DNA of 64,000 nucleotides, taken from NCBI GenBank assembly GCA_902774815.1, contig CACYJV010000002.1, forward strand, positions 80,373 to 144,372, in the 5' to 3' direction. Below are positions 1 to 64,000 of the stretch, in pieces. This DNA is from an uncultured Prevotellaceae bacterium (lineage in GTDB: Bacteria; Bacteroidota; Bacteroidia; Bacteroidales; Bacteroidaceae). How positions within the stretch are numbered: position 1 is the first letter of the stretch; each line of letters begins with the position of its first letter. The translations under genes and the position numbers were made by a program. The notes below the pieces were generated by a model. It searched no databases. It had not been told where the DNA came from and saw only the letters and a list, made by a program, of their open reading frames with translations.

Positions 1-100
1 CACTTGCGTTATCTGCCATATTATAATTTCTATTATGTTCCTATTAATTATATTTCAATTATCCCAGAAGATGATACCTCCTCTGCAATTACACATCAAT
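1..100. other. AT-rich intergenic start of window
   Basis: The first 100 bases are AT-rich and hold no convincing gene, RNA or promoter. They lie downstream of ffh, which ends at 144 on the minus strand. Confidence 0.6.
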
Positions 101-133
101 CGCCCCTCCCCTCGGGAGGGGAAGGGGGTGGGT
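101..133. repeat. GC-rich palindromic repeat, intergenic copy
   Basis: The core reads CCCCTCCCCTCGGGAGGGG, followed by AAGGGGGTGGG. The same pattern recurs at 13744, 13905, 55615 and 59786. This copy lies just downstream of ffh. It is self-complementary but has no T-tract, so it is not a typical intrinsic terminator. Confidence 0.8.
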
Positions 134-143
134 TGCTGTTTTT

Positions 144-1475
144 TTACCTCCTCATCCCCTTCATGCCGCGCATCATATTGCCCATGCCGCCGCCGGTGAC
201 CATCTTCATCATCTTGCGCGTCTGTTCGAACTGCTTCAGCAGGCGGTTCACCTCCTCGACCTTCGTGCCCGAACCACGGGCGATGCGCTGGCGACGGCTT
301 TGGTTCAGCACGTCGGGGTGCGAGCGCTCGTAGGGCGTCATCGAGTTGATGATGGCTTCAATGCCCTTGAAGGCATCGTCGTCAATGTCGAGGTCCTTGA
401 TCTGCTTGCCCACGCCGGGTATCATGGCGGCCAGGTCCTTGATGTTGCCCATCTTCTTGATTTGCTGAATCTGACCCATGAAGTCGTTGAAGTCGAACTG
501 GTTCTTGCGAATCTTCTTCTCCAGGCGCTTGGCCTCCTCCTCGTCGAACTGCTCCTGCGCGCGCTCCACGAGGCTCACCACGTCGCCCATGCCCAATATT
601 CGGTCGGCCATGCGCGAGGGATGAAACACGTCGATGGCCTCCATCTTCTCGCCCGTACCGATGAACTTGATGGGCTTCGTCACTACTGTGCGTATTGACA
701 GGGCGGCACCGCCACGGGTGTCGCCGTCGAGCTTGGTCAGCACCACGCCGTCGAAGTCCAGGCGGTCGTTGAATTCCTTGGCTGTATTCACGGCATCCTG
801 ACCGGTCATCGAGTCGACCACGAACAGGGTCTCGTCGGGGTTCAGGTAGTCCTTCAGGCGGGCTATCTCGTCCATCATCTGCTCGTCGACGGCCAGTCGG
901 CCGGCCGTATCGACGATAACCACGTCGTTGCCCTTGGCCTTAGCCTCTTGGAGGGCGCGGCCGGCAATGGCGACGACGTCCTTGCAGTCTGGTTCAGAGT
1001 AGACGGGCACGCCCACCTGCTCGCCGACGACGTGGAGCTGCTGGATAGCGGCGGGACGATAGACGTCACAGGCCACGAGCAGCGGCTTCTTGTGGCGCTT
1101 GTTCTTCAGCATGTTAGCCAACTTTCCCGAGAAAGTGGTCTTACCGGAACCTTGCAGACCCGACATGAGGATGATGGCGGGACGGCCCTCGAGCTTCAGC
1201 TCGGCGGCCTCGCCACCCATGAGCTCGGCCAGTTCGTCGTGCACCAGCTTCACCATGAGTTGTCCAGGCTTGATGGCCGTCAGCACGTTCATGCCCAGCG
1301 CCTTCTCCTTCACGGTGTCGGTGAAGGTCTTGGCCACCTTGTAGTTCACGTCGGCATCGAGCAGCGCACGACGCACATCTTTCAGGGTTTCGGCCACGTT
1401 GATCTCGGTGATCTTACCCTCACCCTTCAGTATCTTGAACGATCTTTCTAGTCTGTCACTTAAATTCTCAAACAT
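144..1475 (-). CDS. ffh: Signal recognition particle GTPase Ffh
   Basis: Cytoplasmic SRP protein of 443 residues. It binds 4.5S RNA and signal peptides and docks nascent chains to FtsY. The N-terminal helical domain is followed by the GTPase domain with P-loop GLQGSGKTT near residue 110, DTAGR near 190 and TKLDGD near 245. The C-terminal M domain ends in a methionine- and glycine-rich tail (MMKMVTGGGMGNMMRG). I start at MFENLSDRL (ATG at 1475): this matches the family N-terminus, a purine-rich AAAAAGGAAAAAG precedes it, and a consensus promoter lies just upstream. A longer reading from 1544 would run through that promoter. Length is normal and the gene stands alone. Confidence 0.97.
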   Translation of the reverse strand: MFENLSDRLERSFKILKGEGKITEINVAETLKDVRRALLDADVNYKVAKTFTDTVKEKALGMNVLTAIKPGQLMVKLVHDELAELMGGEAAELKLEGRPAIILMSGLQGSGKTTFSGKLANMLKNKRHKKPLLVACDVYRPAAIQQLHVVGEQVGVPVYSEPDCKDVVAIAGRALQEAKAKGNDVVIVDTAGRLAVDEQMMDEIARLKDYLNPDETLFVVDSMTGQDAVNTAKEFNDRLDFDGVVLTKLDGDTRGGAALSIRTVVTKPIKFIGTGEKMEAIDVFHPSRMADRILGMGDVVSLVERAQEQFDEEEAKRLEKKIRKNQFDFNDFMGQIQQIKKMGNIKDLAAMIPGVGKQIKDLDIDDDAFKGIEAIINSMTPYERSHPDVLNQSRRQRIARGSGTKVEEVNRLLKQFEQTRKMMKMVTGGGMGNMMRGMKGMRR

Positions 1476-1508
1476 GTCTTTTTCCTTTTTTTCTACACTT
1501 TCGGACTG

Positions 1509-1539
1509 CAAAGTTACACTTTTTTGACCGAAACGCAAA
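1509..1539 (-). promoter_or_regulatory. Bacteroidota consensus promoter of ffh
   Basis: On the minus strand TTTG (1536-1539) and TAACTTTG (1509-1516) are separated by exactly 19 nt, matching the Bacteroidota primary-sigma consensus TTTG-N19-TAnnTTTG. The start codon of ffh lies 33 nt further on. Confidence 0.85.
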
Positions 1540-1600
1540 GACATTTAGAAATAATTTCCTATATTTGCACCAAATTATGAAGGGAATGATATAGATGAAT

Positions 1601-1899
1601 ACCTACCGACCTTGGAGAGGTCGAATATCAGCGCTCGGCCCAAAGGGACGCTTGCGTAGCGTAGCGGAGCAAGAAATCCAGGTCTACTGACCTGGGGACA
1701 GGTGCAACCCGAAACATAAAAAAAACGACTTCGAAGATGTCGCACCTAATGGAACAAAGCATATCATATAGAGCAGTCACATCATGAAGAAATAATTTCG
1801 TGCGACATCTTCGAAGTCGACATTCCCACACGGCATTTCCTATCCCCAGGTCGGTAGACCTGGGGTTTCGGAAATTCGACCTCTTCGAGGTCGGTGGGT
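1601..1899. repeat. Three nested inverted repeats
   Basis: Three independent arm pairs are nested around one centre. The outer pair is 1601-1626 with 1874-1899 (23/26 matches). The middle pair is 1678-1698 with 1843-1863 (20/21). The inner pair is 1726-1745 with 1800-1819 (20/20). Each arm is itself nearly dyad-symmetric, for example CCAGGTCTACTGACCTGG. A further small hairpin, CTTGC...GCAAG, lies at 1650-1672. The whole block occupies the space between the ffh promoter and the SIMPL gene. A TATATTTG box at 1560-1567 on plus could make it part of that gene's 5' leader. Confidence 0.85.
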
Positions 1900-1921
1900 C
1901 AACTGCTATATTATTACCATT

Positions 1922-2668
1922 ATGAAAACGAGAAGCAAGTGTAACAAAGTGACCACAGAAAAAAGTAAAAGAATGATGAAAGAAAGTCGCATGATTGCAG
2001 CCGCCATCGTGGCGGTGGGCATTTTTTGTCTGGGATGGTTCGTGAAAGCTGGCATTGACAACTTTGCCAACAAGGACCGTCAGGTAACCGTGAAAGGTCT
2101 GGCCGAGCGCGAAGTGCCTGCCGATAAGGTGACGTGGAGCATCGGCACGAAGGTGACGGGCAACGACCTGCCTATGCTTTACGAGAGCATCAACCTGCAG
2201 ACCGACAAGATCAGGAAGTTCCTAAAGGCCAACGGCATCGACGACAAGGAGATCACCGTCAACCCGCCGTCCATCAGCGACCTTGAAGCACGCGAGTGGG
2301 GCGACAACAACAAGAACTTCCGCTACATCGTCGCAACCACTATCACCGTGGCCACCAACAAGGTGGAACAGGTGAAGACGGCCATCTTCAAACAGGCCGA
2401 GCTGCTGAAGCAGGGCGTGGCCATCGAGACCAGCAACGCCGAATACGAATATGCCTCGTTCCAGCAGATGAAGCCCGAGATGATGGCCGAGGCCATCAAG
2501 AATGCGCAGAAGACCGCTGAACAGTTTGCCGAGGCCAGCCACGCACGCCTGGGCGAGATCCAGACCGCCGGACAAGGTCAGTTCGAAATCGACAATCGCG
2601 ACGAAAACACACCTTATATAAAAAAGCTGCGCGTCGTCACGACCATCACCTATTCGATAGAGCGGTAA
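1922..2668 (+). CDS. SIMPL-domain (DUF541) protein, membrane-anchored
   Basis: Protein of 248 residues. A basic N-terminus is followed by one hydrophobic segment ([16 protein letters not shown], about residues 26-41), acting as a signal anchor. The rest matches the SIMPL/DUF541 pattern: [18 protein letters not shown] near residue 57, paired beta strands, and the closing [17 protein letters not shown]. Family members are periplasmic or secreted and poorly understood. The start is uncertain: ATGs at 1973 and 1976 would give a more typical short N-terminus (MMKESRM), and no clear ribosome site marks 1922. It appears monocistronic, with two hairpins downstream. Confidence 0.85.
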
Positions 2669-2713
2669 GGCTTCCCGCACCCTTCGCCTGACTCCCATAG
2701 GCCTTCTTTACCG

Positions 2714-2758
2714 TATGCCCGACCAGTGTGGCGGAAAACCGCCAATATGGTCAGGCAT
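2714..2758. terminator. Hairpin downstream of the SIMPL gene
   Basis: GCCCGACCA...GGCGG-AAAA-CCGCC...TGGTCAGGC forms a stem with one internal mismatch zone, followed on plus by TGCTTTTATG. It probably terminates the SIMPL transcript. Confidence 0.6.
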
Positions 2759-2782
2759 GCTTTTATGTTGACTGTAAACAAG

Positions 2783-2813
2783 GATGACGGCTCAGTGATT
2801 CCGAGCCGCCATC
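2783..2813. terminator. Hairpin between convergent genes
   Basis: GATGACGGCTC and GAGCCGCCATC pair around a nine-base loop, followed on plus by TTATTGTTATT. It lies between the plus SIMPL gene and the minus receptor gene and may work in both directions. Confidence 0.55.
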
Positions 2814-2883
2814 TTATTGTTATTGAGTGATTTCTTCCTCTTGTCTCGCCTGTTTTTACGGCAAGTAGCTGACTAAACAATTC

Positions 2884-5484
2884 TTACAATCTCCCTTTTT
2901 CGTCGTTCCCTGCACCCGAACCCTTATATTTCGAATGTGTGGCGTTGAGTTGATAGCTGATAGTAATGCCCACACACTGCTCATAGGCGTAGTAGTTCTG
3001 AGCCGTTTGGCCAATGGCATAGTAAGTGACGTTCTTTGTCTTTGATGTGCGAAAGATGTCGTTGGCATATAGTGTACACGAGAGGCGCTCCTTGAAGAAA
3101 GACTTTTGCACGCTGGCATTTACCTCAAAGTCGCTACCGCGATACATAAAACCCCAGTGATTGCTGCCTATATAGCGGACTTGCAGGAATGCTTTCGTGG
3201 TGGGATTGATGACGAACCAGTTCTTCAGGTCGAAGCTGATTTCGGGTTTGTTCAGTTTCTTCGGCGCGCCGTATGCTTCAGCGTCGAACATCTGCTGATA
3301 GTAGTGAAGTGTGGCGGATGGTTGCCAGAAACCCAATTTGGGCGAAACGACGAAAGTGGCATAGACGCGATCCTGATGGTCGAAGTTGACGGGTTGGAAG
3401 ATAGCAATCTCCTTTTCCTCATCATAGACTCTACCGATGTGAGTGAAAAGGTCATTCTCGCGGGTATAGCCAGCAACGAAAGTCAACCACGAATAAGTTA
3501 TGTTGAGGTCGATGCTCTGACGCACAGATGGTCGCAACAGTGGATTACCGCCTTCATAGAACATACGACTGTCATAGACAATCATTGATTCCAGCATGCG
3601 GTAGGGTGGGCGAGAGATGCGCTTACCATAGCTCAACTGTGCACTCCACTTGTCCTTTTGCCATGCTATTGACAGGTTAGGGAACCAGTCGTTATAGGTG
3701 CGGCTTGGCTCCTCCTGCCATTCGTCAAACGAGTAGTAATTCGCTTTTACATGCTCAAAGCGAAGACCAGCATTCAGACGCCACGGACCAAGCGGCAACT
3801 CGTATTCGGCAAAGCCGGCAATATTCTTTTCTTTCATCTCGTTGTCGGTTTCCGGGATGATGCCTTCTTGGTTGACATTCTTGCCCTGGCTCTGTGTAGA
3901 GGAAGCCTCCGAACCGCCACTCAACACGCCTTTCCAAATGGGATAAGTCAGCACAAGTTTCCCTGCCACCATCTTGCGATCATCATTGTTGAGGGTGGTA
4001 ATCGTTCGGTCATTAAGTTCCTTGCTAAACTCCTGCTGGTTGAGATGGCTCTCTGTAGCGCGTCGCAACAGAGTAGCATTCAAGTCGATACCTAATTTCC
4101 CTGCCTTCCCCACATAGTATGTGTTCAGTTCCCAAACAGGTTTGTTGAGTTCTTTGATATCTGTTTTCAAAAGGACATCACCGTAGAATGCCCCGTTTTT
4201 CAGATAGTGTTGTTTCATCTCAGACTTATATTTGTCATAGAGTATATGCTGTGAAGAGAAGCTCAGACCGATGGAATGGTCGGCATTGAAGTCATAGCTC
4301 ATACCTGCTTGATACTCAAACTGCGTCCAACTACTTCTATTGGGTAAAGTACTATGAGCATTGAACAAGTCTTTCTTGATATGTAGTTCCTGATCAATAT
4401 CTTTATCGTTGCTGAAGTGCCCGTTGTCAAGCGCGACGTTAGCTGAGACCTCCAATCCGCCTGTACGATACTTCACGGTCAGGTCGTCGTAGTTGCTCCA
4501 TTTGTTATTCTTCCACGTCCGACTGGTTGCCATCAGGCTGAACCCGTCGCCTTGTGGCTTCAGTGTCTTAATGCGAATCACGGCATTCACCTCTGCGTTG
4601 TATTTGGCACCAGGCGCGGTGATAATCTCTACGTTTTTTACATCTATTGATTTCAACCGTTTCAGTTCGTTCGCATCGCGTACTTTTTTGTTATTAATAT
4701 AGATTTCAGGTTCACCTTTGGCCAACACCTCGAACTTTCCGTCGCGACCCTGTACGAGCGGCAGCATCGATAGCAGGTCTTCTGCCGTGCCCACGTCGCG
4801 CAGGATGGAGTGCTGCACATCCACCGTCATGCCGCCCTGTACCATTCTGTATTGCGGAATCTCGCCCTTGATGGTGACACCCTGCACGGTGTAGGTCTCA
4901 GGAATCAGTGTAATGGTGCCTATATGTCCTGTCTTCACCTGTCGGTTCACGGTCTTGTAACCCACATACGAAACTTTCACCACCACTTGGCTGCTCACTC
5001 CGAGCCCATTCCCTGCAAAAGCAGAAGAGCAGGGAATTACGAAATCGCCATTCTCGTTGCTCACGCCACCGTTAATGTATGTGGAGTGGGTATCAGCAGC
5101 AGTCGTGACGGTGTCGCTCAATAACGTGATGTTGGCAAATTCAATGGGTTGGCCTTTCTCGTCCACCACACGCCCAATCACCCTCATGTCCTCCTTCTGG
5201 GTGCATTCAACAAACACCTTATCGGCGTCGAAGGTCACTTTAATGGGATAGAAGCCGATGACATCGCGCAGGGCGTCCTCCAGCGTCAGGTTGCTGAAGT
5301 GACAGGTCACAGTGAAGTCCTCCAACTCGTTGTATATGAAGTAGAGCGTCTTCCTTGCAACGGCATTGTTCAAATCTTCCAGCACAGTCGAGAGCGACTG
5401 GTTCCGATAGTCACGCGTCAACTTCTGGGCCTGTGCGCTGAGTGTCATCAGGCATAGGCATATCATGTACAGAAAATGTTTCAT
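2884..5484 (-). CDS. Outer-membrane beta-barrel receptor with STN domain (FecA-like)
   Basis: Protein of 866 residues with a signal peptide (MKHFLYMICLCLMTLSAQAQ). Residues 21-95 resemble the STN signalling domain (LSTVLEDLNNAVARKTLYFIYN). A carboxypeptidase-regulatory-like domain follows at about 100-190 (VIGRVVDEKGQPIEFANITL), then a plug-like region (LLSMLPLVQGRDGKFEVLAKG). The remainder is a long beta-barrel of the CarboxypepD_reg/OMP_b-brl type. The STN domain, plus the anti-sigma and ECF-sigma genes directly upstream on the same strand, suggests a cell-surface signalling receptor that controls its own sigma factor. The substrate cannot be read from the sequence. Only 11 bases separate it from the anti-sigma gene. 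Confidence 0.88.
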   Translation of the reverse strand: MKHFLYMICLCLMTLSAQAQKLTRDYRNQSLSTVLEDLNNAVARKTLYFIYNELEDFTVTCHFSNLTLEDALRDVIGFYPIKVTFDADKVFVECTQKEDMRVIGRVVDEKGQPIEFANITLLSDTVTTAADTHSTYINGGVSNENGDFVIPCSSAFAGNGLGVSSQVVVKVSYVGYKTVNRQVKTGHIGTITLIPETYTVQGVTIKGEIPQYRMVQGGMTVDVQHSILRDVGTAEDLLSMLPLVQGRDGKFEVLAKGEPEIYINNKKVRDANELKRLKSIDVKNVEIITAPGAKYNAEVNAVIRIKTLKPQGDGFSLMATSRTWKNNKWSNYDDLTVKYRTGGLEVSANVALDNGHFSNDKDIDQELHIKKDLFNAHSTLPNRSSWTQFEYQAGMSYDFNADHSIGLSFSSQHILYDKYKSEMKQHYLKNGAFYGDVLLKTDIKELNKPVWELNTYYVGKAGKLGIDLNATLLRRATESHLNQQEFSKELNDRTITTLNNDDRKMVAGKLVLTYPIWKGVLSGGSEASSTQSQGKNVNQEGIIPETDNEMKEKNIAGFAEYELPLGPWRLNAGLRFEHVKANYYSFDEWQEEPSRTYNDWFPNLSIAWQKDKWSAQLSYGKRISRPPYRMLESMIVYDSRMFYEGGNPLLRPSVRQSIDLNITYSWLTFVAGYTRENDLFTHIGRVYDEEKEIAIFQPVNFDHQDRVYATFVVSPKLGFWQPSATLHYYQQMFDAEAYGAPKKLNKPEISFDLKNWFVINPTTKAFLQVRYIGSNHWGFMYRGSDFEVNASVQKSFFKERLSCTLYANDIFRTSKTKNVTYYAIGQTAQNYYAYEQCVGITISYQLNATHSKYKGSGAGNDEKGRL

Positions 5485-5495
5485 GGTTTCGGTGC

Positions 5496-6128
5496 TTATT
5501 CAACGGTTAGTTTTTTCCCCTCTTTCGTGATGTGTATGCGTTCAAACTTGTTGAACATCGCTATCACGTCGTCCACCTCCATCGCCTTGTCCCACGTGAA
5601 ATACAAGCGCACGTGCTTCACGGCATCGCTCTTGTAGCTAACCTCACAGCCATAGTAGACAGCCATCTCGCCCAGCATTGTCACTAGCTCCTTGTCTTCA
5701 AACACAACACGTTCCGTCTTCGTGCTGTCTTGCTCAACCATCTGGACGGCGGCGGGCTCATGCTGGGGGGTTACGATGGCGTTCTCCGTCTGCACGGGCT
5801 TCGTCGTCGAGACATTGCGCACATAGCGGATGGCGGCATACGTGATGCCCGAGAGCAATAGCACGCCCACTAACACCGCAGCCACCTTTCTCAAGATGTT
5901 CAGCGTGCCATGATGCCTGGGTGTCACATCCGCCAAATCCATCCCGGCATACACGGCGTCCGCAGCCTTTACCATCTGCTCATACAGTTGCCGGCACTCC
6001 TCGTCGGCCATCAGCAGTCTGATCTCCTCGTCGGTGTAGCGCTCAGGATGCTCCTGCATTTCCATCAGCCGCCTAAGTTTCTCCTCCGTCTGCAAGGGGA
6101 GGTTGTTCATTGGTGAATCGTTTGTCAT
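5496..6128 (-). CDS. Short FecR-like anti-sigma factor
   Basis: Protein of 210 residues. A cytoplasmic N-terminus of about 85 residues precedes one transmembrane helix (VAAVLVGVLLLSGITYAAI, about 92-110). After a linker, the C-terminus resembles the DUF4974 domain found at the end of Bacteroidota FecR proteins (FTWDKAMEVDDVIAMFNKFERIHI). The usual central FecR beta domain appears to be missing: the family is normally over 300 residues. Its start overlaps the sigma gene stop by four bases (ATGA), so the two are translationally coupled. By analogy it should hold the sigma factor at the membrane until the receptor signals. Confidence 0.8.
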   Translation of the reverse strand: MTNDSPMNNLPLQTEEKLRRLMEMQEHPERYTDEEIRLLMADEECRQLYEQMVKAADAVYAGMDLADVTPRHHGTLNILRKVAAVLVGVLLLSGITYAAIRYVRNVSTTKPVQTENAIVTPQHEPAAVQMVEQDSTKTERVVFEDKELVTMLGEMAVYYGCEVSYKSDAVKHVRLYFTWDKAMEVDDVIAMFNKFERIHITKEGKKLTVE

Positions 6129-6658
6129 GAGTTGAATCTGTTTTTGAGTTTGATAATTGCTTGCGAGAGGTGCTTGTAGACGGCCGACTCGCTGATGCCC
6201 ACTTGCTCGGCGATCTCACGATATTTCATCCGTTGCCCATAGTGCATTTGGAACACGCGGCGTGTCTGTGGCGTCAGTTCCTTGTTGATGAACAACTGAT
6301 ACTGGCGGTAATGCTCCTCCTCAGCTTCCCACTCCTCCCCCATCGCCCGCACCTCGGGGGCGTCTATGGGCAGTGCCCTACGCATGCGCTCCTGTAGTTT
6401 CATGCGCTTCAGGCGGTTCAAGCACTCAAAGCGCACAGCACTCCTGACGTAGGCAAGCAACTTACCGCTCTCGGGCAGGATGTCGGCCGTCATTAGGCGC
6501 GCCATCACCTCGCTTACCGCGTCGCGAGCATCCTCTGTATCGTGCAATAGGATGCAGGCTTTACGCAGCAGTTCTTCGTAGTGGTTGCTGTAGATTTCCC
6601 TGACAAGCATGGCAACCTCTGGGGAGAGCGTCGCCGTCGTTTTACTTCTCTTAGGCAT
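6125..6658 (-). CDS. ECF-type RNA polymerase sigma factor
   Basis: Protein of 177 residues. Sigma region 2 covers roughly residues 20-95 (HYEELLRKACILLHDTEDARDAVSEVMARL). Region 4 with its helix-turn-helix is at about 130-175 (RRVFQMHYGQRMKYREIAEQ, then GISESAVYKHLSQAIIKL). It heads the cluster sigma/anti-sigma/receptor on minus. Length is normal for FecI-like ECF factors. No TTTG/TAnnTTTG promoter is evident in the 97 bases upstream, compatible with autoregulation or another promoter class. Confidence 0.9.
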   Translation of the reverse strand: MPKRSKTTATLSPEVAMLVREIYSNHYEELLRKACILLHDTEDARDAVSEVMARLMTADILPESGKLLAYVRSAVRFECLNRLKRMKLQERMRRALPIDAPEVRAMGEEWEAEEEHYRQYQLFINKELTPQTRRVFQMHYGQRMKYREIAEQVGISESAVYKHLSQAIIKLKNRFNS

Positions 6659-6755
6659 TCTTTCTTGTCTTTTTTACCTATAAGACAATTACGCTCCGTT
6701 TTTCCCAACCCCTGTGGACAAAAACTTTTCAATTTCCATAAAAAACAGATTCAAC

Positions 6756-7697
6756 TCATGGCAAACGGAAACGTGCAACGAGAGGCAGGTGGTCGCTGAA
6801 ACCGTGCTGATAGCGCGGACCGAGGTAGTTACGGCGGGGCTTCATACCGCCGTAGGTGTCGTCGCTTTCGAGCAGGAAGGGGGCATCGAAGATAAAACAT
6901 TCACTAAGACGACTGGCAAAGGCAGGAGATGCGAAAATGTGGTCGAGCGATCCCCATTCGCCCAGATAGCGATAGGTTCCGCGGGCACCATGGCGGCCAC
7001 ATGCCGACCGCGACAACTCTGTAAGCCCGTTGGCTTCAAGATGACGGATGCTTCTATCGCGGCTATAGTCGTTAAAATCGCCACAGACAAGCACATTGGC
7101 CGATGGATGCAATTGGCGGACGGAGTCGACGGCCGCCGTCAGCCTTCGGGCCACGAGCATGCGATGGGGGCGCGTGGCAACCTCCCCACCCGACCTGCTG
7201 GGAGCATGGACCACGAAGACGTGGAGCGTATCACACCCGCGAAAGACTCCGCTGGCATAGAGTATGTCGCGTGTGGGGCGCATGCCCTCCAACGGATCCA
7301 CGCGCAGAGCCTGCCAACTGATGAGGCTGAACGTGGCGGGCGAATAGAGCAGCGCCACGTCGATGCCGCGCAGGTCGGGCGAGTCGGTCATGACGTAGTC
7401 GTAGTGGGCATTCCGTAGCAACGAGCGCCGCGTCAGGTCGTGGAGGACGGTGTCGTTCTCGACCTCGCAAAGTGCGACAAGGTCGGGCAAATGCCAATCG
7501 CCATCGTACTCGCCACAGGCCAGTATCTCACGGCCTGTGTTGTTCAGTTTTTGCCAATAGCGGAAGGGTGTCCACCGGTTCGAGCCCTCGGGAGTCCATT
7601 CCCAATCGTCTTTCATGCTATCCTGTTGGCAATCGAAAAGGTTTTCGCAATTCAACGAGACCAGCGTCAACAAGCCTGACAACAGGAGGGAGAACAT
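6756..7697 (-). CDS. Endonuclease/exonuclease/phosphatase-fold protein
   Basis: Protein of 313 residues of the Mg-dependent EEP superfamily. Visible catalytic motifs in order are SLNCENLFD (residue 14 on), LVALCEVEN with the metal-binding Glu, RGIDVALLY, VVHAPSRSGGE, CGDFND, GSLDHIF and the closing FSDHLPL with its Asp-His pair. All expected residues are present, so it should be active. The substrate (nucleic acid, phosphoinositide-like or other) is unknown. The N-terminus is a very short hydrophobic stretch (MFSLLLSGLL) that runs straight into the first strand, shorter than a normal signal peptide. RGGTRAT-like repeats sit immediately before the start codon, so an original longer N-terminus may have been lost. 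Confidence 0.88.
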   Translation of the reverse strand: MFSLLLSGLLTLVSLNCENLFDCQQDSMKDDWEWTPEGSNRWTPFRYWQKLNNTGREILACGEYDGDWHLPDLVALCEVENDTVLHDLTRRSLLRNAHYDYVMTDSPDLRGIDVALLYSPATFSLISWQALRVDPLEGMRPTRDILYASGVFRGCDTLHVFVVHAPSRSGGEVATRPHRMLVARRLTAAVDSVRQLHPSANVLVCGDFNDYSRDRSIRHLEANGLTELSRSACGRHGARGTYRYLGEWGSLDHIFASPAFASRLSECFIFDAPFLLESDDTYGGMKPRRNYLGPRYQHGFSDHLPLVARFRLP

Positions 7698-7699
7698 GG

Positions 7700-7723
7700 G
7701 GGTAGGAATAGGTAATAGGTAAA
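7700..7723. repeat. Short run of heptamer repeats
   Basis: TAGGAATAGGTAATAGGTAA is a degenerate run of the RGGTRAT unit also seen at 8374-8642 and 11385-11487. It fills the gap between two minus-strand genes. Confidence 0.6.
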
Positions 7724-7745
7724 AAGGGGAGTGGTGAGAGAGGGG

Positions 7746-8366
7746 CTAACGGATGAAGTTTGTGCGCAGGGGTTGCTCCAGCTCAGGATGGCCATCTTCG
7801 GCGACGTTCAACTTTCGAATGATCCAGGCCATGTTCCGGCCCAGCGTGCGCATGGTCTGCATGCCCTCCTCGTCGTGGGCTGCCTGGCCAGGGGTTTGCC
7901 CATAGACCATGTTCCAATATTGCGACGATACGACGGGCATGTTCAATATGGTGTAGTATTTGTTCAGGCGATCGAAGGCGGCCGATGCACCTCCACGCCG
8001 ACATACCACCACCGAGGCGGCAGGCTTGAACTGGAGCAGGCGGCCCAGCGAGTAGAATACACGGTCGAGCAAGGCACAAAGCGAACCGTTGGGGCCTCCG
8101 TAATAGACGGGTGAGCCGACCACAAGGCCGTCGATGCCGTCGCGCACGGAACGCATGACCTGCTCGTAGAGTTCGTCGCGGAAGGTGCAACGCCCTTCGC
8201 GCCCACACATGCCGCAGGCTATGCACCCTTGCACGGCCTTGGGACCGATGCTGATGATTTCTGTCTCTACGCCTTCTTGTTGCAAGGCCTTTGCCACTTC
8301 GCTGAGTGCCACGAACGTGTTGCCATTGCGGCGAGGGCTACCGTTGAGGAGTAATACTTTGGACAT
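7746..8366 (-). CDS. Flavodoxin-fold NAD(P)H-dependent oxidoreductase
   Basis: Protein of 206 residues of the NADPH-dependent FMN reductase/iron-sulfur flavoprotein group. The FMN phosphate loop GSPRRNGNT is at residues 9-17. CIACGMCGREGRC near residue 48 is the cysteine cluster typical of the iron-sulfur flavoprotein branch. VGSPVYYGGPNGSLCALLDR near residue 85 contacts the flavin ring. Soluble and cytoplasmic. The physiological electron acceptor cannot be deduced. The heptamer array begins a few bases upstream of its start, so its promoter must lie in or beyond the array. Confidence 0.88.
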   Translation of the reverse strand: MSKVLLLNGSPRRNGNTFVALSEVAKALQQEGVETEIISIGPKAVQGCIACGMCGREGRCTFRDELYEQVMRSVRDGIDGLVVGSPVYYGGPNGSLCALLDRVFYSLGRLLQFKPAASVVVCRRGGASAAFDRLNKYYTILNMPVVSSQYWNMVYGQTPGQAAHDEEGMQTMRTLGRNMAWIIRKLNVAEDGHPELEQPLRTNFIR

Positions 8367-8373
8367 GGGGAAT

Positions 8374-8642
8374 TAGGTAATAGGTAATAGGTAATAGGTA
8401 ATAGGTGATAGGTAATAGGTGATAGGTGATGGGTGATGGGTGATAGGTAATAGGTGATAGGTGATGGGTGATAGGTAATAGGTGATAGGTGATGGGTGAT
8501 GGGTGATAGGTAATAGGTAATAGGTGATGGGTGATGGGTAATAGGTGATAGGTGATAGGTGATAGGTGATAGGTGATAGGTGATGGGTGATAGGTGATGG
8601 GTGATAGGTGATGGGTGATGGGTGATGGGTGATAGGTGATGA
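8374..8642. repeat. RGGTRAT heptamer tandem array, about 38 units
   Basis: A continuous array of 7-bp units reading (A/G)GGT(A/G)AT on plus. The two purine positions switch between A and G from unit to unit while the other five bases hardly change. There are no spacers, so it is a microsatellite-like array, not a CRISPR. Read on plus it has stops in every frame. Read on minus it stays open and encodes a repeating SPITHHL/SPITYHL heptapeptide. It lies between the flavoprotein gene and an outer-membrane protein gene, both minus. Confidence 0.97.
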
Positions 8643-8661
8643 TGGAATGAGGGAACTGTGG

Positions 8662-9360
8662 TCAGGGGTGTTGGGTGGGCAGGCCGTGTTGCTGGCCGAA
8701 GTTGCTCACGTGCTGGTGGAAGTCGCCGCCTGTGTAGGGCATGTAGGGCTGGTTGGGCAACCACATCTGTTCGATGTTCACCTCGATGCTCAGCGTCGGA
8801 TTGGGCATGTAGCGCACCCCGGCACCGATGCGGTCGACCGCTCCCATGTAGCCTCCATCGAGGGGATTGCCTGCTGGCAGGCCCATGAGTGCCGCCATGC
8901 CGTAGCCGTAGCCAGCATAGCCATAGCGGCCGTAGCCGTAGAGGCCGGGTATGAACCCCGTGCCGGTGCCGGTGATGTTCTTCTGCCCATAGACGTGGGC
9001 CTCCCAATGGTCGTCAAGCTGATAGCTCAGCTCGCCGTAGAGGCCTGCGTTTCGGGCCGTGATGCCGCCCCACGTCAGGTTGTTGACGTAACCGCCTGCC
9101 ATGATCGTCAGCTTGTTGCTCAGGGGGGCGAGGTAGGTGGCTTGCAGGTTCTGGGCGAAGCCGGCACCACGGGGCGCATACTTGCCAAAGCCTGCCATGA
9201 CCGAGGCCGACAGCTGGACGTTGAGCCCTTGGTGCAACCCGTAGTAGTAGGGGCGCACCAAGGGCTGGGGCACCACCGCGACGGGACACCTCAACGAGTC
9301 GGTTTGCGCCATGAGCGACACGGCGATCGACAGGAAGAGCAGTATGACCAGTTTCCTCAT
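8662..9360 (-). CDS. Predicted secreted/outer-membrane beta-strand protein, unknown function
   Basis: I do not recognise a named family. From the ATG at 9360 it has 232 residues, with a clean signal peptide (MRKLVILLFLSIAVSLMAQ). The rest contains alternating aromatic/hydrophobic strands typical of small outer-membrane barrels (LSASVMAGFGKYAPRGAGFA, AGLYGELSYQLDDHWEAHVY) and a Gly/Tyr-rich loop (GLYGYGRYGYAGYGYG, about 145-160). A longer reading from 9408 would begin upstream of a perfect promoter, so 9360 is preferred. The -7 box ends only 7 nt before this ATG, so the mRNA may be almost leaderless. Confidence 0.75.
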   Translation of the reverse strand: MRKLVILLFLSIAVSLMAQTDSLRCPVAVVPQPLVRPYYYGLHQGLNVQLSASVMAGFGKYAPRGAGFAQNLQATYLAPLSNKLTIMAGGYVNNLTWGGITARNAGLYGELSYQLDDHWEAHVYGQKNITGTGTGFIPGLYGYGRYGYAGYGYGMAALMGLPAGNPLDGGYMGAVDRIGAGVRYMPNPTLSIEVNIEQMWLPNQPYMPYTGGDFHQHVSNFGQQHGLPTQHP

Positions 9361-9367
9361 TTGTGTG

Positions 9368-9398
9368 CAAAAATAACAGGAATTATTGAGACTGCAAA
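9368..9398 (-). promoter_or_regulatory. Perfect TTTG-N19-TAnnTTTG promoter
   Basis: On minus, TTTG (9395-9398) and TATTTTTG (9368-9375) are separated by exactly 19 nt. It drives the 232-residue outer-membrane protein whose ATG starts at 9360. Confidence 0.85.
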
Positions 9399-9590
9399 GT
9401 TTTTCCATAGGTTTTTACGTATTTTATGTTTGATTAAAAAACGATTATACTTCGTTAATAATGCTGAAAACGTGCCATGAAATGGTGGGAAATTGAACGA
9501 ATAGTGCTACATTTGCAGCGCGAACCCTGTTCCCCGCACATGGGGTTGGGGGAAAGATCGCCTCGAATAACGACAAACGAAAAGAAGAAG

Positions 9591-10193
9591 ATGAAAAGAT
9601 TGTTTTTAGCCATGTTGGCCGGAATGTTGATAGCAGCATTGCCAACGACCGCACAAACGGAAAAGAATAGGCAAGACCAGAAGGAGAACTTCGGCCAGCG
9701 CTTCGTAAGACTGGGCAAGAAGGCCGTGAAGGAGATGGAGAAGGCTGCCAATGGACTGGGCGACGCCATCGGATTCGAAGACCGCGTGAATGCCCGGACA
9801 TCTGATTCGGTGAAAGTCGATGGCTCGTGGTACATGCCGCTCTACACCGTCAACCTCTACAAGGGGGGCGACCTCGACCTTTATCGCGATGCCTGCCGAC
9901 AGGCCTTCGTGGCGAAGTACCCGTCGGTGAAAGTCGTGAGCGTCGTCGTGCCTCAACAGGAGTGGCTCAGCGATACCTATAAGAAGAATAACAAGGTGAC
10001 GGGCTACGTGCAGACCCTCTACTGCTATGTGCTGGCCAAAGATGGCGACGACGGCTATGTCAATGCCCGTTTCGTGTTCCAACGCCAAAAGGAGGTGGGA
10101 CAACCATATGAACACGTCGACGGCCGTTGGCCACTGTGGGAGCGCACCGACGTCATTCCCATGGCGACCTACGAGCAACTGAAGACGAAATGA
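9591..10193 (+). CDS. Secreted protein of unknown function
   Basis: Not recognised. From the ATG at 9591 it has 200 residues and begins with a signal peptide (MKRLFLAMLAGMLIAALPTTAQ). A charged, helical segment follows (KENFGQRFVRLGKKAVKEME). The main domain reads as mixed alpha/beta (WYMPLYTVNLYKGGDLDLYR, then VVSVVVPQQEW and YVQTLYCYVLAKDGDDGYVN). No catalytic motif stands out. An upstream reading from 9477 lacks a sensible N-terminus, and AAAAGAAGAAG precedes 9591. A TACATTTG box sits at 9508-9515 but its -33 is poor. A strong terminator follows. Confidence 0.75.
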   Translation: MKRLFLAMLAGMLIAALPTTAQTEKNRQDQKENFGQRFVRLGKKAVKEMEKAANGLGDAIGFEDRVNARTSDSVKVDGSWYMPLYTVNLYKGGDLDLYRDACRQAFVAKYPSVKVVSVVVPQQEWLSDTYKKNNKVTGYVQTLYCYVLAKDGDDGYVNARFVFQRQKEVGQPYEHVDGRWPLWERTDVIPMATYEQLKTK

Positions 10194-10194
10194 G

Positions 10195-10233
10195 GCAATG
10201 GGGCAGGAAATCGACTTGCCCCACTGCTTTTTT
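10195..10233 (+). terminator. Intrinsic terminator
   Basis: GCAATGGGGCA and TGCCCCACTGC pair around an 11-nt loop, followed by TTTTTT. It ends the secreted-protein gene at 10193 and separates it from the aromatic operon. Confidence 0.85.
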
Positions 10234-10244
10234 CTTTCAAAATA

Positions 10245-10276
10245 TTTGCAGGAATAAAATAAATGTTATAATTTTG
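10245..10276 (+). promoter_or_regulatory. Promoter of the Phe/Tyr operon
   Basis: TTTG (10245-10248), a 20-nt spacer and TAATTTTG (10269-10276) match the Bacteroidota promoter. The transcript would begin about 25 nt before the leader peptide start at 10305. Confidence 0.85.
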
Positions 10277-10304
10277 CACGCTAGAAGTCAAAAAGATAAC
10301 AAAC

Positions 10305-10367
10305 ATGAACAAGAAGGGCTTTTTTTACGGCTATTACTATTACTTTGCAGACATCTGTGAAGCGTAA
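10305..10367 (+). CDS. Phe/Tyr leader peptide of the aromatic operon
   Basis: A 20-codon reading frame, ATG at 10305 and TAA at 10365-10367, encodes MNKKGFFYGYYYYFADICEA. Residues 6-14 (FFYGYYYYF) contain three Phe and five Tyr in nine codons. It lies between a consensus promoter and an intrinsic terminator, directly upstream of genes for Phe and Tyr synthesis. This is the arrangement of a ribosome-stalling attenuator. Stalling at 10320-10346 when Phe-tRNA or Tyr-tRNA is scarce would leave 10356-10364 free to pair with the terminator's 5' arm. The peptide itself is presumably non-functional. No earlier description of this leader is known to me. Confidence 0.88.
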   Translation: MNKKGFFYGYYYYFADICEA

Positions 10368-10432
10368 GGCCGTGGAAGTTGCTCTATTCCTGTCAAGAGA
10401 GAGAATAAAAATCATGAAAGCCCCGCTTCACA
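10356..10432 (+). promoter_or_regulatory. Antiterminator pairing of the attenuator
   Basis: TGTGAAGCG at 10356-10364, the last codons of the leader peptide, is perfectly complementary to CGCTTCACA at 10424-10432. The latter is the inner 5' arm of the terminator, so the two pairings exclude each other. A ribosome at the leader stop codon (10365) would cover the first segment and allow termination. Confidence 0.82.
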
Positions 10433-10453
10433 AATTAGTGAGTGGGGCTTTTT
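10417..10453 (+). terminator. Attenuator terminator upstream of pheA
   Basis: AAAGCCCCGCTTCAC pairs with GTGAGTGGGGCTTT through about 14 base pairs with one bulge and a 6-nt loop, followed by a short T-run. It lies between the leader peptide and pheA, so it must be conditional for the operon to be expressed. Confidence 0.88.
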
Positions 10454-10484
10454 AAATTGAAAATTGAGAATTGAAAATTGAAAA

Positions 10485-10550
10485 TTCAAAACCGCGCGTA
10501 GCGCATCGGACCATTCAAACCATTCAAAACCGCGCACAGCGCATCGAACC
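10485..10550. repeat. 28-bp direct repeat in the pheA leader
   Basis: Copies at 10485-10512 and 10523-10550 (TTCAAAACCGCGC..AGCGCATCG.ACC) match at 25 of 28 positions. They follow a run of ATTGAAA-type repeats at 10454-10484. All of this lies after the attenuator and before the pheA start. Confidence 0.8.
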
Positions 10551-10554
10551 AAAT

Positions 10555-11403
10555 ATGAAGAGGATAGCGATACAAGGTCAGCTGGGGTCGTTCCACGACA
10601 TTGCCGCTCAGCAATACTTCCAAGGCGAACAGGTGCAGATCATCTGTTGTTCGACCTTCGAACAGGTGTATGAGCAAATCAAGCGCGACCCCACCGTCAT
10701 CGGGATGACGGCCATCGAGAACACCATCGCCGGAAGCCTGCTCCACAACTACGAGTTGTTGCGCGACTCGGGTACGGCCGTGGTGGGCGAGCATAAGCTC
10801 CATATCGAGCATTGCATTTGTTGCTTGCCCGACGACACGTGGGACACCATCACCGAGGTGCACTCCCACCCCGTGGCACTCATGCAATGCCGTGGATTTC
10901 TGGCCAACCACCCGGCACTGAAAGCCGTCGAAGCCGAGGACACCGCAGGGTCGGCCGAAGAGATACAGCGCCTGAAATGCCGTGGATGGGCCGCCATCTG
11001 CCATGCCGATGCCGCACGCATGTACGGACTGAAGGTGCTCGAAAACCAGATTGAGGACAACAAGCACAACTTCACGCGATTTCTCGTCGTGTGCAATCCG
11101 CGCAAGGCCGACTTCATGCGGTCGCTGGAACAAGCCGACAAAGCAAGCCTGGTGTTCTCGCTCCCGCACGAGGAAGGATCGCTCTCGAAGGTGCTCACCA
11201 TCCTTTCGTTCTACAACATCAACCTGACGAAAATCCAATCGCTGCCAGTCATCGGCCATGAGTGGGAGTATATGTTCTACGTGGACGTGACCTATCAGAA
11301 CCTGACTCGCTACCGGCAATCTATCGATGCCATCGTACCGCTGACGAAAGAGCTTCAGATACTGGGCGAGTACACGAAAAGTGAGGTAACAGGTAATAGG
11401 TGA
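10555..11403 (+). CDS. pheA: Prephenate dehydratase with ACT domain
   Basis: Converts prephenate to phenylpyruvate in Phe synthesis. It has 282 residues from the ATG at 10555 (MKRIAIQGQLGSFHDIAAQQYF). The PDT domain includes GMTAIENTIAGSLLHNYELL and ends near residue 190. The C-terminal ACT domain begins at LVFSLPHEEGSLSKVLTILS and continues INLTKIQSLPVIGHEWEYMFYVD, the usual Phe-sensing module. An upstream start at 10471 would translate repeat sequence and is unlikely. The last residues (SEVTGNR) and the TGA stop are supplied by heptamer repeat sequence, so the natural C-terminus was probably overwritten. First structural gene of the attenuated operon. Confidence 0.95.
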   Translation: MKRIAIQGQLGSFHDIAAQQYFQGEQVQIICCSTFEQVYEQIKRDPTVIGMTAIENTIAGSLLHNYELLRDSGTAVVGEHKLHIEHCICCLPDDTWDTITEVHSHPVALMQCRGFLANHPALKAVEAEDTAGSAEEIQRLKCRGWAAICHADAARMYGLKVLENQIEDNKHNFTRFLVVCNPRKADFMRSLEQADKASLVFSLPHEEGSLSKVLTILSFYNINLTKIQSLPVIGHEWEYMFYVDVTYQNLTRYRQSIDAIVPLTKELQILGEYTKSEVTGNR

Positions 11404-11487
11404 TAGGTGATAGGTAATAGGTTACAGGTAATAGGTTACAGGTAATAGGTTACAGGTAATAGGTAATAGGTAACAGGTAATAGGTTC
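11385..11487. repeat. Heptamer repeat array between pheA and the aminotransferase
   Basis: AGGTAAC, AGGTAAT, AGGTGAT and AGGTTAC units follow each other without spacers. They provide the pheA stop codon and fill the entire intergenic gap. Same unit as the 8374-8642 array. Confidence 0.93.
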
Positions 11488-11494
11488 GAGAATT

Positions 11495-12670
11495 ATGGCA
11501 AACAACATAAAACCTGCTGAGAGGTTGTCGCTCGTTCAGGAGTACTACTTCTCGCGCAAATTGAAGGAAGTGGCACAACTCAATGCCGAGGGACGCGACA
11601 TCATCTCGCTGGCCATCGGATCGCCCGACATGCCTCCTTCGCCTCAGACCATCGAACGGCTTTGCCAGGTGGCACAACTACCCAATGCCCACGGCTATCA
11701 GCCTACGATGGGAACGCCCGAGCTGCGCGTGGCCATGGCACGCTACTACAAGAAGACCTACAACGTCGACGTGGACCCTGCCACGGAGGTGCTGCCCCTC
11801 ATCGGTTCGAAGGAGGGTATACTCCACATCACGCTGGCCTTCGTCAACCCGGGCGACACGGTGCTGGTGCCCAATCCTGGTTACCCCACCTACACATCGC
11901 TCTCGAAGTTGCTCGGCGCCAATATCGAGTATTACGACCTGACCGAGGAAAGGGGTTGGCAACCCGACTTCGATGACTTGTCGCATCGGGATCTGTCGCA
12001 CGTGAAGCTCATGTGGACGAACTATCCACACATGCCGACCGGGGCTCCCGCCACCTTGGACGTCTACGAGCGTCTGGTGGAGCTGGCCCGGAAGAACAAT
12101 TTCGTCATCGTCAACGACAATCCCTACTCGCGCATCCTGAATGACCACCCGCTGTCCATCTTCAACTCGTTCGACACAGCCAAGGATCATTGCATCGAGC
12201 TCAACTCCATGTCGAAAAGTCACAACATGCCAGGCTGGCGTGTGGGCATGTGCATCGCAAAGCCCGAATTCATCTCATGGATTCTGAAAGTACAATCGAA
12301 CATCGAGAGCGGTACCTTCCGAGGATTGCAACTGGCGGCCGCCGAAGCGTTGGACACGAACACCGACGAGTGGCATTTGGAACACAACATCCAAACCTAT
12401 GCCCGACGCCGCCAATGGGCCGAGGAAATCATGCGTGTGCTCGGATGCACTTTCGACCGCAAGCAAGTGGGCATGTTCCTCTGGGGACGTATACCCGACC
12501 ATTACGACCATGTGGAACAACTCACGGAGTTCCTCCTCCACGAGGCGCGCGTGTTCATCACGCCAGGCTTCATCTTCGGAACGCAAGGCGAACGCTACAT
12601 TCGCATATCGCTCTGTGCCAAGGAAGAGAACATCAAGGAAGCATTAGAAAGAATCAAAAAAGCAATATAA
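11495..12670 (+). CDS. PLP-dependent class I/II aminotransferase
   Basis: Protein of 391 residues, fold-type I. Conserved features are the N-terminal ISLAIGSPDMPPS, the cofactor-binding NPGYPTYTS, VNDNPYS with the Asp/Tyr that contact the ring, and the PLP lysine in SMSKSHNMPGWRVG near residue 238. The closing arginine region is INLCAK-like (YIRISLCAKEENIKEALERI). Between pheA and the DAHP synthase gene its likely job is transamination of phenylpyruvate and hydroxyphenylpyruvate, or of prephenate. This is inferred from context, since the aspartate/aromatic class cannot be split by eye. The DAHP synthase gene starts 2 nt after its stop. Confidence 0.9.
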   Translation: MANNIKPAERLSLVQEYYFSRKLKEVAQLNAEGRDIISLAIGSPDMPPSPQTIERLCQVAQLPNAHGYQPTMGTPELRVAMARYYKKTYNVDVDPATEVLPLIGSKEGILHITLAFVNPGDTVLVPNPGYPTYTSLSKLLGANIEYYDLTEERGWQPDFDDLSHRDLSHVKLMWTNYPHMPTGAPATLDVYERLVELARKNNFVIVNDNPYSRILNDHPLSIFNSFDTAKDHCIELNSMSKSHNMPGWRVGMCIAKPEFISWILKVQSNIESGTFRGLQLAAAEALDTNTDEWHLEHNIQTYARRRQWAEEIMRVLGCTFDRKQVGMFLWGRIPDHYDHVEQLTEFLLHEARVFITPGFIFGTQGERYIRISLCAKEENIKEALERIKKAI

Positions 12671-12672
12671 TC

Positions 12673-13743
12673 ATGGAATTAGGATTAGAACTACAACCAC
12701 TGAATCTGCCTGCCGACAACGAACGACCGATCGTCATTGCAGGCCCTTGCTCGGCCGAAACCGAGGAACAAGTCATGACAACAGCCCGTCAACTGAAGGA
12801 ACTGGGCTGCCACAACTTCCGTGCAGGTGTATGGAAACCGCGCACTAAACCCGGTGGCTTCGAGGGCCACGGCGAGCAGGCTCTGCCTTGGTTGCAACGC
12901 GTAAAGGCCGAGACGGGCATGAACGTTGCCACCGAAGTTGCCACGCCCCAACACGTTGAGCTGGCCTTGAAATACGACGTCGATATCCTCTGGGTGGGTG
13001 CTCGCACCAGTGCCAATCCTTTTGCCGTGCAAGCCCTGGCCGATGCGTTGCGTGGTGTCGACAAGCCCGTATTGGTGAAGAACCCCGTCAATCCCGATCT
13101 GGAACTATGGATTGGTGCCATCCAGCGACTGAATGCCGCCGGTGTGCGCCGTCTGGGAGCCGTTCATCGTGGTTTCTCCAGCTATGACCGGAAGATCTAC
13201 CGCAACCTGCCCATGTGGCAGATTCCTATCGAGTTGCGACGCCGCTATCCCAACCTGCCATTGCTCAACGACCCAAGCCACATCGGCGGCCGACGCGAAC
13301 TCATCGCACCACTCGCCCAGCAGGCTATGGACCTGGGATTCGACGGATTGCTCGTCGAAAGCCATTGCTCGCCCGACGAAGCCTGGAGCGACGCCCGCCA
13401 ACAGGTGACGCCCGAGGTGCTCGACTACATCCTCTCGTTGCTCGTCATCCGCGACCAGCGCGTCTCAACTGAGGGTATTCGTCAACTACGCCATCAGATT
13501 GACGAGCTCGACAACCAGCTCATGGACTTGCTGGCCAAACGCATGCGCGTCTGTCGCGAGATTGGCCAGTACAAGAAGGAGCACAACATGACCGTCCTTC
13601 AGACCAAACGCTATAGTGAGATCCTCGCCAAGCGTGGTGCTCAGGGCGCTCAATGCGGCATGTCGGCCGATTTTGTCGCCAACGTCTTCGAACACATCCA
13701 CGAGGAAAGCGTACGCCAACAAATAGAGATCGTCAATCAATGA
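12673..13743 (+). CDS. Bifunctional DAHP synthase / chorismate mutase
   Basis: Protein of 356 residues joining the first shikimate-pathway enzyme to the Phe/Tyr branch-point enzyme. The N-terminal type I-beta DAHP synthase (residues 1-260) shows IAGPCSAE, FRAGVWKPRTKPGGFEG, VGARTSANPF, LVKNPVNPDL, LNDPSHIGG and ESHCSPDEAWSDA. The C-terminal AroQ-type chorismate mutase (about 270-350) shows IRQLRHQIDELDNQLMDLLA, RMRVCREIGQYKKEHNM and the C-terminal helix. The mutase lies at the C-terminus, the opposite of the Bacillus fusion; such a domain may also mediate feedback control. The start at MELGLELQPLN lies 2 nt after the aminotransferase stop; a longer reading upstream runs through that gene in the wrong frame. 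Confidence 0.94.
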   Translation: MELGLELQPLNLPADNERPIVIAGPCSAETEEQVMTTARQLKELGCHNFRAGVWKPRTKPGGFEGHGEQALPWLQRVKAETGMNVATEVATPQHVELALKYDVDILWVGARTSANPFAVQALADALRGVDKPVLVKNPVNPDLELWIGAIQRLNAAGVRRLGAVHRGFSSYDRKIYRNLPMWQIPIELRRRYPNLPLLNDPSHIGGRRELIAPLAQQAMDLGFDGLLVESHCSPDEAWSDARQQVTPEVLDYILSLLVIRDQRVSTEGIRQLRHQIDELDNQLMDLLAKRMRVCREIGQYKKEHNMTVLQTKRYSEILAKRGAQGAQCGMSADFVANVFEHIHEESVRQQIEIVNQ

Positions 13744-13776
13744 ACCCACCCCCTACCCCTCCCCAAGGGAGGGGAG
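13744..13776. repeat. GC-rich palindromic repeat (inverted partner of the tyrA copy)
   Basis: ACCCACCCCCTACCCCTCCC...GGGAGGGGAG starts at the stop of the DAHP synthase gene. It is the reverse complement, with a few changes, of the copy at 13905-13939 inside tyrA. The pair brackets about 130 bp, including a short AATCTGTGAAATCTGTGGAC dispersed motif at 13845-13864. Confidence 0.85.
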
Positions 13777-13874
13777 ATTGATTAGCCCTGCTGACTAAGT
13801 CCCCTGCTCTGGGAAGCTCGGCCGTAGAAATCCAAGAAAAGAATAATCTGTGAAATCTGTGGACAAAGTACAAA

Positions 13875-14729
13875 ATGGATAACTCTCAAAACAATAGTAA
13901 TCAACTTCCCCTCCCCTTGGGAGGGGCCAGGGGTGGGTTCCGAATCCTCATCCTTGGTGCAGGCAAGATGGGATCGTTCTTCATCGACCTGCTCAGTTTT
14001 GAACACGAAGTCGCCGTCTACGACCGCGACCCGCAACGCATGCGGTTCACATACAACTGCCAGCGATTCACACAGCTGGAAGAAATCGGCAGCTTTCAGC
14101 CGCAACTCGTCATCAATGCCGTCACGTTGAAGTACACCATTCCCGTCTTCCAACAGATCATACCTCTGTTGCCCAAGGAATGTATCATCAGCGACATCGC
14201 CTCCGTGAAGACAGGTCTGCATGAGTACTATCAGCAATGTGGGCATCCCTACGTGAGTTCCCACCCCATGTTCGGTCCCACCTTTGCCAACCTCAACCAA
14301 CTCTCGCAGGAGAACGCCATCATCATCAGCGAGGGCGACTACATGGGGCGCATCTTCTTCCGCGACCTTTACCAGCGATTAGGGCTTAACATCTACGAGT
14401 ACACCTTCGACGAGCACGATCGAACCGTGGCCTATTCGCTCAGCATACCGTTCGTCTCGACATTCGTCTTCGCGGCCGTCATGAAGCACCAGGATGCACC
14501 TGGAACCACGTTCAAACGCCACATGCAGATTGCAAAGGGCGTGCTCAATGAAGACGACTATCTGCTTCAGGAGATTCTCTTCAATCCCTACACTCATGAC
14601 CAGGTCAGCCAAATACGAACCGAGCTCAAGGAACTGCTTGAAATCATCGACACTCGCGATGCCGAAGGCATGAAAAACTACCTTACCAAAATCCGAAATA
14701 ACGTCCGCCGCGACATCGAAAGGAATTAA
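13875..14729 (+). CDS. tyrA: Prephenate dehydrogenase with repeat-derived N-terminus
   Basis: Oxidatively decarboxylates prephenate to 4-hydroxyphenylpyruvate for Tyr synthesis. It has 284 residues. The NAD-binding Rossmann loop LILGAGKMGS is at about 24-33, preceded by a 21-residue extension. Further family features are VINAVTLKYT, IISDIASVKTGL, SSHPMFGPT and DEHDRTVAYSLSIP. Residues 11-21 (LPLPLGGARGG) are encoded by the palindromic repeat at 13905-13939. Relatives usually begin just before the Rossmann strand, so the repeat and its flank appear to have supplied a new start codon and N-terminus. It belongs to the Phe/Tyr operon, 131 bases after the DAHP synthase gene. Confidence 0.92.
   Translation: MDNSQNNSNQLPLPLGGARGGFRILILGAGKMGSFFIDLLSFEHEVAVYDRDPQRMRFTYNCQRFTQLEEIGSFQPQLVINAVTLKYTIPVFQQIIPLLPKECIISDIASVKTGLHEYYQQCGHPYVSSHPMFGPTFANLNQLSQENAIIISEGDYMGRIFFRDLYQRLGLNIYEYTFDEHDRTVAYSLSIPFVSTFVFAAVMKHQDAPGTTFKRHMQIAKGVLNEDDYLLQEILFNPYTHDQVSQIRTELKELLEIIDTRDAEGMKNYLTKIRNNVRRDIERN
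13905..13939 (+). repeat. Palindromic repeat translated inside tyrA
   Basis: CTTCCCCTCCCCTTGGGAGG followed by GGCCAGGGGTGGGTT. It is read in frame as part of the tyrA N-terminus without creating a stop. Confidence 0.88.
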
Positions 14730-14760
14730 CAACGAGGTTTTGCAACCATCATAAAACCAG

Positions 14761-15693
14761 ATGCGAACCAACACAAGACTCATTGGACACATTGTAGCGT
14801 TTCTCGTGGTGGCCGTCTGGGGCAGCACGTTCGTCTTCACGAAACTGCTGTTGCTCAGCGGGTTGTCGCCAGCACAGATCTTCACGCTGCGGTTCATCGT
14901 TGCCTATGCCCTGCTCCTGGCGTTCTCGCTATGCAGGCATGGGCATCGGTGGATGGCCGACACGTGGAAAGACGAGCTGCTGATGGTGGGACTTGGCCTC
15001 ACGGGCGGTTCCATGTATTTCCTGACCGAGAATGAGGCCATGAACCATACGACGACAACGAATACTTCCCTTATTGTTTGTTTATGCCCGCTCTTTGCAA
15101 CAGCACTCATTGGTGCTGTCTATAAGACGGAAAGGCTTCGACCAAGCCAGATGTTGGGCACCGTGTTGGCCGCATTGGGCGTTGTCGTCGTGGTGCTGAA
15201 CGGCCATTTCGTTCTTCATTTGTCACCTCTTGGCGACACGCTTGCACTTTCAGCCTGCCTATGTTGGGCGGTCTATTCGTTGCTCATGATTTCGGCAAAC
15301 AAGCGTTACGATGTGGTGTTCATCACACGAAAGGTGTTTTTCTATGGGCTTCTGTCAATGATTCCCTACTATTTGCTCACGGGCAACGACTTCCTGTCGA
15401 CAAACCACGGCAGCAGTCTGCTGGAAGTACTTCGCAAACCCGCCATCCTTACCAACCTTCTCTTCCTAGGTTGTGTGGCCTCAATGATTTGCTTTGTGGC
15501 ATGGAACTGGGCCATGAAGGTCTTGGGGGCCGTTACGACTACCAACTATGTCTATGTGAATCCTATCACGACGATTCTTTTCGCGTGGATGATTCTCAAC
15601 GAACAAATCACCATCTTTTTTCTCCTCGGTACTTTGCTCATTCTAACAGGCATGTACCTCGCCGAAAACTCACCCCGACACACCAACAAATAG
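14761..15693 (+). CDS. EamA/DMT-family transporter
   Basis: Inner-membrane protein of 310 residues with about ten predicted helices in two EamA-type halves. Typical signatures are VVAVWGSTFVFTKLLL at the start, LRFIVAYALLLAF, then in the second half SALCWAVYS-like ALSACLCWAVYSLLMI and NPITTILFAWMILNEQITI near the end. The family exports metabolites and amino acids. It lies 31 bases after tyrA on the same strand, so export of aromatic amino acids or an overflow intermediate is a reasonable but unproven guess. Convergent with copA, with only 29 bases between. Confidence 0.88.
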   Translation: MRTNTRLIGHIVAFLVVAVWGSTFVFTKLLLLSGLSPAQIFTLRFIVAYALLLAFSLCRHGHRWMADTWKDELLMVGLGLTGGSMYFLTENEAMNHTTTTNTSLIVCLCPLFATALIGAVYKTERLRPSQMLGTVLAALGVVVVVLNGHFVLHLSPLGDTLALSACLCWAVYSLLMISANKRYDVVFITRKVFFYGLLSMIPYYLLTGNDFLSTNHGSSLLEVLRKPAILTNLLFLGCVASMICFVAWNWAMKVLGAVTTTNYVYVNPITTILFAWMILNEQITIFFLLGTLLILTGMYLAENSPRHTNK

Positions 15694-15722
15694 ATAGGTT
15701 TGACGTGGGTAAACCATAGCTT

Positions 15723-17741
15723 TTATTTCGCGAAACGTAGCCTTAGGCTGTTGAGAACGACACTGATGCTGGACAAGGCCATGAGTGCTGCTGCCCACAT
15801 GGGCGTAATCTGGAAGTCAATGCCAAAGGCATGAGGGAGTCCTGCTGCCAAAGGTATGCAGACGACATTGTAGACAAATGCCCAGAAAAGGTTCTGCCGA
15901 ATCATTGACACCGTACGCTGCGACAATCGGAAGGCTTCGGGCAATGCCTGCAGGTCATTGCCCATGAGCGTTACCTGAGCCACGTCCATAGCGACATCGG
16001 TGCCAGTGCCGATAGCTATGGCAACATCGGCCAGTGCCAATGCCTGCGAGTCGTTGATTCCATCGCCCACCATAGCAACAACGTGGCCTTGTGCCTGCAA
16101 CTCGCGTACAAGGTTCTCCTTGTCTTGTGGTTTCACCTGGCTTTTGTAGTGTTCAACACCAGCCTGTGCAGCCCAATAGGCAGCAGCATCGTCGCGGTCG
16201 CCGCTCATCATCCAAATGGAAGGCTCTTTTTCCTGCCCCGCCCCATGAGAGTGAATTAGGGATGAAAGTCGGCTTATTGCCTCTCGGGCATTTGGTTTCA
16301 GTCGCTCGCGCTCCTCAAAAGGCAGTGAATCGGCACGAGTGAAGTCAATCTGTTGGTTGGGAATGGTCAGCGTTCCCGTCTTATCGAGTACGATGGCCGT
16401 CACCTTGCGCATCAACTCCAAAGCAGTAGCGTCTTTAATAAGGATACCTCGTTCGGCAGCCTTGCCAATGCCTACCATCAGCGCGGTGGGCGTGGCCAGT
16501 CCCATGGCACAAGGACAGGCGATGACCAGAACAGCCACGGCCGAGATAACCGCCTGCTGCAGAGTACCACCACAGAGCAACCAGACAACAAACGTCAGCA
16601 GAGAGAGAACTGCAACTGTTGGAACGAAAATCATGGCCATTCTGTCGACAACACGTTGCACAGGAGCCTTCGAACCTTGCGCTTGCTGCACCATTTGGAT
16701 GATCTGAGCCAATGCAGTCTTCTCGCCCACCTGCGTTGCTTGCATGCGAAGCGTGCCCTGCTGAACGATGGTACCGGCAAGAACACGACACTGCTTAGGA
16801 CTTTTTAATACTGGAGTGGGTTCGCCCGTGATCATTGATTCGTCGACGTAGCAGCCATCAGGCGTCATGAAACTGGTAGCCCATGTCACACGTCCATCCA
16901 CAGGAATCTTCTCACCAGCACGTACTTCCAGTAAGTCGCCAATAGAAATAGTAGAGAGGGGAACAAGAGAACCAGCCCCATCCTCTGCCCCATCCCCTCC
17001 TAAAGGAGAGATGTCGCACTTACTGCCTCCAACTTGGCTCCTCTCCTTTTGGAAGGGGCGGGGAAGGCTCACAATGCGTGCCGTTTTGGGTTGCAGTCCC
17101 ATAAGGGTGCGGATGCTCGATGCCGTGGCTCGCTTGGCGCGCTCTTCAAGTAACCTGCCTGTGAGCACAAAGGCTATGATCATGACCGAAGCATCAAAGA
17201 AGGTTGATTGCTCGGGGTTCAGGACTGAAAGCGTCACTGCCGAACTATAAAGAAAAGAGACTCCTGTTGAGAAGGCAACGAGCGTGTCCATGTTAGCCAT
17301 TCGATGGCGCAGCTGTCGCCATGCCGAAACATAGAATTGCCTTCCACACGTCAGCAGGCAAGCCAATGCCAATATCAATGCCGACTGATTGGCAACATTA
17401 CGCGAGCCAATGGGCAGCCATCCCATCGATATGGCCATCACAGCCAATGCAAATAACCAAGCCAACAGCGTCTTTCGTTTCAAGAGAACATACTCGCGAC
17501 GCTCTATCTCCTCCACCGAGCGATCTTGTTCGATGACGAGATCAAAGCCAATGCCGTTGACGGCCGTCTTCATCTGTTCGGGTGTGAGCAAGGCATCGTC
17601 ATATTCAACAAGTGCCATGCGTGTCGCCAGATTTACACTTGCCGACTTCATGCCTTGGAGTTCGCTCAAAGTCTTTTCTACATGGGCCGAGCACGACGAG
17701 CATGCCATGCCCACGACGGGAATAGTTCGCTTCTGAATCAT
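15723..17741 (-). CDS. copA: Copper-type P1B ATPase with reduced nucleotide-binding region
   Basis: Predicted inner-membrane Cu+ exporter of 672 residues. It has an N-terminal heavy-metal domain (VGMACSSCSAHVEK, residues 9-22), membrane helices, an actuator domain, the CPC metal site (VIACPCAMGLATP), DKTGT near residue 452, MMSGD near 508 and MVGDGINDSQALALADVAIA. Only about 56 residues separate DKTGT from MMSGD, whereas typical CopA proteins have about 120-130 with an SEHP motif. No HP motif is present, so the ATP-binding N domain seems largely absent. Residues 223-258 (including SQVGGSKCDISPLGGDGAED) and probably 493-505 (HSHGAGQEKEPS) come from palindromic repeats. The -7 box lies 4 nt before the ATG. 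Confidence 0.86.
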   Translation of the reverse strand: MIQKRTIPVVGMACSSCSAHVEKTLSELQGMKSASVNLATRMALVEYDDALLTPEQMKTAVNGIGFDLVIEQDRSVEEIERREYVLLKRKTLLAWLFALAVMAISMGWLPIGSRNVANQSALILALACLLTCGRQFYVSAWRQLRHRMANMDTLVAFSTGVSFLYSSAVTLSVLNPEQSTFFDASVMIIAFVLTGRLLEERAKRATASSIRTLMGLQPKTARIVSLPRPFQKERSQVGGSKCDISPLGGDGAEDGAGSLVPLSTISIGDLLEVRAGEKIPVDGRVTWATSFMTPDGCYVDESMITGEPTPVLKSPKQCRVLAGTIVQQGTLRMQATQVGEKTALAQIIQMVQQAQGSKAPVQRVVDRMAMIFVPTVAVLSLLTFVVWLLCGGTLQQAVISAVAVLVIACPCAMGLATPTALMVGIGKAAERGILIKDATALELMRKVTAIVLDKTGTLTIPNQQIDFTRADSLPFEERERLKPNAREAISRLSSLIHSHGAGQEKEPSIWMMSGDRDDAAAYWAAQAGVEHYKSQVKPQDKENLVRELQAQGHVVAMVGDGINDSQALALADVAIAIGTGTDVAMDVAQVTLMGNDLQALPEAFRLSQRTVSMIRQNLFWAFVYNVVCIPLAAGLPHAFGIDFQITPMWAAALMALSSISVVLNSLRLRFAK
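16968..17075 (-). repeat. Palindromic repeat insertion inside copA
   Basis: About 100 bp containing GCCCCATCCCCTCCTAAAGG near one end and CTCCTCTCCTTTTGGAAGGG near the other, roughly inverted with respect to each other. It encodes about 35 residues between the strands TARIV and VPLSTISIGDLLEVR, which are adjacent in other P-type ATPases. The frame is preserved. Confidence 0.82.
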
Positions 17742-17745
17742 GGTG

Positions 17746-17753
17746 CAAAGGTA
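17746..17753 (-). promoter_or_regulatory. Candidate -7 box of copA
   Basis: TACCTTTG on minus ends 4 nt before the copA ATG. No good TTTG lies 19-20 nt upstream, so the -33 half is weak. Confidence 0.5.
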
Positions 17754-17902
17754 GTGTTTATTTGGGAGTTAAAGAAGATTATGAAGTTCTTTTTTTCGCT
17801 GAAACTACAAAAACGACTAAGTACAGCGACAAAAATATAGAAGATTTATCCATACGAAGGAAAAAAACGAGTTGAATTGGCGTTGGTTCAGTATAAAATC
17901 AG

Positions 17903-17910
17903 TAATTTTG
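17903..17910 (+). promoter_or_regulatory. Candidate -7 box of the glycosidase gene
   Basis: TAATTTTG on plus, 45 nt before the ATG at 17956. The -33 half is not convincing. Confidence 0.4.
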
Positions 17911-17955
17911 CAGAGGACAACCCTGACATGTGAACAACCCGTCAAGTCAAGAATC

Positions 17956-18830
17956 ATGAAACTACTAATAAGAATGTCGCCAACACTCAACCACTTAAAA
18001 TATGGTATGCTTTGCCTGATGGCAACAACGTTGTTGCATGCAAAGGCCCAGACAACCGAAGACTCGCTCGCCATCGTGTCGGCACAATGGCAACTGACCG
18101 AAAAACAGGCAAAGGAATGCATGGCATGTGTGCTGCCTTTCCAAACCTTTACGGTGGTCCACAATTCGTCAGCATCGTCGAAATCAATCCGAAGCAAAAG
18201 TACAGGGCTGGTATCGGAACATCGAAGCAGATGAAACCACTTAGTAAACTGGCCCAAGAGCATCGAGCCATAGCAGCCATCAACGGGTCGTACTACAACA
18301 TGAGCCGTGGCAACTCGGTGACTTTCCTGAAGGTCGATGATGCCGTGACCGACTCAACGACAGAGAACGAATTCCGTATTCGCGTCACGGGTGCCGTAGC
18401 GGTACGCAAGGGCAAGCTGAGAATTGTGCCTTGGTCGCGCAGCATTGAGCGTGGCTACAAGAAAAATGTCGGAACGGTGCTGGCGTCGGGTCCGTTGATG
18501 TTGCAAAACAGTCATTATGCCGATTGGTCGATGTGCGACAGCGACTTCATAGCTACGAAACATCCACGCAGCGCCATAGCCGTGACAAGGGACAAGCGCG
18601 TGCTGCTCATCACAGTCGATGGCCGTTCACCTGGTAATGCCATTGGCATGAGCATCCCAGAACTGGCCCATCTCGTGAAGGAGTTAGGGGCCAAGACGGC
18701 CTTGAACCTCGACGGAGGCGGTTCAACCATGCTCTATCTGAACGGTCAGATTCTCAATCATCCTTGCGATAACCGCCAGTTCGACCACGAAGGCGAACGG
18801 AAAATCCCAAATATGATTTATTTCAGGTAA
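17956..18830 (+). pseudogene. Phosphodiester glycosidase (NAGPA-type), apparently frameshifted
   Basis: The N-terminus is intact in one frame: signal peptide YGMLCLMATTLLHAKAQ, then TTEDSLAIVSAQWQLTEK. The catalytic domain is intact in another frame: FPNLYGGPQFVSIVEI, AAINGSYYNM, LASGPLML, HPRSAIAVT, ITVDGR, LNLDGGGSTMLYLNGQ. These motifs match the phosphodiester glycosidase family related to N-acetylglucosamine-1-phosphodiester alpha-N-acetylglucosaminidase. Joining the frames needs a -1 shift between about 18095 and 18130, near GAAAAACAGGCAAAGGAATG. Explanations are a one-base deletion mutation, a sequencing or assembly error, or translational frameshifting; no canonical slippery heptamer is in the required phase. 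Without the join, the catalytic frame has no signal peptide. Confidence 0.75.
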
Positions 18831-18919
18831 TCGGTTGATTACACTCCCCGTTTTTTTCCATTTATTATAAACCCAAAATCACGATTTTTGCGTCATAGGA
18901 GTAAAAAGCGAACCAAAAA

Positions 18920-19417
18920 GTGAACAAAGGCACCGACATCAAGCAATTGGAACGGCTCATCGACGAGTGGCAGGACAGCCTCTACTCGCTGGCTTTCTTC
19001 CGATTGGGCGACGAAGGTGCTGCACAAGACGTAGTGCAAGAGGCTTTCATCCGCTACTATCGCGAAAGCCAACGAACGGCTATCACGAATGCGAAGGCAT
19101 GGCTTTATCGAACAACGCTGAACCTCGTAACTGACCAATTGCGCAGGAAGCCTACCATCAGAGCAGTACAACTCAGCGCCGCCAATGAAATTGCAGAGCC
19201 AAGTGAACTCTTCAAAGAGTACCTACGGCTGGAAGATTTGCTGGCTCCCCTACCCGACGAACAAGCCGAAGTGGTCCGTCTGCATTTTACCGACGACCTA
19301 TCGATGGCAGAAATAGCTGAGATCCTTGACATTTCTCGCGACACGGTCAAAAGCCGTTACCGCTATGCAATGGCAAAACTCAGGAAAAATCTTTCACATG
19401 GTGACACGAATCGCTGA
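18920..19417 (+). CDS. ECF-type sigma factor
   Basis: Protein of 165 residues, apparently starting at GTG (18920) because no in-frame ATG lies near and the N-terminus fits the family. Region 2 spans residues 10-75 (WQDSLYSLAFFRLGDEGAAQ then DVVQEAFIRYY). Region 4 spans about 105-160 (LLAPLPDEQAEVVRLHFTDD then LSMAEIAEILDISRDTVKSR). It heads a three-gene plus-strand unit with a single-pass membrane protein and a secreted protein. It therefore probably directs transcription of a small regulon under control of the next gene. Confidence 0.9.
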   Translation: MNKGTDIKQLERLIDEWQDSLYSLAFFRLGDEGAAQDVVQEAFIRYYRESQRTAITNAKAWLYRTTLNLVTDQLRRKPTIRAVQLSAANEIAEPSELFKEYLRLEDLLAPLPDEQAEVVRLHFTDDLSMAEIAEILDISRDTVKSRYRYAMAKLRKNLSHGDTNR

Positions 19418-19438
19418 TCATAGACAATTGAAAAGAAC

Positions 19439-20116
19439 ATGGAAGAACTAAGACCAAGAATAAAACCCAAGGCTCCAAAAGCACTCAAGCAGAATGTGCT
19501 GAAGGAAGTCCTCCCCCTGACTCCCATTCCGAGCGTTCAAAACAGGGACAGGAGATGGCTTTCCCTCTCTGCTGCCGCCGTGCTGTTCATCGGCATCATG
19601 ACGTTTGCCCTATGGAAAAGAGATACCCCATCCCTACCAGAAGTGAGAAAAGAAACCACTGCAGAACTACATGCCAAGGCAAAAGACGAAGCAAGTAGTC
19701 ACACGTCTCTTGTAAAAGAAACGCCGAAAAGTAGTCTGCTTACAAAGAATAATAAGGTAGTGGATCAAAATCGCAACGCAAGTGTTCCAAAAGAGCCAGT
19801 TCCCCAACAGAGCCTGGAGCTATGTGATGCAAAAAGCGAGGAAAAACCGACTACCGACATGGCCGCCAGCCCACCCGTTGAGGAGTTAGGAGAAACCGAG
19901 CGCCAGCTGATTGCCGACTTCGAAGCCCACCGCGACCTTGTGAATGCCTGTTTGGCAGAGGAGTTGGCACAGGTGCGCTTCACTCAGGAGCGCATTGGCC
20001 AAACCACCCGAGAATACTTGCAGCAATACCTCGACCTGCAGGAGCGCATCACGCAGCAACTGCGTGAGGACATCGAGGACATAGCTCCTGAAAAGAATAA
20101 TCCGAAAGAAGTTTAA
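19439..20116 (+). CDS. Single-pass membrane protein, probable anti-sigma factor
   Basis: Protein of 225 residues. About 40 residues of basic/proline-rich cytoplasmic N-terminus (RPRIKPKAPKALKQNVLKEV) precede one transmembrane helix (LSLSAAAVLFIGIMTFALW, about 41-59). A long, charged, mostly helical periplasmic part follows. The last 80 residues (LIADFEAHRDLVNACLAEEL, YLQQYLDLQERITQQL) look like a coiled coil. No recognised domain is visible. It lies 21 bases after an ECF sigma gene and has the right topology, so I infer an anti-sigma role. A direct functional motif is lacking. Confidence 0.65.
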   Translation: MEELRPRIKPKAPKALKQNVLKEVLPLTPIPSVQNRDRRWLSLSAAAVLFIGIMTFALWKRDTPSLPEVRKETTAELHAKAKDEASSHTSLVKETPKSSLLTKNNKVVDQNRNASVPKEPVPQQSLELCDAKSEEKPTTDMAASPPVEELGETERQLIADFEAHRDLVNACLAEELAQVRFTQERIGQTTREYLQQYLDLQERITQQLREDIEDIAPEKNNPKEV

Positions 20117-20137
20117 CCATAGCAAAATTATATCAAT

Positions 20138-21106
20138 ATGAAATCAACCTACAACAACTATCCGCTGCGCCTCATGGTCACTTTGTTTCTCTGTTACTTT
20201 GTGACTTTCGCCTCGGCGCAGGACAACGTGAAGCGGGCCTTCGACAAGTTCATCAACTCGAAGAACGTGGAAGTGGTAAAATCGTTCAGCGAGGAGCGCG
20301 ACGTCAAGCAGCCCAACCGGCCGCTCATCTCGAAGGCCGACGTCTACACCTTCACCCTGAAGGCTAAGGACCAGAAGCTCATCCAAGAGGTGTTGGCAGC
20401 GTTTGAGAAAGACCGTGACAACGAGAACGTCTATCAGGTGCTGAACCACATCGGTGGGCGCGGCATACCTACGAATGGACGCCAACTGCTCGTGGGCAAG
20501 GACACGAAGAACGCTGTCTACATCGGCATGGATGAGATGCAGAGCTGGCAGTTGCTTTGCATGCTCGACCCCGCCGATGCTACGCGCACCCACCGCTACG
20601 CCTACGCTATCGAGGTGAATGACGAGCCAATATCAATCCAGCTCACCAAGAAAATTCGCGGCAAGCTCGTCGTCACCTATTCCGTCATCCCAGAGGATGT
20701 GCTGAACCCACAGAAGAAGGATGACACCGCAGAGCACTTCGACCATGTGCAAACCGACAGTCGGGAGATAGCAAAAGCAGTGGCTGGCATGGCGCTCAGC
20801 GGCGACTTAGACCAGCTGAATGCCGACAAAGGCCAGATGCTGATGGCTTTCAACGCCTTGATGACCGAATACTGCAAGAAAGAGAACTTCGATTCGCGCA
20901 CAGGCACCAATCTGATTATGACGATTTATGCCCTGTGCAGTCACATCGGAAACCTGATGAGGGGGTTTCCGCAAACCAACGACCCGGACCTGCGCGAACT
21001 CCTGCAGTCGCAAATCGACGACATGATTCGCGTCACCAACCACAGCAGCGACCTCGGCCGCAGCCATATCGGCTATCTGGAGCTGGCTCGCAAAGCACTG
21101 GATTGA
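20138..21106 (+). CDS. Secreted protein of unknown function
   Basis: Not recognised. It has 322 residues with a signal peptide (LMVTLFLCYFVTFASAQ, about 12-28). Two parts can be seen. Residues 28-200 are a mixed alpha/beta region (DNVKRAFDKFINSKNVEVVK, VYTFTLKAKDQKLIQEVLAA, AYAIEVNDEPISIQLTKKIR). After a linker, residues 215-322 are helical (AKAVAGMALSGDLDQLNADK, LIMTIYALCSHIGNLMR). It is the third gene after an ECF sigma and a putative anti-sigma, 21 bases downstream, so it may be part of the sensing circuit or its target. An intrinsic terminator follows. Confidence 0.75.
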   Translation: MKSTYNNYPLRLMVTLFLCYFVTFASAQDNVKRAFDKFINSKNVEVVKSFSEERDVKQPNRPLISKADVYTFTLKAKDQKLIQEVLAAFEKDRDNENVYQVLNHIGGRGIPTNGRQLLVGKDTKNAVYIGMDEMQSWQLLCMLDPADATRTHRYAYAIEVNDEPISIQLTKKIRGKLVVTYSVIPEDVLNPQKKDDTAEHFDHVQTDSREIAKAVAGMALSGDLDQLNADKGQMLMAFNALMTEYCKKENFDSRTGTNLIMTIYALCSHIGNLMRGFPQTNDPDLRELLQSQIDDMIRVTNHSSDLGRSHIGYLELARKALD

Positions 21107-21165
21107 AAGATTTAGTTATGTTAGACAAATAAAGTAGTAATCTTTTTTTCAGATCGATACTGAAG

Positions 21166-21207
21166 CCCGTCCCATCTGGCTCGCGAGGAGTCGGATGGGA
21201 CTTTTTT
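21166..21207 (+). terminator. Intrinsic terminator of the sigma/anti-sigma unit
   Basis: GTCCCATC (21169-21176) and GATGGGAC (21194-21201) pair perfectly and are followed by TTTTTT. Confidence 0.88.
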
Positions 21208-21217
21208 AGGTGTTTGC

Positions 21218-21248
21218 TTGGAGGTATCAACCAAAATTAGTACATTTG
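21218..21248 (+). promoter_or_regulatory. Promoter of the esterase gene
   Basis: TTGG (21218-21221), a 19-nt spacer and TACATTTG (21241-21248) fit the Bacteroidota promoter with one mismatch in the -33 box. The ATG at 21292 follows 43 nt after the -7 box. Confidence 0.65.
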
Positions 21249-21291
21249 CATGCAGAAACCCAAACAAACGCAAAAACAACCCAAACCGTAA

Positions 21292-22140
21292 ATGAAAAAG
21301 CTGATTCTTACCTTGGCACTTATGGGGTGCCTCACTGCTCAGGCAGGAAAAGTGCTGACTGATAGCGTCCAGAGTCAGGTGCTTGGTGCACAAGTGAAGT
21401 ACAATGTCTACGTTCCCAATGGCTTTGACAACAGTCAGAAACAGTATCCCGTTGTCTACTTGCTCCATGGTTTTACCGACGACTATACTGCTTGGCGCGA
21501 CAAAGGCCAGATGCAGACCGTTGCCGACGAACTCATCGAGAGCGGTGAAGCTCGCGAAATGATTATCGTCATGCCCAATGCTGGCGGACCAAACGTCTAT
21601 GAGACGTGGAACGGCTACTTCAACATGCCGGGCTGGGCCTACGAAGACTTCTTCTTCCAGGAGTTCATGCCAACAGTCGAAAAGAAATACCGCGTCATTA
21701 GCGACAAGGGACATCGTTCAGTGATGGGACTTTCCATGGGTGGCGGTGGCTGTACCGTCTATGCCCAACGCCATCCCGACAAGTTCTCTTCATGCTATGC
21801 CATGAGTGCTTGGCTCGAGAGCGATGGTGGACGCCAGCGCGAGGAAGGTAAGGACGACAAAGTCTTCCTCGTGACGAAAGCCGTGAAGGAACACTCTGCA
21901 CTCGACTTCCTGCGCAATGCCGACGCTTCTACCCTTGAACAACTGCGTACGGTGAAATGGTTCTTTGACTGTGGAGATGACGATTTCCTCTTCGACTTGA
22001 GCATTGAGATACACAAACTGATGCGCCAGAAGAGGGTAAAGGACGAGTTACGCATACGCAATGGCCAGCATAACTGGGAATACTGGCACCAGGCCATCCG
22101 TATAGCGCTACCCTTTGCCTCGCGCAACTTCGATAGATAG
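21292..22140 (+). CDS. Secreted alpha/beta-hydrolase esterase (esterase D/feruloyl-esterase-like)
   Basis: Protein of 282 residues with a signal peptide (MKKLILTLALMGCLTAQAG). The fold and motifs match the putative esterase family (PF00756): YPVVYLLHGFTDDYTAW, IIVMPNAGGPNVYETW, the nucleophile elbow GLSMGGGG near residue 147, FFDCGDDDFLFD carrying the acid, and the catalytic His in GQHNWEYWHQA near 263. It is probably exported to the periplasm, where it would cleave acyl esters such as carbohydrate-linked esters. No polysaccharide-utilisation genes lie next to it, so the substrate is open. It appears to be transcribed alone. Confidence 0.9.
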   Translation: MKKLILTLALMGCLTAQAGKVLTDSVQSQVLGAQVKYNVYVPNGFDNSQKQYPVVYLLHGFTDDYTAWRDKGQMQTVADELIESGEAREMIIVMPNAGGPNVYETWNGYFNMPGWAYEDFFFQEFMPTVEKKYRVISDKGHRSVMGLSMGGGGCTVYAQRHPDKFSSCYAMSAWLESDGGRQREEGKDDKVFLVTKAVKEHSALDFLRNADASTLEQLRTVKWFFDCGDDDFLFDLSIEIHKLMRQKRVKDELRIRNGQHNWEYWHQAIRIALPFASRNFDR

Positions 22141-22160
22141 CATTTTACTATCTGAATACA

Positions 22161-22238
22161 AATGTAGGGATGCGACATGCCGCGTTACTGGACAATGCTA
22201 ACCCTATCCAGCAACGCGGCATATCGTGTCCCTACATT
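22161..22238. repeat. 32-bp inverted repeat between convergent genes
   Basis: AATGTAGGGA.....ATGCCGCGTT.CTGGA (22161-22192) faces its near-complement at 22207-22238 (28/32 matches) across a 14-base centre. It begins TGTAGGGA and ends TCCCTACA. It lies between the esterase (plus) and SDR (minus) stops and could act as a two-way terminator. Its length and sequence also suggest a mobile palindromic element. Confidence 0.85.
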
Positions 22239-22239
22239 A

Positions 22240-22989
22240 TTACTTTGTTTCCCTGTGAATTACCGTTCCGTTGGCCTGATGGGTGGCCAGCACCAGCACT
22301 TCAGCTATCTGCACGTGGGCAGGAGCCTCGGCAGCATAGAAACACACGTCGGCGATGTCGTCGCCCGTCAAGGGTTTGATGCCTTTGTAGACATTATCGG
22401 CTCGTTGTTGGTCACCATGGAAACGGGTGCGGCTGAAGTTTGTCTCCACCAGACCAGGCTTCACATTGGTAACGCGTAGGGGTGTCTCAGCCAAGTCAAT
22501 GCGTAAGCCATCGCTCAGGGCTTTCACGGCAGCCTTCGTGGCGCAATAGACGTTGCCATTGGCATAGGCAGCATCGCCAGCGACCGAACCGATGTTGATA
22601 ATATGCCCCCTTCCCTGCTCTACCATGCGTGGAACGACAAGGCGTGTCATAGTGAGAAGGCCCTTGATGTTCGTGTCGATCATCGTATCCCAGTCCTGAT
22701 AGTCACCCTCGTACTCCTTTTCAAGGCCAAGGGCCAGGCCGGCATTGTTGATAAGCACATCCGGAACCACGTCCAACGATGCCATCGCTGCAGTAGCAGC
22801 CTCACGGTCGCGCACGTCGAAGACGAGCGAACGAACCTCTGTACCAGTCGTTTCCAACTCTTCGCACAATGCTTTCAACTTCTCTTCATTACGACCCGTC
22901 AGCACAAGTCGATAGCCGCCACGGGCAAAACGGCGTGCACAAGCTTCACCTATTCCACTTGTTGCACCGGTAATCAATACTGTTTTCAT
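22240..22989 (-). CDS. Short-chain dehydrogenase/reductase (YdfG-like)
   Basis: Cytoplasmic NAD(P)-dependent oxidoreductase of 249 residues, classical SDR. The cofactor loop is TGATSGIGEACAR (residues 7-19) and an Arg at the end of strand 2 (TGRNEEKL) suggests NADP. Other motifs are DVLINNAGLALG, the catalytic Ser in IINIGSVAGDAAYANG, YCATKAAVK with the Tyr/Lys pair, and VTNVKPGLVETNF. The pattern resembles the 3-hydroxy acid dehydrogenase YdfG, but substrate cannot be fixed by motif alone. The start overlaps the wecB stop by 4 bases (ATGA), so the two genes are coupled. Confidence 0.92.
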   Translation of the reverse strand: MKTVLITGATSGIGEACARRFARGGYRLVLTGRNEEKLKALCEELETTGTEVRSLVFDVRDREAATAAMASLDVVPDVLINNAGLALGLEKEYEGDYQDWDTMIDTNIKGLLTMTRLVVPRMVEQGRGHIINIGSVAGDAAYANGNVYCATKAAVKALSDGLRIDLAETPLRVTNVKPGLVETNFSRTRFHGDQQRADNVYKGIKPLTGDDIADVCFYAAEAPAHVQIAEVLVLATHQANGTVIHRETK

Positions 22990-24074
22990 TGTAGTTCCAT
23001 CAATATTTGCACAATACGCTCAGCCGTACGGCCATCCCAACGGTCGGGCAATGCGCCTTGTTTCCATTCGCCATGGACCATCCTTCCAACCATCTCTCCC
23101 AACAGTTGAGCATCCTCTCCGACGAGTTCGTTGGTACCTACCTTCACCGTCTCAATGTGTTCGGTATAGCTGTTCAGCGTGATGCATGGCACACCATTGA
23201 ACGTAGCCTCTTCGGCCACATTGCCTGAGTCGGTGATGATGCCGTGGGCATGAGCCGTCAGCCACCCGAACTCCAGATAGCTGAGAGATGGATGAAGGAT
23301 GAAAGATGAAGGATGAAGGTCGGCCAGCAATTCGCCTACCACCTTGGCTGCCTCGCCACGCAACGGAGCTATGATTGGCATGCCCTGTGCGTTCTCGATC
23401 ATCGCCTCAAGCATGCGCTTAAGGTTCTCGCGGTTGGCCATTAGCGCCTTGCGATTCAACGTAAACACAAGGTAGGGAGCCTCCTCCAGTTGGGGGAAGT
23501 TGGCGGGTGCTTTCAACCTATTTCTATTAAACCGCAGCGTATCCATGAGGATATTGCCCACGGTATATATCTTCGACAGTTCGGCACCCTCGCGTGTGGC
23601 AATCGAATTGGCCCCCATGCCAGCAGTAAACAGGAGGTCGGAGAGTCCGTCGATGACAAGGCGGTTGATTTCCTTCGGCATCTTGATGTCGAAGGAACGA
23701 GTGCCTGCCACAAGGTGAGCCAGACGGATGCCTTGCTTCTTTGTGACGATGGCTGCCGCCATGGTCGAGGCAAGGTCGTCGACGACTATCACTACGTCGG
23801 TCTTATGCTCCTGAAGATAGCGCTCAAACGCCGACATCACCTGCCCGGTGAGTTCGTTCAGGTTCTCGCACACCACATTGAGGAATACTTGTGGCGGTGC
23901 AATCTGAAGGTCGTCGAAGAGCGACGGCTCCAGCGTTGGGTCATCCTTACTGCCTGCATACACCAAGGTATAGTCAATGTCGCGACCATGTGCCTTGGCA
24001 TTATCGATGGCCCTGACAATGGGAGCCACCTTGATGAAATTCGGGCGTGCGCCCGCTACGATACAGATATTCAT
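22986..24074 (-). CDS. wecB: Non-hydrolysing UDP-GlcNAc 2-epimerase
   Basis: Protein of 362 residues that interconverts UDP-GlcNAc and UDP-ManNAc for surface polysaccharide. N-terminal GARPNFIKVAPIVRA is the UDP-binding start. Other features are VVDDLASTMAAAIVTKKQGI, LVAGTRSFDIKMPKEINRLV, the substrate-binding ITDSGNVAEEATFNGVP near 285 and NSYTEHIETVKVGTN. Residues 248-262 (LHPSSFILHPSL) are encoded by a 7-bp repeat run (GATGAAG units at 23288-23330). They lie in the loop where relatives have a short segment ahead of the SYLEF strand. Lacking other polysaccharide genes nearby, the end product is unknown. Confidence 0.93.
   Translation of the reverse strand: MNICIVAGARPNFIKVAPIVRAIDNAKAHGRDIDYTLVYAGSKDDPTLEPSLFDDLQIAPPQVFLNVVCENLNELTGQVMSAFERYLQEHKTDVVIVVDDLASTMAAAIVTKKQGIRLAHLVAGTRSFDIKMPKEINRLVIDGLSDLLFTAGMGANSIATREGAELSKIYTVGNILMDTLRFNRNRLKAPANFPQLEEAPYLVFTLNRKALMANRENLKRMLEAMIENAQGMPIIAPLRGEAAKVVGELLADLHPSSFILHPSLSYLEFGWLTAHAHGIITDSGNVAEEATFNGVPCITLNSYTEHIETVKVGTNELVGEDAQLLGEMVGRMVHGEWKQGALPDRWDGRTAERIVQILMELQ
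23288..23330 (-). repeat. 7-bp repeat run translated inside wecB
   Basis: GGATGAA/AGATGAA units on plus (TTCATCC on minus) form about five tandem copies. The reading frame passes through without a stop. Confidence 0.8.
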
Positions 24075-24704
24075 GATTAGGATTTACAATTTTGCGACCA
24101 CGGATGTCACGGATGAAACCCGATGACACAGATTATAATTTTCAATTCTCCATTTTCAATTTTCAACTTGCGGCTTGCCGCACTGTATTGCCCACAGATT
24201 TCACAGATTTAATGATTCACTATTAACTCTTTTCTTTGCCTGCAAAGTTAATGAAAAAAAATGAATATACCATGAAAAAAGCAAAAACTTTCATCTTGTC
24301 CTGTACCTATTTGGCACAAGAAGTGATGGATAGAAGATTGCTTTACTTAGGTAACTCAACAACTTTATTAAAGTGATGCGATAATCTTGCTAAAGTAAAG
24401 TCCTTTGATTTCGATGCTTTCAAACCATAAACCCATAGGAACAATCCTACAAAAGCATAGACTTACACCAAAGAAAGCATTGAGTTCTAGGGTAGAAAGC
24501 ATTGAGTTCTAGGGTAGAAAGCATTGCTTTTGCAGGTCGGAAGCAATGGTATAGAGAGACCATCGCAATGCTTTTGTGGAATAACTCGATAGCAAAAATG
24601 ATTTTGCGACAATGGAAACAAGTCCGAAAGCCGTTATGTTTCTATTCGGTATTTATTGCAAATAATTCAGTAAATAACGAAGATAAATACACGAGGAATT
24701 GGAC
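24075..24704. other. Long intergenic region with dispersed repeats
   Basis: No gene is supported here. It contains a CACGGATGTCACGGATG-like run at 24101-24117 and an ATTTTCAATTTTCAACTTGC-type motif with GCGGCTTGCCGC at 24145-24181. CACAGATTTCACAGATT lies at 24192-24208. A TAACTTTG box on minus (24243-24250) could start the wecB transcript. A 22-bp tandem repeat lies at 24473-24526. The stretch 24530-24704 shows nothing recognisable. Confidence 0.6.
24473..24526. repeat. 22-bp tandem repeat, 2.5 copies
   Basis: GAAAGCATTGAGTTCTAGGG plus TA is repeated at 24473-24494 and 24495-24516, with a partial third copy to 24526. Confidence 0.9.
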
Positions 24705-24965
24705 TCAACGCCACAGGCGGAGGCCAAGGAAGACGCGGAGGCGCCTGTCAATGTCGAAGTTGGAGCCCGAAAGGTTGCCACGCAACTTCAGCGTCAGCCG
24801 TTCACGTGGACGTCCGATGTAGGCAGTGTCGTAGTCACCACTGAAATAGCGGGCCGTTATCAGGCTGTCGATACGCTTGCGCACAACTTTATCGTGCGAC
24901 TGTGCCACGACAGGCTCAGCCACGACGAGCAGCAGTAAGAACGACAGTATTCGTTTATAGTTCAT
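24705..24965 (-). pseudogene. N-terminal remnant of a DUF4421-like outer-membrane protein
   Basis: An 86-codon frame starts with a good signal peptide (MNYKRILSFLLLLVVAEPVVAQ). It continues RKRIDSLITARYFSGDYDTA and RPRERLTLKLRGNLSGSNFD, which resembles the start of DUF4421 outer-membrane proteins of Bacteroidota, usually over 300 residues. It then ends abruptly in an Arg/Leu-rich tail (RRLRVFLGLRLWR), probably from dispersed-repeat sequence. No continuation of the barrel is visible in any frame downstream, so I read it as a 3'-truncated gene remnant. The family identification is from memory of its N-terminal pattern. Confidence 0.6.
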
Positions 24966-25020
24966 GGTCGAGAGTTGGAAAGGCTTTTGTTACTTTCTGC
25001 TGCAAAGATAATCAAAAAAT

Positions 25021-25057
25021 AAGGAATCTCCACCCATTTAGGGCAAGAAGATTCCTT
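25021..25057 (-). terminator. Terminator downstream of the cupin gene
   Basis: AAGGAATCT (25021-25029) and AGATTCCTT (25049-25057) form a 9-bp stem. On minus it is followed by ATTTTTTG, and on plus by TTTCTTTTTG, so it may work in both directions. Confidence 0.75.
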
Positions 25058-25111
25058 TTTCTTTTTGTCAACAGGCGAACTTCAGTCGCCCAGAATGAGC
25101 AGCCAATGCCC

Positions 25112-25567
25112 TTACCACTTCAGTGCATCCGGCAGAATGACTCCATCGGTCATAGGACTATCGGCCTCGGTGAAGGCATTAGCCTTATACTGGATGCAAA
25201 GCATCGTGAGGTCGCTGCTGCCAGTGTTCTTCAAGGCACGCTTGCCATCGGGAGCCACACGGATGATGGTGCCTTCGCTGACGGGGAATATCTCGCCATC
25301 AACCTGATAGTGGCCTTCGCCACGGAGGATGATGTAGAGCTCCTCGTGAGTCTTGTGGGTGTGCAGGAAACCACTATCCTGACCGGGCACTAACGTCTGG
25401 AACGACAGTTCGCTACCCGTTGCGCCAACAGCCTGTCCGGCAAACACCTTTCCGCGAATCACCATATCGGGTCCCATGGGCAGTTCGTGCTCAATAATCT
25501 CACTCACAGCGCCTACGCTGACAGCACTGTAATTCTTACCTGATGCAATTTTCTTGATTTCTTTCAT
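25112..25567 (-). CDS. Cupin-domain protein
   Basis: Small cytoplasmic protein of 151 residues. A single cupin barrel carries the first metal motif in HTHKTHEELYIILRGEGHYQ (His-69 region, with Glu) and a weaker second motif near APDGKRALKNTGSSDLTML, where the usual His is replaced. It may bind a metal or a small ligand; the reaction is unknown. It is transcribed away from an HxlR regulator 236 bases off, and HxlR proteins commonly control their divergent neighbour. Confidence 0.85.
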   Translation of the reverse strand: MKEIKKIASGKNYSAVSVGAVSEIIEHELPMGPDMVIRGKVFAGQAVGATGSELSFQTLVPGQDSGFLHTHKTHEELYIILRGEGHYQVDGEIFPVSEGTIIRVAPDGKRALKNTGSSDLTMLCIQYKANAFTEADSPMTDGVILPDALKW

Positions 25568-25637
25568 GTCGGTTGTTTTTTTTATAAGAATGCGATGGCC
25601 GCATTCATAATGGGATTAAATAACTGTTTTGTCGATG

Positions 25638-25669
25638 CAAAGATACGAAAAAACTGCCATCCCTGCAAG
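25638..25669 (-). promoter_or_regulatory. Promoter of the cupin gene
   Basis: On minus, CTTG (25666-25669), a 20-nt spacer and TATCTTTG (25638-25645) fit the Bacteroidota promoter with one -33 mismatch. The 5' leader would be about 65 nt. Confidence 0.65.
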
Positions 25670-25763
25670 TAGTTTCGCAAGGTGCTCATAGTTACCAAAT
25701 GGTTAGAAATGTTCAAAATCAGATTGTTGACAAGTTGCTTTTAACTGAGATTAACACTCACCA

Positions 25764-25795
25764 TTTGGCTTATTGGTAACTATTTGCTACCTTTG
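25764..25795 (+). promoter_or_regulatory. Promoter of the HxlR-type regulator
   Basis: TTTG (25764-25767), a 20-nt spacer and TACCTTTG (25788-25795). The ATG lies 8 nt beyond the -7 box. This decides against the in-frame GTG at 25795, which overlaps the box. Confidence 0.8.
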
Positions 25796-25803
25796 TGGGC
25801 GTT

Positions 25804-26160
25804 ATGGCAGATCTGCAAGCAGGATATTTAAGTTGTCCTATCCGACAAGTGATGAGCCGCTTCGGCGACAAGTGGTCGATGCTGGTCCTCTACTCGCTTT
25901 CACAAAGCGAAACGGGCGTGTTGCGTTTCAACGAATTGCGTCGACTGATGACTGACTGCTCGCAAAAGATGCTTTCACAAACACTGAAACGTCTGGAGCA
26001 GAGCAACTTGGTGCATCGCGAAGTGTATGCCGAGGTGCCGCCACGCGTAGAATATTCGCTGACGGCGACTGGACTTTCGCTTATGCCTGCCCTCACTGGG
26101 CTCATCGACTGGGCTTTGCTTCATTTCGACGATGTGGTAACCAAGCAGATAAAGAGATAG
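25804..26160 (+). CDS. HxlR-family winged-helix regulator
   Basis: Protein of 118 residues from ATG 25804. It shows the HxlR pattern: the N-terminal Cys in YLSCPIRQVMSRFGDKWSML (a possible redox sensor), the recognition-helix region RFNELRRLMTDCSQKMLSQT and the wing VYAEVPPRVEYSLTATGLSL. It probably forms a dimer. It sits between the divergent cupin gene and the aldo/keto reductase 35 bases downstream, either of which could be its target. The promoter's -7 box ends 8 nt before the ATG, so the mRNA may have nearly no leader. Confidence 0.92.
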   Translation: MADLQAGYLSCPIRQVMSRFGDKWSMLVLYSLSQSETGVLRFNELRRLMTDCSQKMLSQTLKRLEQSNLVHREVYAEVPPRVEYSLTATGLSLMPALTGLIDWALLHFDDVVTKQIKR

Positions 26161-26195
26161 ATAATCGAGAACCATCATGCAAAAACAAACTGAAC

Positions 26196-27566
26196 ATGAA
26201 AGAACCTAATGACAACAGCCGCAGAGAATTCCTGAAGAAACTCGGCATAGGCACAGCCTCAGCCGTGGGACTTATGGTACTGGAACCATTGAGAGCGTTG
26301 GCCGAACCCCAGCCATCATCACCCAACCCCCATCACCCATCACCCAACTCACATCACCAGACACCCAACACGATGACCTATCGCGTCAATCGCCACTCGG
26401 GCGACAAGGTATCGTTGCTAGGTTTTGGCATGATGCGCCTGGCGAAGAGTCAGGACGAAGTGAACCGAATGGTCGACTATGCCCTGGAACACGGCGTGAA
26501 CTACTTCGACACGGCTCCTGCCTATGGTGCCTCTGAAGACGTAACGGGCAAGGCCCTGAAGCGCCATCCGCGCGAATCGTTCTTCATTGCCACGAAGATG
26601 TCGAACCAACGACGCAACATGCAGAGTCTGGAAGAGTCGAAGAAGATGTACTACCGCTCCTTCGAGCGCCTGCAGGTGGATTACATCGACTACTATCTGC
26701 TACACTCCGTGGGCGGCAGCGGCATGGACGATTTCCGTCCACGATTTCTCGACAATGGTTTGCTTGACTTCCTGCTCGAAGAACGCAAGGCTGGCCGCAT
26801 CCGCAACCTGGGCTTCTCGTACCACGGCAACGTGGAAGTGTTCGACTGGCTGCTTGATCATCAGGAACAATACCACTGGGACTTCGTGCAGATTGAGCTG
26901 AACTACGTGGACTGGCGCCACGCTTCGTTGGGCAACGGCGGATGGAAAAAGGATGCCGATGCCGAATACCTCTACAACAAACTGGAGAAAACGGGCGTTC
27001 AGGCCGTCATCATGGAACCGCTGTTGGGCGGTCGTCTGGCCAATATACCTGAGGAGTTCAGCGATCAACTGAAGGCTGTGCGTCCGCAGGACTCACCTGC
27101 CACATGGGCATTCCGCTGGGTGGGCTCGCTGCCCAACATCCTGACGACGCTGAGCGGCATGTCGCGCATGGAGCATCTGGAGGAAAACGTCAAGACTTTC
27201 TCGCCCCTGGATCCCTGCACCGAACAGGAGAATGCCCTGTTGGCGCGCATCGCCGACGGCATGAGTGGCTATCCCACCATTCCCTGTACCGCTTGCAGCT
27301 ACTGCATGCCTTGTCCCTATGGGGTGAACATCCCCGGCAACTTTGCTTACTACAACGATGCAGTGAACAAGAAGTTGCTTCCGCTGCCCGATAAGTCGTC
27401 GAAGGACTACGAGAAGCGCCTCGCTGAGTTCAGAAAGGGTTACAAAAAAGCCATCGACAAGAAGGCTTGGGCCTCGCAATGCATGGATTGCGAGGTGTGC
27501 CTGAAGAAGTGTCCGCAGCAAATCCGCATCCCTAACCAGATGGAACGCATCGTAGAGCTGCTATAG
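26196..27566 (+). CDS. Tat-exported aldo/keto reductase with ferredoxin-type C-terminus
   Basis: Protein of 456 residues. The N-terminus has a twin-arginine signal (SRREFLKKLGIGTASAVGLM). Residues 38-59 (SSPNPHHPSPNSHHQ) are encoded by ATCACCC heptamer repeats and sit just after the likely cleavage site ALA. The aldo/keto reductase barrel follows (LLGFGMMRLAKSQDEVNRMV, YFDTAPAYG with the catalytic Tyr, DYIDYYLLHSVGG with His). The C-terminus carries two cysteine clusters, CTACSYCMPCPYGVNIP and CMDCEVCLKKCP, probably binding 4Fe-4S clusters. It resembles periplasmic redox enzymes of Bacteroidota with unknown substrate. It lies 35 bases after the HxlR gene. Only two bases separate its stop from the converging glmS stop. 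Confidence 0.9.
   Translation: MKEPNDNSRREFLKKLGIGTASAVGLMVLEPLRALAEPQPSSPNPHHPSPNSHHQTPNTMTYRVNRHSGDKVSLLGFGMMRLAKSQDEVNRMVDYALEHGVNYFDTAPAYGASEDVTGKALKRHPRESFFIATKMSNQRRNMQSLEESKKMYYRSFERLQVDYIDYYLLHSVGGSGMDDFRPRFLDNGLLDFLLEERKAGRIRNLGFSYHGNVEVFDWLLDHQEQYHWDFVQIELNYVDWRHASLGNGGWKKDADAEYLYNKLEKTGVQAVIMEPLLGGRLANIPEEFSDQLKAVRPQDSPATWAFRWVGSLPNILTTLSGMSRMEHLEENVKTFSPLDPCTEQENALLARIADGMSGYPTIPCTACSYCMPCPYGVNIPGNFAYYNDAVNKKLLPLPDKSSKDYEKRLAEFRKGYKKAIDKKAWASQCMDCEVCLKKCPQQIRIPNQMERIVELL
26301..26371 (+). repeat. ATCACCC heptamer repeats translated in the aldo/keto reductase gene
   Basis: CATCACCCAACCCCCATCAC and following units are the reverse complement of the RGGTRAT repeat at 8374-8642. This orientation has no stop codons, unlike the plus orientation of the intergenic arrays. 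Confidence 0.82.
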
Positions 27567-27568
27567 CC

Positions 27569-29416
27569 CTACTCCACCGTCACGCTTTTTGCAAGATTAC
27601 GTGGGCGATCGACATCCTTCCCTTTGCAGACGGCTATGTGATAGGCCAAGAGCTGCAAGGGGATGGATGCTATTAAGGGTTGGAAACACTCAAGTGTGTC
27701 GGGCAGCTCAATGACGTGGTCGGCCAGTTGGCTGATTTGCGTGTCGCCTTTTGTGACGAGAGCCGTGACACGTCCGCCGCGGGCACGCACCTCCTGGATG
27801 TTGCTGATGACCTTTTCGTATAGCTTATCACGTGTAGCGATGACAAAAACAGGCATCTCGGAGTCAATAAGTGCAATGGGACCATGCTTCATTTCGGCAG
27901 CCGGATAGCCTTCGGCATGGATGTATGAGATTTCTTTCAGTTTCAATGCCCCCTCCAATGCCACGGGATAATTATAGCCACGACCCAGGTAAAGGCAGTT
28001 CTTGGCATAGGTAAAGATGGGAGCCAGACGTTCTATTTGTTCATTTGTCTTCAGTGCTTGCTCCATCTTTTCAGGAATACGTGTCAACTCTGCCACCATT
28101 TCCCCGTATAATTCGTCGCTGACCGTGTGCAACTCGCTGGCCAAGCATAGGGCAAGCATCGAGAGGACTGTCACTTGTCCCGTAAATGCCTTGGTTGAGG
28201 CAACTCCAATTTCCGGTCCTACGTGGGTATAGACACCCGTTTGTGTCTGTCTGGGAATACTGGCACCAATGGCATTGCAGATGCCGAAGACAAAGGCGCC
28301 GGCCTTACGTGCCAGTTCAACGGCCGCAAGGGTGTCGGCCGTCTCGCCACTTTGAGAGATGGCAATGACGATGTCGTCGGAATAGATGACGGGATTGCGG
28401 TAACGGAATTCAGAGGCATATTCCACTTCAACAGGAATACGGCACAGACTTTCAAGCAACTGCTTGCCTATCAGTCCTGCATGCCAGCTGGTTCCACAGG
28501 CCACGATGATGATTCGACGTGCGGCCTTCAGCTGCTTACCATAGTCAATGACGGAAGAAAGTGTGATGCGTGTGCCCTCTACGTTGATGCGTCCACGCAT
28601 GCAGTCGCGAAGACAACTGGGTTGCTCGAAGATTTCCTTCAACATGAAGAAAGGAAAGCCGCCCTTTTCCAGTTGTCCCAGCGTCACGTCAATCTGCTTG
28701 ATCTTTGGGTGTTGCGCTTCATTCTCTGTGTTCACGACCTTTAGTTCCTTGCCCAGCTGCAGTACAGCGATGTCGCCATCGTTCAGATAGACCACCTTGT
28801 CGGTATATTCGGCAATGGGACTGGCATCTGAAGCCAGATAGAAGTCGCCATCGGCTCCCAACCCCACGACAAGTGGCGAACTCTGGCGAGCGCAGACAAT
28901 CGTATCGGGATGTTCGCGGTCAAGAATGGCAATAGCATAAGCACCGATGACCTGCCGCAGCGCTACTTGTACCGCTTCCAACAGCGACAATTCATTGCTG
29001 AGCATGATGTGTTCAATGAGCTGTACTAGTACTTCCGTGTCGGTAACGCTTTTGAACGGTATGCCCCGACCTATGAGTTTTTCTTTCAATGACAGATAGT
29101 TCTCAATGATGCCGTTATGGATGAGTGCCAACCTACCTGATGCAGAGTAATGGGGATGGGCATTGGTGCTGTTGGGCTCTCCATGAGTTGCCCAACGAGT
29201 ATGGGCGATGCCTGCACAGCCCGATGTGTCTTTATCTTCGCAATAAACCTCGAGATCAGCTACTTTACCTTTTGACTTATAGACGTTCAAGCATCTTTGC
29301 TCGCTGATAAGTGCCACACCGGCACTGTCGTAACCACGGTATTCAAGTCTCTGAAGTCCCTTGATCAGAACGGGATAGGCATCCTTTGTGCCTATGTAAC
29401 CTACTATTCCACACAT
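27569..29416 (-). CDS. glmS: Glutamine-fructose-6-phosphate aminotransferase (isomerising)
   Basis: Makes glucosamine-6-phosphate, the first step toward UDP-GlcNAc for peptidoglycan and LPS. It has 615 residues, the normal length. The class II glutaminase domain starts with the catalytic Cys after Met (MCGIVGYIG) and includes HTRWATHGEPN. Two SIS domains follow, with CGTSWHAGLIGKQL, SQSGETADTLAAVELARKAG, STKAFTGQV and EGALKLKEISYIHAEGY. The C-terminus AKSVTVE matches the catalytic tail. It lies 6 bases after pyrG on the same strand, so both are probably cotranscribed; both consume glutamine. No glmS ribozyme is evident. Confidence 0.97.
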   Translation of the reverse strand: MCGIVGYIGTKDAYPVLIKGLQRLEYRGYDSAGVALISEQRCLNVYKSKGKVADLEVYCEDKDTSGCAGIAHTRWATHGEPNSTNAHPHYSASGRLALIHNGIIENYLSLKEKLIGRGIPFKSVTDTEVLVQLIEHIMLSNELSLLEAVQVALRQVIGAYAIAILDREHPDTIVCARQSSPLVVGLGADGDFYLASDASPIAEYTDKVVYLNDGDIAVLQLGKELKVVNTENEAQHPKIKQIDVTLGQLEKGGFPFFMLKEIFEQPSCLRDCMRGRINVEGTRITLSSVIDYGKQLKAARRIIIVACGTSWHAGLIGKQLLESLCRIPVEVEYASEFRYRNPVIYSDDIVIAISQSGETADTLAAVELARKAGAFVFGICNAIGASIPRQTQTGVYTHVGPEIGVASTKAFTGQVTVLSMLALCLASELHTVSDELYGEMVAELTRIPEKMEQALKTNEQIERLAPIFTYAKNCLYLGRGYNYPVALEGALKLKEISYIHAEGYPAAEMKHGPIALIDSEMPVFVIATRDKLYEKVISNIQEVRARGGRVTALVTKGDTQISQLADHVIELPDTLECFQPLIASIPLQLLAYHIAVCKGKDVDRPRNLAKSVTVE

Positions 29417-29422
29417 AATGTA

Positions 29423-31042
29423 TTATGATGTTTTTGTACAAGATTTAATAAATGAAATGAACAATGGATGCGGACTCAGCACCGTGGAGGAGTATTCGGG
29501 ATGGAACTGTGTACCGATATACCAGCGCAATGCGGGAATCTCAACGATTTCGACCAGGTTTGCCTCTGGGTTGATGCCGACACAGTTCATCCCATTTTCC
29601 TCCAGTTCATCCTGAAATATATTATTAAGTTCATATCGATGGCGATGTCTTTCGCTTATCAACGTCTGTTCGCCATAAGCCAGCCAAGTTTTGCTGCCAC
29701 TTACGAGTTCACAGTTATAGGCACCGAGCCGCATGGTACCGCCCATCAGCTTGACGTTCTTCTGCTCTTCCATCAAGTCAATGACAGGGTGTGTGGTCTC
29801 CGCATCCATCTCACTGCTATTGGCATCCTGAAAACCAAGTACGTTTCGGGCAAATTCAATGACCATCATCTGCATGCCAAGGCAAATGCCGAAGGTAGGA
29901 ATGTCTTGGGTGCGGCAGTATTCGGCTGCAACGATCTTGCCTTCTATGCCTCGCTGGCCAAAGCCTGGGCAAATGACAACGCCAGCCATGCCCGACAACT
30001 TTTGGGCTACGTTCTTGCGAGTGATATACTCACTGTTGACGAAATGCGCATGCACCTTTTTGTTGTTATAGACACCGGCATGGTCAAGACTTTCGAGAAT
30101 ACTTTTATAGGCATCCTGCAGGTCGTACTTCCCGACAAGAGCAACATCGATCTTCTCCGTGGCCTTTTTCCTCATGTCAAGAAAGGTCATCCACGAAGCC
30201 ATGCCGTTTGCCTCGCCCGACGAATTGTTCTGGGTGGGCTCTCCCATCTTCCTGAGTACGATAGTGTCTAATTTTTGCCGGCGCATGTTGACTGGCACCT
30301 CGTAAATACTTGGCAGATCCTGACTCTGGATGACCGCCTCGACATCTACATTGCAAAAGTGTGCCACCTTCGCACGCAGCTCATCGCTCAGATGATGTTC
30401 CGTACGCAGGACCAAGACATCAGGCTGGATGCCAAAACCCTGCAGTTGTTTCACACTCATCTGTGTCGGTTTCGTTTTCAGTTCGCCTGCTGCAGCCAAA
30501 TAAGGCACGTAGGTCAGATGAACATTCAAGGCCCTTTGCGGCCCCAGTTCCCACCGAAGCTGACGAATGGCCTCAAGAAACGGTTGGCTTTCGATATCTC
30601 CGATGGTGCCGCCAATCTCTGTGATGACGAAATCCAGTTCCTGTTTTGTCGCATTCAGCAGGATGCGATGCTTAATCTCATCAGTAATATGCGGCACGAC
30701 CTGTATGGTCTTTCCCAAATAGTCGCCTCGTCGTTCGCGCTCTATGACGCTCAGGTAGATACGCCCGGTAGTGACACTGTTGTCGCGTGTGGTTTCAATA
30801 CCCGTAAACCGCTCGTAGTGACCAAGGTCAAGATCGGTTTCCATACCGTCGGCGGTGACATAGCACTCGCCATGCTCATACGGGTTGAGCGTCCCTGGAT
30901 CGATATTGATGTAAGGATCAAACTTCTGGATGGTTATTCTGTAGCCATGTGCCTGCAACAGTTTCCCCAGCGATGCTGAGATGATGCCCTTGCCCAATGA
31001 TGAAGTGACGCCACCTGTAATGAAGATATATTTTGTTTCCAT
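29423..31042 (-). CDS. pyrG: CTP synthase
   Basis: Makes CTP from UTP, glutamine and ATP. Normal length of 539 residues. The synthase domain opens KYIFITGGVTSSLGKGIISA (P-loop-like) and includes DPYINIDPGTLNPYEHGECY and EIGGTIGDIESQPFLEA. The C-terminal glutamine amidotransferase domain has VICPGFGQRGIEGK, the nucleophile FGICLGMQ and the His/Glu end GTQFHPEYSS. The gene precedes glmS in the same transcription unit. A minus-strand TAACTTTG box lies 28 nt before the ATG. Confidence 0.97.
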   Translation of the reverse strand: METKYIFITGGVTSSLGKGIISASLGKLLQAHGYRITIQKFDPYINIDPGTLNPYEHGECYVTADGMETDLDLGHYERFTGIETTRDNSVTTGRIYLSVIERERRGDYLGKTIQVVPHITDEIKHRILLNATKQELDFVITEIGGTIGDIESQPFLEAIRQLRWELGPQRALNVHLTYVPYLAAAGELKTKPTQMSVKQLQGFGIQPDVLVLRTEHHLSDELRAKVAHFCNVDVEAVIQSQDLPSIYEVPVNMRRQKLDTIVLRKMGEPTQNNSSGEANGMASWMTFLDMRKKATEKIDVALVGKYDLQDAYKSILESLDHAGVYNNKKVHAHFVNSEYITRKNVAQKLSGMAGVVICPGFGQRGIEGKIVAAEYCRTQDIPTFGICLGMQMMVIEFARNVLGFQDANSSEMDAETTHPVIDLMEEQKNVKLMGGTMRLGAYNCELVSGSKTWLAYGEQTLISERHRHRYELNNIFQDELEENGMNCVGINPEANLVEIVEIPALRWYIGTQFHPEYSSTVLSPHPLFISFIKSCTKTS

Positions 31043-31070
31043 TATACGAAGTACTAATGTCTTTCGAGTG

Positions 31071-31101
31071 CAAAGTTATTACAAAATGAAACAATAGAAA
31101 A
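31071..31101 (-). promoter_or_regulatory. Promoter of pyrG-glmS
   Basis: On minus, TTTT (31098-31101), a 19-nt spacer and TAACTTTG (31071-31078). The -33 box has one mismatch. Confidence 0.6.
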
Positions 31102-31254
31102 GAATACCATATTATTAAATACAATAAATAAATAGGAGGGTTACGAATAGAAACTATATACACTACAATTCTTCCGGATCGAAACACATTTCGTTAAAAA
31201 CGTTGCAAAATGAAAGCGACCTGCTAAAAAGTTGATAAAAATAAAAGAAAAAGT

Positions 31255-31286
31255 TTTGTGTTTTTGACTTGCTGTTTGTAACTTTG
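31255..31286 (+). promoter_or_regulatory. Promoter of dapF-dapL
   Basis: TTTG (31255-31258), a 20-nt spacer and TAACTTTG (31279-31286), 41 nt before the dapF ATG. Confidence 0.82.
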
Positions 31287-31327
31287 CGCTTTGAATAGTA
31301 AAAAGACTGATCAAACATAAGACTCCC

Positions 31328-32209
31328 ATGGGAAAGATCCATTTTACCAAGATGCATGGGTGTGGTAATGACTATATCTACGTCAACGCCATTCGTAACG
31401 ACATCCCCGAACCATCAGAAACAGCCATCCTTTTGAGCGACCGCCACAAAGGTATAGGTAGCGATGGTCTGGTGCTGATTGGCAAATCTCCCATCCCGGA
31501 AGCTGATTTCACCATGCGCATCTTCAACGCCGACGGTTCAGAAGCCATGATGTGCGGCAATGCAAGCCGATGCATTGGCAAGTATGTCTATGAGCGTGGT
31601 TTGACTGAAAAGACCATCCTGAGGTTGCTAACTCCATCGGGCATAAAAGTGCTGATGTTGAATGTTGAGAACGATAGCGACAACAGAAAGGTGGAAAGCA
31701 TCACCGTCGATATGGGCGAACCTGTTTTTGAAGATAAAGAACTTTTCCGTCCGGACCTCAGCCATCAGCCTTCTACACCCAGTCCTTGTAGAGAGGGTAT
31801 TGAGGAGGCTGTTTTCGTCTCAATGGGCAATCCACACTACGTCGTTTTTGTTGACGATGTCGAGGCATTGGATGTAGCTGCCGAGGGAAACCGCCTCGAA
31901 CATCACCCACAATTTCCACAACGCAGCAACATAGAGTTTGCCGAAGTACGTCCAGAAGGTATCAGAATGCGTGTCTGGGAGCGAGGTAGTGGCATCACAA
32001 TGGCCTGCGGCACGGGAGCTTGTGCCACTGCCGTTGCCGCTTGCCTGACAAGACGAGTTGGCAGAAAGTCAAAAATCATAATGGATGGCGGCACTCTCTC
32101 CATTGAATGGTGTGAACAGGATCACTTTGCCGAAGGGCGCTTTTTCCAAAAGAACCACGTCTACATGACTGGACCTGCCACCTTTGTCTTCGATGGTGAA
32201 ATCGAATAA
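31328..32209 (+). CDS. dapF: Diaminopimelate epimerase
   Basis: Interconverts LL- and meso-diaminopimelate for lysine and peptidoglycan. It has 293 residues. Both catalytic cysteines are present, in [14 protein letters not shown] (about residue 77, with Ala where many relatives have Gly) and [20 protein letters not shown] (about 225). [12 protein letters not shown]-like [14 protein letters not shown] opens the protein. Residues 146-158 ([13 protein letters not shown]) form an unusual low-complexity loop that may be a degraded palindromic-repeat insertion at 31765-31800. The next gene, dapL, starts 15 bases downstream and provides the LL-isomer. Confidence 0.95.
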
Positions 32210-32224
32210 AAAACAATTTGCAGT

Positions 32225-33454
32225 ATGGCATTAGTAAACGAACACTTCCTAAAACTGCCGAACAACTATTTGTTCGCTGACATAGCTAAGAAGGTGAATG
32301 CCTTCAAGACCGTGCATCCCAAAACCGATGTCATTTCGCTTGGCATTGGCGATGTCACCCAACCGCTCTGTCCTGCGGTTGTAGAGGCCATGCATAAAGC
32401 TACTGACGAAATGGCCACCATGCAAAGCTTCCGCGGCTATGGTCCTGAGCAGGGATACGACTTCTTGCGGGATGCAATCCTGAAAAACGAATTTCTGCCG
32501 CGAAGTATCCACCTCGACCGTGACGAGATTTTCATCAGCGATGGTGCCAAGTCTGACACGGGAAACTTCCAGGAACTCATCCGTTGGGACAACAGTATTG
32601 CTGTCACCGATCCCATATATCCGGTTTATATCGACTCGAATGCAATGATTGGACGCGCAGGTATAAAGACCGAAGATGGCCATTGGAGCAACGTCATTTA
32701 TCTGCCCTGCACAGCAGAAAATGGTTTTGTGCCCGCATTGCCCCAGCAACGTGTTGACGTCATCTACCTCTGCTATCCAAACAATCCCACAGGAACGACA
32801 CTTACGCGCAATGAACTGAAGAGATGGGTGCAGTATGCACAAAAGAATGATGCGCTCATTTTCTTCGATGCGGCTTATGAGGCATACATCCAACACGACG
32901 ACATTCCTCATAGCATCTACGAAATAAAAGGTGCACGCAAAGTGGCTATAGAGTTTCATAGCTATTCCAAGACAGCAGGCTTCACAGGCTTGCGATGTGG
33001 CTACACCGTTGTACCCAAAGAGGTGACCGTAAGCACGCTTACGGGTGAGCGACTTCCGCTAAACCCATTGTGGAATCGACGCCAATGCACGAAGTTCAAT
33101 GGTACCAGCTATATCAGCCAGCGAGCCGCAGAAGCCACCTACACGACGGAAGGACAGCAACAGATACGCCAAACCATAGATTACTATATGCAAAATGCCC
33201 GCCGTATGAAGCAGGCACTCAAAGGAATCGGGCTTCAGGTCTATGGTGGCGACGACGCACCATATCTCTGGGTGCAGACACCTGAGCACATGACTTCATG
33301 GCGTTTCTTTGAACAGTTGCTCTACAATGCCCATGTGGTCTGCACCCCAGGCGTCGGATTCGGTCCATCGGGCGAGGGCTATGTCCGCCTTACCGCCTTC
33401 GGATCGCACGAACGCACAGAGGAAGCTTTGGAAAGAATCTTACGATTCTATTAA
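32225..33454 (+). CDS. dapL: LL-diaminopimelate aminotransferase
   Basis: Converts tetrahydrodipicolinate directly to LL-diaminopimelate with glutamate, bypassing the succinylase steps. It has 409 residues, fold-type I PLP enzyme. Family signatures are [15 protein letters not shown] at the start, [47 protein letters not shown] and the PLP lysine in [20 protein letters not shown]. It pairs with dapF in a two-gene operon, so this organism uses the DapL lysine route. Confidence 0.96.
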
Positions 33455-33482
33455 AAAACTGCAATAACAGATGAAACGCATT

Positions 33483-33522
33483 CCCTTAGCATGCCTATAG
33501 TGGCCCTTTAGCATGCTAAGGG
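33483..33522. terminator. Perfect 12-bp inverted repeat between convergent genes
   Basis: CCCTTAGCATGC (33483-33494) and GCATGCTAAGGG (33511-33522) are exact complements around 16 bases. It lies between the dapL stop and the lipoprotein stop and probably ends both transcripts, though no long T-run follows. Confidence 0.6.
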
Positions 33523-33528
33523 ATAGCT

Positions 33529-33999
33529 TTACTTTCGCAATTGCGACTTGTCGATAACCACGAAGATGGTGTCGACGACTTGCCCATGACGTTCTCCTCC
33601 CATATTCTTCAACGGATTGGCGAAGTCCTTGTCGAGCACCGTAACTTCATCTACAAAATAGTCGGAACGGCCACGATTGCCAAACCAGTTCCATCCCATT
33701 ACTTTGTGGTACTTCACCTTGATCTTCCAGCCTTCAATCTGAGCCTGATAGAGCAGGTCAACAAGGTGTTGCTGATCGTTGCGGTCGTTATCGAGCGAGA
33801 ACGTAAACGGCTCACCGGCAGTATTCATACCCGTCTGCGTAAGGTTCAGCCGTCCGTCCCACGAGTCCCAGATTAGTCCTGACTGTGCAAACTCAATGAC
33901 TGTTCCCACCTTCTCGCCACGCGAGTAGTTCTCGGAACATGCAGTAAGGAGTATGCCGGTCAGAACCAGCATACCCCATTTCATGATTTTATTTCTCAT
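33529..33999 (-). CDS. Lipoprotein of unknown function
   Basis: Not recognised. It has 156 residues with a lipobox (LTGILLTACSE, Cys at residue 21), so it is probably anchored in the inner or outer membrane. The mature part is compact, with aromatic strands (IWDSWDGRLNLTQTG, IEGWKIKVKYHKVMGWNWFG, SDYFVDEVTVLDK). An ATG at 33984 (MKWGML) would give a shorter signal peptide and is equally possible. It is followed on the minus strand by the convergent dapL terminator. The SPFH gene ends 17 bases upstream of it, so the two may be cotranscribed. Confidence 0.8.
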   Translation of the reverse strand: MRNKIMKWGMLVLTGILLTACSENYSRGEKVGTVIEFAQSGLIWDSWDGRLNLTQTGMNTAGEPFTFSLDNDRNDQQHLVDLLYQAQIEGWKIKVKYHKVMGWNWFGNRGRSDYFVDEVTVLDKDFANPLKNMGGERHGQVVDTIFVVIDKSQLRK

Positions 34000-34016
34000 T
34001 TCGTCGAAATCAAATA

Positions 34017-34973
34017 CTAATTGCTCTCCTTAAAGAGTTCCTTGATACCAGCAAGTGAACCCATCACGTTGGTAGCCTCGAAGGGAAGGTAGACTGTCTT
34101 CGTCTGCTGGTTATGGGCCAGTTCCTCCATCATCGTAATATACTTCTGAGCCAGCAAGTAGTTGGCAGGATTTGTGGTCTTGCCTACGGCCTCTGTGACG
34201 AGTTCAATGGCCTTTGCTTCAGCCTCAGCCTTGCGGATACGTGCCGTAGCCTCACCCTCGGCATGCAGGATTTCCTGCTGCTTCACAGCCTCAGCGCGGT
34301 TGATAGTGGCAGCTTTCTCACCTTCAGACTGCAGAATCTGCGACTGTTTGTTACCCTCTGAGGTCAAGATAGCGGCACGCTTGTTACGCTCAGCCTGCAT
34401 CTGCTTCTCCATGGCATTGAGCACTGAGGATGGCGGGATGATGTCCTGCAGTTCCACACGGTTCACCTTTACACCCCACTTGTCGGTGGCATCATCGAGC
34501 ACGGCGCGAAGTTTCGTGTTGATGGTGTCGCGTGAGGTCAGCGTCTGGTCGAGTTCCAGTTCACCGATGATATTACGCAGCGTGGTCTGCGTGAGCTTCT
34601 CAATGGCGTTGGGCAGGTTCGATATCTCATAGACGGCCTTGAAAGGATCCACAATCTGGAAATACAGCAGGGCATTGATCTCCATCTGGATGTTATCCTT
34701 AGTGATCACGTTCTGGCGGTCGAAGTCATACACCTGTTCGCGCAGGTCGATGGTGTCGTTGTAGGCATAGCGTCCGCGCTGGAGAACAACAATTTGCTTG
34801 GCACGGTCGATGAAGGGGATGATGATGTTGATACCTGGGTTCAGCGTAGCATAATAGCGTCCCAGTCGCTCAATGATTTTGGTCTCACTCTGCGGAATGA
34901 TCACCAGTGCCATTTTGGCGAAGATGATTACCAGTACGACGATGGCAATCAGTACATAAGTCATGATATCCAT
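34017..34973 (-). CDS. SPFH/Band 7 membrane protein (stomatin/QmcA-like)
   Basis: Protein of 318 residues. One N-terminal transmembrane segment (YVLIAIVVLVIIFAKMALVI) precedes an SPFH domain (ETKIIERLGRYYATLNPGIN, QVYDFDRQNVITKDNIQMEI, LRNIIGELELDQTLTSRDTI). Then comes a long Ala/Glu/Lys-rich helix (QAERNKRAAILTSEGNKQSQ, EGEATARIRKAEAEAKA) and a C-terminal segment. Family members assemble membrane microdomains and work with NfeD proteins; an NfeD gene lies two genes upstream on the same strand. The start could also be the Met at residue 4. Confidence 0.93.
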   Translation of the reverse strand: MDIMTYVLIAIVVLVIIFAKMALVIIPQSETKIIERLGRYYATLNPGINIIIPFIDRAKQIVVLQRGRYAYNDTIDLREQVYDFDRQNVITKDNIQMEINALLYFQIVDPFKAVYEISNLPNAIEKLTQTTLRNIIGELELDQTLTSRDTINTKLRAVLDDATDKWGVKVNRVELQDIIPPSSVLNAMEKQMQAERNKRAAILTSEGNKQSQILQSEGEKAATINRAEAVKQQEILHAEGEATARIRKAEAEAKAIELVTEAVGKTTNPANYLLAQKYITMMEELAHNQQTKTVYLPFEATNVMGSLAGIKELFKESN

Positions 34974-35203
34974 AATACTTAGGACCTCCCCCGACCCCTC
35001 ATTTCTGAGGGGAGGGCCTGCCGGTTAGCGGGGAGTTTAATGGCAGGCAGGATTGTTATTATTTACGATTTACTAATTTACTATTTACGATTTTTCTCTA
35101 CGGATTTCACGGATTATTTTATTCCAATTAGTTCTAATTTGTTTCCTTTTTCCCCACGGATTTTCATTTTTAACTATTCATTTTTCATTTGCGGCTTGCC
35201 GCG
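34974..35203. other. Repeat-rich gap between SPFH and STM3941-like genes
   Basis: It contains a palindromic copy at 34985-35015 (CTCCCCCGACCCCTCATTTC...GAGGGGAGGG). A CGGATTTCACGGATTATTTT motif lies near 35100, and an ATTCATTTTTCATTTGCGGC..GCCGC motif at 35168-35202. No gene or promoter is evident. Confidence 0.6.
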
Positions 35204-35728
35204 TTATTCCTCGTCCTCCCTTCGGTACCGATAATGATACCGCTTGAAGCGTTCGTATATCAGTTCGTAGGCATCCTTCGAAGGCATGTCGAGGGCTGAG
35301 AGCGAGATGCCGAAGTCATTGCCGAGAAACCTCTTCACGTACCGTATCCATCCGGGCAGGTCGCTCCGCTTCAGATAGGGCTGAAGGCAGAAGACGGCTT
35401 TTGTCTCACCTTCTTTCCTCATGCTCTTCACATCACAGAAGTGCAGCACCCGGCAGTTCCTGCTCAGCAGGCGTGGCATCTCGATGCAGTCGTCGTAAAT
35501 CAGCAGGTAAGGCTCGTGGCGGAACAGGCTGATGACCAGTGCCACAAGAGCCATGAGCCCAGGGATGCCGACTATCAAGATGCCAAACGATTGGAAGACG
35601 GATTCCCATGAGATAGGCACAATCTTATCGTAGTGCGCCCACGCCATGAATGCAGCAAGACCAAGTCCCACCGCCGCCATCTGTATCAGTCGGGTTTTCT
35701 TCTGGTTGATTTCTATTGGACGTTGCAT
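35204..35728 (-). CDS. STM3941-like membrane protein
   Basis: Protein of 174 residues with two N-terminal transmembrane helices (MAAVGLGLAAFMAWA at about 18-32 and ILIVGIPGLMALVALVISLF at about 50-70). A cytoplasmic beta-rich domain follows (YLLIYDDCIEMPRLLSRNCR, GISLSALDMPSKDAYELIYE). This layout resembles the STM3941 family of unknown function. It lies between the NfeD and SPFH genes on the same strand, which suggests a link to that membrane-microdomain pair. The family assignment is tentative. Confidence 0.7.
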   Translation of the reverse strand: MQRPIEINQKKTRLIQMAAVGLGLAAFMAWAHYDKIVPISWESVFQSFGILIVGIPGLMALVALVISLFRHEPYLLIYDDCIEMPRLLSRNCRVLHFCDVKSMRKEGETKAVFCLQPYLKRSDLPGWIRYVKRFLGNDFGISLSALDMPSKDAYELIYERFKRYHYRYRREDEE

Positions 35729-35777
35729 CTTTTTCTTCAGGAGTGTAGAAGTGAAGCGGGTGAAGAATTTTCAATTC

Positions 35778-36233
35778 TCAATTCTCTATCGTCTCCACGG
35801 TGATGATAATGCTCTCGCGGTCAACGACGCGCACGTTGGTGCCGACGGGCACGGCCTCATCGTCCTTGGTAACGGCCTTCCACACATCGCCATCGATTTG
35901 CACACGTCCGAAACCACCGGCCTCGATGGGCTCTACGACGCGTCCCTTACGGCCAATGAGTGCATCGGCATTGCTCACTCGGTACTCGTCGTTGCGATGC
36001 AGATAGCGCAGGGCTACGGGACGCACCAGGAACAGGCTCACCAGCGTGAAGATGGCGAACACGAGGAGCTGCACGTAGAAACTCGCACCGAAGGCTGCAC
36101 TTGTGGCTGCAAAGGCAGCTCCGATGGAGAAGCAGAGGATAAAGAAATCACCTGCCGTGAGCTCCAAAATGAGGCAGAGAACGGAAATCACCGCCCACAT
36201 CTGCCAAAGGTGTTGTGATAAGTAGTCAAACAT
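35778..36233 (-). CDS. NfeD-family membrane protein
   Basis: Protein of 151 residues. Two or three hydrophobic helices occupy residues 10-70 (WAVISVLCLILELTAGDFFI, YVQLLVFAIFTLVSLFLV). A C-terminal OB-fold domain follows (ALIGRKGRVVEPIEAGGFGR, VPVGTNVRVVDRESIIITVE), which is the short NfeD form without the protease domain. NfeD proteins partner with SPFH proteins; the SPFH gene lies two genes downstream. The unit reads NfeD, STM3941-like, SPFH, lipoprotein. Confidence 0.92.
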   Translation of the reverse strand: MFDYLSQHLWQMWAVISVLCLILELTAGDFFILCFSIGAAFAATSAAFGASFYVQLLVFAIFTLVSLFLVRPVALRYLHRNDEYRVSNADALIGRKGRVVEPIEAGGFGRVQIDGDVWKAVTKDDEAVPVGTNVRVVDRESIIITVETIEN

Positions 36234-36281
36234 AATAATTAACGATTTACATTTATATTCTTTTTTACTTTGTTGCTTTGT

Positions 36282-36962
36282 TTACAGTCCCAGCACGAAG
36301 TCATCCCATTGCTTTGAAGAACCTTTCTCGCCGAACACCTTATTATATAGGCGGCTGCGAGTAGTTGCGACGCTCTCCTTCGAATGGGCTGTCAGCGTGG
36401 CGATATCCTTGGGTTGCATATGCACCTTGATGAGCAAGCTGACGTGGTAGTCCTGATCCGTCATACGGTAGAGATTGTAGAGTCGCTCCGTAAAGCCTGT
36501 GTAGACCGAGTTCACCACCTGCTCCAAACGCCGCCATTCGTCGTTACCCATGCACTCGCCACGGTCGAGCATGCGCTGCATCGTCGCATAGATGTCGCTG
36601 CCAAAGATAACCGACTCGGCCTGTTCGCGTTTCTCCGTCTCAATCTCTGCCATGCGATTGGCATAGTCCAGTCGCGTCTTCTTCTCCTCCAGTTCCAACC
36701 TGAGCACCGAGTTTTCGTCGCCCAACTTACGGATGAGCGCTTCCAATTCGGTAATGCGCTGGCGATTTTGCTCAATGCCCTCACGGCTTGTCGACTGCTG
36801 TTCTTCCTGCATAGCGCGTACCTTATTTAATCTCTCCTGCAGATCTAGGACCTTTCGACGGCTGTTTTGTACCGTCAACACGAAGAGCGTGATGTAGGTC
36901 ACAGCGCCTATAAGCAGCAGAAACCATTCGCGATCGGTAAGTATTTGTAACGAAATGAGCAT
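36282..36962 (-). CDS. Membrane-anchored coiled-coil protein with HTH output domain
   Basis: Protein of 226 residues from ATG 36962. A transmembrane segment (WFLLLIGAVTYITLFVLTV, about 12-30) is followed by a long coiled coil (LQERLNKVRAMQEEQQ through RLELEEKKTRLDYANRMAEI, about 38-115). The C-terminal domain carries a LuxR/GerE-like helix-turn-helix (QPKDIATLTAHSKESVATTR then SRLYNKVFG). Such C-termini occur in Bacteroidota membrane-tethered regulators. DNA binding from the membrane, or regulated release, is inferred. The start is chosen because the promoter lies between 36962 and the longer alternative start at 37076. Confidence 0.8.
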   Translation of the reverse strand: MLISLQILTDREWFLLLIGAVTYITLFVLTVQNSRRKVLDLQERLNKVRAMQEEQQSTSREGIEQNRQRITELEALIRKLGDENSVLRLELEEKKTRLDYANRMAEIETEKREQAESVIFGSDIYATMQRMLDRGECMGNDEWRRLEQVVNSVYTGFTERLYNLYRMTDQDYHVSLLIKVHMQPKDIATLTAHSKESVATTRSRLYNKVFGEKGSSKQWDDFVLGL

Positions 36963-36991
36963 TTTTACTATTTGTTTTGAATTTTCTGTTG

Positions 36992-37023
36992 CAAAGATAC
37001 AGTTAAAAAACGAAACCTGCAAG
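36992..37023 (-). promoter_or_regulatory. Promoter of the membrane-anchored HTH gene
   Basis: On minus, CTTG (37020-37023), a 20-nt spacer and TATCTTTG (36992-36999), 29 nt before the ATG. Confidence 0.65.
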
Positions 37024-37189
37024 AAAAAGAGTTTGCAATAATTCGCAATAGCAAAAACACCTGTTGAAAGCCTCAACCATAGTTTGCAAAAGTTTGCAAA
37101 CAGGCTAAAAACTAATGAAAATCTCCCGTTTTGGCTGTTTCTTCATAAGTGATGGCCAATACGGGAGACTTCTATTCCTACATCATCGC

Positions 37190-38065
37190 TTAGCGTTTCT
37201 TCGTAGTCGTTTTCTTCTTGGTAGTCGTGCTCTTAGTCGTCGTAGTCACAGGAGGTGTGTAGTACTTCAGTGCCTCGGGCAAGAACTTTGTCTTAATGTT
37301 GTTGATGCGTGTTGCATCGCTGGGGTGATCGCTCAGGAATTCAGCCGAGGCCGCACCCGTGCTGGCCGACATACGCTGCCAGAATGCCACAGCCACGTTG
37401 GGATCGTAGCCAGCCATAGCGGCGAAAATCAATCCCATACGGTCGGCTTCAGTTTCGTGGTCGCGCGAGTACTTCAGGTTGCGGAACTGCAATCCGTACT
37501 GTGCCACCACCTGAGCAATCGACTGTGTGTTCTGTCCCATGCCCAGGGCGCCAGCGATGGCGCTTCCAATCTGCAGGCCGTACTGCTGCTTGATCTGCTT
37601 CGACATCTGTTCTGCCGAGTGGGCTGCCACTGCGTGTGCAATTTCGTGTCCAAGCACGATGGCCAGCGAAGCCTCATCCTGCGTGACGGGCAGCAATCCC
37701 TCGTAGACAACAATCTTTCCGCCAGGCATACAGAATGCGTTCACGTTCTGATCCTGCACCAGATTGAACTCCCACTGATAGTTCTGAATCTCGTTGGCAT
37801 AGCCATTGTTCATCAGATAGGTCTGCACGGCATTGGCCAACTTCTGACCTACGCGCTGTACCATGGCGGTGTTCGTTGCGTTGGTCGACTTCTTTGCCGT
37901 CTGCATGTACTTCGAATACTCCGTAGCGCTGAGCGACAACACTTCCGAGTCGCTGATCATCAGGCTCTGCTTGCGTCCCGTCAGGGGTACGGTGCGCGTG
38001 GTGCCACATGCCGAGAACAGCACAGCTGCCACCACAGCAATCACATAATGTTTGAAATTCTTCAT
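37190..38065 (-). CDS. M48-family zinc metalloprotease, lipoprotein
   Basis: Protein of 291 residues from ATG 38065. It has a lipoprotein signal (YVIAVVAAVLFSACGTTRT). The zinc site HEIAH lies in LAIVLGHEIAHAVAAHSAEQ near residue 130, and the third ligand Glu in SRDHETEADRMGLIFAAMAG near 200. It resembles LoiP/BepA-type periplasmic proteases of envelope quality control. The C-terminus ends in a Thr/Lys-rich tail (STTTKKKTTTKKR), unusual for the family. It is divergent from the small basic protein gene at 38226. Confidence 0.93.
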   Translation of the reverse strand: MKNFKHYVIAVVAAVLFSACGTTRTVPLTGRKQSLMISDSEVLSLSATEYSKYMQTAKKSTNATNTAMVQRVGQKLANAVQTYLMNNGYANEIQNYQWEFNLVQDQNVNAFCMPGGKIVVYEGLLPVTQDEASLAIVLGHEIAHAVAAHSAEQMSKQIKQQYGLQIGSAIAGALGMGQNTQSIAQVVAQYGLQFRNLKYSRDHETEADRMGLIFAAMAGYDPNVAVAFWQRMSASTGAASAEFLSDHPSDATRINNIKTKFLPEALKYYTPPVTTTTKSTTTKKKTTTKKR

Positions 38066-38100
38066 TGTTGTGTTATTTTTGTAGTTCGACTTATCATCCG

Positions 38101-38131
38101 CAAAGTTAAGTGATTTTTCTGAAACGCCCAA
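38101..38131 (-). promoter_or_regulatory. Promoter of the M48 protease gene
   Basis: On minus, TTGG (38128-38131), a 19-nt spacer and TAACTTTG (38101-38108), 35 nt before the ATG at 38065. It is back to back with the promoter at 38160-38191. Confidence 0.65.
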
Positions 38132-38159
38132 CTTATTTCATCTTTTTTTCTCCAATTTG

Positions 38160-38191
38160 TTTGGCTTTCACACAAGAAAAGCGTAAATTTG
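38160..38191 (+). promoter_or_regulatory. Promoter of the small basic protein gene
   Basis: TTTG (38160-38163), a 20-nt spacer and TAAATTTG (38184-38191), 34 nt before the ATG at 38226. Confidence 0.82.
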
Positions 38192-38225
38192 CAACACATT
38201 ATCACACAAACAACAATTAACGACT

Positions 38226-38429
38226 ATGGCAAAAAGACAGAAGAAAGACCTCTGGTGGTACATCAAAAAGGAATATGGACTGTCGGGGCTGAAGCGGAAG
38301 TTCACGAAAGAGACTGGCATACCACTGACAAAGGCGGGCGTTGAACGCAAACTGGGTGCGCTGTTGCTCGACTGGGTGCTAGGCCGTGGCAAGAAGACTG
38401 CCCAGGAAAACGATGAAGAGGAAGAATAG
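38226..38429 (+). CDS. Small charged protein of unknown function
   Basis: Not recognised. It has 67 residues: a basic N-terminal half (MAKRQKKDLWWYIKKEYGLS, LKRKFTKETGIPLTKAG), a short hydrophobic stretch (LGALLLDWVLG) and an acidic tail (ENDEEEE). It is supported as a gene by a consensus promoter 34 nt upstream and by the following lipoprotein gene starting 23 bases after its stop. It could be a small cytoplasmic or membrane-surface protein. Confidence 0.7.
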   Translation: MAKRQKKDLWWYIKKEYGLSGLKRKFTKETGIPLTKAGVERKLGALLLDWVLGRGKKTAQENDEEEE

Positions 38430-38452
38430 AACGACTATTTACAACTGATGCC

Positions 38453-39340
38453 ATGATGAAAAATATCCTGAAATACACTTGGACACTGTTGCTGGCGGTG
38501 GCCCTTTCGTCGTGTGAAAAACCCATTACCGAAGACGATCCCAATGAAAAACCCTTGAAAGGCAACCTCACCTACACCATTTCGCGCTATGAAACCATGC
38601 CGCTGATGGCCACAGCAGGCGGTGCAGAAAGCACACCTATTGCCGAGGTAGCCAACCGAATCAACCTGGCTGCCTATGACGACGACGGCAACAAGGTAAA
38701 AGCCATCAACCAAATAGCAGACGACGAAGACTTCGGAACCCTTACTATGACGCTCGAAGAAGGTCACTACACCATCGTCATCCTGGCCCATAGCTGCACG
38801 GGCAATGCCACTATGAGCAATCCGAACAAGATTACTTTTCCCAATAACAAAGTGACCGACACCTTCTACTTCGTCGATGAGGTAACCATAGGAAGCGACA
38901 GCCAAAGTCGCGAAGCAGAGATGCGCCGTGGAGTGGCACAGTTCCGCCTGCAGACCACCGACCCTGTGCCCGAGAATGTGGCGCAAATGAAATTCTACTA
39001 TACAGGCGGAAGCAGCACTTTCGATGCCATTTCAGGCTATGGTTGTGTAGATTCCCGCCAGACAGAGCTGCGTGCCGTCGATGCCAACATACGTGGAAAG
39101 ACGGGTGCCTTTTCCGTATATACCTTCCCACATGCAGAGAAAGGCGAACTGCACATGACCGTTACCGCTTTGGATGCGCAGCAGCGAGATGTCGCCAGCC
39201 GTGAGTTCACCAACGTGCCCATCGCCCGCAATCAAGCCACCATCTACAGCGGTGCCTTCTTCGACGACGAACAGTTTGCCAAAGAATCCCTGACGCTCAC
39301 CACAAACGAGGTATGGCAGGAAGTTGTCCACAACTTCTGA
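38453..39340 (+). CDS. FimB/Mfa2-like lipoprotein
   Basis: Protein of 295 residues with a lipobox (LLLAVALSSCEKPITED, Cys about residue 21). The mature region resembles the FimB/Mfa2 family of fimbrial anchor lipoproteins: INLAAYDDDGNKVKAINQIA, TLEEGHYTIVILAHSC, MRRGVAQFRLQTTDPVPENV, MKFYYTGGSSTFDAISGYG. Mfa2-type proteins anchor or cap short fimbriae at the outer membrane. No major fimbrillin gene is nearby, so it may serve pili encoded elsewhere or have another surface role. The convergent MFS gene ends 7 bases downstream. Confidence 0.75.
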   Translation: MMKNILKYTWTLLLAVALSSCEKPITEDDPNEKPLKGNLTYTISRYETMPLMATAGGAESTPIAEVANRINLAAYDDDGNKVKAINQIADDEDFGTLTMTLEEGHYTIVILAHSCTGNATMSNPNKITFPNNKVTDTFYFVDEVTIGSDSQSREAEMRRGVAQFRLQTTDPVPENVAQMKFYYTGGSSTFDAISGYGCVDSRQTELRAVDANIRGKTGAFSVYTFPHAEKGELHMTVTALDAQQRDVASREFTNVPIARNQATIYSGAFFDDEQFAKESLTLTTNEVWQEVVHNF

Positions 39341-39346
39341 TGCCCC

Positions 39347-40657
39347 CTACCCTTCCTGTTTCTTCTTTCCGAACTCCGGATCAATGTGGATAAAGGCCGT
39401 CACCACAAATGTGATGGCACAAAGGAACATGACGATAATGAAGAACTGCCTGTATCCGACGGCATCCTTCAGCCATCCCGACAGCATGCCCGGCAACATC
39501 AGCCCCAGGTAGGAAAGGGCCGTGCAGATGGCATAGTGCGAAGTCTTGAACTCGCCTTGCGAGAAGTAGAGCATGTAGAGGGTAAGCGCGGTGAATCCCA
39601 GTCCGTAACCAAACTGCTCGATGAAGAGGCACGAACTGATGAGCAGCAGGTTCGAGGGCATGGCATAGCTCATGTAGACGTAGACCAAGTCGGGCAATGT
39701 CAGCGCTATGACAAAAGGCCAAAGCCAGCGTTTCAGTCCGTCGCGACTGGCCAGCATGCCGCCCACAATGCCTCCTAGGAGCAGGCCGATGAGGCCGATG
39801 GTTCCATAGCTGAGCCCGTATTCCTGAGGCGACAAGCCGAGTCCGCCAGCCGAGTTGGGGCGTTGCAGGAAGGTCGTTGTCATCTTCGAGAGCATCGCCT
39901 CGGGGAAACGGTAGAACAGAAGGAACAGCAACACGAAGAGCATGCTCTTCCATGGCAGCTTCGTGAAGAACGTCACGAGCATCTCCTTCACGCCGTTCAT
40001 CACTTCAGAGGCCGTCATATTATCGTTCTTACGGTCGTTTGGCCGCGGCATCATAACACCATGATAGAGCCAAAGGGCCAGGAATAGACCTGCTAAACCA
40101 TAGAAAACGAGGCTCCAAGTGTATGCTTTTTGGTTGCGAAACATCACCTGTAGCATTCCTGCAAGTGCCACCAGCACGCCTTGTCCGAAAATGACGGCTA
40201 TGCGATAGAACGTGTTTCGGATGCCGACAAACCATGCCTGGTCGTGACTGTCGAGTTCTATCATATAGAAACCGTCGGCCGCTATGTCGTGCGTAGCACT
40301 GCTGAAGGCCATGAGGAAGAAGAAGAACATGGTGCCTTGGAACCAGAACGAGGCGTTCAACGTGAAGGCTACGCCACCCAGCGAGGCTGCTATGAGCAGC
40401 TGCATGGACAGTACCCACCAGCGTTTGGTCTTGTAGAGGTCCACGAAAGGACTCCACAGGAACTTCAACACCCACGGCAGGCTGAGCCACGACGTGTAGA
40501 GTGCAATCTCGGTGTCGCTCATGCCGAGTTGCATGTACATAGTGACGGCAACCGTCATGACGATGACGTTGGGAAGTCCTTCTGCGAAATAGAGTGTGGG
40601 CACCCACTTCCAGGGGCCCCATGAACTACGTTCAGTAGATTTTTCTGATGTCTGCAT
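39347..40657 (-). CDS. AmpG-like MFS permease
   Basis: Inner-membrane transporter of 436 residues with about 12 helices. The N-terminus [20 protein letters not shown] and [20 protein letters not shown] match the AmpG/PAT subfamily of the major facilitator superfamily, which imports muropeptides. Its start lies 26 bases inside the 3' end of the upstream SpoIID fusion gene, so the two are cotranscribed. Pairing with a SpoIID-domain protein is consistent with a peptidoglycan-recycling role. This is an inference, since AmpG relatives also carry other cargo. Confidence 0.85.
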
Positions 40658-43600
40658 TCTTATAGTAGTATTTCAATATTTCCTCGTAATCTTTCCCTTC
40701 ATCGCCCATCACGGCAGCACCTATCTGGCAGAGGCCCACACCGTGCCCCCAGCCTCGGCCGTTGAGCACGAAACAGACTTCGTTGCCGTCGGCACCAGCC
40801 TGTTCGGTTTTGACAACCTCGAAGCAACTGCTCTTCAAGTGGCTATCGGAGAGTGCACGTCTGATCTCAAGTTCCTTGCCAATGGTGTACGAGCCCTTCT
40901 CGCCCACCACCTTCAGTTTCCAGATACGTCCGCTTTTACCCCGCTCCAAGGGTACTAAATCGGTAATTCGCCCAAGGTCAACGTTGAGTTTGTCCTGCAG
41001 CCAGGCAGCCACTTGCCGTCCCGTAACCGTTTCCTGCCAGCGATAGAAGTCGGTGGTTTCCTGATCGTAGTCGTTGAGCACTTGGCGGATGATGCGTTCG
41101 TCGTGCGTGTCGCACCACTCGCAAGGTACCGACTGCAGATAGGGTTTGCTGATGTTTTCCCAGCAATACTCGTACTCCTCGGTCCTTCCGCCACAGCACT
41201 TCGAAAAGCGTGCATCGCAGATGTCGGCCCACGAGTCGGCCTGCGTGTCGGCATCACCGCTTAAGCTGACGAGCACCTGCCCACGTGTGGCTTTCACTGC
41301 CTCGGCAACATGTGGGTTCGTGGCACGCGTAACGCCCTGATAGCGTTGGCAATGGTCATCGGCACAGACGTCGAAGATGGTATGGTCTTCACGGTCGTAC
41401 CAACGAATGAGTTCGTCGTCCTTCTTGATGAACGAGAAGAAGTTGTCGCGACGTTCGCCACTTTCCCTGCGTTTGTGCATCTGAGCCAGCAGCCACGAAC
41501 GCGATATCACGGCATGAGCCTTCAGGAACTCCTTCGACGAGGTCGCATTCATCTCGCTTGAGATGACGCTTTCGAGGTATTGCTCTACGGGAAGTTCGTT
41601 GATGGCACACAGTTTGTCGGCCTCGACAACCAACCTGAGCGTGCCCAGGAAGCGTTGCGTCTCCTGACGTTCCCAATGGAAACCAACACCGATGGTGACA
41701 TCCTTGATGGAGAAGGTGGCATCGCTGCGTTTCGGACGGAACACCAGCTCACGATATTGATTGCCATTCCATAGGATGCCACCTTCCGCAAACGCTACCA
41801 CCTGCGGTCCTTCGAGGTCGACACCTTTTGCCGTATAGGGTTTGTCGAGGGTAAAGCTAATCTGTTCAGCGCTGACAATGCCGACGCTGACCGTTGGCTG
41901 TTGCCCCATGGAGGTCGAACGGAGGGCCGTCTGCTTGTCGGCCATCGCCTTCAGCGAGCGCACCTCGTCGGCCACGACCTTCAAATCGTCGTCGCTCATG
42001 GCACATTCGCGGAGGATGTCAGCCACCTCAGCGGCCGTGAGGGCTTTGAAGTCTTCCTCGCGTGGGGTGATGATGAGGCCACCCATGTCGAGTGCACCCG
42101 GACTGACCATGTGACCGCCCTCTCCCTCGCGATAGTAGCAGTCGGGACGATGTTTGCGGCGCGGGAAGACCACACTGACCTGAGCGTCGCCCTGTCGCCA
42201 TGCCACGATGTTCATCATCGGTTCTTCGTCATCGGTTGCCTGATGCGCCGAAAGGGCCTCGTAGAGCATGCCGAATAGTCGGTTGTCGGCCTCGGCTGTA
42301 GTCGTGCGGATTACAAATGCCGGGCACACGTAGTCACGTAGCAGGCTCAGTTCGCCAGCTTCGGCAAGCGTGCAAACGGTTTCGAGATTTCGGCTGAGCC
42401 GCTGCCAAGCCCGCTGCAGGGGCAGCACACCACTCGTTCCGGCTTGCAGATGCATGTGGTCAGGGGCCGAAGCACCACATCGAGGACCATTATAGAACAC
42501 CATCAGTGCCGGATAATAGTCAAGCAGTCGCCGCATATCTGCATAATGACCGCTGATGCGCTGGGGTTCATGCTCCACAAGCGGTATGGTGAAGTGCATG
42601 GGCAGGACGGGATAGGGATTCACCAAAAGGTGATAACGGTCGGCAACAATCTTCTCAATCTGCTCGTCTGGACGGTTCTTCTTGCAGAGGAAACATGGAC
42701 GGGCGGCAATGGCAGCCTTATCCATGCGGGCTCCCGTAGAGACGATGCGGGCTGGGTTCCATTGCAGACGCATCGTCGTATCGCCGTCTGTCAGTTCGCG
42801 AGTCTGCGCAAGGCATAGGTCGCGATAGTTCTGCCGTGGCAGAGCCCACTTCTCAAGCTGTCGGTCGAAGAAGCGGACCAGCTGTCCGGTTCCCTTTGGC
42901 GGCAACGAAGCGGCATCGCTACTCCTTAAGGCGTTGAGGCGACGGCGGGCTTTCAGCTCCATGGTGCGCAGCCTGTCTTTGTATAGGTTATTGGCATTGA
43001 CACGCTCTATGCTCAGCGCGGCATCACTATTGCCACCCCATCGGCGGCACAGATAAAGCTCATCGTAGATGCGGCCGATACGCCAATGACGACTGAAGGC
43101 AAGTCCCATGGCATAGTCCTCGCCGTAACTGGTGTTGGGGAACTGCAGCTGGCGGGCCAGAGGGGTGAAGAATGCGCGCGGTGCTCCAAGTCCATTGATG
43201 CGAAGGGCGTTGTTTGGACCATTGTCGTCGGTCCACTCACGGTGGTCAATAATGCCGGGAGGCAAGGTCTGAAGGTCGAAGTCGCACATTCGGTATGAGC
43301 CTACCATCATGGCCGCGTGCTGCTTGTGGAATTCGTCGACGATACGTTGCAAGGTCTGTGGCGACGAGTAGAGGTCGTCCGAGTCCAGCTGCACGGCAAA
43401 GCGTCCGCAGCGGTCGTCGCCCACAGCCACGTTCCAGCAGCCGCCGATGCCCAAGTCGGTACGCTCGGGAATGATGTGAACGAGGTTGTCGTGATCCTGT
43501 TTCAGGCTCTGAAGTATCTCGGTGGTTCCGTCAGTCGAATGGTTGTCCACCACGATGACGTTATAGGCAAACCGCGTCTGCTGGGCAAGTGCGCTCTCGA

Positions 43601-44405
43601 CGGCGTCGCGAATGGTCTTCTGACGATTGTAGACGGGTATGACGACCGATGCTTCGAGGGCAAAATCTTGCTCTCCAAAGTCGATGTCCAAATAAGCCGT
43701 CGTATCGACAAGGGCATCCAGCGCGTTCAGATGGGCTGTGCAGGCACGTTCCATCTCTATCTGCACTTCGCGATTGCGGGGGTTCACGTAGTCAAACTGG
43801 CGTTCACCGCTCTTGCGCAGGTCCAACTGCCGGAGGGTGTAGAGGTATTCGTTCAGGTGGAAGATGGCATCGCAACGCGAAAGGTAGAGCCTCAGGGCAT
43901 ACCACCCTGCAAAGTCGTAGTGCTGGCGCGTCGAGGTCTGCCCTTCACCGTCGCGAAGCCAAGCCTTGAGCAACGAAGTACGCAGCAGAACCAGCTGACC
44001 GAAGTCGAAGTCGTCGCGCAGGGACCCTTCCTGATAGTCAATCGTAGGATGCCTTTCGACCACGATTCTTTCCTTTCCAGCCCCGTTGTCGGCAGCATCG
44101 GCACGCTCGCACCGCTCCTCGTAGTAGTCGCAGTAGACCATGGCGGCCCCACTCTCGTCGGCAGCTCGCAGCAGGCGCTCGAGGGCATGATAGCCCAGTG
44201 CCACGGGTTGGGCCTTCAGGCTGAGCAACACGTAGTCGGCTTCGGCCGAACGCGCCACCAGTTCCATGTTATCGGTCGACAGCAAGCCTTCCAGCGGCAA
44301 GTCGTTGATATGGCGAATGGTCTTGCTCTGGTGCAAGTCGGCCACCATTGGGGCCATGACTTCCGAATGGACGCAGGGCAAGAAACAGTCTATTCTTTCT
44401 CTCAT
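40632..44405 (-). CDS. Glycosyltransferase / DUF4922 / SpoIID multidomain fusion
   Basis: Protein of 1257 residues from ATG 44405. Residues 1-240 look like a degenerate GT-A domain ([20 protein letters not shown]). Residues 248-495 are a full family 2 glycosyltransferase ([43 protein letters not shown] with the [12 protein letters not shown]). Residues 530-800 carry DUF4922-like features, including [12 protein letters not shown] and DHMHLQAG, similar to the HIT/GalT fold. The C-terminal 400 residues are SpoIID/LytB-like ([49 protein letters not shown]). The downstream AmpG-like gene overlaps. SpoIID proteins cleave peptidoglycan glycan chains, but this protein has no clear signal peptide. Confidence 0.85.
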
Positions 44406-44433
44406 AGTTTTCGCATGATGTGTAAAACAGATG

Positions 44434-44441
44434 CAAAAATA
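44434..44441 (-). promoter_or_regulatory. Candidate -7 box of the fusion gene
   Basis: TATTTTTG on minus, about 28 nt before the ATG at 44405. The -33 is imperfect (TTTC with a 20-nt spacer). Confidence 0.45.
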
Positions 44442-44516
44442 CAAAAAACTCTGCCAATACGGAAACAAAAAGCCAATTATTTTAGCCACAACCGACTCAC
44501 GACCTGCCATCAGCAA

Positions 44517-44551
44517 CAAAAAAAGGCTGCCGTCACGGCAACCCTTTTTTC
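44517..44551. terminator. Bidirectional intrinsic terminator
   Basis: GGCTGCCG and CGGCAACC pair around TCA, flanked by an A-run on one side and a T-run on the other. It ends the candidate small RNA on minus. Confidence 0.8.
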
Positions 44552-44671
44552 CAAATTATACAAAAACATTATGAACCAAAGACTCCAAATGAGCCCATGA
44601 AAGTCTAACAAAACCCTTGGCAAAGGCAGACGTTCAGCACGCGATAGCACCTCTTTCGCTGCCAATTGCGC
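44518..44671 (-). ncRNA. Candidate small RNA in the divergent intergenic region
   Basis: A minus-strand promoter at 44674-44705 faces an intrinsic terminator at 44517-44544, giving a predicted transcript of about 154 nt with no good reading frame. Its sequence folds by eye into three successive hairpins. The first is GGCAGCG...CGTCTGCC. The second is CCAA...AGACT...AGTCTTTGG. The last is GGGTTGCCG-TGA-CGGCAGCC with a U-run. It lies between the divergent fusion gene and rlmN and serves neither as their leader nor as a terminator for a neighbour. It does not resemble 4.5S, tmRNA or RNase P RNA. Confidence 0.55.
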
Positions 44672-44673
44672 TG

Positions 44674-44705
44674 CAAAGGTACGACGAAAAAACCAACCTC
44701 GCAAT
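44674..44705 (-). promoter_or_regulatory. Promoter of the candidate small RNA
   Basis: On minus, ATTG (44702-44705), a 20-nt spacer and TACCTTTG (44674-44681). The -33 box has one mismatch. Confidence 0.55.
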
Positions 44706-44782
44706 ACCTAATAATTATGAAATATCTGGCCGACATCGGAAAATAAATAAGGTGAAAGGATGGTTTTCTCATTTTTTTGCAG

Positions 44783-44790
44783 TAACTTTG
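44783..44790 (+). promoter_or_regulatory. Candidate -7 box of rlmN
   Basis: TAACTTTG on plus, 24 nt before the rlmN ATG. No good -33 box is seen. Confidence 0.55.
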
Positions 44791-44814
44791 CACCATAAAA
44801 CGAAAACATGCGCT

Positions 44815-45915
44815 ATGGAAACGGTTAAGAAACCGCTGCTGGGCATGACCCTTGCTGAACTGAAAGAGGTGGCAAGAGGTCTTGGTATGCCCGCCTTCAC
44901 GGGCGGACAAATGGCGCAGTGGCTCTACCAGAAGCACGTTGCCAGCATCGACGAGATGACCAATCTGTCGAAGCAGAACCGCCAACGGCTGGCCGAACAC
45001 TACACGGTGGGCACGATGCTTCCGACCGACTGCCAGCGCAGCGTGGATGGCACGGTGAAGTATCTGTTCCCCGTCCTCACGCAGAACGCCCCAGACTCCT
45101 CGCAAGATGCCCCTTGCCCCCGGCATTTCGTTGAGACGGTCTTCATTCCCGATGGCGAACGTGCCACGCTGTGCGTCTCGTGCCAGGTGGGATGCAAGAT
45201 GAACTGTCTCTTCTGCCAGACGGGCAAGCAGGGGTGGCATGGCAACCTGACCGCAGCCGACATTCTCAACCAGCTGCATGCCCTTCCCGAGCGCGAACAG
45301 CTGACCAACATCGTCTTCATGGGACAGGGCGAGCCGATGGACAACCTCGATGCCGTATTACGGGCTACCGAGGTGCTCACGGCCGAATGGGGTTGGGCCT
45401 GGAGTCCACGACGCATCACCGTCAGTTCCGTGGGTGTGCGCAATAAGCTGCAGCGGTTCATCGAGGAAAGCGAGTGCCATGTGGCCATCAGCCTGCACTC
45501 CCCACTCCACGAGGAGCGCATGCAGCTGATGCCTGCCGAAAAAGGCATGCCCGTCAGCGATGTGGTGGAATTGCTGCGGCACTACGACTTTGCCCACCAG
45601 CGCCGTCTTTCGTTCGAGTACATCGTCTTCGGCGGACTCAACGACACGCCCCGGCACGCCAAGGCTATCGTGAACCTGCTCCGTGGACTCGACTGCCGCA
45701 TCAACCTCATCCGCTTCCACCAGATTCCCGACGTACCGCTTCACGGTTCCGACGAGAAGACGATGGAGTGGCTTCGCGACTACTTGACGCAACATGGCGT
45801 CTTCACCACCATCCGGGCATCGCGCGGCCAGGACATCTATGCCGCCTGCGGACTACTCTCCACGGCTAAACAGGAGGCCGAGGACCAGCCACAGGACATG
45901 AAACCATCACTCTGA
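44815..45915 (+). CDS. rlmN: Dual-specificity rRNA/tRNA adenine-C2 methyltransferase RlmN
   Basis: Radical-SAM enzyme of 366 residues that methylates A2503 of 23S rRNA, and A37 of some tRNAs in studied species. The iron-sulfur motif is CQVGCKMNCLFCQTG (CxxxCxxC at Cys-126, 130 and 133). Other features are VFMGQGEPMDNLDAVLRATE, ITVSSVGVRNKL, VAISLHSPLHEERMQLMPAE and the C-terminal catalytic Cys in YAACGLL. The start METVKKPLLGMTLAELKEVA fits the family and follows the TAACTTTG box. An in-frame reading from 44617 would cross that promoter. Confidence 0.96.
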   Translation: METVKKPLLGMTLAELKEVARGLGMPAFTGGQMAQWLYQKHVASIDEMTNLSKQNRQRLAEHYTVGTMLPTDCQRSVDGTVKYLFPVLTQNAPDSSQDAPCPRHFVETVFIPDGERATLCVSCQVGCKMNCLFCQTGKQGWHGNLTAADILNQLHALPEREQLTNIVFMGQGEPMDNLDAVLRATEVLTAEWGWAWSPRRITVSSVGVRNKLQRFIEESECHVAISLHSPLHEERMQLMPAEKGMPVSDVVELLRHYDFAHQRRLSFEYIVFGGLNDTPRHAKAIVNLLRGLDCRINLIRFHQIPDVPLHGSDEKTMEWLRDYLTQHGVFTTIRASRGQDIYAACGLLSTAKQEAEDQPQDMKPSL

Positions 45916-45935
45916 CACTAACAAAACAATACAAT

Positions 45936-46955
45936 ATGGAAGAAAGAAAAGTACGCGTTGCCATTACCCATGGCGATACCAACGGCATTGGATATGAACT
46001 GATTTTTAAGACCTTTGCCTCACCGGAGATCCTCGATCTCTGCACACCCATCATCTATGGTTCGCCCAAGATAGCCGCCTACCACCGCAAGGCGTTGGGC
46101 ATCGAGTCGGCATTCAGCATCATCAGCTCAGCCGAAGAGGCACGCGACGGACGCGTCAACCTTCTGACCTGCTTCGAAGAGGAAGTGAAGGTCGAACTTG
46201 GCAACAAGACTCAGGAGGGCGAGCAGGCTGGTGCCAAAGCGCTGAAGCGCGCCCTCGAAGACCAGAAGACGGGTGCCTACGACGTGCTTGTCATGGCACC
46301 GCTGGAAAAGAATAGCGTCGTCGAGCAACTGGGACTGCTCGTCATGATGAACGAAGACCTGCGCGTGGCCTTTGCCACCAATGCCATCGACCTGAAGGAG
46401 GTGGCTCAGAAGGTCACGAAGGAACGCGTCGTCAGCAAGGCCACAGCCCTTTTTGACATGTTGCGCCGCGACTTGCGCATCAGCAATCCACGTGTTGCCG
46501 TGCTGGCCTTGAACCCTAACGCCGACGGAACCGAAGAGGCCGAGGCCATCGTGCCCGCCCTTCAGGAACTGGAGGCCAGCGGTCGTCAGGCCTTTGGTCC
46601 CTACCCCGCTGCCAAGTTCTTCGGCGAGGGCATGTATGCTGCCTTTGACGCCGTCCTGGCCATGTACCACGACCAAGGCGCCGTGCCTTTGACGACACTT
46701 GCTGCCGACGACAACATCATCTACGTGGCCGGACTGTCCATGCCCTGTACGGCAGCATCCGACGACGTCGACTACGAACACGCCGGCAAAGGCATCACCG
46801 ACGAGAACGCCTTCCGACAGGCCATCTACTACGCCATCGACGCATTCCGCAACAGGATCAACTACGATGAGCCGCTCGTCAATCCCCTGCCGAAGCTCTA
46901 TCACGAGAAGCGCGAGGACGGCGAGAAAGTGCGCTTTGCCATACCTAAGAAATGA
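45936..46955 (+). CDS. pdxA: 4-Hydroxythreonine-4-phosphate dehydrogenase family protein
   Basis: Protein of 339 residues; PdxA acts in pyridoxal-phosphate synthesis by the DXP-dependent route. Signatures are [20 protein letters not shown] at the start, [18 protein letters not shown] (with Asn where relatives often have GLNPHAGE), and the metal site [29 protein letters not shown] ends the protein. It starts 20 bases after rlmN and overlaps the next gene by 4 bases. Some PdxA paralogues act on other four-carbon phosphates, so the vitamin B6 role is probable, not certain. Confidence 0.9.
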
Positions 46956-47950
46956 AGAAGAAATACCAAAACTTGTTCTTCCTTTTCGGCCTGCTCGTGC
47001 TCATCATCATGGTGACACAGCTTGACTTCCGTACTGTCTGGGCAGGATTGAAGCATGCCGGCTACTGGTTCTTTGCCGTGGTCGCGCTATGGGCACCGCT
47101 GTACATGCTCAACACGAGTGCGTGGTACATCATCATCCAGGCACAGGACGAGAAGCCCTCGCCCGTTCCCTTCTGGTGGCTCTATAAGGTCACCATCAGC
47201 GGCTTCGCACTCAACTATGCTACGCCTGGGGGACTCATGGGTGGCGAGCCCTACCGCATCATGGAACTCGCGCCCAGAATAGGCACCGAACGAGCCTCGT
47301 CGTCGGTCATCCTCTATGCCATGACGCACATCTTCAGCCACTTCTGGTACTGGTTCCTCGCCATCTTCCTCTACGTGCTGACGCAGCCCATCAACTTCTT
47401 CATGGGTGTTCTGCTCACCATGGTAGGAGCCTTCTGCCTGCTGGGACTGTGGTTCTTCATGGCCGGCTATCGCAAGGGACTCGCCTTCAGGGCGATGAAC
47501 CTGCTGCGCCACCTGCCCTTCATCAAGCGTTGGGCACAGCCTTTCATCGAGCAGCATCGCGAGCAACTCAACACCATCGACCAGCAGATAGCCGCGCTCC
47601 ACAAGCAGAACCCGCGCACCTTCGTGGCAGCCGTACTGCTCGAACTGCTTTGCCGCGTGGGAGCCGCGCTCGAGGTCTTCTTCGTGCTGCTCATCCTCAT
47701 GCCTTCGGTCAACTTCATCCAGTGCATCCTGATTCTTGCCTTCACGTCGCTCTTTGCCAATCTGCTCTTTTTCATGCCCCTGCAACTGGGCGGACGCGAG
47801 GGCGGATTCCTCATGTCGGTAAAGAACCTTGGCATGACCAGCAGCGCCGCAACACTTGTCGCACTCATCGTCCGCCTACGCGAACTCATTTGGACGGGCA
47901 TAGGCCTCCTGCTCATCAAAATAGACAAGAAGAATCCGAAGAAACCTTAA
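46952..47950 (+). CDS. Flippase-like/lysylphosphatidylglycerol-synthase-TM family protein
   Basis: Integral membrane protein of 332 residues with about eight helices. The pattern ([73 protein letters not shown]) matches the UPF0104/YbhN group related to the flippase half of MprF. The conserved GG.P.R segment is near residue 93. It overlaps pdxA by 4 bases (ATGA). The lipid substrate is unknown; the catalytic synthase domain of MprF is absent. Confidence 0.87.
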
Positions 47951-47989
47951 AAAATCTGCCAAAATTGCAGTTATCTCAAAGAAAATGTG

Positions 47990-47997
47990 TAATTTTG
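47990..47997 (+). promoter_or_regulatory. Candidate -7 box of the sigma54-activator gene
   Basis: TAATTTTG on plus lies 10 nt before the ATG at 48008. The -33 is poor. Confidence 0.45.
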
Positions 47998-48007
47998 TCA
48001 CCCCATT

Positions 48008-49246
48008 ATGAGTATGCGTGATTTGCAACAGATAAAACAAGCCTACAAGATCGTTGGAAACTGCGATGATCTGAACCGTGCGCTGGATGTCGCCTTGAAG
48101 GTGGCACCCACCGACCTCAGTGTTCTCATCGTAGGCGAAAGCGGTGTGGGCAAGGAAATCCTGCCACGCATCATTCACGACAACTCACCCCGTCGCCACG
48201 AGAAGTACTTCGCCATCAACTGCGGAGCCATCCCCGAGGGCACCATCGACAGCGAACTCTTCGGTCACGAGAAGGGCGCCTACACGGGAGCCATCGGCGA
48301 GAGCGAAGGCTATTTCGGTACGGCCAACAAGGGAACCATCTTCCTCGACGAGGTGGGTGAACTGCCACTCCCCACTCAGGCACGACTTTTGCGAGTGCTC
48401 GAAACGGGAGAGTACATCCGCGTGGGTGGCACGCAAATCCGTCGGACCGATGTCCGCATCGTGGCAGCCACCAACATCAACTTCCGGAAAGCCATCAGCG
48501 AAGGCCGCTTCCGCGAGGATCTGTACTACCGACTTCTCCAGGCATCCATCCAGATGCCCGCCCTGCGCGACCGCGGTCAGGACATCATCTTGCTCTTCCG
48601 CCACTTCGCCTTGGAGATTGCCGAGAAGCACCGCTTCCCGAAGATCACCCTCACCGACGAGGCCAAGTCGCTCATGCTGCGCTATAAGTGGCCAGGCAAC
48701 ATTCGTCAGCTGAAGAACATCACCGAACAGATGTCGGTGCTCAGCGAAAACAGGGAAATCGACGCGCAGACGCTGCGTCGCTTCATCCCCGAGGACCCCG
48801 AAAGCACCGAGCTGGCCCCCATCGCGCCATCCGGCTCCCACACCTACGAGAACGAGCGCGAGCTGCTCTACAAGATTCTCTACGAACTGAAGGGCAACGT
48901 CAGCGACCTCCGACGCGACATGAACAGCCTGCGCAAGCAACTCGACGAGGCACGCCAGCTGGGCGGAGCTGCCGCTTTCGGCGGCATGGCAGCCTACCCT
49001 GCCGACACCACGGCCGTGAGCACGCTGGGCAAGGACGTCCCGACGCAGGAAAACAAGGTCGAAGAAGCCGATGCCGAAGAGATACGCGAACCCGAAAGCC
49101 TCAACCTGAGCGACCTCAGCCGCCAGATGCTCGAGAAAGCCCTCGAGCGCAACGGTGGCAATCGCAAGAAGGCCGCACAGGAATTAGGCATCAGCGACAG
49201 AACCCTCTACCGACGACTCAGGCAATATGGACTGGACAATAAGTAA
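48008..49246 (+). CDS. Sigma54-dependent Fis-family transcriptional activator
   Basis: Protein of 412 residues without a receiver domain. The AAA+ domain (about 20-255) has Walker A GESGVGKE, the sigma54-contacting GAYTGA loop, Walker B TIFLDEVGELP, and the arginine-finger region FREDLYYRL. The C-terminal Fis-type HTH is at about 365-410 (EKALERNGGNRKKAAQELGI then SDRTLYRRLRQYG). The linker contains a short coiled coil (LRRDMNSLRKQLDEARQL). It heads the block lptE, TPR protein, secG conserved in Bacteroidota. Without a receiver or sensor domain it may be controlled by its level alone. Confidence 0.94.
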   Translation: MSMRDLQQIKQAYKIVGNCDDLNRALDVALKVAPTDLSVLIVGESGVGKEILPRIIHDNSPRRHEKYFAINCGAIPEGTIDSELFGHEKGAYTGAIGESEGYFGTANKGTIFLDEVGELPLPTQARLLRVLETGEYIRVGGTQIRRTDVRIVAATNINFRKAISEGRFREDLYYRLLQASIQMPALRDRGQDIILLFRHFALEIAEKHRFPKITLTDEAKSLMLRYKWPGNIRQLKNITEQMSVLSENREIDAQTLRRFIPEDPESTELAPIAPSGSHTYENERELLYKILYELKGNVSDLRRDMNSLRKQLDEARQLGGAAAFGGMAAYPADTTAVSTLGKDVPTQENKVEEADAEEIREPESLNLSDLSRQMLEKALERNGGNRKKAAQELGISDRTLYRRLRQYGLDNK

Positions 49247-49754
49247 AACCATCAGGACATGCACGGCTCTCGTCGTGGTCATGCTGCTTGCCTCGTGCGC
49301 CTTTGAAGGCTATAAGTTCAATGGCGCAAGCATCGACTACAGCAAGACCAAGACCATACAGATAGCCGACTTCCCCATCCGTGCCAGCTACGTCTGGGGA
49401 CCTATGGCACCCATGTTCAACAACCAGCTGAAGGACCAGTTCGCCAGCCACACCAAGCTCATCCAGGTGAAGCGCAACGGCGACCTGAAAATCGAGGGCG
49501 AGATCACGCAGTACTCCCAGCGCAACAAGTCCGTGTCCAGCGAGGGCTATTCGGCACAGGTCGAACTCTCCATGACGGTCAACGTCAGGTTCACCAACAA
49601 CGCCAATCACTCCGAGGACTTCGAACGCTCGTTCACGGCAACGTCGTCCTACGAGTCCACGCAGTCGCTCAACTCCGTCCAGGAAGAACTCGTCACGCAG
49701 ATGACAAAGGAACTCTGCGACCAGATCTTCAATGCAACCGTGGCCAACTGGTAA
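49227..49754 (+). CDS. lptE: LptE-family LPS-assembly lipoprotein
   Basis: Protein of 175 residues. A lipobox (ALVVVMLLASCAFEG, Cys at about residue 24) anchors it in the outer membrane. The mature part reads as the LptE fold: YSKTKTIQIADFPIRASYVW, LKDQFASHTKLIQVKRNGDL, IEGEITQYSQRNKSV, ending with a C-terminal helix. LptE plugs the LptD barrel for LPS insertion. It starts 20 bases before the stop of the sigma54-activator gene in a different frame, so the two are translationally coupled. The TPR gene follows after 38 bases. Confidence 0.88.
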   Translation: MDWTISKTIRTCTALVVVMLLASCAFEGYKFNGASIDYSKTKTIQIADFPIRASYVWGPMAPMFNNQLKDQFASHTKLIQVKRNGDLKIEGEITQYSQRNKSVSSEGYSAQVELSMTVNVRFTNNANHSEDFERSFTATSSYESTQSLNSVQEELVTQMTKELCDQIFNATVANW

Positions 49755-49792
49755 TACATTATATAAATATATAAACGCAACAACGCAGGCAA

Positions 49793-50557
49793 ATGGAACT
49801 CAACGAACTCATCAAGCATCCCGAGCTCATGGACAAGGAGACCCTCTACGATCTCCGAAGCCTGCTTGCGCTCTACCCCTACTACCAGCCCGCCAGGCTG
49901 CTCATGCTGCAGAACCTCTATCTGCTCCACGACCCCACCTTCGACGAAGAACTCCGACGAGCCGCTATCTACATCACCGACCGCCGGAAGCTGTTCAACC
50001 TCGTCGAGGCAGCCCACTACCAGATACGCCCCCGGCGCAAGGACCACGCACAGGGCCTCCATGCCAAGGACGAGAAGAGCAGCCGCACCATCGCACTCAT
50101 CGACAACTTCCTCGACTCCATGCCCAAAGACGAGGCACCCGAAACGACCGACCAGCCCAAGCGCAAACCCACTCCCGCCGATGCCACCGTTGACTACGTG
50201 TCCTACCTGCTCGAAATCGAAAGCGATGACGACGAACCCGGCTCGACCAAGGCTCCCGAGATGAAAGGCCAGAGCCTCATCGACAACTTCATCGACAACG
50301 AAGGCGGCCGGATACAGCTACAGGACGAAATCAGCTACACACCCGACGACGAATACGTCAACGACGACGATGATGGCGACACCGACGAAGGCTATTTCAC
50401 CGAGACTTTGGCCAAAATATACATAAAACAAGGCCGATATTCCAAGGCTTTGGAAATTATTAAGCGATTAAATTTGATTTATCCAAAAAAAAATGCTTAC
50501 TTTGCAGACCAAATCAGATTTCTCGAGAAACTGATCCTCAACGAGCAAGCAAATTGA
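49793..50557 (+). CDS. Acidic TPR-containing protein
   Basis: Protein of 254 residues. The N-terminus is helical (LNELIKHPELMDKETLYDLR, LLALYPYYQPARLLMLQNLY) and the middle is acidic and low-complexity (DDEYVNDDDDGDTDEGYF, about 185-205). The C-terminus has one clear tetratricopeptide-like pair (LAKIYIKQGRYSKALEIIKR, about 212-232). No signal peptide is present, so it is probably cytoplasmic. It lies in the block sigma54-activator/lptE/this gene/secG. Base composition becomes noticeably AT-rich over its last 100 bases. Confidence 0.8.
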   Translation: MELNELIKHPELMDKETLYDLRSLLALYPYYQPARLLMLQNLYLLHDPTFDEELRRAAIYITDRRKLFNLVEAAHYQIRPRRKDHAQGLHAKDEKSSRTIALIDNFLDSMPKDEAPETTDQPKRKPTPADATVDYVSYLLEIESDDDEPGSTKAPEMKGQSLIDNFIDNEGGRIQLQDEISYTPDDEYVNDDDDGDTDEGYFTETLAKIYIKQGRYSKALEIIKRLNLIYPKKNAYFADQIRFLEKLILNEQAN

Positions 50558-50597
50558 AACAACAAATAACAATAAATAATAACAACAAACAAACAAA

Positions 50598-51017
50598 ATG
50601 GTTTACACATTATTCGTAATTCTCATCGTAATTGCAGCACTGCTGATGATCGGCATCGTGCTCATTCAAGAATCTAAGGGAGGCGGTCTCGCATCCAATT
50701 TCTCCGCGAACAACCAGTTCATGGGTGTCCGCAAGACCACAGACGTCATCGAAAAGGCAACATGGAGCCTTGCCGCTGCCATGGTCGTATTCAGCGTCAT
50801 CTGCGCATATGTAGCCCCCACGGCATCAACCGAGCAGAGCGTTCTTGAGAACGTCGCTACCGAAACACAGACCACCAACCCCGTGAACACACAGGGATTC
50901 GGTGCAGGCCAGCAGGCCGCTCCCGCAGCCAAGGACGCCGCAGCTCCCGCAGCAGCACCTGCAGCAGCTAAGGAGGCCGCTCCTGCCAAGGAAGCAGCAC
51001 CCGCCAAGGCTCAGTAA
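50598..51017 (+). CDS. secG: Preprotein translocase subunit SecG
   Basis: Inner-membrane protein of 139 residues that assists SecYEG. Two helices, at about 3-22 (TLFVILIVIAALLMIGIVLI) and 53-72 (ATWSLAAAMVVFSVICAYVA), flank the conserved cytoplasmic QESKGGGLAS segment. A long Ala/Pro/Lys-rich tail follows (AAPAAKDAAAPAAAPAAAKE, about 105-139). The tail is longer and more repetitive than in proteobacterial SecG. It ends the lptE block and is followed by the tRNA-His unit. Confidence 0.93.
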   Translation: MVYTLFVILIVIAALLMIGIVLIQESKGGGLASNFSANNQFMGVRKTTDVIEKATWSLAAAMVVFSVICAYVAPTASTEQSVLENVATETQTTNPVNTQGFGAGQQAAPAAKDAAAPAAAPAAAKEAAPAKEAAPAKAQ

Positions 51018-51150
51018 TCAACCTGCCCAGAGGGGTCCGGGCACTATGCCGCAACACCCCTCCAAAGGCAACATTACCCTAAGGCAAACGCCTTCTTTGG
51101 CTCAAAAACCGTAAAAGATGAGCCATCGAAGCAAAAAAGTTCGGGATTTG

Positions 51151-51182
51151 TTTGGTAATTCCAAATAAATCCCGTATCTTTG
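51151..51182 (+). promoter_or_regulatory. Promoter of tRNA-His
   Basis: TTTG (51151-51154), a 20-nt spacer and TATCTTTG (51175-51182), 41 nt before the mature tRNA. Confidence 0.85.
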
Positions 51183-51222
51183 CACTCGCTTTTGAAAAGA
51201 AGCTCATCAATACAACCAACAT

Positions 51223-51297
51223 GGTGCCCGTAGTTCAGTTGGTTAGAGCGTCAGATTGTGGTTCTGAATGTCGTGGGTTCGAGTCCCACCGGGCACC
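51223..51297 (+). tRNA. tRNA-His (GTG anticodon)
   Basis: Acceptor arms GTGCCCG (51224-51230) and CGGGCAC (51290-51296) pair. The anticodon GTG is at 51258-51260 within GATTGTGGTTC. The T arm GTGGGTTCGAGTCCCAC is perfect. The extra G(-1) expected for tRNA-His is present at 51223, opposite discriminator C at 51297. CCA is not encoded. Confidence 0.97.
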
Positions 51298-51303
51298 CTG
51301 AAA

Positions 51304-51333
51304 AGACATCGCCGTCAGGCAATGTCTTTTTTT
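51304..51333 (+). terminator. tRNA-His terminator, first copy
   Basis: AGACATCGCC-GTCA-GGCAATGTCT followed by a T-run of seven. Confidence 0.9.
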
Positions 51334-51356
51334 GTGAGCAGTCCACAACCCAAGGT

Positions 51357-51385
51357 AGACATCGCCGTCAGGCAATGTCTTTTTT
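51357..51385 (+). terminator. tRNA-His terminator, second copy
   Basis: An exact repeat of the first hairpin (AGACATCGCCGTCAGGCAAT...) followed again by a T-run. The duplication covers about 29 bp, with 23 bp between copies. Confidence 0.9.
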
Positions 51386-51407
51386 GTGTGAGAAGGCTAT
51401 CTCCAAA

Positions 51408-51446
51408 CAACAACCCCTTGTAAGTCGAACTTACAAGGGGTTGTTG
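51408..51446. terminator. Perfect 18-bp stem with 3-nt loop
   Basis: CAACAACCCCTTGTAAGT (51408-51425) and its exact complement (51429-51446) around CGA. It lies between the tRNA unit (plus) and asnB (minus) and probably ends the asnB transcript. Confidence 0.8.
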
Positions 51447-51533
51447 TTCCTAACTTCTTCAAACTTGTGCCACTTTATTTATCAATGAAGCATAATAAGA
51501 ATGTCAAATAATGTTTGTTAACAAGCATTCCGA

Positions 51534-53198
51534 TTAATAGGCCTGCTCATGTACGCCTTTGACGGCACGGCCACTAGGGTCGTTCATGTTGCGGAAGGCG
51601 GCATCCCACTCGAGGGCGATGGTGGTGGAGCATGCGACGCTGGCCTCTGAAGGCACGCTACGGGCTGCGGAGTCAGAGGGGAAGTGCTCGGCGAAGATGC
51701 TGCGATAGTAATACTCCTCCTTGTTCTTGGGCGGATTGATGGGGAAGCGCTCGGCAGCATGAGCCATCTGCTCGTCGGAGACGGCCTCGGCAGTAATCTG
51801 CTTCAGTGTGTCGATCCATGAGTAGCCAACTCCGTCGGAGAACTGTTCCTTCTGCCTCCACGCTACTTCGCTGGGCAACAGATGAGCAAAGGCTTCGCGC
51901 ACAATCTTCTTCTCGATAGTTGGGCCTGGGCACATCTTGGCTTCGGGATTGGTGCGCATAGCGACATCGAGGAACTCCTTGTCGAGGAAGGGCACACGTC
52001 CTTCAATGCCCCACGCACACAGGCTCTTGTTGGCACGCAGGCAGTCGTAGAGGTGGAGTTTGGAAAGTTTGCGCACCGTTTCTTCGTGGAAGTCGCGGGC
52101 CGACGGTGCTTTGTGGAAGTAGAGGTAGCCGCCGAAGACCTCGTCGGCGCCTTCGCCACTGAGTACCATCTTGATGCCCATAGACTTGATGACGCGTGCG
52201 AGCAGATACATCGGCGTAGAGGCACGAACAGTGGTGACGTCGTAGGTCTCGATGTAGTAGATAACGTCGCGAATGGCATCGATTCCTTCCTGAATGGTAT
52301 AGTTGATTTCGTGATGAACGGTACCTATATGGTCGGCCACGAGGCGTGCCTTTGCCAAGTCGGGAGCTCCCTTCAGGCCTACGGCGAAACTGTGCAGGCG
52401 TGGCCAGTAGGCACGCGTCTTCGAGTCGTCCTCTATGCGATGCTCGCTGAACTTCTCGGCGAGGGCAGAGATGACGCTACTGTCGAGGCCTCCGGAGAGG
52501 AGCACGCCATAGGGCACGTCGGACATGAGCTGTCGCTTCACGGCGGCTGTGAGGGCATCACGGATGACTTCGACAGAGGCAGGGTTGTCCTTCACGGCAT
52601 CAAACTGCATCCAGTCGCGCTGGTAGTATCGGCACATGCGGCCCTCACGACTCCAGTAGTAATGGCCTGGCAGGAAGGGCTCGTAACGCTGGCACCGGCC
52701 TTCGAGGGCCTTCAGCTCGCTGGCTACATAGAGGGTTCCGTCGTCGTCGTAGCCGATGTATAGCGGTATGACGCCAATGGGGTCGCGAGCAATGAGGAAT
52801 TCATCGCGCTCTTCGTCGTAGAGGACAAAGGCGAAGATACCGCTGAGTTGTTCAAGGAAATCAATACCATTTTCGCGATAGAGAGCTAAGATGACCTCGC
52901 AGTCACTTCCTGTTTGGAAATTATATCTGCCTGCAAAACAACGACGAATCTCCTGATGATTATAGATTTCTCCATTGACAGCTAATACTTGTTTCCTGTC
53001 TGGCGAGTAGAGTGGTTGTCCACCTGATTCAGGGTCGACAATACTCAGTCGTTCATGAGCGAGAATGGCAGAGCCACCACAATAGATGCCACTCCAGTCA
53101 GGACCGCGATGGCGAATCTTCTGGCTCATTTTCAATGCCTTATCACGAAGAGCCTGTGGCTGCTCTTTCATATTTAATATTGCTACAATTCCACACAT
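51534..53198 (-). CDS. asnB: Asparagine synthase B, glutamine-hydrolysing
   Basis: Makes Asn from Asp with glutamine and ATP. It has 554 residues, the normal AsnB length. The glutaminase domain starts with catalytic Cys-2 (MCGIVAIL), with RHRGPDWSGIY and AVNGEIYNHQ. The synthetase domain has the PP-loop VLLSGGLDSSVISAL, VLSGEGADEVFGGYLYFHKA, IEGRVPFLDKEFLDVAM and EKKIVREAF. It lies 44 bases after the half-length carB on the same strand and is probably in one unit with carA. Confidence 0.97.
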   Translation of the reverse strand: MCGIVAILNMKEQPQALRDKALKMSQKIRHRGPDWSGIYCGGSAILAHERLSIVDPESGGQPLYSPDRKQVLAVNGEIYNHQEIRRCFAGRYNFQTGSDCEVILALYRENGIDFLEQLSGIFAFVLYDEERDEFLIARDPIGVIPLYIGYDDDGTLYVASELKALEGRCQRYEPFLPGHYYWSREGRMCRYYQRDWMQFDAVKDNPASVEVIRDALTAAVKRQLMSDVPYGVLLSGGLDSSVISALAEKFSEHRIEDDSKTRAYWPRLHSFAVGLKGAPDLAKARLVADHIGTVHHEINYTIQEGIDAIRDVIYYIETYDVTTVRASTPMYLLARVIKSMGIKMVLSGEGADEVFGGYLYFHKAPSARDFHEETVRKLSKLHLYDCLRANKSLCAWGIEGRVPFLDKEFLDVAMRTNPEAKMCPGPTIEKKIVREAFAHLLPSEVAWRQKEQFSDGVGYSWIDTLKQITAEAVSDEQMAHAAERFPINPPKNKEEYYYRSIFAEHFPSDSAARSVPSEASVACSTTIALEWDAAFRNMNDPSGRAVKGVHEQAY

Positions 53199-53242
53199 AG
53201 TTCTATTTACGATTGATGGTTATTTTATTCACCACTTGTACC

Positions 53243-54943
53243 TTAGCAATAAGAGAGATAGAGGTAGTTGGTTTGTGCCGGGTATTCCGCCGCCAGGGTA
53301 TCAATCTGGTTGACCGTAGGTACGATGCCGAGTTCCTTACGCCATTTACGGATAGTGAGGCCGGTTTGTTCCGCTTTCATGCAACTCTCAAGTCCTATGG
53401 CTCTGCCAATTTGGAAATCGGAGAAACCGTAGATCTTAGCTTTGTGCAGCAGATTGACAAACTCGGGAGTTTCAAGATACTCTATCAATTCGAGTGGTTC
53501 CATAAATGTCACGATGTCGGCCAATTGACTGAACTCGTGCAGTTGGAGGTCGATGTCGATGATATGTTTCAGCTTTTGCAAGAACCAGCGGTCGATCATG
53601 GTTAGTTGGTGAATCTGTTCAATACTGTAACCCAGTTTCATAGCTTTCGACACAACGAAGATACGCATATCGGTAGGATCATGAAGGGCCTTCGCAATAT
53701 CTCGGATTTTAATTTCATGATTCTCCACGAATCCATGCATACCCTGCCCTATCATGCGCAAGCCTTTCTGCAGAGCCTCCTCGAAGGTGCGACCGATAGC
53801 CATCACCTCGCCGACGCTTTTCATCGACGAGCCGAGCTCACGCTTGACACCACGAAACTTCGTCAAGTCCCAACGCGGAATCTTCACGGCTACGTAGTCG
53901 AGTGCTGGTTCGAAGAAGGCTGAAGTAGTTTTGGTAACGGAATTCTTCAGTTCGAAGAGACCGTAACCCAATCCCAGCTTCGCCGCTACGAAGGCAAGCG
54001 GATAGCCAGTAGCTTTGGATGCCAAAGCCGAAGAACGACTGAGACGGGCGTTGACCTCGATGACTCTATAGTCCTCCGACTGCGGGTCGAGGGCATACTG
54101 CACGTTACATTCGCCCACAATGCCGATGTGTCGGATGATTTTGATGGCCAGTGCGCGGAGCTTGTGGAACTCGCTGTTAGAAAGCGTTTGCGACGGAGCG
54201 ACGACAATCGACTCACCCGTGTGGATGCCCAACGGATCGAAATTCTCCATGTTGCAGACGGTGATGCAGTTGTCGTAGCGGTCGCGTACCACCTCATATT
54301 CTATCTCTTTCCAGCCCCTTAGCGATTTCTCCACTAAAACCTGTGGTGAAAACGAGAAGGCTTCCTCTGCTTGTGCGAGCAGTTTTTCTTCGTCGTCGCA
54401 GAAGCCGCTACCCAGACCACCAAGGGCATAGGCAGCCCTGAGTATTACGGGAAATCCTAATTCGCGAGCAGCATTCTGCACTTCCTTCACGGTGGAGCAA
54501 GCCTCACTCTTGATGGTCTTCACTCCAATCTCGTCGAGCCGTCGGACAAAGAGATCGCGGTCTTCAGTGTCGATGATGGCCTGAACGGGTGTTCCCAATA
54601 CCTGAACTCCGTATTTGTCGAGCACGCCTCTTTTATAGAGTTCCACGCCGCAGTTCAACGCCGTCTGCCCTCCAAACGACAACAGGATGCCATCGGGCCG
54701 CTCCTTTTCAATCACACGCTCCACAAACTCGGGAGTGACAGGTTGAAAATAAACCGTGTCGGCCACATCTTTGCTCGTTTGCACAGTTGCTATATTCGGA
54801 TTGATCAGCACCGAGTGGATGCCTTCTTCCTTCAAGGCTTTCAGTGCCTGTGCACCACTATAGTCGAACTCACCCGCCTGTCCAATCTTTAGTGCTCCGC
54901 TGCCTAACAGCAACACTTTCTTAATCATACGTTTTTCCATCAT
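53243..54943 (-). CDS. carB: Carbamoyl-phosphate synthase large subunit, N-terminal half only
   Basis: Protein of 566 residues, against about 1070 for standard CarB. It contains the complete carboxyphosphate synthetase half ([98 protein letters not shown]) and the oligomerisation region ([20 protein letters not shown] through [13 protein letters not shown]). It stops at [12 protein letters not shown], precisely where the second, homologous half should begin. The carbamate-phosphorylating half and the allosteric domain are absent, and asnB follows after 44 bases. It overlaps carA by 4 bases. It is either a naturally split gene with the other half elsewhere, or a deletion. Confidence 0.9.
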
Positions 54944-56076
54944 CCTAACATCTTTACAAATTCGTCAAACATCCATTCTGTATCGGTAGGACCGCTGCAG
55001 GCCTCGGGATGAAACTGAGCCGACATCCAGGGATTCGTCTTATGCCGGATGCCTTCGTTCGAACCGTCGTTCATGTTCACAAACAGCGGTTCCCAGTCTG
55101 CAGGAAGCGTTTTGTCGTCTACTGCATAGCCGTGGTTCTGCGAGGTGATGAAGCATTGTGTGCTACCCACTCGCTGCACAGGCTGGTTGTGTGAGCGATG
55201 GCCGTATTTCAGCTTGTAGGTGTTCGCCCCGACAGCACGGGCCAACAACTGATTGCCAAGACAAATGCCCATGCAAGGACGGATTGCAGACCCACCCGCA
55301 GGAGAAGGGCCGTCGCCTTTTGCCGATTCAGTCTTTAAGAACTGCCGAATATGTTCAACCGTCGCCTCGCATTGCTCAGGGTCGCCGGGACCATTAGCCA
55401 GAAAAAGTCCTTCGAAGGAGAGCTGGTTGAAGTCGTAGTCCCAAGGAACGCGAATCACCTCCAAGCCTCGTCTGACGAGACAGCGAATGATGTTCGCTTT
55501 CACGCCGCAATCCACTAAGACCACCCGTTTCCCAGCACCTTTATTGTAAGTAATGAATTCTCTGCACGACACCTTCTCCACCCAATTCACGCTCCCATAC
55601 TTCTGGAGGTCATTAAACTCCCCTTCCTTGGGGAAGGGAAGGGGTTGGGCTTCTATCCTTCCCATCATCACTCCATGCTCGCGGAGCACCTTCGTCAGCT
55701 GGCGGGTATTGATGCCCGTGATGGCGGGTATCTTCTCTCGCTTCAGCCATGAAGCCAGGCTTTCGCGCGCATTCCAATGGGAGAATTCCTCGCTATAGTC
55801 GGCCACCACCAGTGCTTTGACATGAATCTTCTCGCTCTCCATGAACAACGGCAGGCCGTCGGCACCCATTCCCGTGTCGGGCACGCCATAGTTGCCTATC
55901 AGTGGAAATGTGGTTACAAGTATCTGGCCGGCATAGCTCGGGTCCGTCAGACTCTCTGGATAGCCCGTCATAGCAGTGTTGAACACTACCTCGCCCACGG
56001 TGTTAGCATCGTAGCCGAACGACCAACCAAGAAAAACCGTTCCATCTTCGAGTATCAATCTTGCAGCTCTCTTCAT
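54940..56076 (-). CDS. carA: Carbamoyl-phosphate synthase small subunit
   Basis: Glutaminase subunit feeding ammonia to CarB for Arg and pyrimidine synthesis. It has 378 residues. The N-terminal CPSase domain ([20 protein letters not shown]) precedes the class I amidotransferase domain. That domain has [16 protein letters not shown], nucleophile [37 protein letters not shown] and the His/Glu end [20 protein letters not shown]. Residues 142-154 ([13 protein letters not shown]) are encoded by a palindromic repeat at 55615-55652 in the loop between the two domains. The carB start overlaps the stop (ATGA). Confidence 0.96.
55615..55652 (-). repeat. Palindromic repeat translated inside carA
   Basis: AAACTCCCCTTCCTTGGGGA followed by AGGGAAGGGGTTGGG. 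It is inserted in frame, between MMGRIEA and the conserved VNWVEKVS segment. Confidence 0.85.
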
Positions 56077-56166
56077 TGTTTTCTATCGTTTCTCTAAGTA
56101 TGATTTACAATGGATTGTGTTAAGCTTTGAAGCCATCCGTGTCAATACATATTGTTTGCATTGCAA

Positions 56167-57549
56167 CTATTTGTTTTCCTTTTCCCTGATGTGCTCCTCG
56201 TATTCAGCCAATTCACGCTCACCGATATGTGCCAGGCCATAGTGTTCGTCGTGCTGCGAGAAGTCGAGGCCCACCTTTTCACTATAGGGTGAGACACGCA
56301 TGGGGATGAGACTGTCAATAAGTTTGTAGCCCAGCCAACTCATTGCGAACGTATAGACAAAGACGATGACAATGGCCAACAGATGATAGAGAAAGATGAT
56401 GAATCCCTCCCATGTCCCAGCTATAAGACCTTCCTGGATGAAGATTCCTGTCAGGATGGTGCCGAAGATACCACCCGTACCGTGAGTAGGAAATACGTCT
56501 AGTGCATCGTCTATGCTGCTGCGTGAACGCCAGTAGACGGCCACATTGCAGATGAGCGTAATGACGAAAGCAATGAAAATGCTCTGGCCGACGGTAACAT
56601 AGCCTGCCGATGGTGTGATAGCCACCAGACCAACCACGCAACCTACCGCAGCACCCATGGCCGATGGTTTGCGTCCACGCAGACAGTCGAAGAATATCCA
56701 TGTCATCATCGCTGTGGCCGAGGCTGTGTTGGTATTCAAAAATGCCTTTACAGCCTGTCCGTCAGCGTGAAGAGAAGAACCTGCATTGAAACCGAACCAG
56801 CCCAGCCAAAGTAATGCTGCGCCCAACAGCACGAATGGGATGTTTGCTGGTTCGCTCTTTTCGGTACTTCGACGGCCTAAATAGATAGCTCCGGCAAGAG
56901 CAGCGATACCCGATGATGCATGCACGACAATGCCTCCAGCAAAGTCGACGACTCCCCAGCGAAGGAATAATCCTTCGGGATGCCATGTCATATGAGCCAG
57001 CGGACAGTAGATGAAGAAGAAGAAAAACATCATAAAGAACAGGTAGGCCGAGAAACGTACACGTTCGGCAAACGACCCTGTGATGAGTGAAGGCGTAATG
57101 ATGGCAAACTTCATCTGGAACAAGGCAAAGAGTGCCAAAGGGATGGTTGCTCCACCAAGCACGTTGCCTGCTGGTGTCGTATAGACATCAGCTCCTACGT
57201 TCTGGAACATCAAGAACGTCAGCGGATTGCCAATGACACCGCCAACATCATCGCCAAAGCACAGTGAGAAACCGACGACCACCCACAGTACGGATATCAA
57301 TCCCATCGCAATGAACGACTGTAGCATGGTAGAGATGACATTCTTAGCTCCTACCATGCCACCGTAAAAGAATGAGAGACCTGGTGTCATCATCAACACA
57401 AAAATCGTGGCGGTTATCAGCCACGCCACATCAGCAGCCGATATTACCGACCAGTCACACTCGAACGTAGGCTCTCCTACAAACACACCTGCGGCAGCTA
57501 TCACTGTCATTGCTGCCATCAGAATTATCCAGCGTCTTTTTACCTTCAT
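56167..57549 (-). CDS. amtB: Ammonium transporter (Amt/MEP/Rh)
   Basis: Inner-membrane channel of 460 residues with about 11 helices after an N-terminal segment. Family signatures are MMTPGLSFFYGGMVGAKNVI, FAGGIVVHASSGIAALAGAI (with the pore His), GWFGFNAGSSL, PTHGTGGIFGTILTGIF (second pore His in THGTGG) and the conserved Phe gate residues. Its C-terminal tail (LDFSQHDEHYGLAHIG) may contact a PII protein. It is divergent from gltB and upstream of carA on minus, which fits nitrogen-controlled expression. Confidence 0.96.
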   Translation of the reverse strand: MKVKRRWIILMAAMTVIAAAGVFVGEPTFECDWSVISAADVAWLITATIFVLMMTPGLSFFYGGMVGAKNVISTMLQSFIAMGLISVLWVVVGFSLCFGDDVGGVIGNPLTFLMFQNVGADVYTTPAGNVLGGATIPLALFALFQMKFAIITPSLITGSFAERVRFSAYLFFMMFFFFFIYCPLAHMTWHPEGLFLRWGVVDFAGGIVVHASSGIAALAGAIYLGRRSTEKSEPANIPFVLLGAALLWLGWFGFNAGSSLHADGQAVKAFLNTNTASATAMMTWIFFDCLRGRKPSAMGAAVGCVVGLVAITPSAGYVTVGQSIFIAFVITLICNVAVYWRSRSSIDDALDVFPTHGTGGIFGTILTGIFIQEGLIAGTWEGFIIFLYHLLAIVIVFVYTFAMSWLGYKLIDSLIPMRVSPYSEKVGLDFSQHDEHYGLAHIGERELAEYEEHIREKENK

Positions 57550-57860
57550 GGCTTTTACCTTATTATATTATAATCGCAAATGTCATTTCGGCGACAAAGG
57601 TACGGTGATTGTTGGAAAAAAGCCGTATAAAACCCCAACTTTGCACCAATAATATCTGACAAACTTACAGATTGTAAGATAGCGAGCAAAGAATCGTATG
57701 GTTTTCTTTCATTTTATTGCGAATAGACGTGATTTTGTAACAAAACGTCACTTTAAGTAAATTACAGAAAAACTATTTTTACAAATACGATTTTTATTCT
57801 TTCTTTTTGTTTTTCTTTGCACCCGAAATCTACACAAGAGAAAGATTAAGTAAGGATAAT
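57550..57860. other. Divergent regulatory region between amtB and gltB
   Basis: A 311-bp AT-rich stretch. It holds the amtB -7 box and a small dyad CTTACA-GAT-TGTAAG at about 57664-57678 that could be an operator. TTCTTTGCACCC lies near 57820, resembling a promoter box without the TA. No leader peptide, riboswitch or terminator is convincing. Confidence 0.5.
57595..57602 (-). promoter_or_regulatory. Candidate -7 box of amtB
   Basis: TACCTTTG on minus, 45 nt before the amtB ATG. No good TTTG at the -33 position. Confidence 0.45.
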
Positions 57861-60800
57861 ATGGCAAGAAGTAAGCAAAACGGACTATATCAGCGACATT
57901 ATGAACACGATGCGTGCGGTGTGGGCATGGTAGTGAACATACACGGAGGGAAGAGTCATGAACTGGTGGATCAGGCCCTGCGTGTATTGGAAAACATGGA
58001 ACACCGAGGTGCCGAGACGCGCGACAAGACGGGCGATGGTGCAGGCATCATGTTGCAGATTCCGCATGAGTTCATTCTACTGCAAGGCATTCCCGTACCA
58101 GAAAAGGGGAAGTACGGAACAGGACTGTTGTTCCTGCCCAAAGAGGAAGAGGAGCAGCAAAAGATTCTCAGCGTGATGATAGAAGAGATCGAGCGCGAGG
58201 GCTTGCAGCTGATGCACCTTCGCACGGTGCCTACTTCTCCGGAAGTACTGGGGGAGGCTGCCCGACAGGTGGAGCCCGCCATCAAGCAAGCGTTTATAGC
58301 CTACCCGCAGCCCTTCACCAAGGGAGGGGAGTTTAGTTACTCTCAACATGATGACGCATCATTGAAGCGGAAGTTATATATCATAAGGAAAAGGATTGAG
58401 CGGCGTATAACGCATTCAGACTTCTACATTTGCTCACTATCCAACACAAATATCATCTATAAAGGAATGCTGACCAGCCGTCAGCTGCGGCGCTATTTCC
58501 CTGACTTGTCGAGCCCTTATCTGACAAGCGGATTAGCACTGGTGCACTCACGTTTCAGCACAAACACTTTCCCCACATGGTCGCTGGCCCAGCCTTTCCG
58601 CCTATTGGCTCACAATGGCGAAATCAACACCATTCGTGGCAACCGCGGATGGATGAAGGCACGCGAGAGTGTGCTCAACAGCGAGGCCCTCGGCGACATC
58701 AAGGAGATTTCGCCCATCGTGCAGGAAGATATGAGCGACTCTGCAAGTCTCGACAACGTGTTCGAGTTCTTGATGATGAGCGGTTTGTCGTTGCCTCACG
58801 CGATGGCGATACTTGTGCCGGAGTCGTTCAACGAGAAAAACCCGATTTCGGAAGACCTGAAGGCATTCTATGAGTACCACTCAATACTGATGGAGCCGTG
58901 GGACGGTCCTGCCGCCCTGCTTTTCTCCGACGGACGATATGCCGGCGGCATGCTCGACAGAAACGGTCTGCGGCCCTCGCGCTATACGATTACGAAGCAG
59001 GGGTTGATTGTCGTTGCCTCAGAGGTGGGTGTGATGGACTTCGAGCCTGGCGACGTGGTGTCCAAGGGTCGTCTGCAGCCCGGCAAGATTCTACTCATCG
59101 ACACGCAGGAAGGCAAGATCTACTATGATGGCGAGATTAAGCGACAGCTGGCGGGTGCGCATCCCTACCGTGAGTGGCTTAGCGAAAACCGCGTGCAGCT
59201 GGAAAAGCTGAAGAGTGGTCGGAAGGTAGATAATTCGGTAAGCGATTTTGAACAGAAACTCGCCACCTTCGGCTTCGGTCAGGAAGACATCGACAAGACC
59301 ATAGTGCCGATGGCAACAATGGGACAGGAACCCGTAGCAGCCATGGGCAACGACACGCCGCTGGCCGTGGTGAGCGACCGCCCGCAGCTGTTGTTCAACT
59401 ACTTCCGCCAGCAATTTGCCCAGGTGACAAACCCCGCCATCGACCCTATTCGCGAGGAACTGGTGATGTCGTTGACGGAATATATCGGTGCCGTAGGTAC
59501 CAATATTCTGACGCCCGACGAGTCGAACTGCAAGATGGTGCGACTGCCACAACCCGTGCTGACCAACACCCAACTCGATATCTTGTGCAACATAAGGTAT
59601 AAGGGATTTAAGACCATTAAGCTGGCTATGACCTTCGAGACACACTCCCACCCCGAGAGAGATTGTAGTGATTACGCTCAAGCCGGAGAAGCACTGAGGA
59701 TGGCTCTTGACAAACTCTGCAAAGATGCAGAGAAGGCTGTTGATGAGGGATACAACTACATTATTCTGACTGACAAATGTATCTTACCTCCCCTCCCCTC
59801 GGGAGGGGTCGGGGGTGGGTTCATCCCCTCTCTCTTAGCCGTCTCGGCCGTACATCACTACCTCATCAGCGTCGGCAAGCGCGTCCAGACAGCGCTGATC
59901 GTGGAGAGCGGCGAGATTCGCGAGACCATGCATGCCGCCCTGCTGCTTGGCTATGGAGCCAGCGCCTTGTGCCCTTACATGACCTTCGCCATCCTCGACG
60001 ACCTTGTGAAGCGGGGAAAAATTCAGGAGGACTATGAAACTGCTGAAAAGCACTATATCAAAGCCGTTGACAAAGGGCTGAAGAAGATTATGTCGAAGAT
60101 GGGCATCTCGACCATCAGAAGCTATCGGGGGGCGAAGATTTTCGAGAGCATCGGACTCGGCGAGGACTTGCTGCGAAGATATTTCGGTACGGACGTGAGC
60201 ACCATTGGCGGCATCGGACTGCAGGAGATTGCACGCGATGCCATTCGGCTGCGTGAGGCGGGTATGGAGGCTGCCGATGCTCAACACTCCGTTCTCAGTC
60301 CCCAACTCACCAATCATGGACTGTTCTCGTGGCGTAAGGACGGCATTCGGCATGCCTGGAACCCCGAGACGATTGCTCGTTTGCAGCTGGCCACCCGTTT
60401 GGGCAGCTACGAGAAGTTCAAGGAGTGGGCATCGCTCGTCGATGAAAAGGATAGCACTATCTTCATTCGCGATTTCATGGGATGGAAGAAGGCCGCGACG
60501 CCGACGCCCCTCGACGAGGTAGAGCCTGTCGACTCCATCGTGAAACACTTTGTGACGGGAGCCATGAGTTTCGGAGCTCTCAGCATAGAGGCCCACGAGG
60601 CATTGGCCCTGGCGATGAATCAACTCGGCACGCGCAGCAATACGGGCGAGGGTGGTGAGGACAACGCCCGATACCATCAAATCGTGAATCGCGAATTGCC
60701 AAATGGTAAATCTGTCGGCGTGTCGCTGTCGAGTAAAACCAAGCAGGTTGCCTCGGGACGTTTCGGCGTGACGGCAGAATATCTGGTGAATGCCGAGGAA

Positions 60801-62483
60801 ATACAAATCAAGGTGGCACAGGGAGCCAAGCCTGGCGAGGGCGGACAGTTGCCGGGCTTCAAGGTGAACGACATCATCGCCAAGACACGCAATGCGATTC
60901 CCGGCATCTCGCTCATCTCACCTCCACCACATCACGACATTTACAGCATTGAGGACTTGGCACAACTCATCTTCGACCTGAAGAATGTCAATCCCACCGC
61001 TGCCGTCAGCGTGAAACTCGTTGCCGAGAGTGGCGTGGGAACGATTGCCGCCGGTGTGGCGAAGGCGAAAGCCGACCTCATCGTCATCAGTGGTTCTGAG
61101 GGTGGCACGGGTGCCAGCCCTGCCAGCTCGATGCGCTTCGCTGGTATCTCGCCAGAGATTGGACTTGCCGAGACGCAACAAACGCTTGTGATGAACGGCC
61201 TGCGCAACCAGGTTCGCCTGCAGACCGACGGCCAGCTGAAGACGGCCAAGGATGTCATCATCATGGCGATGCTGGGAGCCGACGAGTTCTCGTTTGGCAC
61301 GCTGCCGCTGATAGTGCTTGGCTGTGTCATGATGCGCAAGTGCAACACCAACACCTGTCCGATGGGTGTGGCAACGCAGAACCCCGAGCTTCGCAAGCAT
61401 TTCGAGGGTCGCGCCGACTACGTCGTGAACTTCTTCACGTTCTTAGCCCGGCAGGTTCGCGAATATCTCAGCGAAATGGGTGTTCACAGCCTGAAGGAAA
61501 TTATCGGACATACAGAACTCATAGAGGTTGATACCACCCATGCTTCCGATAAGCAGAAAACCCTTGACTTCACCCGTCTGCTACACAAACCTGAAACTGA
61601 CAAGGCATTGTATTGGGACCGTGGAGCTTTTACGAAGGTTAGCGGCGTGAAGGACGAGGAGATTATCAAGGCCTGCCAGAAGGCTATCGAGGGCCAGGAG
61701 GAAGTCACTCTCGACTACGCCATCAAGAATACCGATCGTGCCGTGACGACGATGCTCAGCGGTGTCATCGCCAGGAAATACGGTGAGGCAGGCCTGCCCG
61801 CTGACACCATCAACATCAAGTTCAAGGGAGCGGCGGGACAGTCGTTTGGCGCCTTTGCCGTTCGTGGCTTGAACATCCGACTCGAAGGCGAGTGCAACGA
61901 CTATTTTGGCAAGGGTCTCAGCGGTGGCCGAATCTCCATCCTGCCACCCGCCCGCTCGGGTGAAGACTTCCATGCCGAGGAGAACATCATTGCCGGCAAT
62001 ACGGGTTTATACGGAGCCACCTCCGGCGAGTTGTACGTCAATGGAAAGGTGGGCGAGCGCTTCGGTGTTCGCAACTCAGGAGCCGTCGCCGTCATCGAAG
62101 GTGCAGGCGACCATTGTTGCGAATACATGACGGGAGGTCGTGTGGTGGTGCTCGGCGAGACGGGCCGCAACTTCGCTGCAGGCATGAGTGGTGGTGTGGC
62201 CTACGTCTACGACCCCAAGCACACATTCGACTACTTCTGCAACATGGATATGGTTGAAATCAACCTCGTCGAGGACAGCGTCTCGCGCAAGGAACTGCTG
62301 GAACTCGTACGCCAGCACTATCTCTTCACGGGTTCGGAGCTGGCCGGTCGCATGCTCGACGACTGGAGCCGCTACTGCGAGGACTTCGTGCAGGTAGTGC
62401 CCATTGAGTACAAGCGCGTGCTTCAAGAGGAACAGATGAACAAGCTGCGCCAGAAGATTGCCGACATGCAGCGTGATTATTAG
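57861..62483 (+). CDS. gltB: Glutamate synthase large subunit
   Basis: Transfers the amide of glutamine to 2-oxoglutarate (GOGAT). It has 1540 residues from ATG 57861, with TAAGGA upstream. The class II amidotransferase Cys follows an 18-residue propeptide (YEHDACGVGMVV). Then come HSRFSTNTFPTWSLAQPFRL, the central domain (GYGASALCPYMTF), the FMN/2-oxoglutarate barrel (GEGGEDNARYHQIVN, KPGEGGQLPGFKVNDIIAKT, SGSEGGTGASPASS, MMRKCNTNTCPMGVAT with the 3Fe-4S cysteines) and a C-terminal beta-helix (GLSGGRISI). Repeat-encoded stretches sit at residues 149-158 and 642-655. gltD follows. Confidence 0.97.
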   Translation: MARSKQNGLYQRHYEHDACGVGMVVNIHGGKSHELVDQALRVLENMEHRGAETRDKTGDGAGIMLQIPHEFILLQGIPVPEKGKYGTGLLFLPKEEEEQQKILSVMIEEIEREGLQLMHLRTVPTSPEVLGEAARQVEPAIKQAFIAYPQPFTKGGEFSYSQHDDASLKRKLYIIRKRIERRITHSDFYICSLSNTNIIYKGMLTSRQLRRYFPDLSSPYLTSGLALVHSRFSTNTFPTWSLAQPFRLLAHNGEINTIRGNRGWMKARESVLNSEALGDIKEISPIVQEDMSDSASLDNVFEFLMMSGLSLPHAMAILVPESFNEKNPISEDLKAFYEYHSILMEPWDGPAALLFSDGRYAGGMLDRNGLRPSRYTITKQGLIVVASEVGVMDFEPGDVVSKGRLQPGKILLIDTQEGKIYYDGEIKRQLAGAHPYREWLSENRVQLEKLKSGRKVDNSVSDFEQKLATFGFGQEDIDKTIVPMATMGQEPVAAMGNDTPLAVVSDRPQLLFNYFRQQFAQVTNPAIDPIREELVMSLTEYIGAVGTNILTPDESNCKMVRLPQPVLTNTQLDILCNIRYKGFKTIKLAMTFETHSHPERDCSDYAQAGEALRMALDKLCKDAEKAVDEGYNYIILTDKCILPPLPSGGVGGGFIPSLLAVSAVHHYLISVGKRVQTALIVESGEIRETMHAALLLGYGASALCPYMTFAILDDLVKRGKIQEDYETAEKHYIKAVDKGLKKIMSKMGISTIRSYRGAKIFESIGLGEDLLRRYFGTDVSTIGGIGLQEIARDAIRLREAGMEAADAQHSVLSPQLTNHGLFSWRKDGIRHAWNPETIARLQLATRLGSYEKFKEWASLVDEKDSTIFIRDFMGWKKAATPTPLDEVEPVDSIVKHFVTGAMSFGALSIEAHEALALAMNQLGTRSNTGEGGEDNARYHQIVNRELPNGKSVGVSLSSKTKQVASGRFGVTAEYLVNAEEIQIKVAQGAKPGEGGQLPGFKVNDIIAKTRNAIPGISLISPPPHHDIYSIEDLAQLIFDLKNVNPTAAVSVKLVAESGVGTIAAGVAKAKADLIVISGSEGGTGASPASSMRFAGISPEIGLAETQQTLVMNGLRNQVRLQTDGQLKTAKDVIIMAMLGADEFSFGTLPLIVLGCVMMRKCNTNTCPMGVATQNPELRKHFEGRADYVVNFFTFLARQVREYLSEMGVHSLKEIIGHTELIEVDTTHASDKQKTLDFTRLLHKPETDKALYWDRGAFTKVSGVKDEEIIKACQKAIEGQEEVTLDYAIKNTDRAVTTMLSGVIARKYGEAGLPADTINIKFKGAAGQSFGAFAVRGLNIRLEGECNDYFGKGLSGGRISILPPARSGEDFHAEENIIAGNTGLYGATSGELYVNGKVGERFGVRNSGAVAVIEGAGDHCCEYMTGGRVVVLGETGRNFAAGMSGGVAYVYDPKHTFDYFCNMDMVEINLVEDSVSRKELLELVRQHYLFTGSELAGRMLDDWSRYCEDFVQVVPIEYKRVLQEEQMNKLRQKIADMQRDY
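58305..58334 (+). repeat. Palindromic repeat-like insertion in gltB, first
   Basis: GCAGCCCTTCACCAAGGGAG GGGAGTTT encodes QPFTKGGEFS between AFIAYP and the conserved LKRKLYIIRKR segment. It is more diverged than the copy at 59786. Confidence 0.6.
59786..59822 (+). repeat. Palindromic repeat insertion in gltB, second
   Basis: ACCTCCCCTCCCCTCGGGAG followed by GGGTCGGGGGTGGGTTC encodes PPLPSGGVGGGF between ILTDKCI and IPSLLAVSAVHH. It is nearly identical to the copy at 101-133. Confidence 0.9.
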
Positions 62484-62516
62484 AGTCCCCTAAGATAGGG
62501 GGTTGGGGGTCTTACC
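62484..62516. repeat. Palindromic repeat between gltB and gltD
   Basis: AGTCCCCTAAGATAGGGGGT TGGGGGTCTTACC follows the gltB stop directly. It is a variant of the same family. Confidence 0.65.
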
Positions 62517-62566
62517 CTACATTTACGAGGACAAAATCTACATAGTTTCCAAAAACAAAGAAAGAA

Positions 62567-63922
62567 ATGGGAAATCCAAAAGCATTCTTAGAGATACACC
62601 GCCAAGAGGCAGGATACCGTCCGATTCACGATCGGATTCACGACTTCGGCGAGGTGGAGCAGACGCTCAACACCCGGGAGCGCAAGCTGCAGGCGAGTCG
62701 TTGCATGGACTGTGGTGTACCCTTCTGTCATTGGGCTTGTCCGTTGGGAAACAAAGCCCCGGAATGGAACGACGCGCTGTATAAAGGCTACTGGGAACGG
62801 GCCTACCGACTGCTGTCGAGCACCAATCCTTTCCCCGAGTTTACGGGCCGCATCTGTCCGGCACTATGCGAGAAAGCCTGTGTGCTCAACCGCTTCAACC
62901 ACGAGCCTACGACTAATCGCGAGGACGAGTGTGCCATCACAGAGGCAGCCTTCCGCGAGGGGTATATCCAGCCGCGCGTGCCTAAGAGAAATGGAAAGAA
63001 GGTGGCCGTGATTGGTGCCGGTCCTGCCGGACTTGCTGCTGCCAATGCACTCAACCAGATGGGGTATGCGGTTGCCGTTTTCGATAAGAATGAGGCTGCT
63101 GGCGGATTGTTGCGCTACGGCATCCCCAACTTCAAGCTCAACAAGGCCGTCATCGACCGCCGTATCGCAGTGTTGGAGCAGGAAGGCATCGCTTTTCACT
63201 ATGGCGAGGCAGTTGCGTGCGACGAAGCCTTTGCCAGTCGGTTCGATGCCGTAGTCATCGCCACGGGGTCGCCTACAGCAAGAGACTTGAAAGTACCCGG
63301 CCGGGAACTAAACGGCGTTCACCTTGCCCTCGAACTGCTGAGCCAGCAGAATCGTGTGCTTGCCGGCATCGAGTTCAGCAAAGACGAGCTCATCAGTGCC
63401 AAAGGCAAAGACGTGCTGGTCATTGGCGGCGGCGACACCGGTAGCGACTGCATCGGAACAGCCCATCGGCAGGGGTGCAGGAGCGTGACGCAGATTGAAA
63501 TCATGCCCAAGCCCGTGGAGGGACCCGATGACCCGCAGAACCCCTGGCCCAATTGGCCTCGCACCCTCAAGACCACCTCGTCGCATGAGGAGGGATGTAC
63601 GCGCCGTTGGAATATCAACACCCTGGAGTTCCTGGGCGAGAACGGCAAGCTCACGGGCGTGAGGGTGCAGGAAATCGACTGGGAACCGAATCCCGACGGT
63701 GGTCGCCCCCTCATGGTGGAGAAAGGCGAGCCCGAAATCATCAAGGCCGAACTCGTACTTCTCGCCATGGGATTCCTGAAGCCCGAGCATCCTGCCTACC
63801 CCGAGCACGTGTTCGTCTGCGGCGATGCCCTGAGTGGAGCCTCACTGGTCGTAAGGGCAATGGCCAGCGGCATAGAGACGGCACGGAAAGTGGATGCCTT
63901 CCTCGCGGCCACGATTCAATAG
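62567..63922 (+). CDS. gltD: Glutamate synthase small subunit
   Basis: FAD/iron-sulfur subunit of 451 residues that passes electrons from NAD(P)H to GltB. The N-terminal double-cluster region has CMDCGVPFCHWACPLGNKAP and CPALCEKACVLN. The first nucleotide-binding loop is VAVIGAGPAGLAAANAL (FAD) and the second VLVIGGGDTGSDCIG (NADPH). CRSVTQIEIMPKPVEGPDDP and the closing CGDALSGASLVVRAMASGIE match the family. It is cotranscribed with gltB, 83 bases downstream. Confidence 0.96.
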   Translation: MGNPKAFLEIHRQEAGYRPIHDRIHDFGEVEQTLNTRERKLQASRCMDCGVPFCHWACPLGNKAPEWNDALYKGYWERAYRLLSSTNPFPEFTGRICPALCEKACVLNRFNHEPTTNREDECAITEAAFREGYIQPRVPKRNGKKVAVIGAGPAGLAAANALNQMGYAVAVFDKNEAAGGLLRYGIPNFKLNKAVIDRRIAVLEQEGIAFHYGEAVACDEAFASRFDAVVIATGSPTARDLKVPGRELNGVHLALELLSQQNRVLAGIEFSKDELISAKGKDVLVIGGGDTGSDCIGTAHRQGCRSVTQIEIMPKPVEGPDDPQNPWPNWPRTLKTTSSHEEGCTRRWNINTLEFLGENGKLTGVRVQEIDWEPNPDGGRPLMVEKGEPEIIKAELVLLAMGFLKPEHPAYPEHVFVCGDALSGASLVVRAMASGIETARKVDAFLAATIQ

Positions 63923-63977
63923 GAAGCCACGTTTATACACAATCAGCTAAATTATTCATTATAAAATAGAAACGACA

Positions 63978-64000
63978 ATGGAGACATTAAGATTTCAGGT
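63978..64000 (+). CDS. Start of a gene, possibly glutamine synthetase type III
   Basis: Seven codons, METLRFQ, are visible before the window ends. The N-terminus resembles type III glutamine synthetases of Bacteroidota as I remember them, and the position after gltBD would make a GS-GOGAT operon. The evidence is thin, and any other protein is possible. Confidence 0.4.

Follow-up and report, generated by a model that had tools for sequence, protein, structure and literature searches.

The operon for phenylalanine and tyrosine biosynthesis of this uncultured Prevotellaceae bacterium is very probably controlled by a transcription attenuator of the ribosome-mediated kind, which probably senses both charged tRNA-Phe and charged tRNA-Tyr. 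The element lies immediately upstream of pheA in the window (the whole stretch of 64,000 nucleotides of DNA that was analysed), and it is class-wide in Bacteroidia, not peculiar to the window genome. Its anatomy, conservation, covariation and in-silico switching are established below, beginning with the features of the leader region and the operon.

10245 to 10276, + strand: promoter, read as TTTG (10245-10248) and TAATTTTG (10269-10276), or alternatively as TTTGCA-16-TATAAT (10245-10272).
10305 to 10367, + strand: leader peptide gene of 20 codons encoding MNKKGFFYGYYYYFADICEA, with ATG at 10305 and the stop codon TAA at 10365-10367.
10320 to 10346, + strand: sensor codons FFYGYYYYF, 3 Phe and 5 Tyr (from the sequence).
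10315 to 10385, + strand: hairpin 1:2, pairing 10343-10350 with 10355-10362, with a lower stem of 10315-10337 with 10364-10385 (from folding and from relatives).
10355 to 10371, + strand: segment 2, the 5' strand of the antiterminator, with core TGTGAAGCG at 10356-10364 (duplex p 0.005).
10417 to 10453, + strand: intrinsic terminator, consisting of the hairpin AAAGCCCCGCTTCAC..GTGAGTGGGGCTTT (10417-10451) and a T tract to 10453.
10420 to 10432, + strand: segment 3, the 5' arm of the terminator (from the sequence).
10555 to 11403, + strand: pheA, prephenate dehydratase (Pfam PF00800, PF01842).
11495 to 12670, + strand: class I/II aminotransferase (Pfam PF00155).
12670 to 13743, + strand: DAHP synthase-chorismate mutase fusion (Pfam PF00793, PF01817), start codon approximate.
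13875 to 14729, + strand: prephenate dehydrogenase, tyrA (Pfam PF02153), start approximate.

The first-pass annotation of this DNA had proposed a promoter, a 20-codon leader, an intrinsic terminator and a 9-nt antiterminator pairing at this site, and direct reading agrees with it base for base: TGTGAAGCG (10356-10364) is exactly complementary to CGCTTCACA (10424-10432), and 8 of the 9 residues of the sensor run are aromatic. All the parts that it claimed are present; what it overlooked is the competing hairpin 1:2, formed when the final codons of the sensor run, together with those preceding them, pair with segment 2 and the bases after it. Hairpins 1:2, 2:3 and 3:4 are therefore all present, and the classical attenuator architecture is complete. 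The promoter was also found by a general sigma-70 promoter scan, which picked up TTTGCA-16-TATAAT (10245-10272), and its position (10245-10276) stands, with the reading amended to TTTG (10245-10248) and TAATTTTG (10269-10276) as a Bacteroidota-type promoter, after the pattern TTTG..TAnnTTTG that we take to be the consensus of the phylum. A similar promoter pattern is visible by eye 5' of the leaders of some relatives (uncounted). The consensus at segment 2 in relatives is GTGAAGCGGG.

The terminator (10417-10453) was recovered by folding-based scans; its hairpin (10417-10451) is absent from the results of a strict consensus terminator scan, which gave other sites, including 10199-10223. Between the terminator and pheA (10454-10550), short repeats are seen by eye, AATTGAAAATTG... 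and, twice, AACCGCGC..AGCGCATCG. When both strands of the 64-kb window were scanned for a short frame in which 6 or more of 9 residues are aromatic, accompanied by a terminator-like hairpin, this site and one other were found, the other (47010, minus strand) being poor. Leaders biased to amino acids other than these, again with a terminator, were also sought across the window; one weak Arg-rich candidate emerged (48987, minus strand).

The genes that follow the leader had been said to make both amino acids, and Pfam matches for both branches bear this out. The ACT domain match of pheA (PF01842) scores under the curated cut-off. The operon covers the first step of the pathway as well as the phenylalanine and tyrosine branches, and possibly includes an EamA-type transporter gene (14761-15693) located directly 3' of tyrA.

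The leader abounds in codons for the very amino acids that the operon makes, the intrinsic terminator lies between it and the first gene, and hairpin 1:2 is placed over segment 2 as a protector. If the leader is translated, as we infer, a ribosome supplied with plentiful Phe and Tyr would reach the end of the leader and cover segment 2, upon which the terminator (3:4) would fold and transcription would end near 10453. With either amino acid short, the ribosome would stall on a Phe or Tyr codon and open hairpin 1:2; segment 2, thus freed, would pair with segment 3, blocking the terminator, and the pheA-aminotransferase-DAHPS/CM-tyrA operon would be transcribed in the cell by readthrough. In an untranslated leader, hairpin 1:2 would hold the default at termination.

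Folding of the window RNA is consistent with this scheme. The RNA from 10277 to 10460 is more stable than expected (z = -5.0, with 0 of 200 shuffles equally stable), and the duplex of leader and terminator arm reaches z = -4.2 at the lowest p obtainable with 200 shuffles (0.005). A fold model was built in which the ribosome footprint reached from 18 nt before to 12 nt beyond the first base of the A-site codon and pairing by RNA on its 5' side was disallowed; here, 11-12 antiterminator pairs form when the ribosome stalls at codons 5-14. None form without a ribosome or with a ribosome at the stop codon, the latter zero being partly a matter of construction because RNA upstream of the ribosome is barred from pairing. 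Model stalls on Phe codons and on Tyr codons alike free segment 2.

For comparison among genomes, a module was defined as a run of at least 5 aromatic residues in 9 within a frame of 8-60 codons, with a hairpin and T tract that begin 15-135 nt after the run. Searches for pheA detected it in 39 of the 60 relatives, in 52 of 119 genomes from the order and in 102 of 118 genomes sampled across the phylum. The module was found upstream of pheA at all 27 loci of the genus, at 45 of 49 evaluable loci in the rest of the order and at 20 of 24 loci in other orders of the class, which amounts to 92 of 100 evaluable loci in the class (L045 and L096, which end at a contig edge, were excluded from the counts). 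The leaders of L044 and L093 begin with GTG or TTG. Removal of nine overlapping or antiphase frames (L031, L032, L058, L060, L069 twice, L073, L088, L090) left 105 modules. By this rule, eight of the 100 class loci have no module (L038, L040, L104, L107, L074, L076, L124, L125), L107 having a weaker leader (4 of 9 aromatic) with a terminator. To the eye, the DNA before pheA at L038, L074 and L076 resembles the end of another gene. A set of 80 loci from named records, which shares some members with the genus set and comes mostly from Prevotellaceae and Bacteroidaceae, includes 79 with a leader (at least 6 of 9 aromatic) and 78 with both leader and terminator; Phocaeicola vulgatus ATCC 8482 is among those with the module.

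Outside the class, the module was found at 2 of the 23 loci examined from 77 pheA matches, a weak control because some of the matches lie inside longer frames (e.g. 387, 392 and 736 residues), where the 600-800 nt scanned may miss the start of the operon. The pheA proteins of the two positives, L057 (G171) and L077 (G223), group with those of class Bacteroidia in a tree of 36 proteins (support 89/88 and 98/90, respectively), which suggests either that the operon was transferred together with its leader or that the bins are misassigned.

Within the genus, the element and the aromatic operon are closely linked. A covariance model built from the 27 genus leaders and searched against 80 genus genomes matched 63 of them (E <= 0.0023); the sole other match up to E 1 (G006:C7, E 0.8) is no leader and is spurious. 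The element lies 50-165 nt 5' of pheA, on the same strand, in 61 of the 62 genus genomes counted as having pheA (a count that excludes the weak 30% match of G278 and includes the partial match of G296), and 16 of the 80 lack both pheA and the element; these genomes possibly belong to aromatic auxotrophs. Some of the 16 are listed as 99% complete (e.g. G003, G010, G300, G314). In G029 (L138), where pheA was not found, the element precedes the aminotransferase, DAHPS/CM and tyrA genes (recognised by their translations), and in G311 (L139/L140), where pheA is on a separate contig and has no leader, the element remains at the aminotransferase operon. All 63 genus genomes with a credible match have it at the aromatic operon. 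One draft genome (isolate RGIG3292) contains two distinct pheA loci, each with a leader (L143 and L210), owing to either duplication or a mixed bin.

Relatives keep the peptide, and their antiterminator pairing changes in a compensatory manner; the comparative check suggested by the first-pass annotation has thus been run and passed. In the set of 105 modules, the best duplex between leader tail and terminator arm (mean z -3.3) was significant against dinucleotide shuffles (p <= 0.05) in 86, including 62 of the 78 modules outside the genus; in the other 19 its p exceeded 0.05. Covariation was counted in 69 of 79 modules anchored on GGG/AGG and CCC/CCT cores only (the other 10 were lost as unanchored), with the genus represented once (L008) and the rest mostly from different families. 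Two bases before the core (offset -2), all four Watson-Crick pairs occur, C-G (13 modules), G-C (12), A-U (8) and U-A (7), along with U-G (4). With G-U included, 44 of 69 are paired, whereas 2000 permutations of the partners averaged 25.8 and never exceeded 38. Offset -1 (50 paired, permutation maximum 46) and the core base at offset 0 (52 paired, maximum 50) also exceed every permutation, in a count in which several anchors look misplaced; offset -3 (42 paired) equals the permutation maximum, and the remaining variable offsets fall within the permutation range. These antiterminator bases must suit the terminator's 3' arm as a pairing partner too. Matched changes within the genus were seen by eye in L143, L146 and L154, in an alignment of which several rows are mis-anchored. 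The antiterminator (2:3), whose pairing is predicted to exclude the terminator, is conserved with compensatory changes.

The placement of the antiterminator is informative as well. The distance from the last aromatic codon to its start has a median of 8 nt (quartiles 7-10), compared with 19 nt (8-31) in shuffled tails, and its position relative to the stop codon ranges from -28 to about +4 (5th to 95th percentile). The constant quantity is the distance from the stalled ribosome, which matches what the mechanism needs. In one subgroup (L008, L019, L027 and similar), TTTCAACTTA is conserved after segment 2, just past the leader stop codon; by eye, it is complementary to AAGTTG near its end and could form a small hairpin in the antiterminator loop.

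Structural predictions for the whole set follow the window less uniformly. In 99 of 105 modules, half or more of segment 2 pairs with RNA upstream of it, a figure that carries no shuffle control, and the z score of the fold is below -2 in 62 of 105. From a MAFFT alignment, RNAalifold predicted some of the terminator and, of hairpin 1:2, the top but not the lower stem. In the ribosome model, a stall in the middle of the run gives more 2:3 pairing than the absence of a ribosome in 96 of 105 modules and no gain in nine. At least 5 of the 2:3 pairs persist without a ribosome in 65 of 105 modules; thus, the model clearly supports default termination by way of hairpin 1:2 in the window, and does so less generally across the set.

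Judging from codon content, a single leader probably senses both phenylalanine and tyrosine. At least two of each residue are found in 101 of 105 modules, and the leaders together contain 510 Phe, 412 Tyr and 31 Trp. A Trp codon also occurs in 30 of 105 leaders, which raises the possibility that all three aromatic amino acids are read in those lineages. Phe and Tyr codons are one base apart, Phe outnumbers Tyr in total (510 versus 412), and two of the 105 modules, L028 and L091, contain no Tyr; from these facts it might be argued that the attenuator, while functional, responds in effect to a single amino acid, chiefly Phe or chiefly Tyr, and that codons of the other are tolerated as spacers. 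This is unlikely, given that nearly all leaders (101 of 105) hold at least two of each residue, that the operon produces both amino acids, that model stalls at either type of codon free segment 2, and that the run in G029, where pheA was not found, retains both residues.

Two further explanations dispense with attenuation by a leader ribosome altogether, and the relationship between the peptide and the RNA bears on both. Among 100 unique leaders of the genus and its near relatives, 91 could be anchored and nine could not. In 7 of the 91, the number of nucleotides separating the last Phe codon from the conserved GCG core is not divisible by three, which scrambles the tail of the peptide and keeps the RNA; since an in-frame aromatic run was built into the selection of leaders, the evidence consists of these tail shifts only. 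The code and the RNA appear to be under separate constraint. A riboswitch that binds tRNA or another ligand (a T-box or similar), to which the short frame would be incidental, could account for a structured 5' region with a terminator; it could hardly account for leader tails that go out of frame with the RNA kept and the aromatic run in frame. Neither the window nor 13 related loci matched any cis-regulatory family of Rfam at its gathering score, including the leader families (Phe_leader, Bacteroid-trp and others) and the T-box covariance model, and up to an E value of 1 there were just seven matches, all far under the cut-offs. A riboswitch is accordingly very improbable. The idea that the open frame, having a promoter and a terminator of its own, is the gene of a small functional protein unrelated to pheA regulation is if anything more improbable: 7 of the 91 anchored leaders keep the RNA with their C-terminal tails shifted out of frame, the terminator arm covaries with the leader RNA, and the element sits at the aromatic operon in 63 of 63 genus genomes with a credible match. 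The preferred reading therefore remains a ribosome-mediated attenuator for both amino acids.

Eleven loci possess two leader-terminator modules in series 5' of pheA (L032, L033, L034, L059, L070, L087, L089, L092, L097, L103 and L105). Both duplexes have p <= 0.05 in five of these (L032, L033, L034, L097 and L103), which represent five different families; neither does in L092, and one does in each of the other five. The first hairpin is followed by the start codon of the second leader after 15-21 nt in L032, L033, L034, L097 and L103, which leaves little space for a second promoter, and so transcription probably passes both modules. In L032-L034, the core pairings differ between the two modules (ACGGG/CCCGT and GGTGG/CCACC), which should limit cross-pairing. 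The second leader of L032 ends within its own terminator, far downstream of segment 2, and second-module leaders of this kind fit the classical scheme poorly. It is an evenly balanced proposition that an attenuator ancestral to Bacteroidia and reading Phe or Tyr has been kept in most of the sampled lineages that bear the operon and doubled in several families, where two ribosome-read gates would act multiplicatively as a sharper or tighter switch.

The pheA, trp and his attenuators of Proteobacteria consist of a leader peptide with control codons, the hairpins 1:2, 2:3 and 3:4, and a terminator before the operon. The architecture found here is the same, but Phe and Tyr codons occur together, the leader has no Rfam leader match, and the element is spread throughout the class Bacteroidia, in tandem in some lineages. 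The leaders of ilvGMEDA (Ile/Val/Leu) and thrABC (Thr/Ile) each sense several end products of their operons and are likewise multi-amino-acid leaders, for other amino acids and in another phylum. To our knowledge, a leader that reads Tyr is unusual. The Bacteroid-trp motif (RF01692) presumably lies before trp genes with a frame of Trp codons; the present element differs in operon and in residues, and the model of that motif found no match in the window or 13 related loci. Attenuators of Bacteroidetes/Chlorobi are reportedly mentioned by Vitreschak 2004. The tandem attenuators of Salmonella mgtCBR respond to different signals, whereas the serial elements described here consist of two similar Phe/Tyr modules with separate terminators.

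In mgtCBR, two short leader frames serve one operon (PMC3641672), and the cis-regulatory RNAs listed for Bacteroidetes include Bacteroid-trp, RF01692 (PMC2864571). A short frame before aroF of Acholeplasma, uORFC-13-1, followed by a terminator, has been proposed to read Phe (PMC8632094); it too precedes a gene of the aromatic pathway, but Phe is the one amino acid named as read, and the phylum is another. A survey of 2010 considered that, before its own case in Firmicutes, leader-peptide attenuation had been shown in no phylum outside Proteobacteria and Actinobacteria (PMC2965389). The transcript map of Bacteroides thetaiotaomicron mentions short frames resembling leaders within long 5' UTRs and makes no reference to pheA in the main text (PMC7366714).

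The closest precedent is in the transcriptome of Flavobacterium psychrophilum, in which strong clues of leader-peptide attenuation were noted before amino acid operons and a structured 5' element without an Rfam match was found before pheA, occurring in other genera of Flavobacteriaceae and, as far as the main description goes, stated for nothing wider (PMC9723704). That description gives the element without a leader sequence, a pairing or an amino acid specificity (PMC9723704). Because the gene and the class are the same, it is probably the same element as the Phe/Tyr attenuator. The first-pass annotation knew of no described mixed Phe/Tyr leader of this form in Bacteroidota; no such description was found among the openly available papers surveyed, although Vitreschak 2004 and Lopatovskaya 2010 may hold one, but the claim must be qualified by the structured element already reported before pheA in F. 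psychrophilum (PMC9723704).

The mechanism is that of classical ribosome-mediated attenuation; what is new, apparently, is the mixed Phe/Tyr specificity, the spread across a class and the modules in series. A family definition for Rfam could follow, and the benefit of doubling an attenuator could be tested in nature on the serial modules. In a phylum in which leader-peptide attenuation has been little studied, the element may provide a conserved and easily tested rule for the control of phenylalanine and tyrosine synthesis in a class that is prominent in the gut and rumen.
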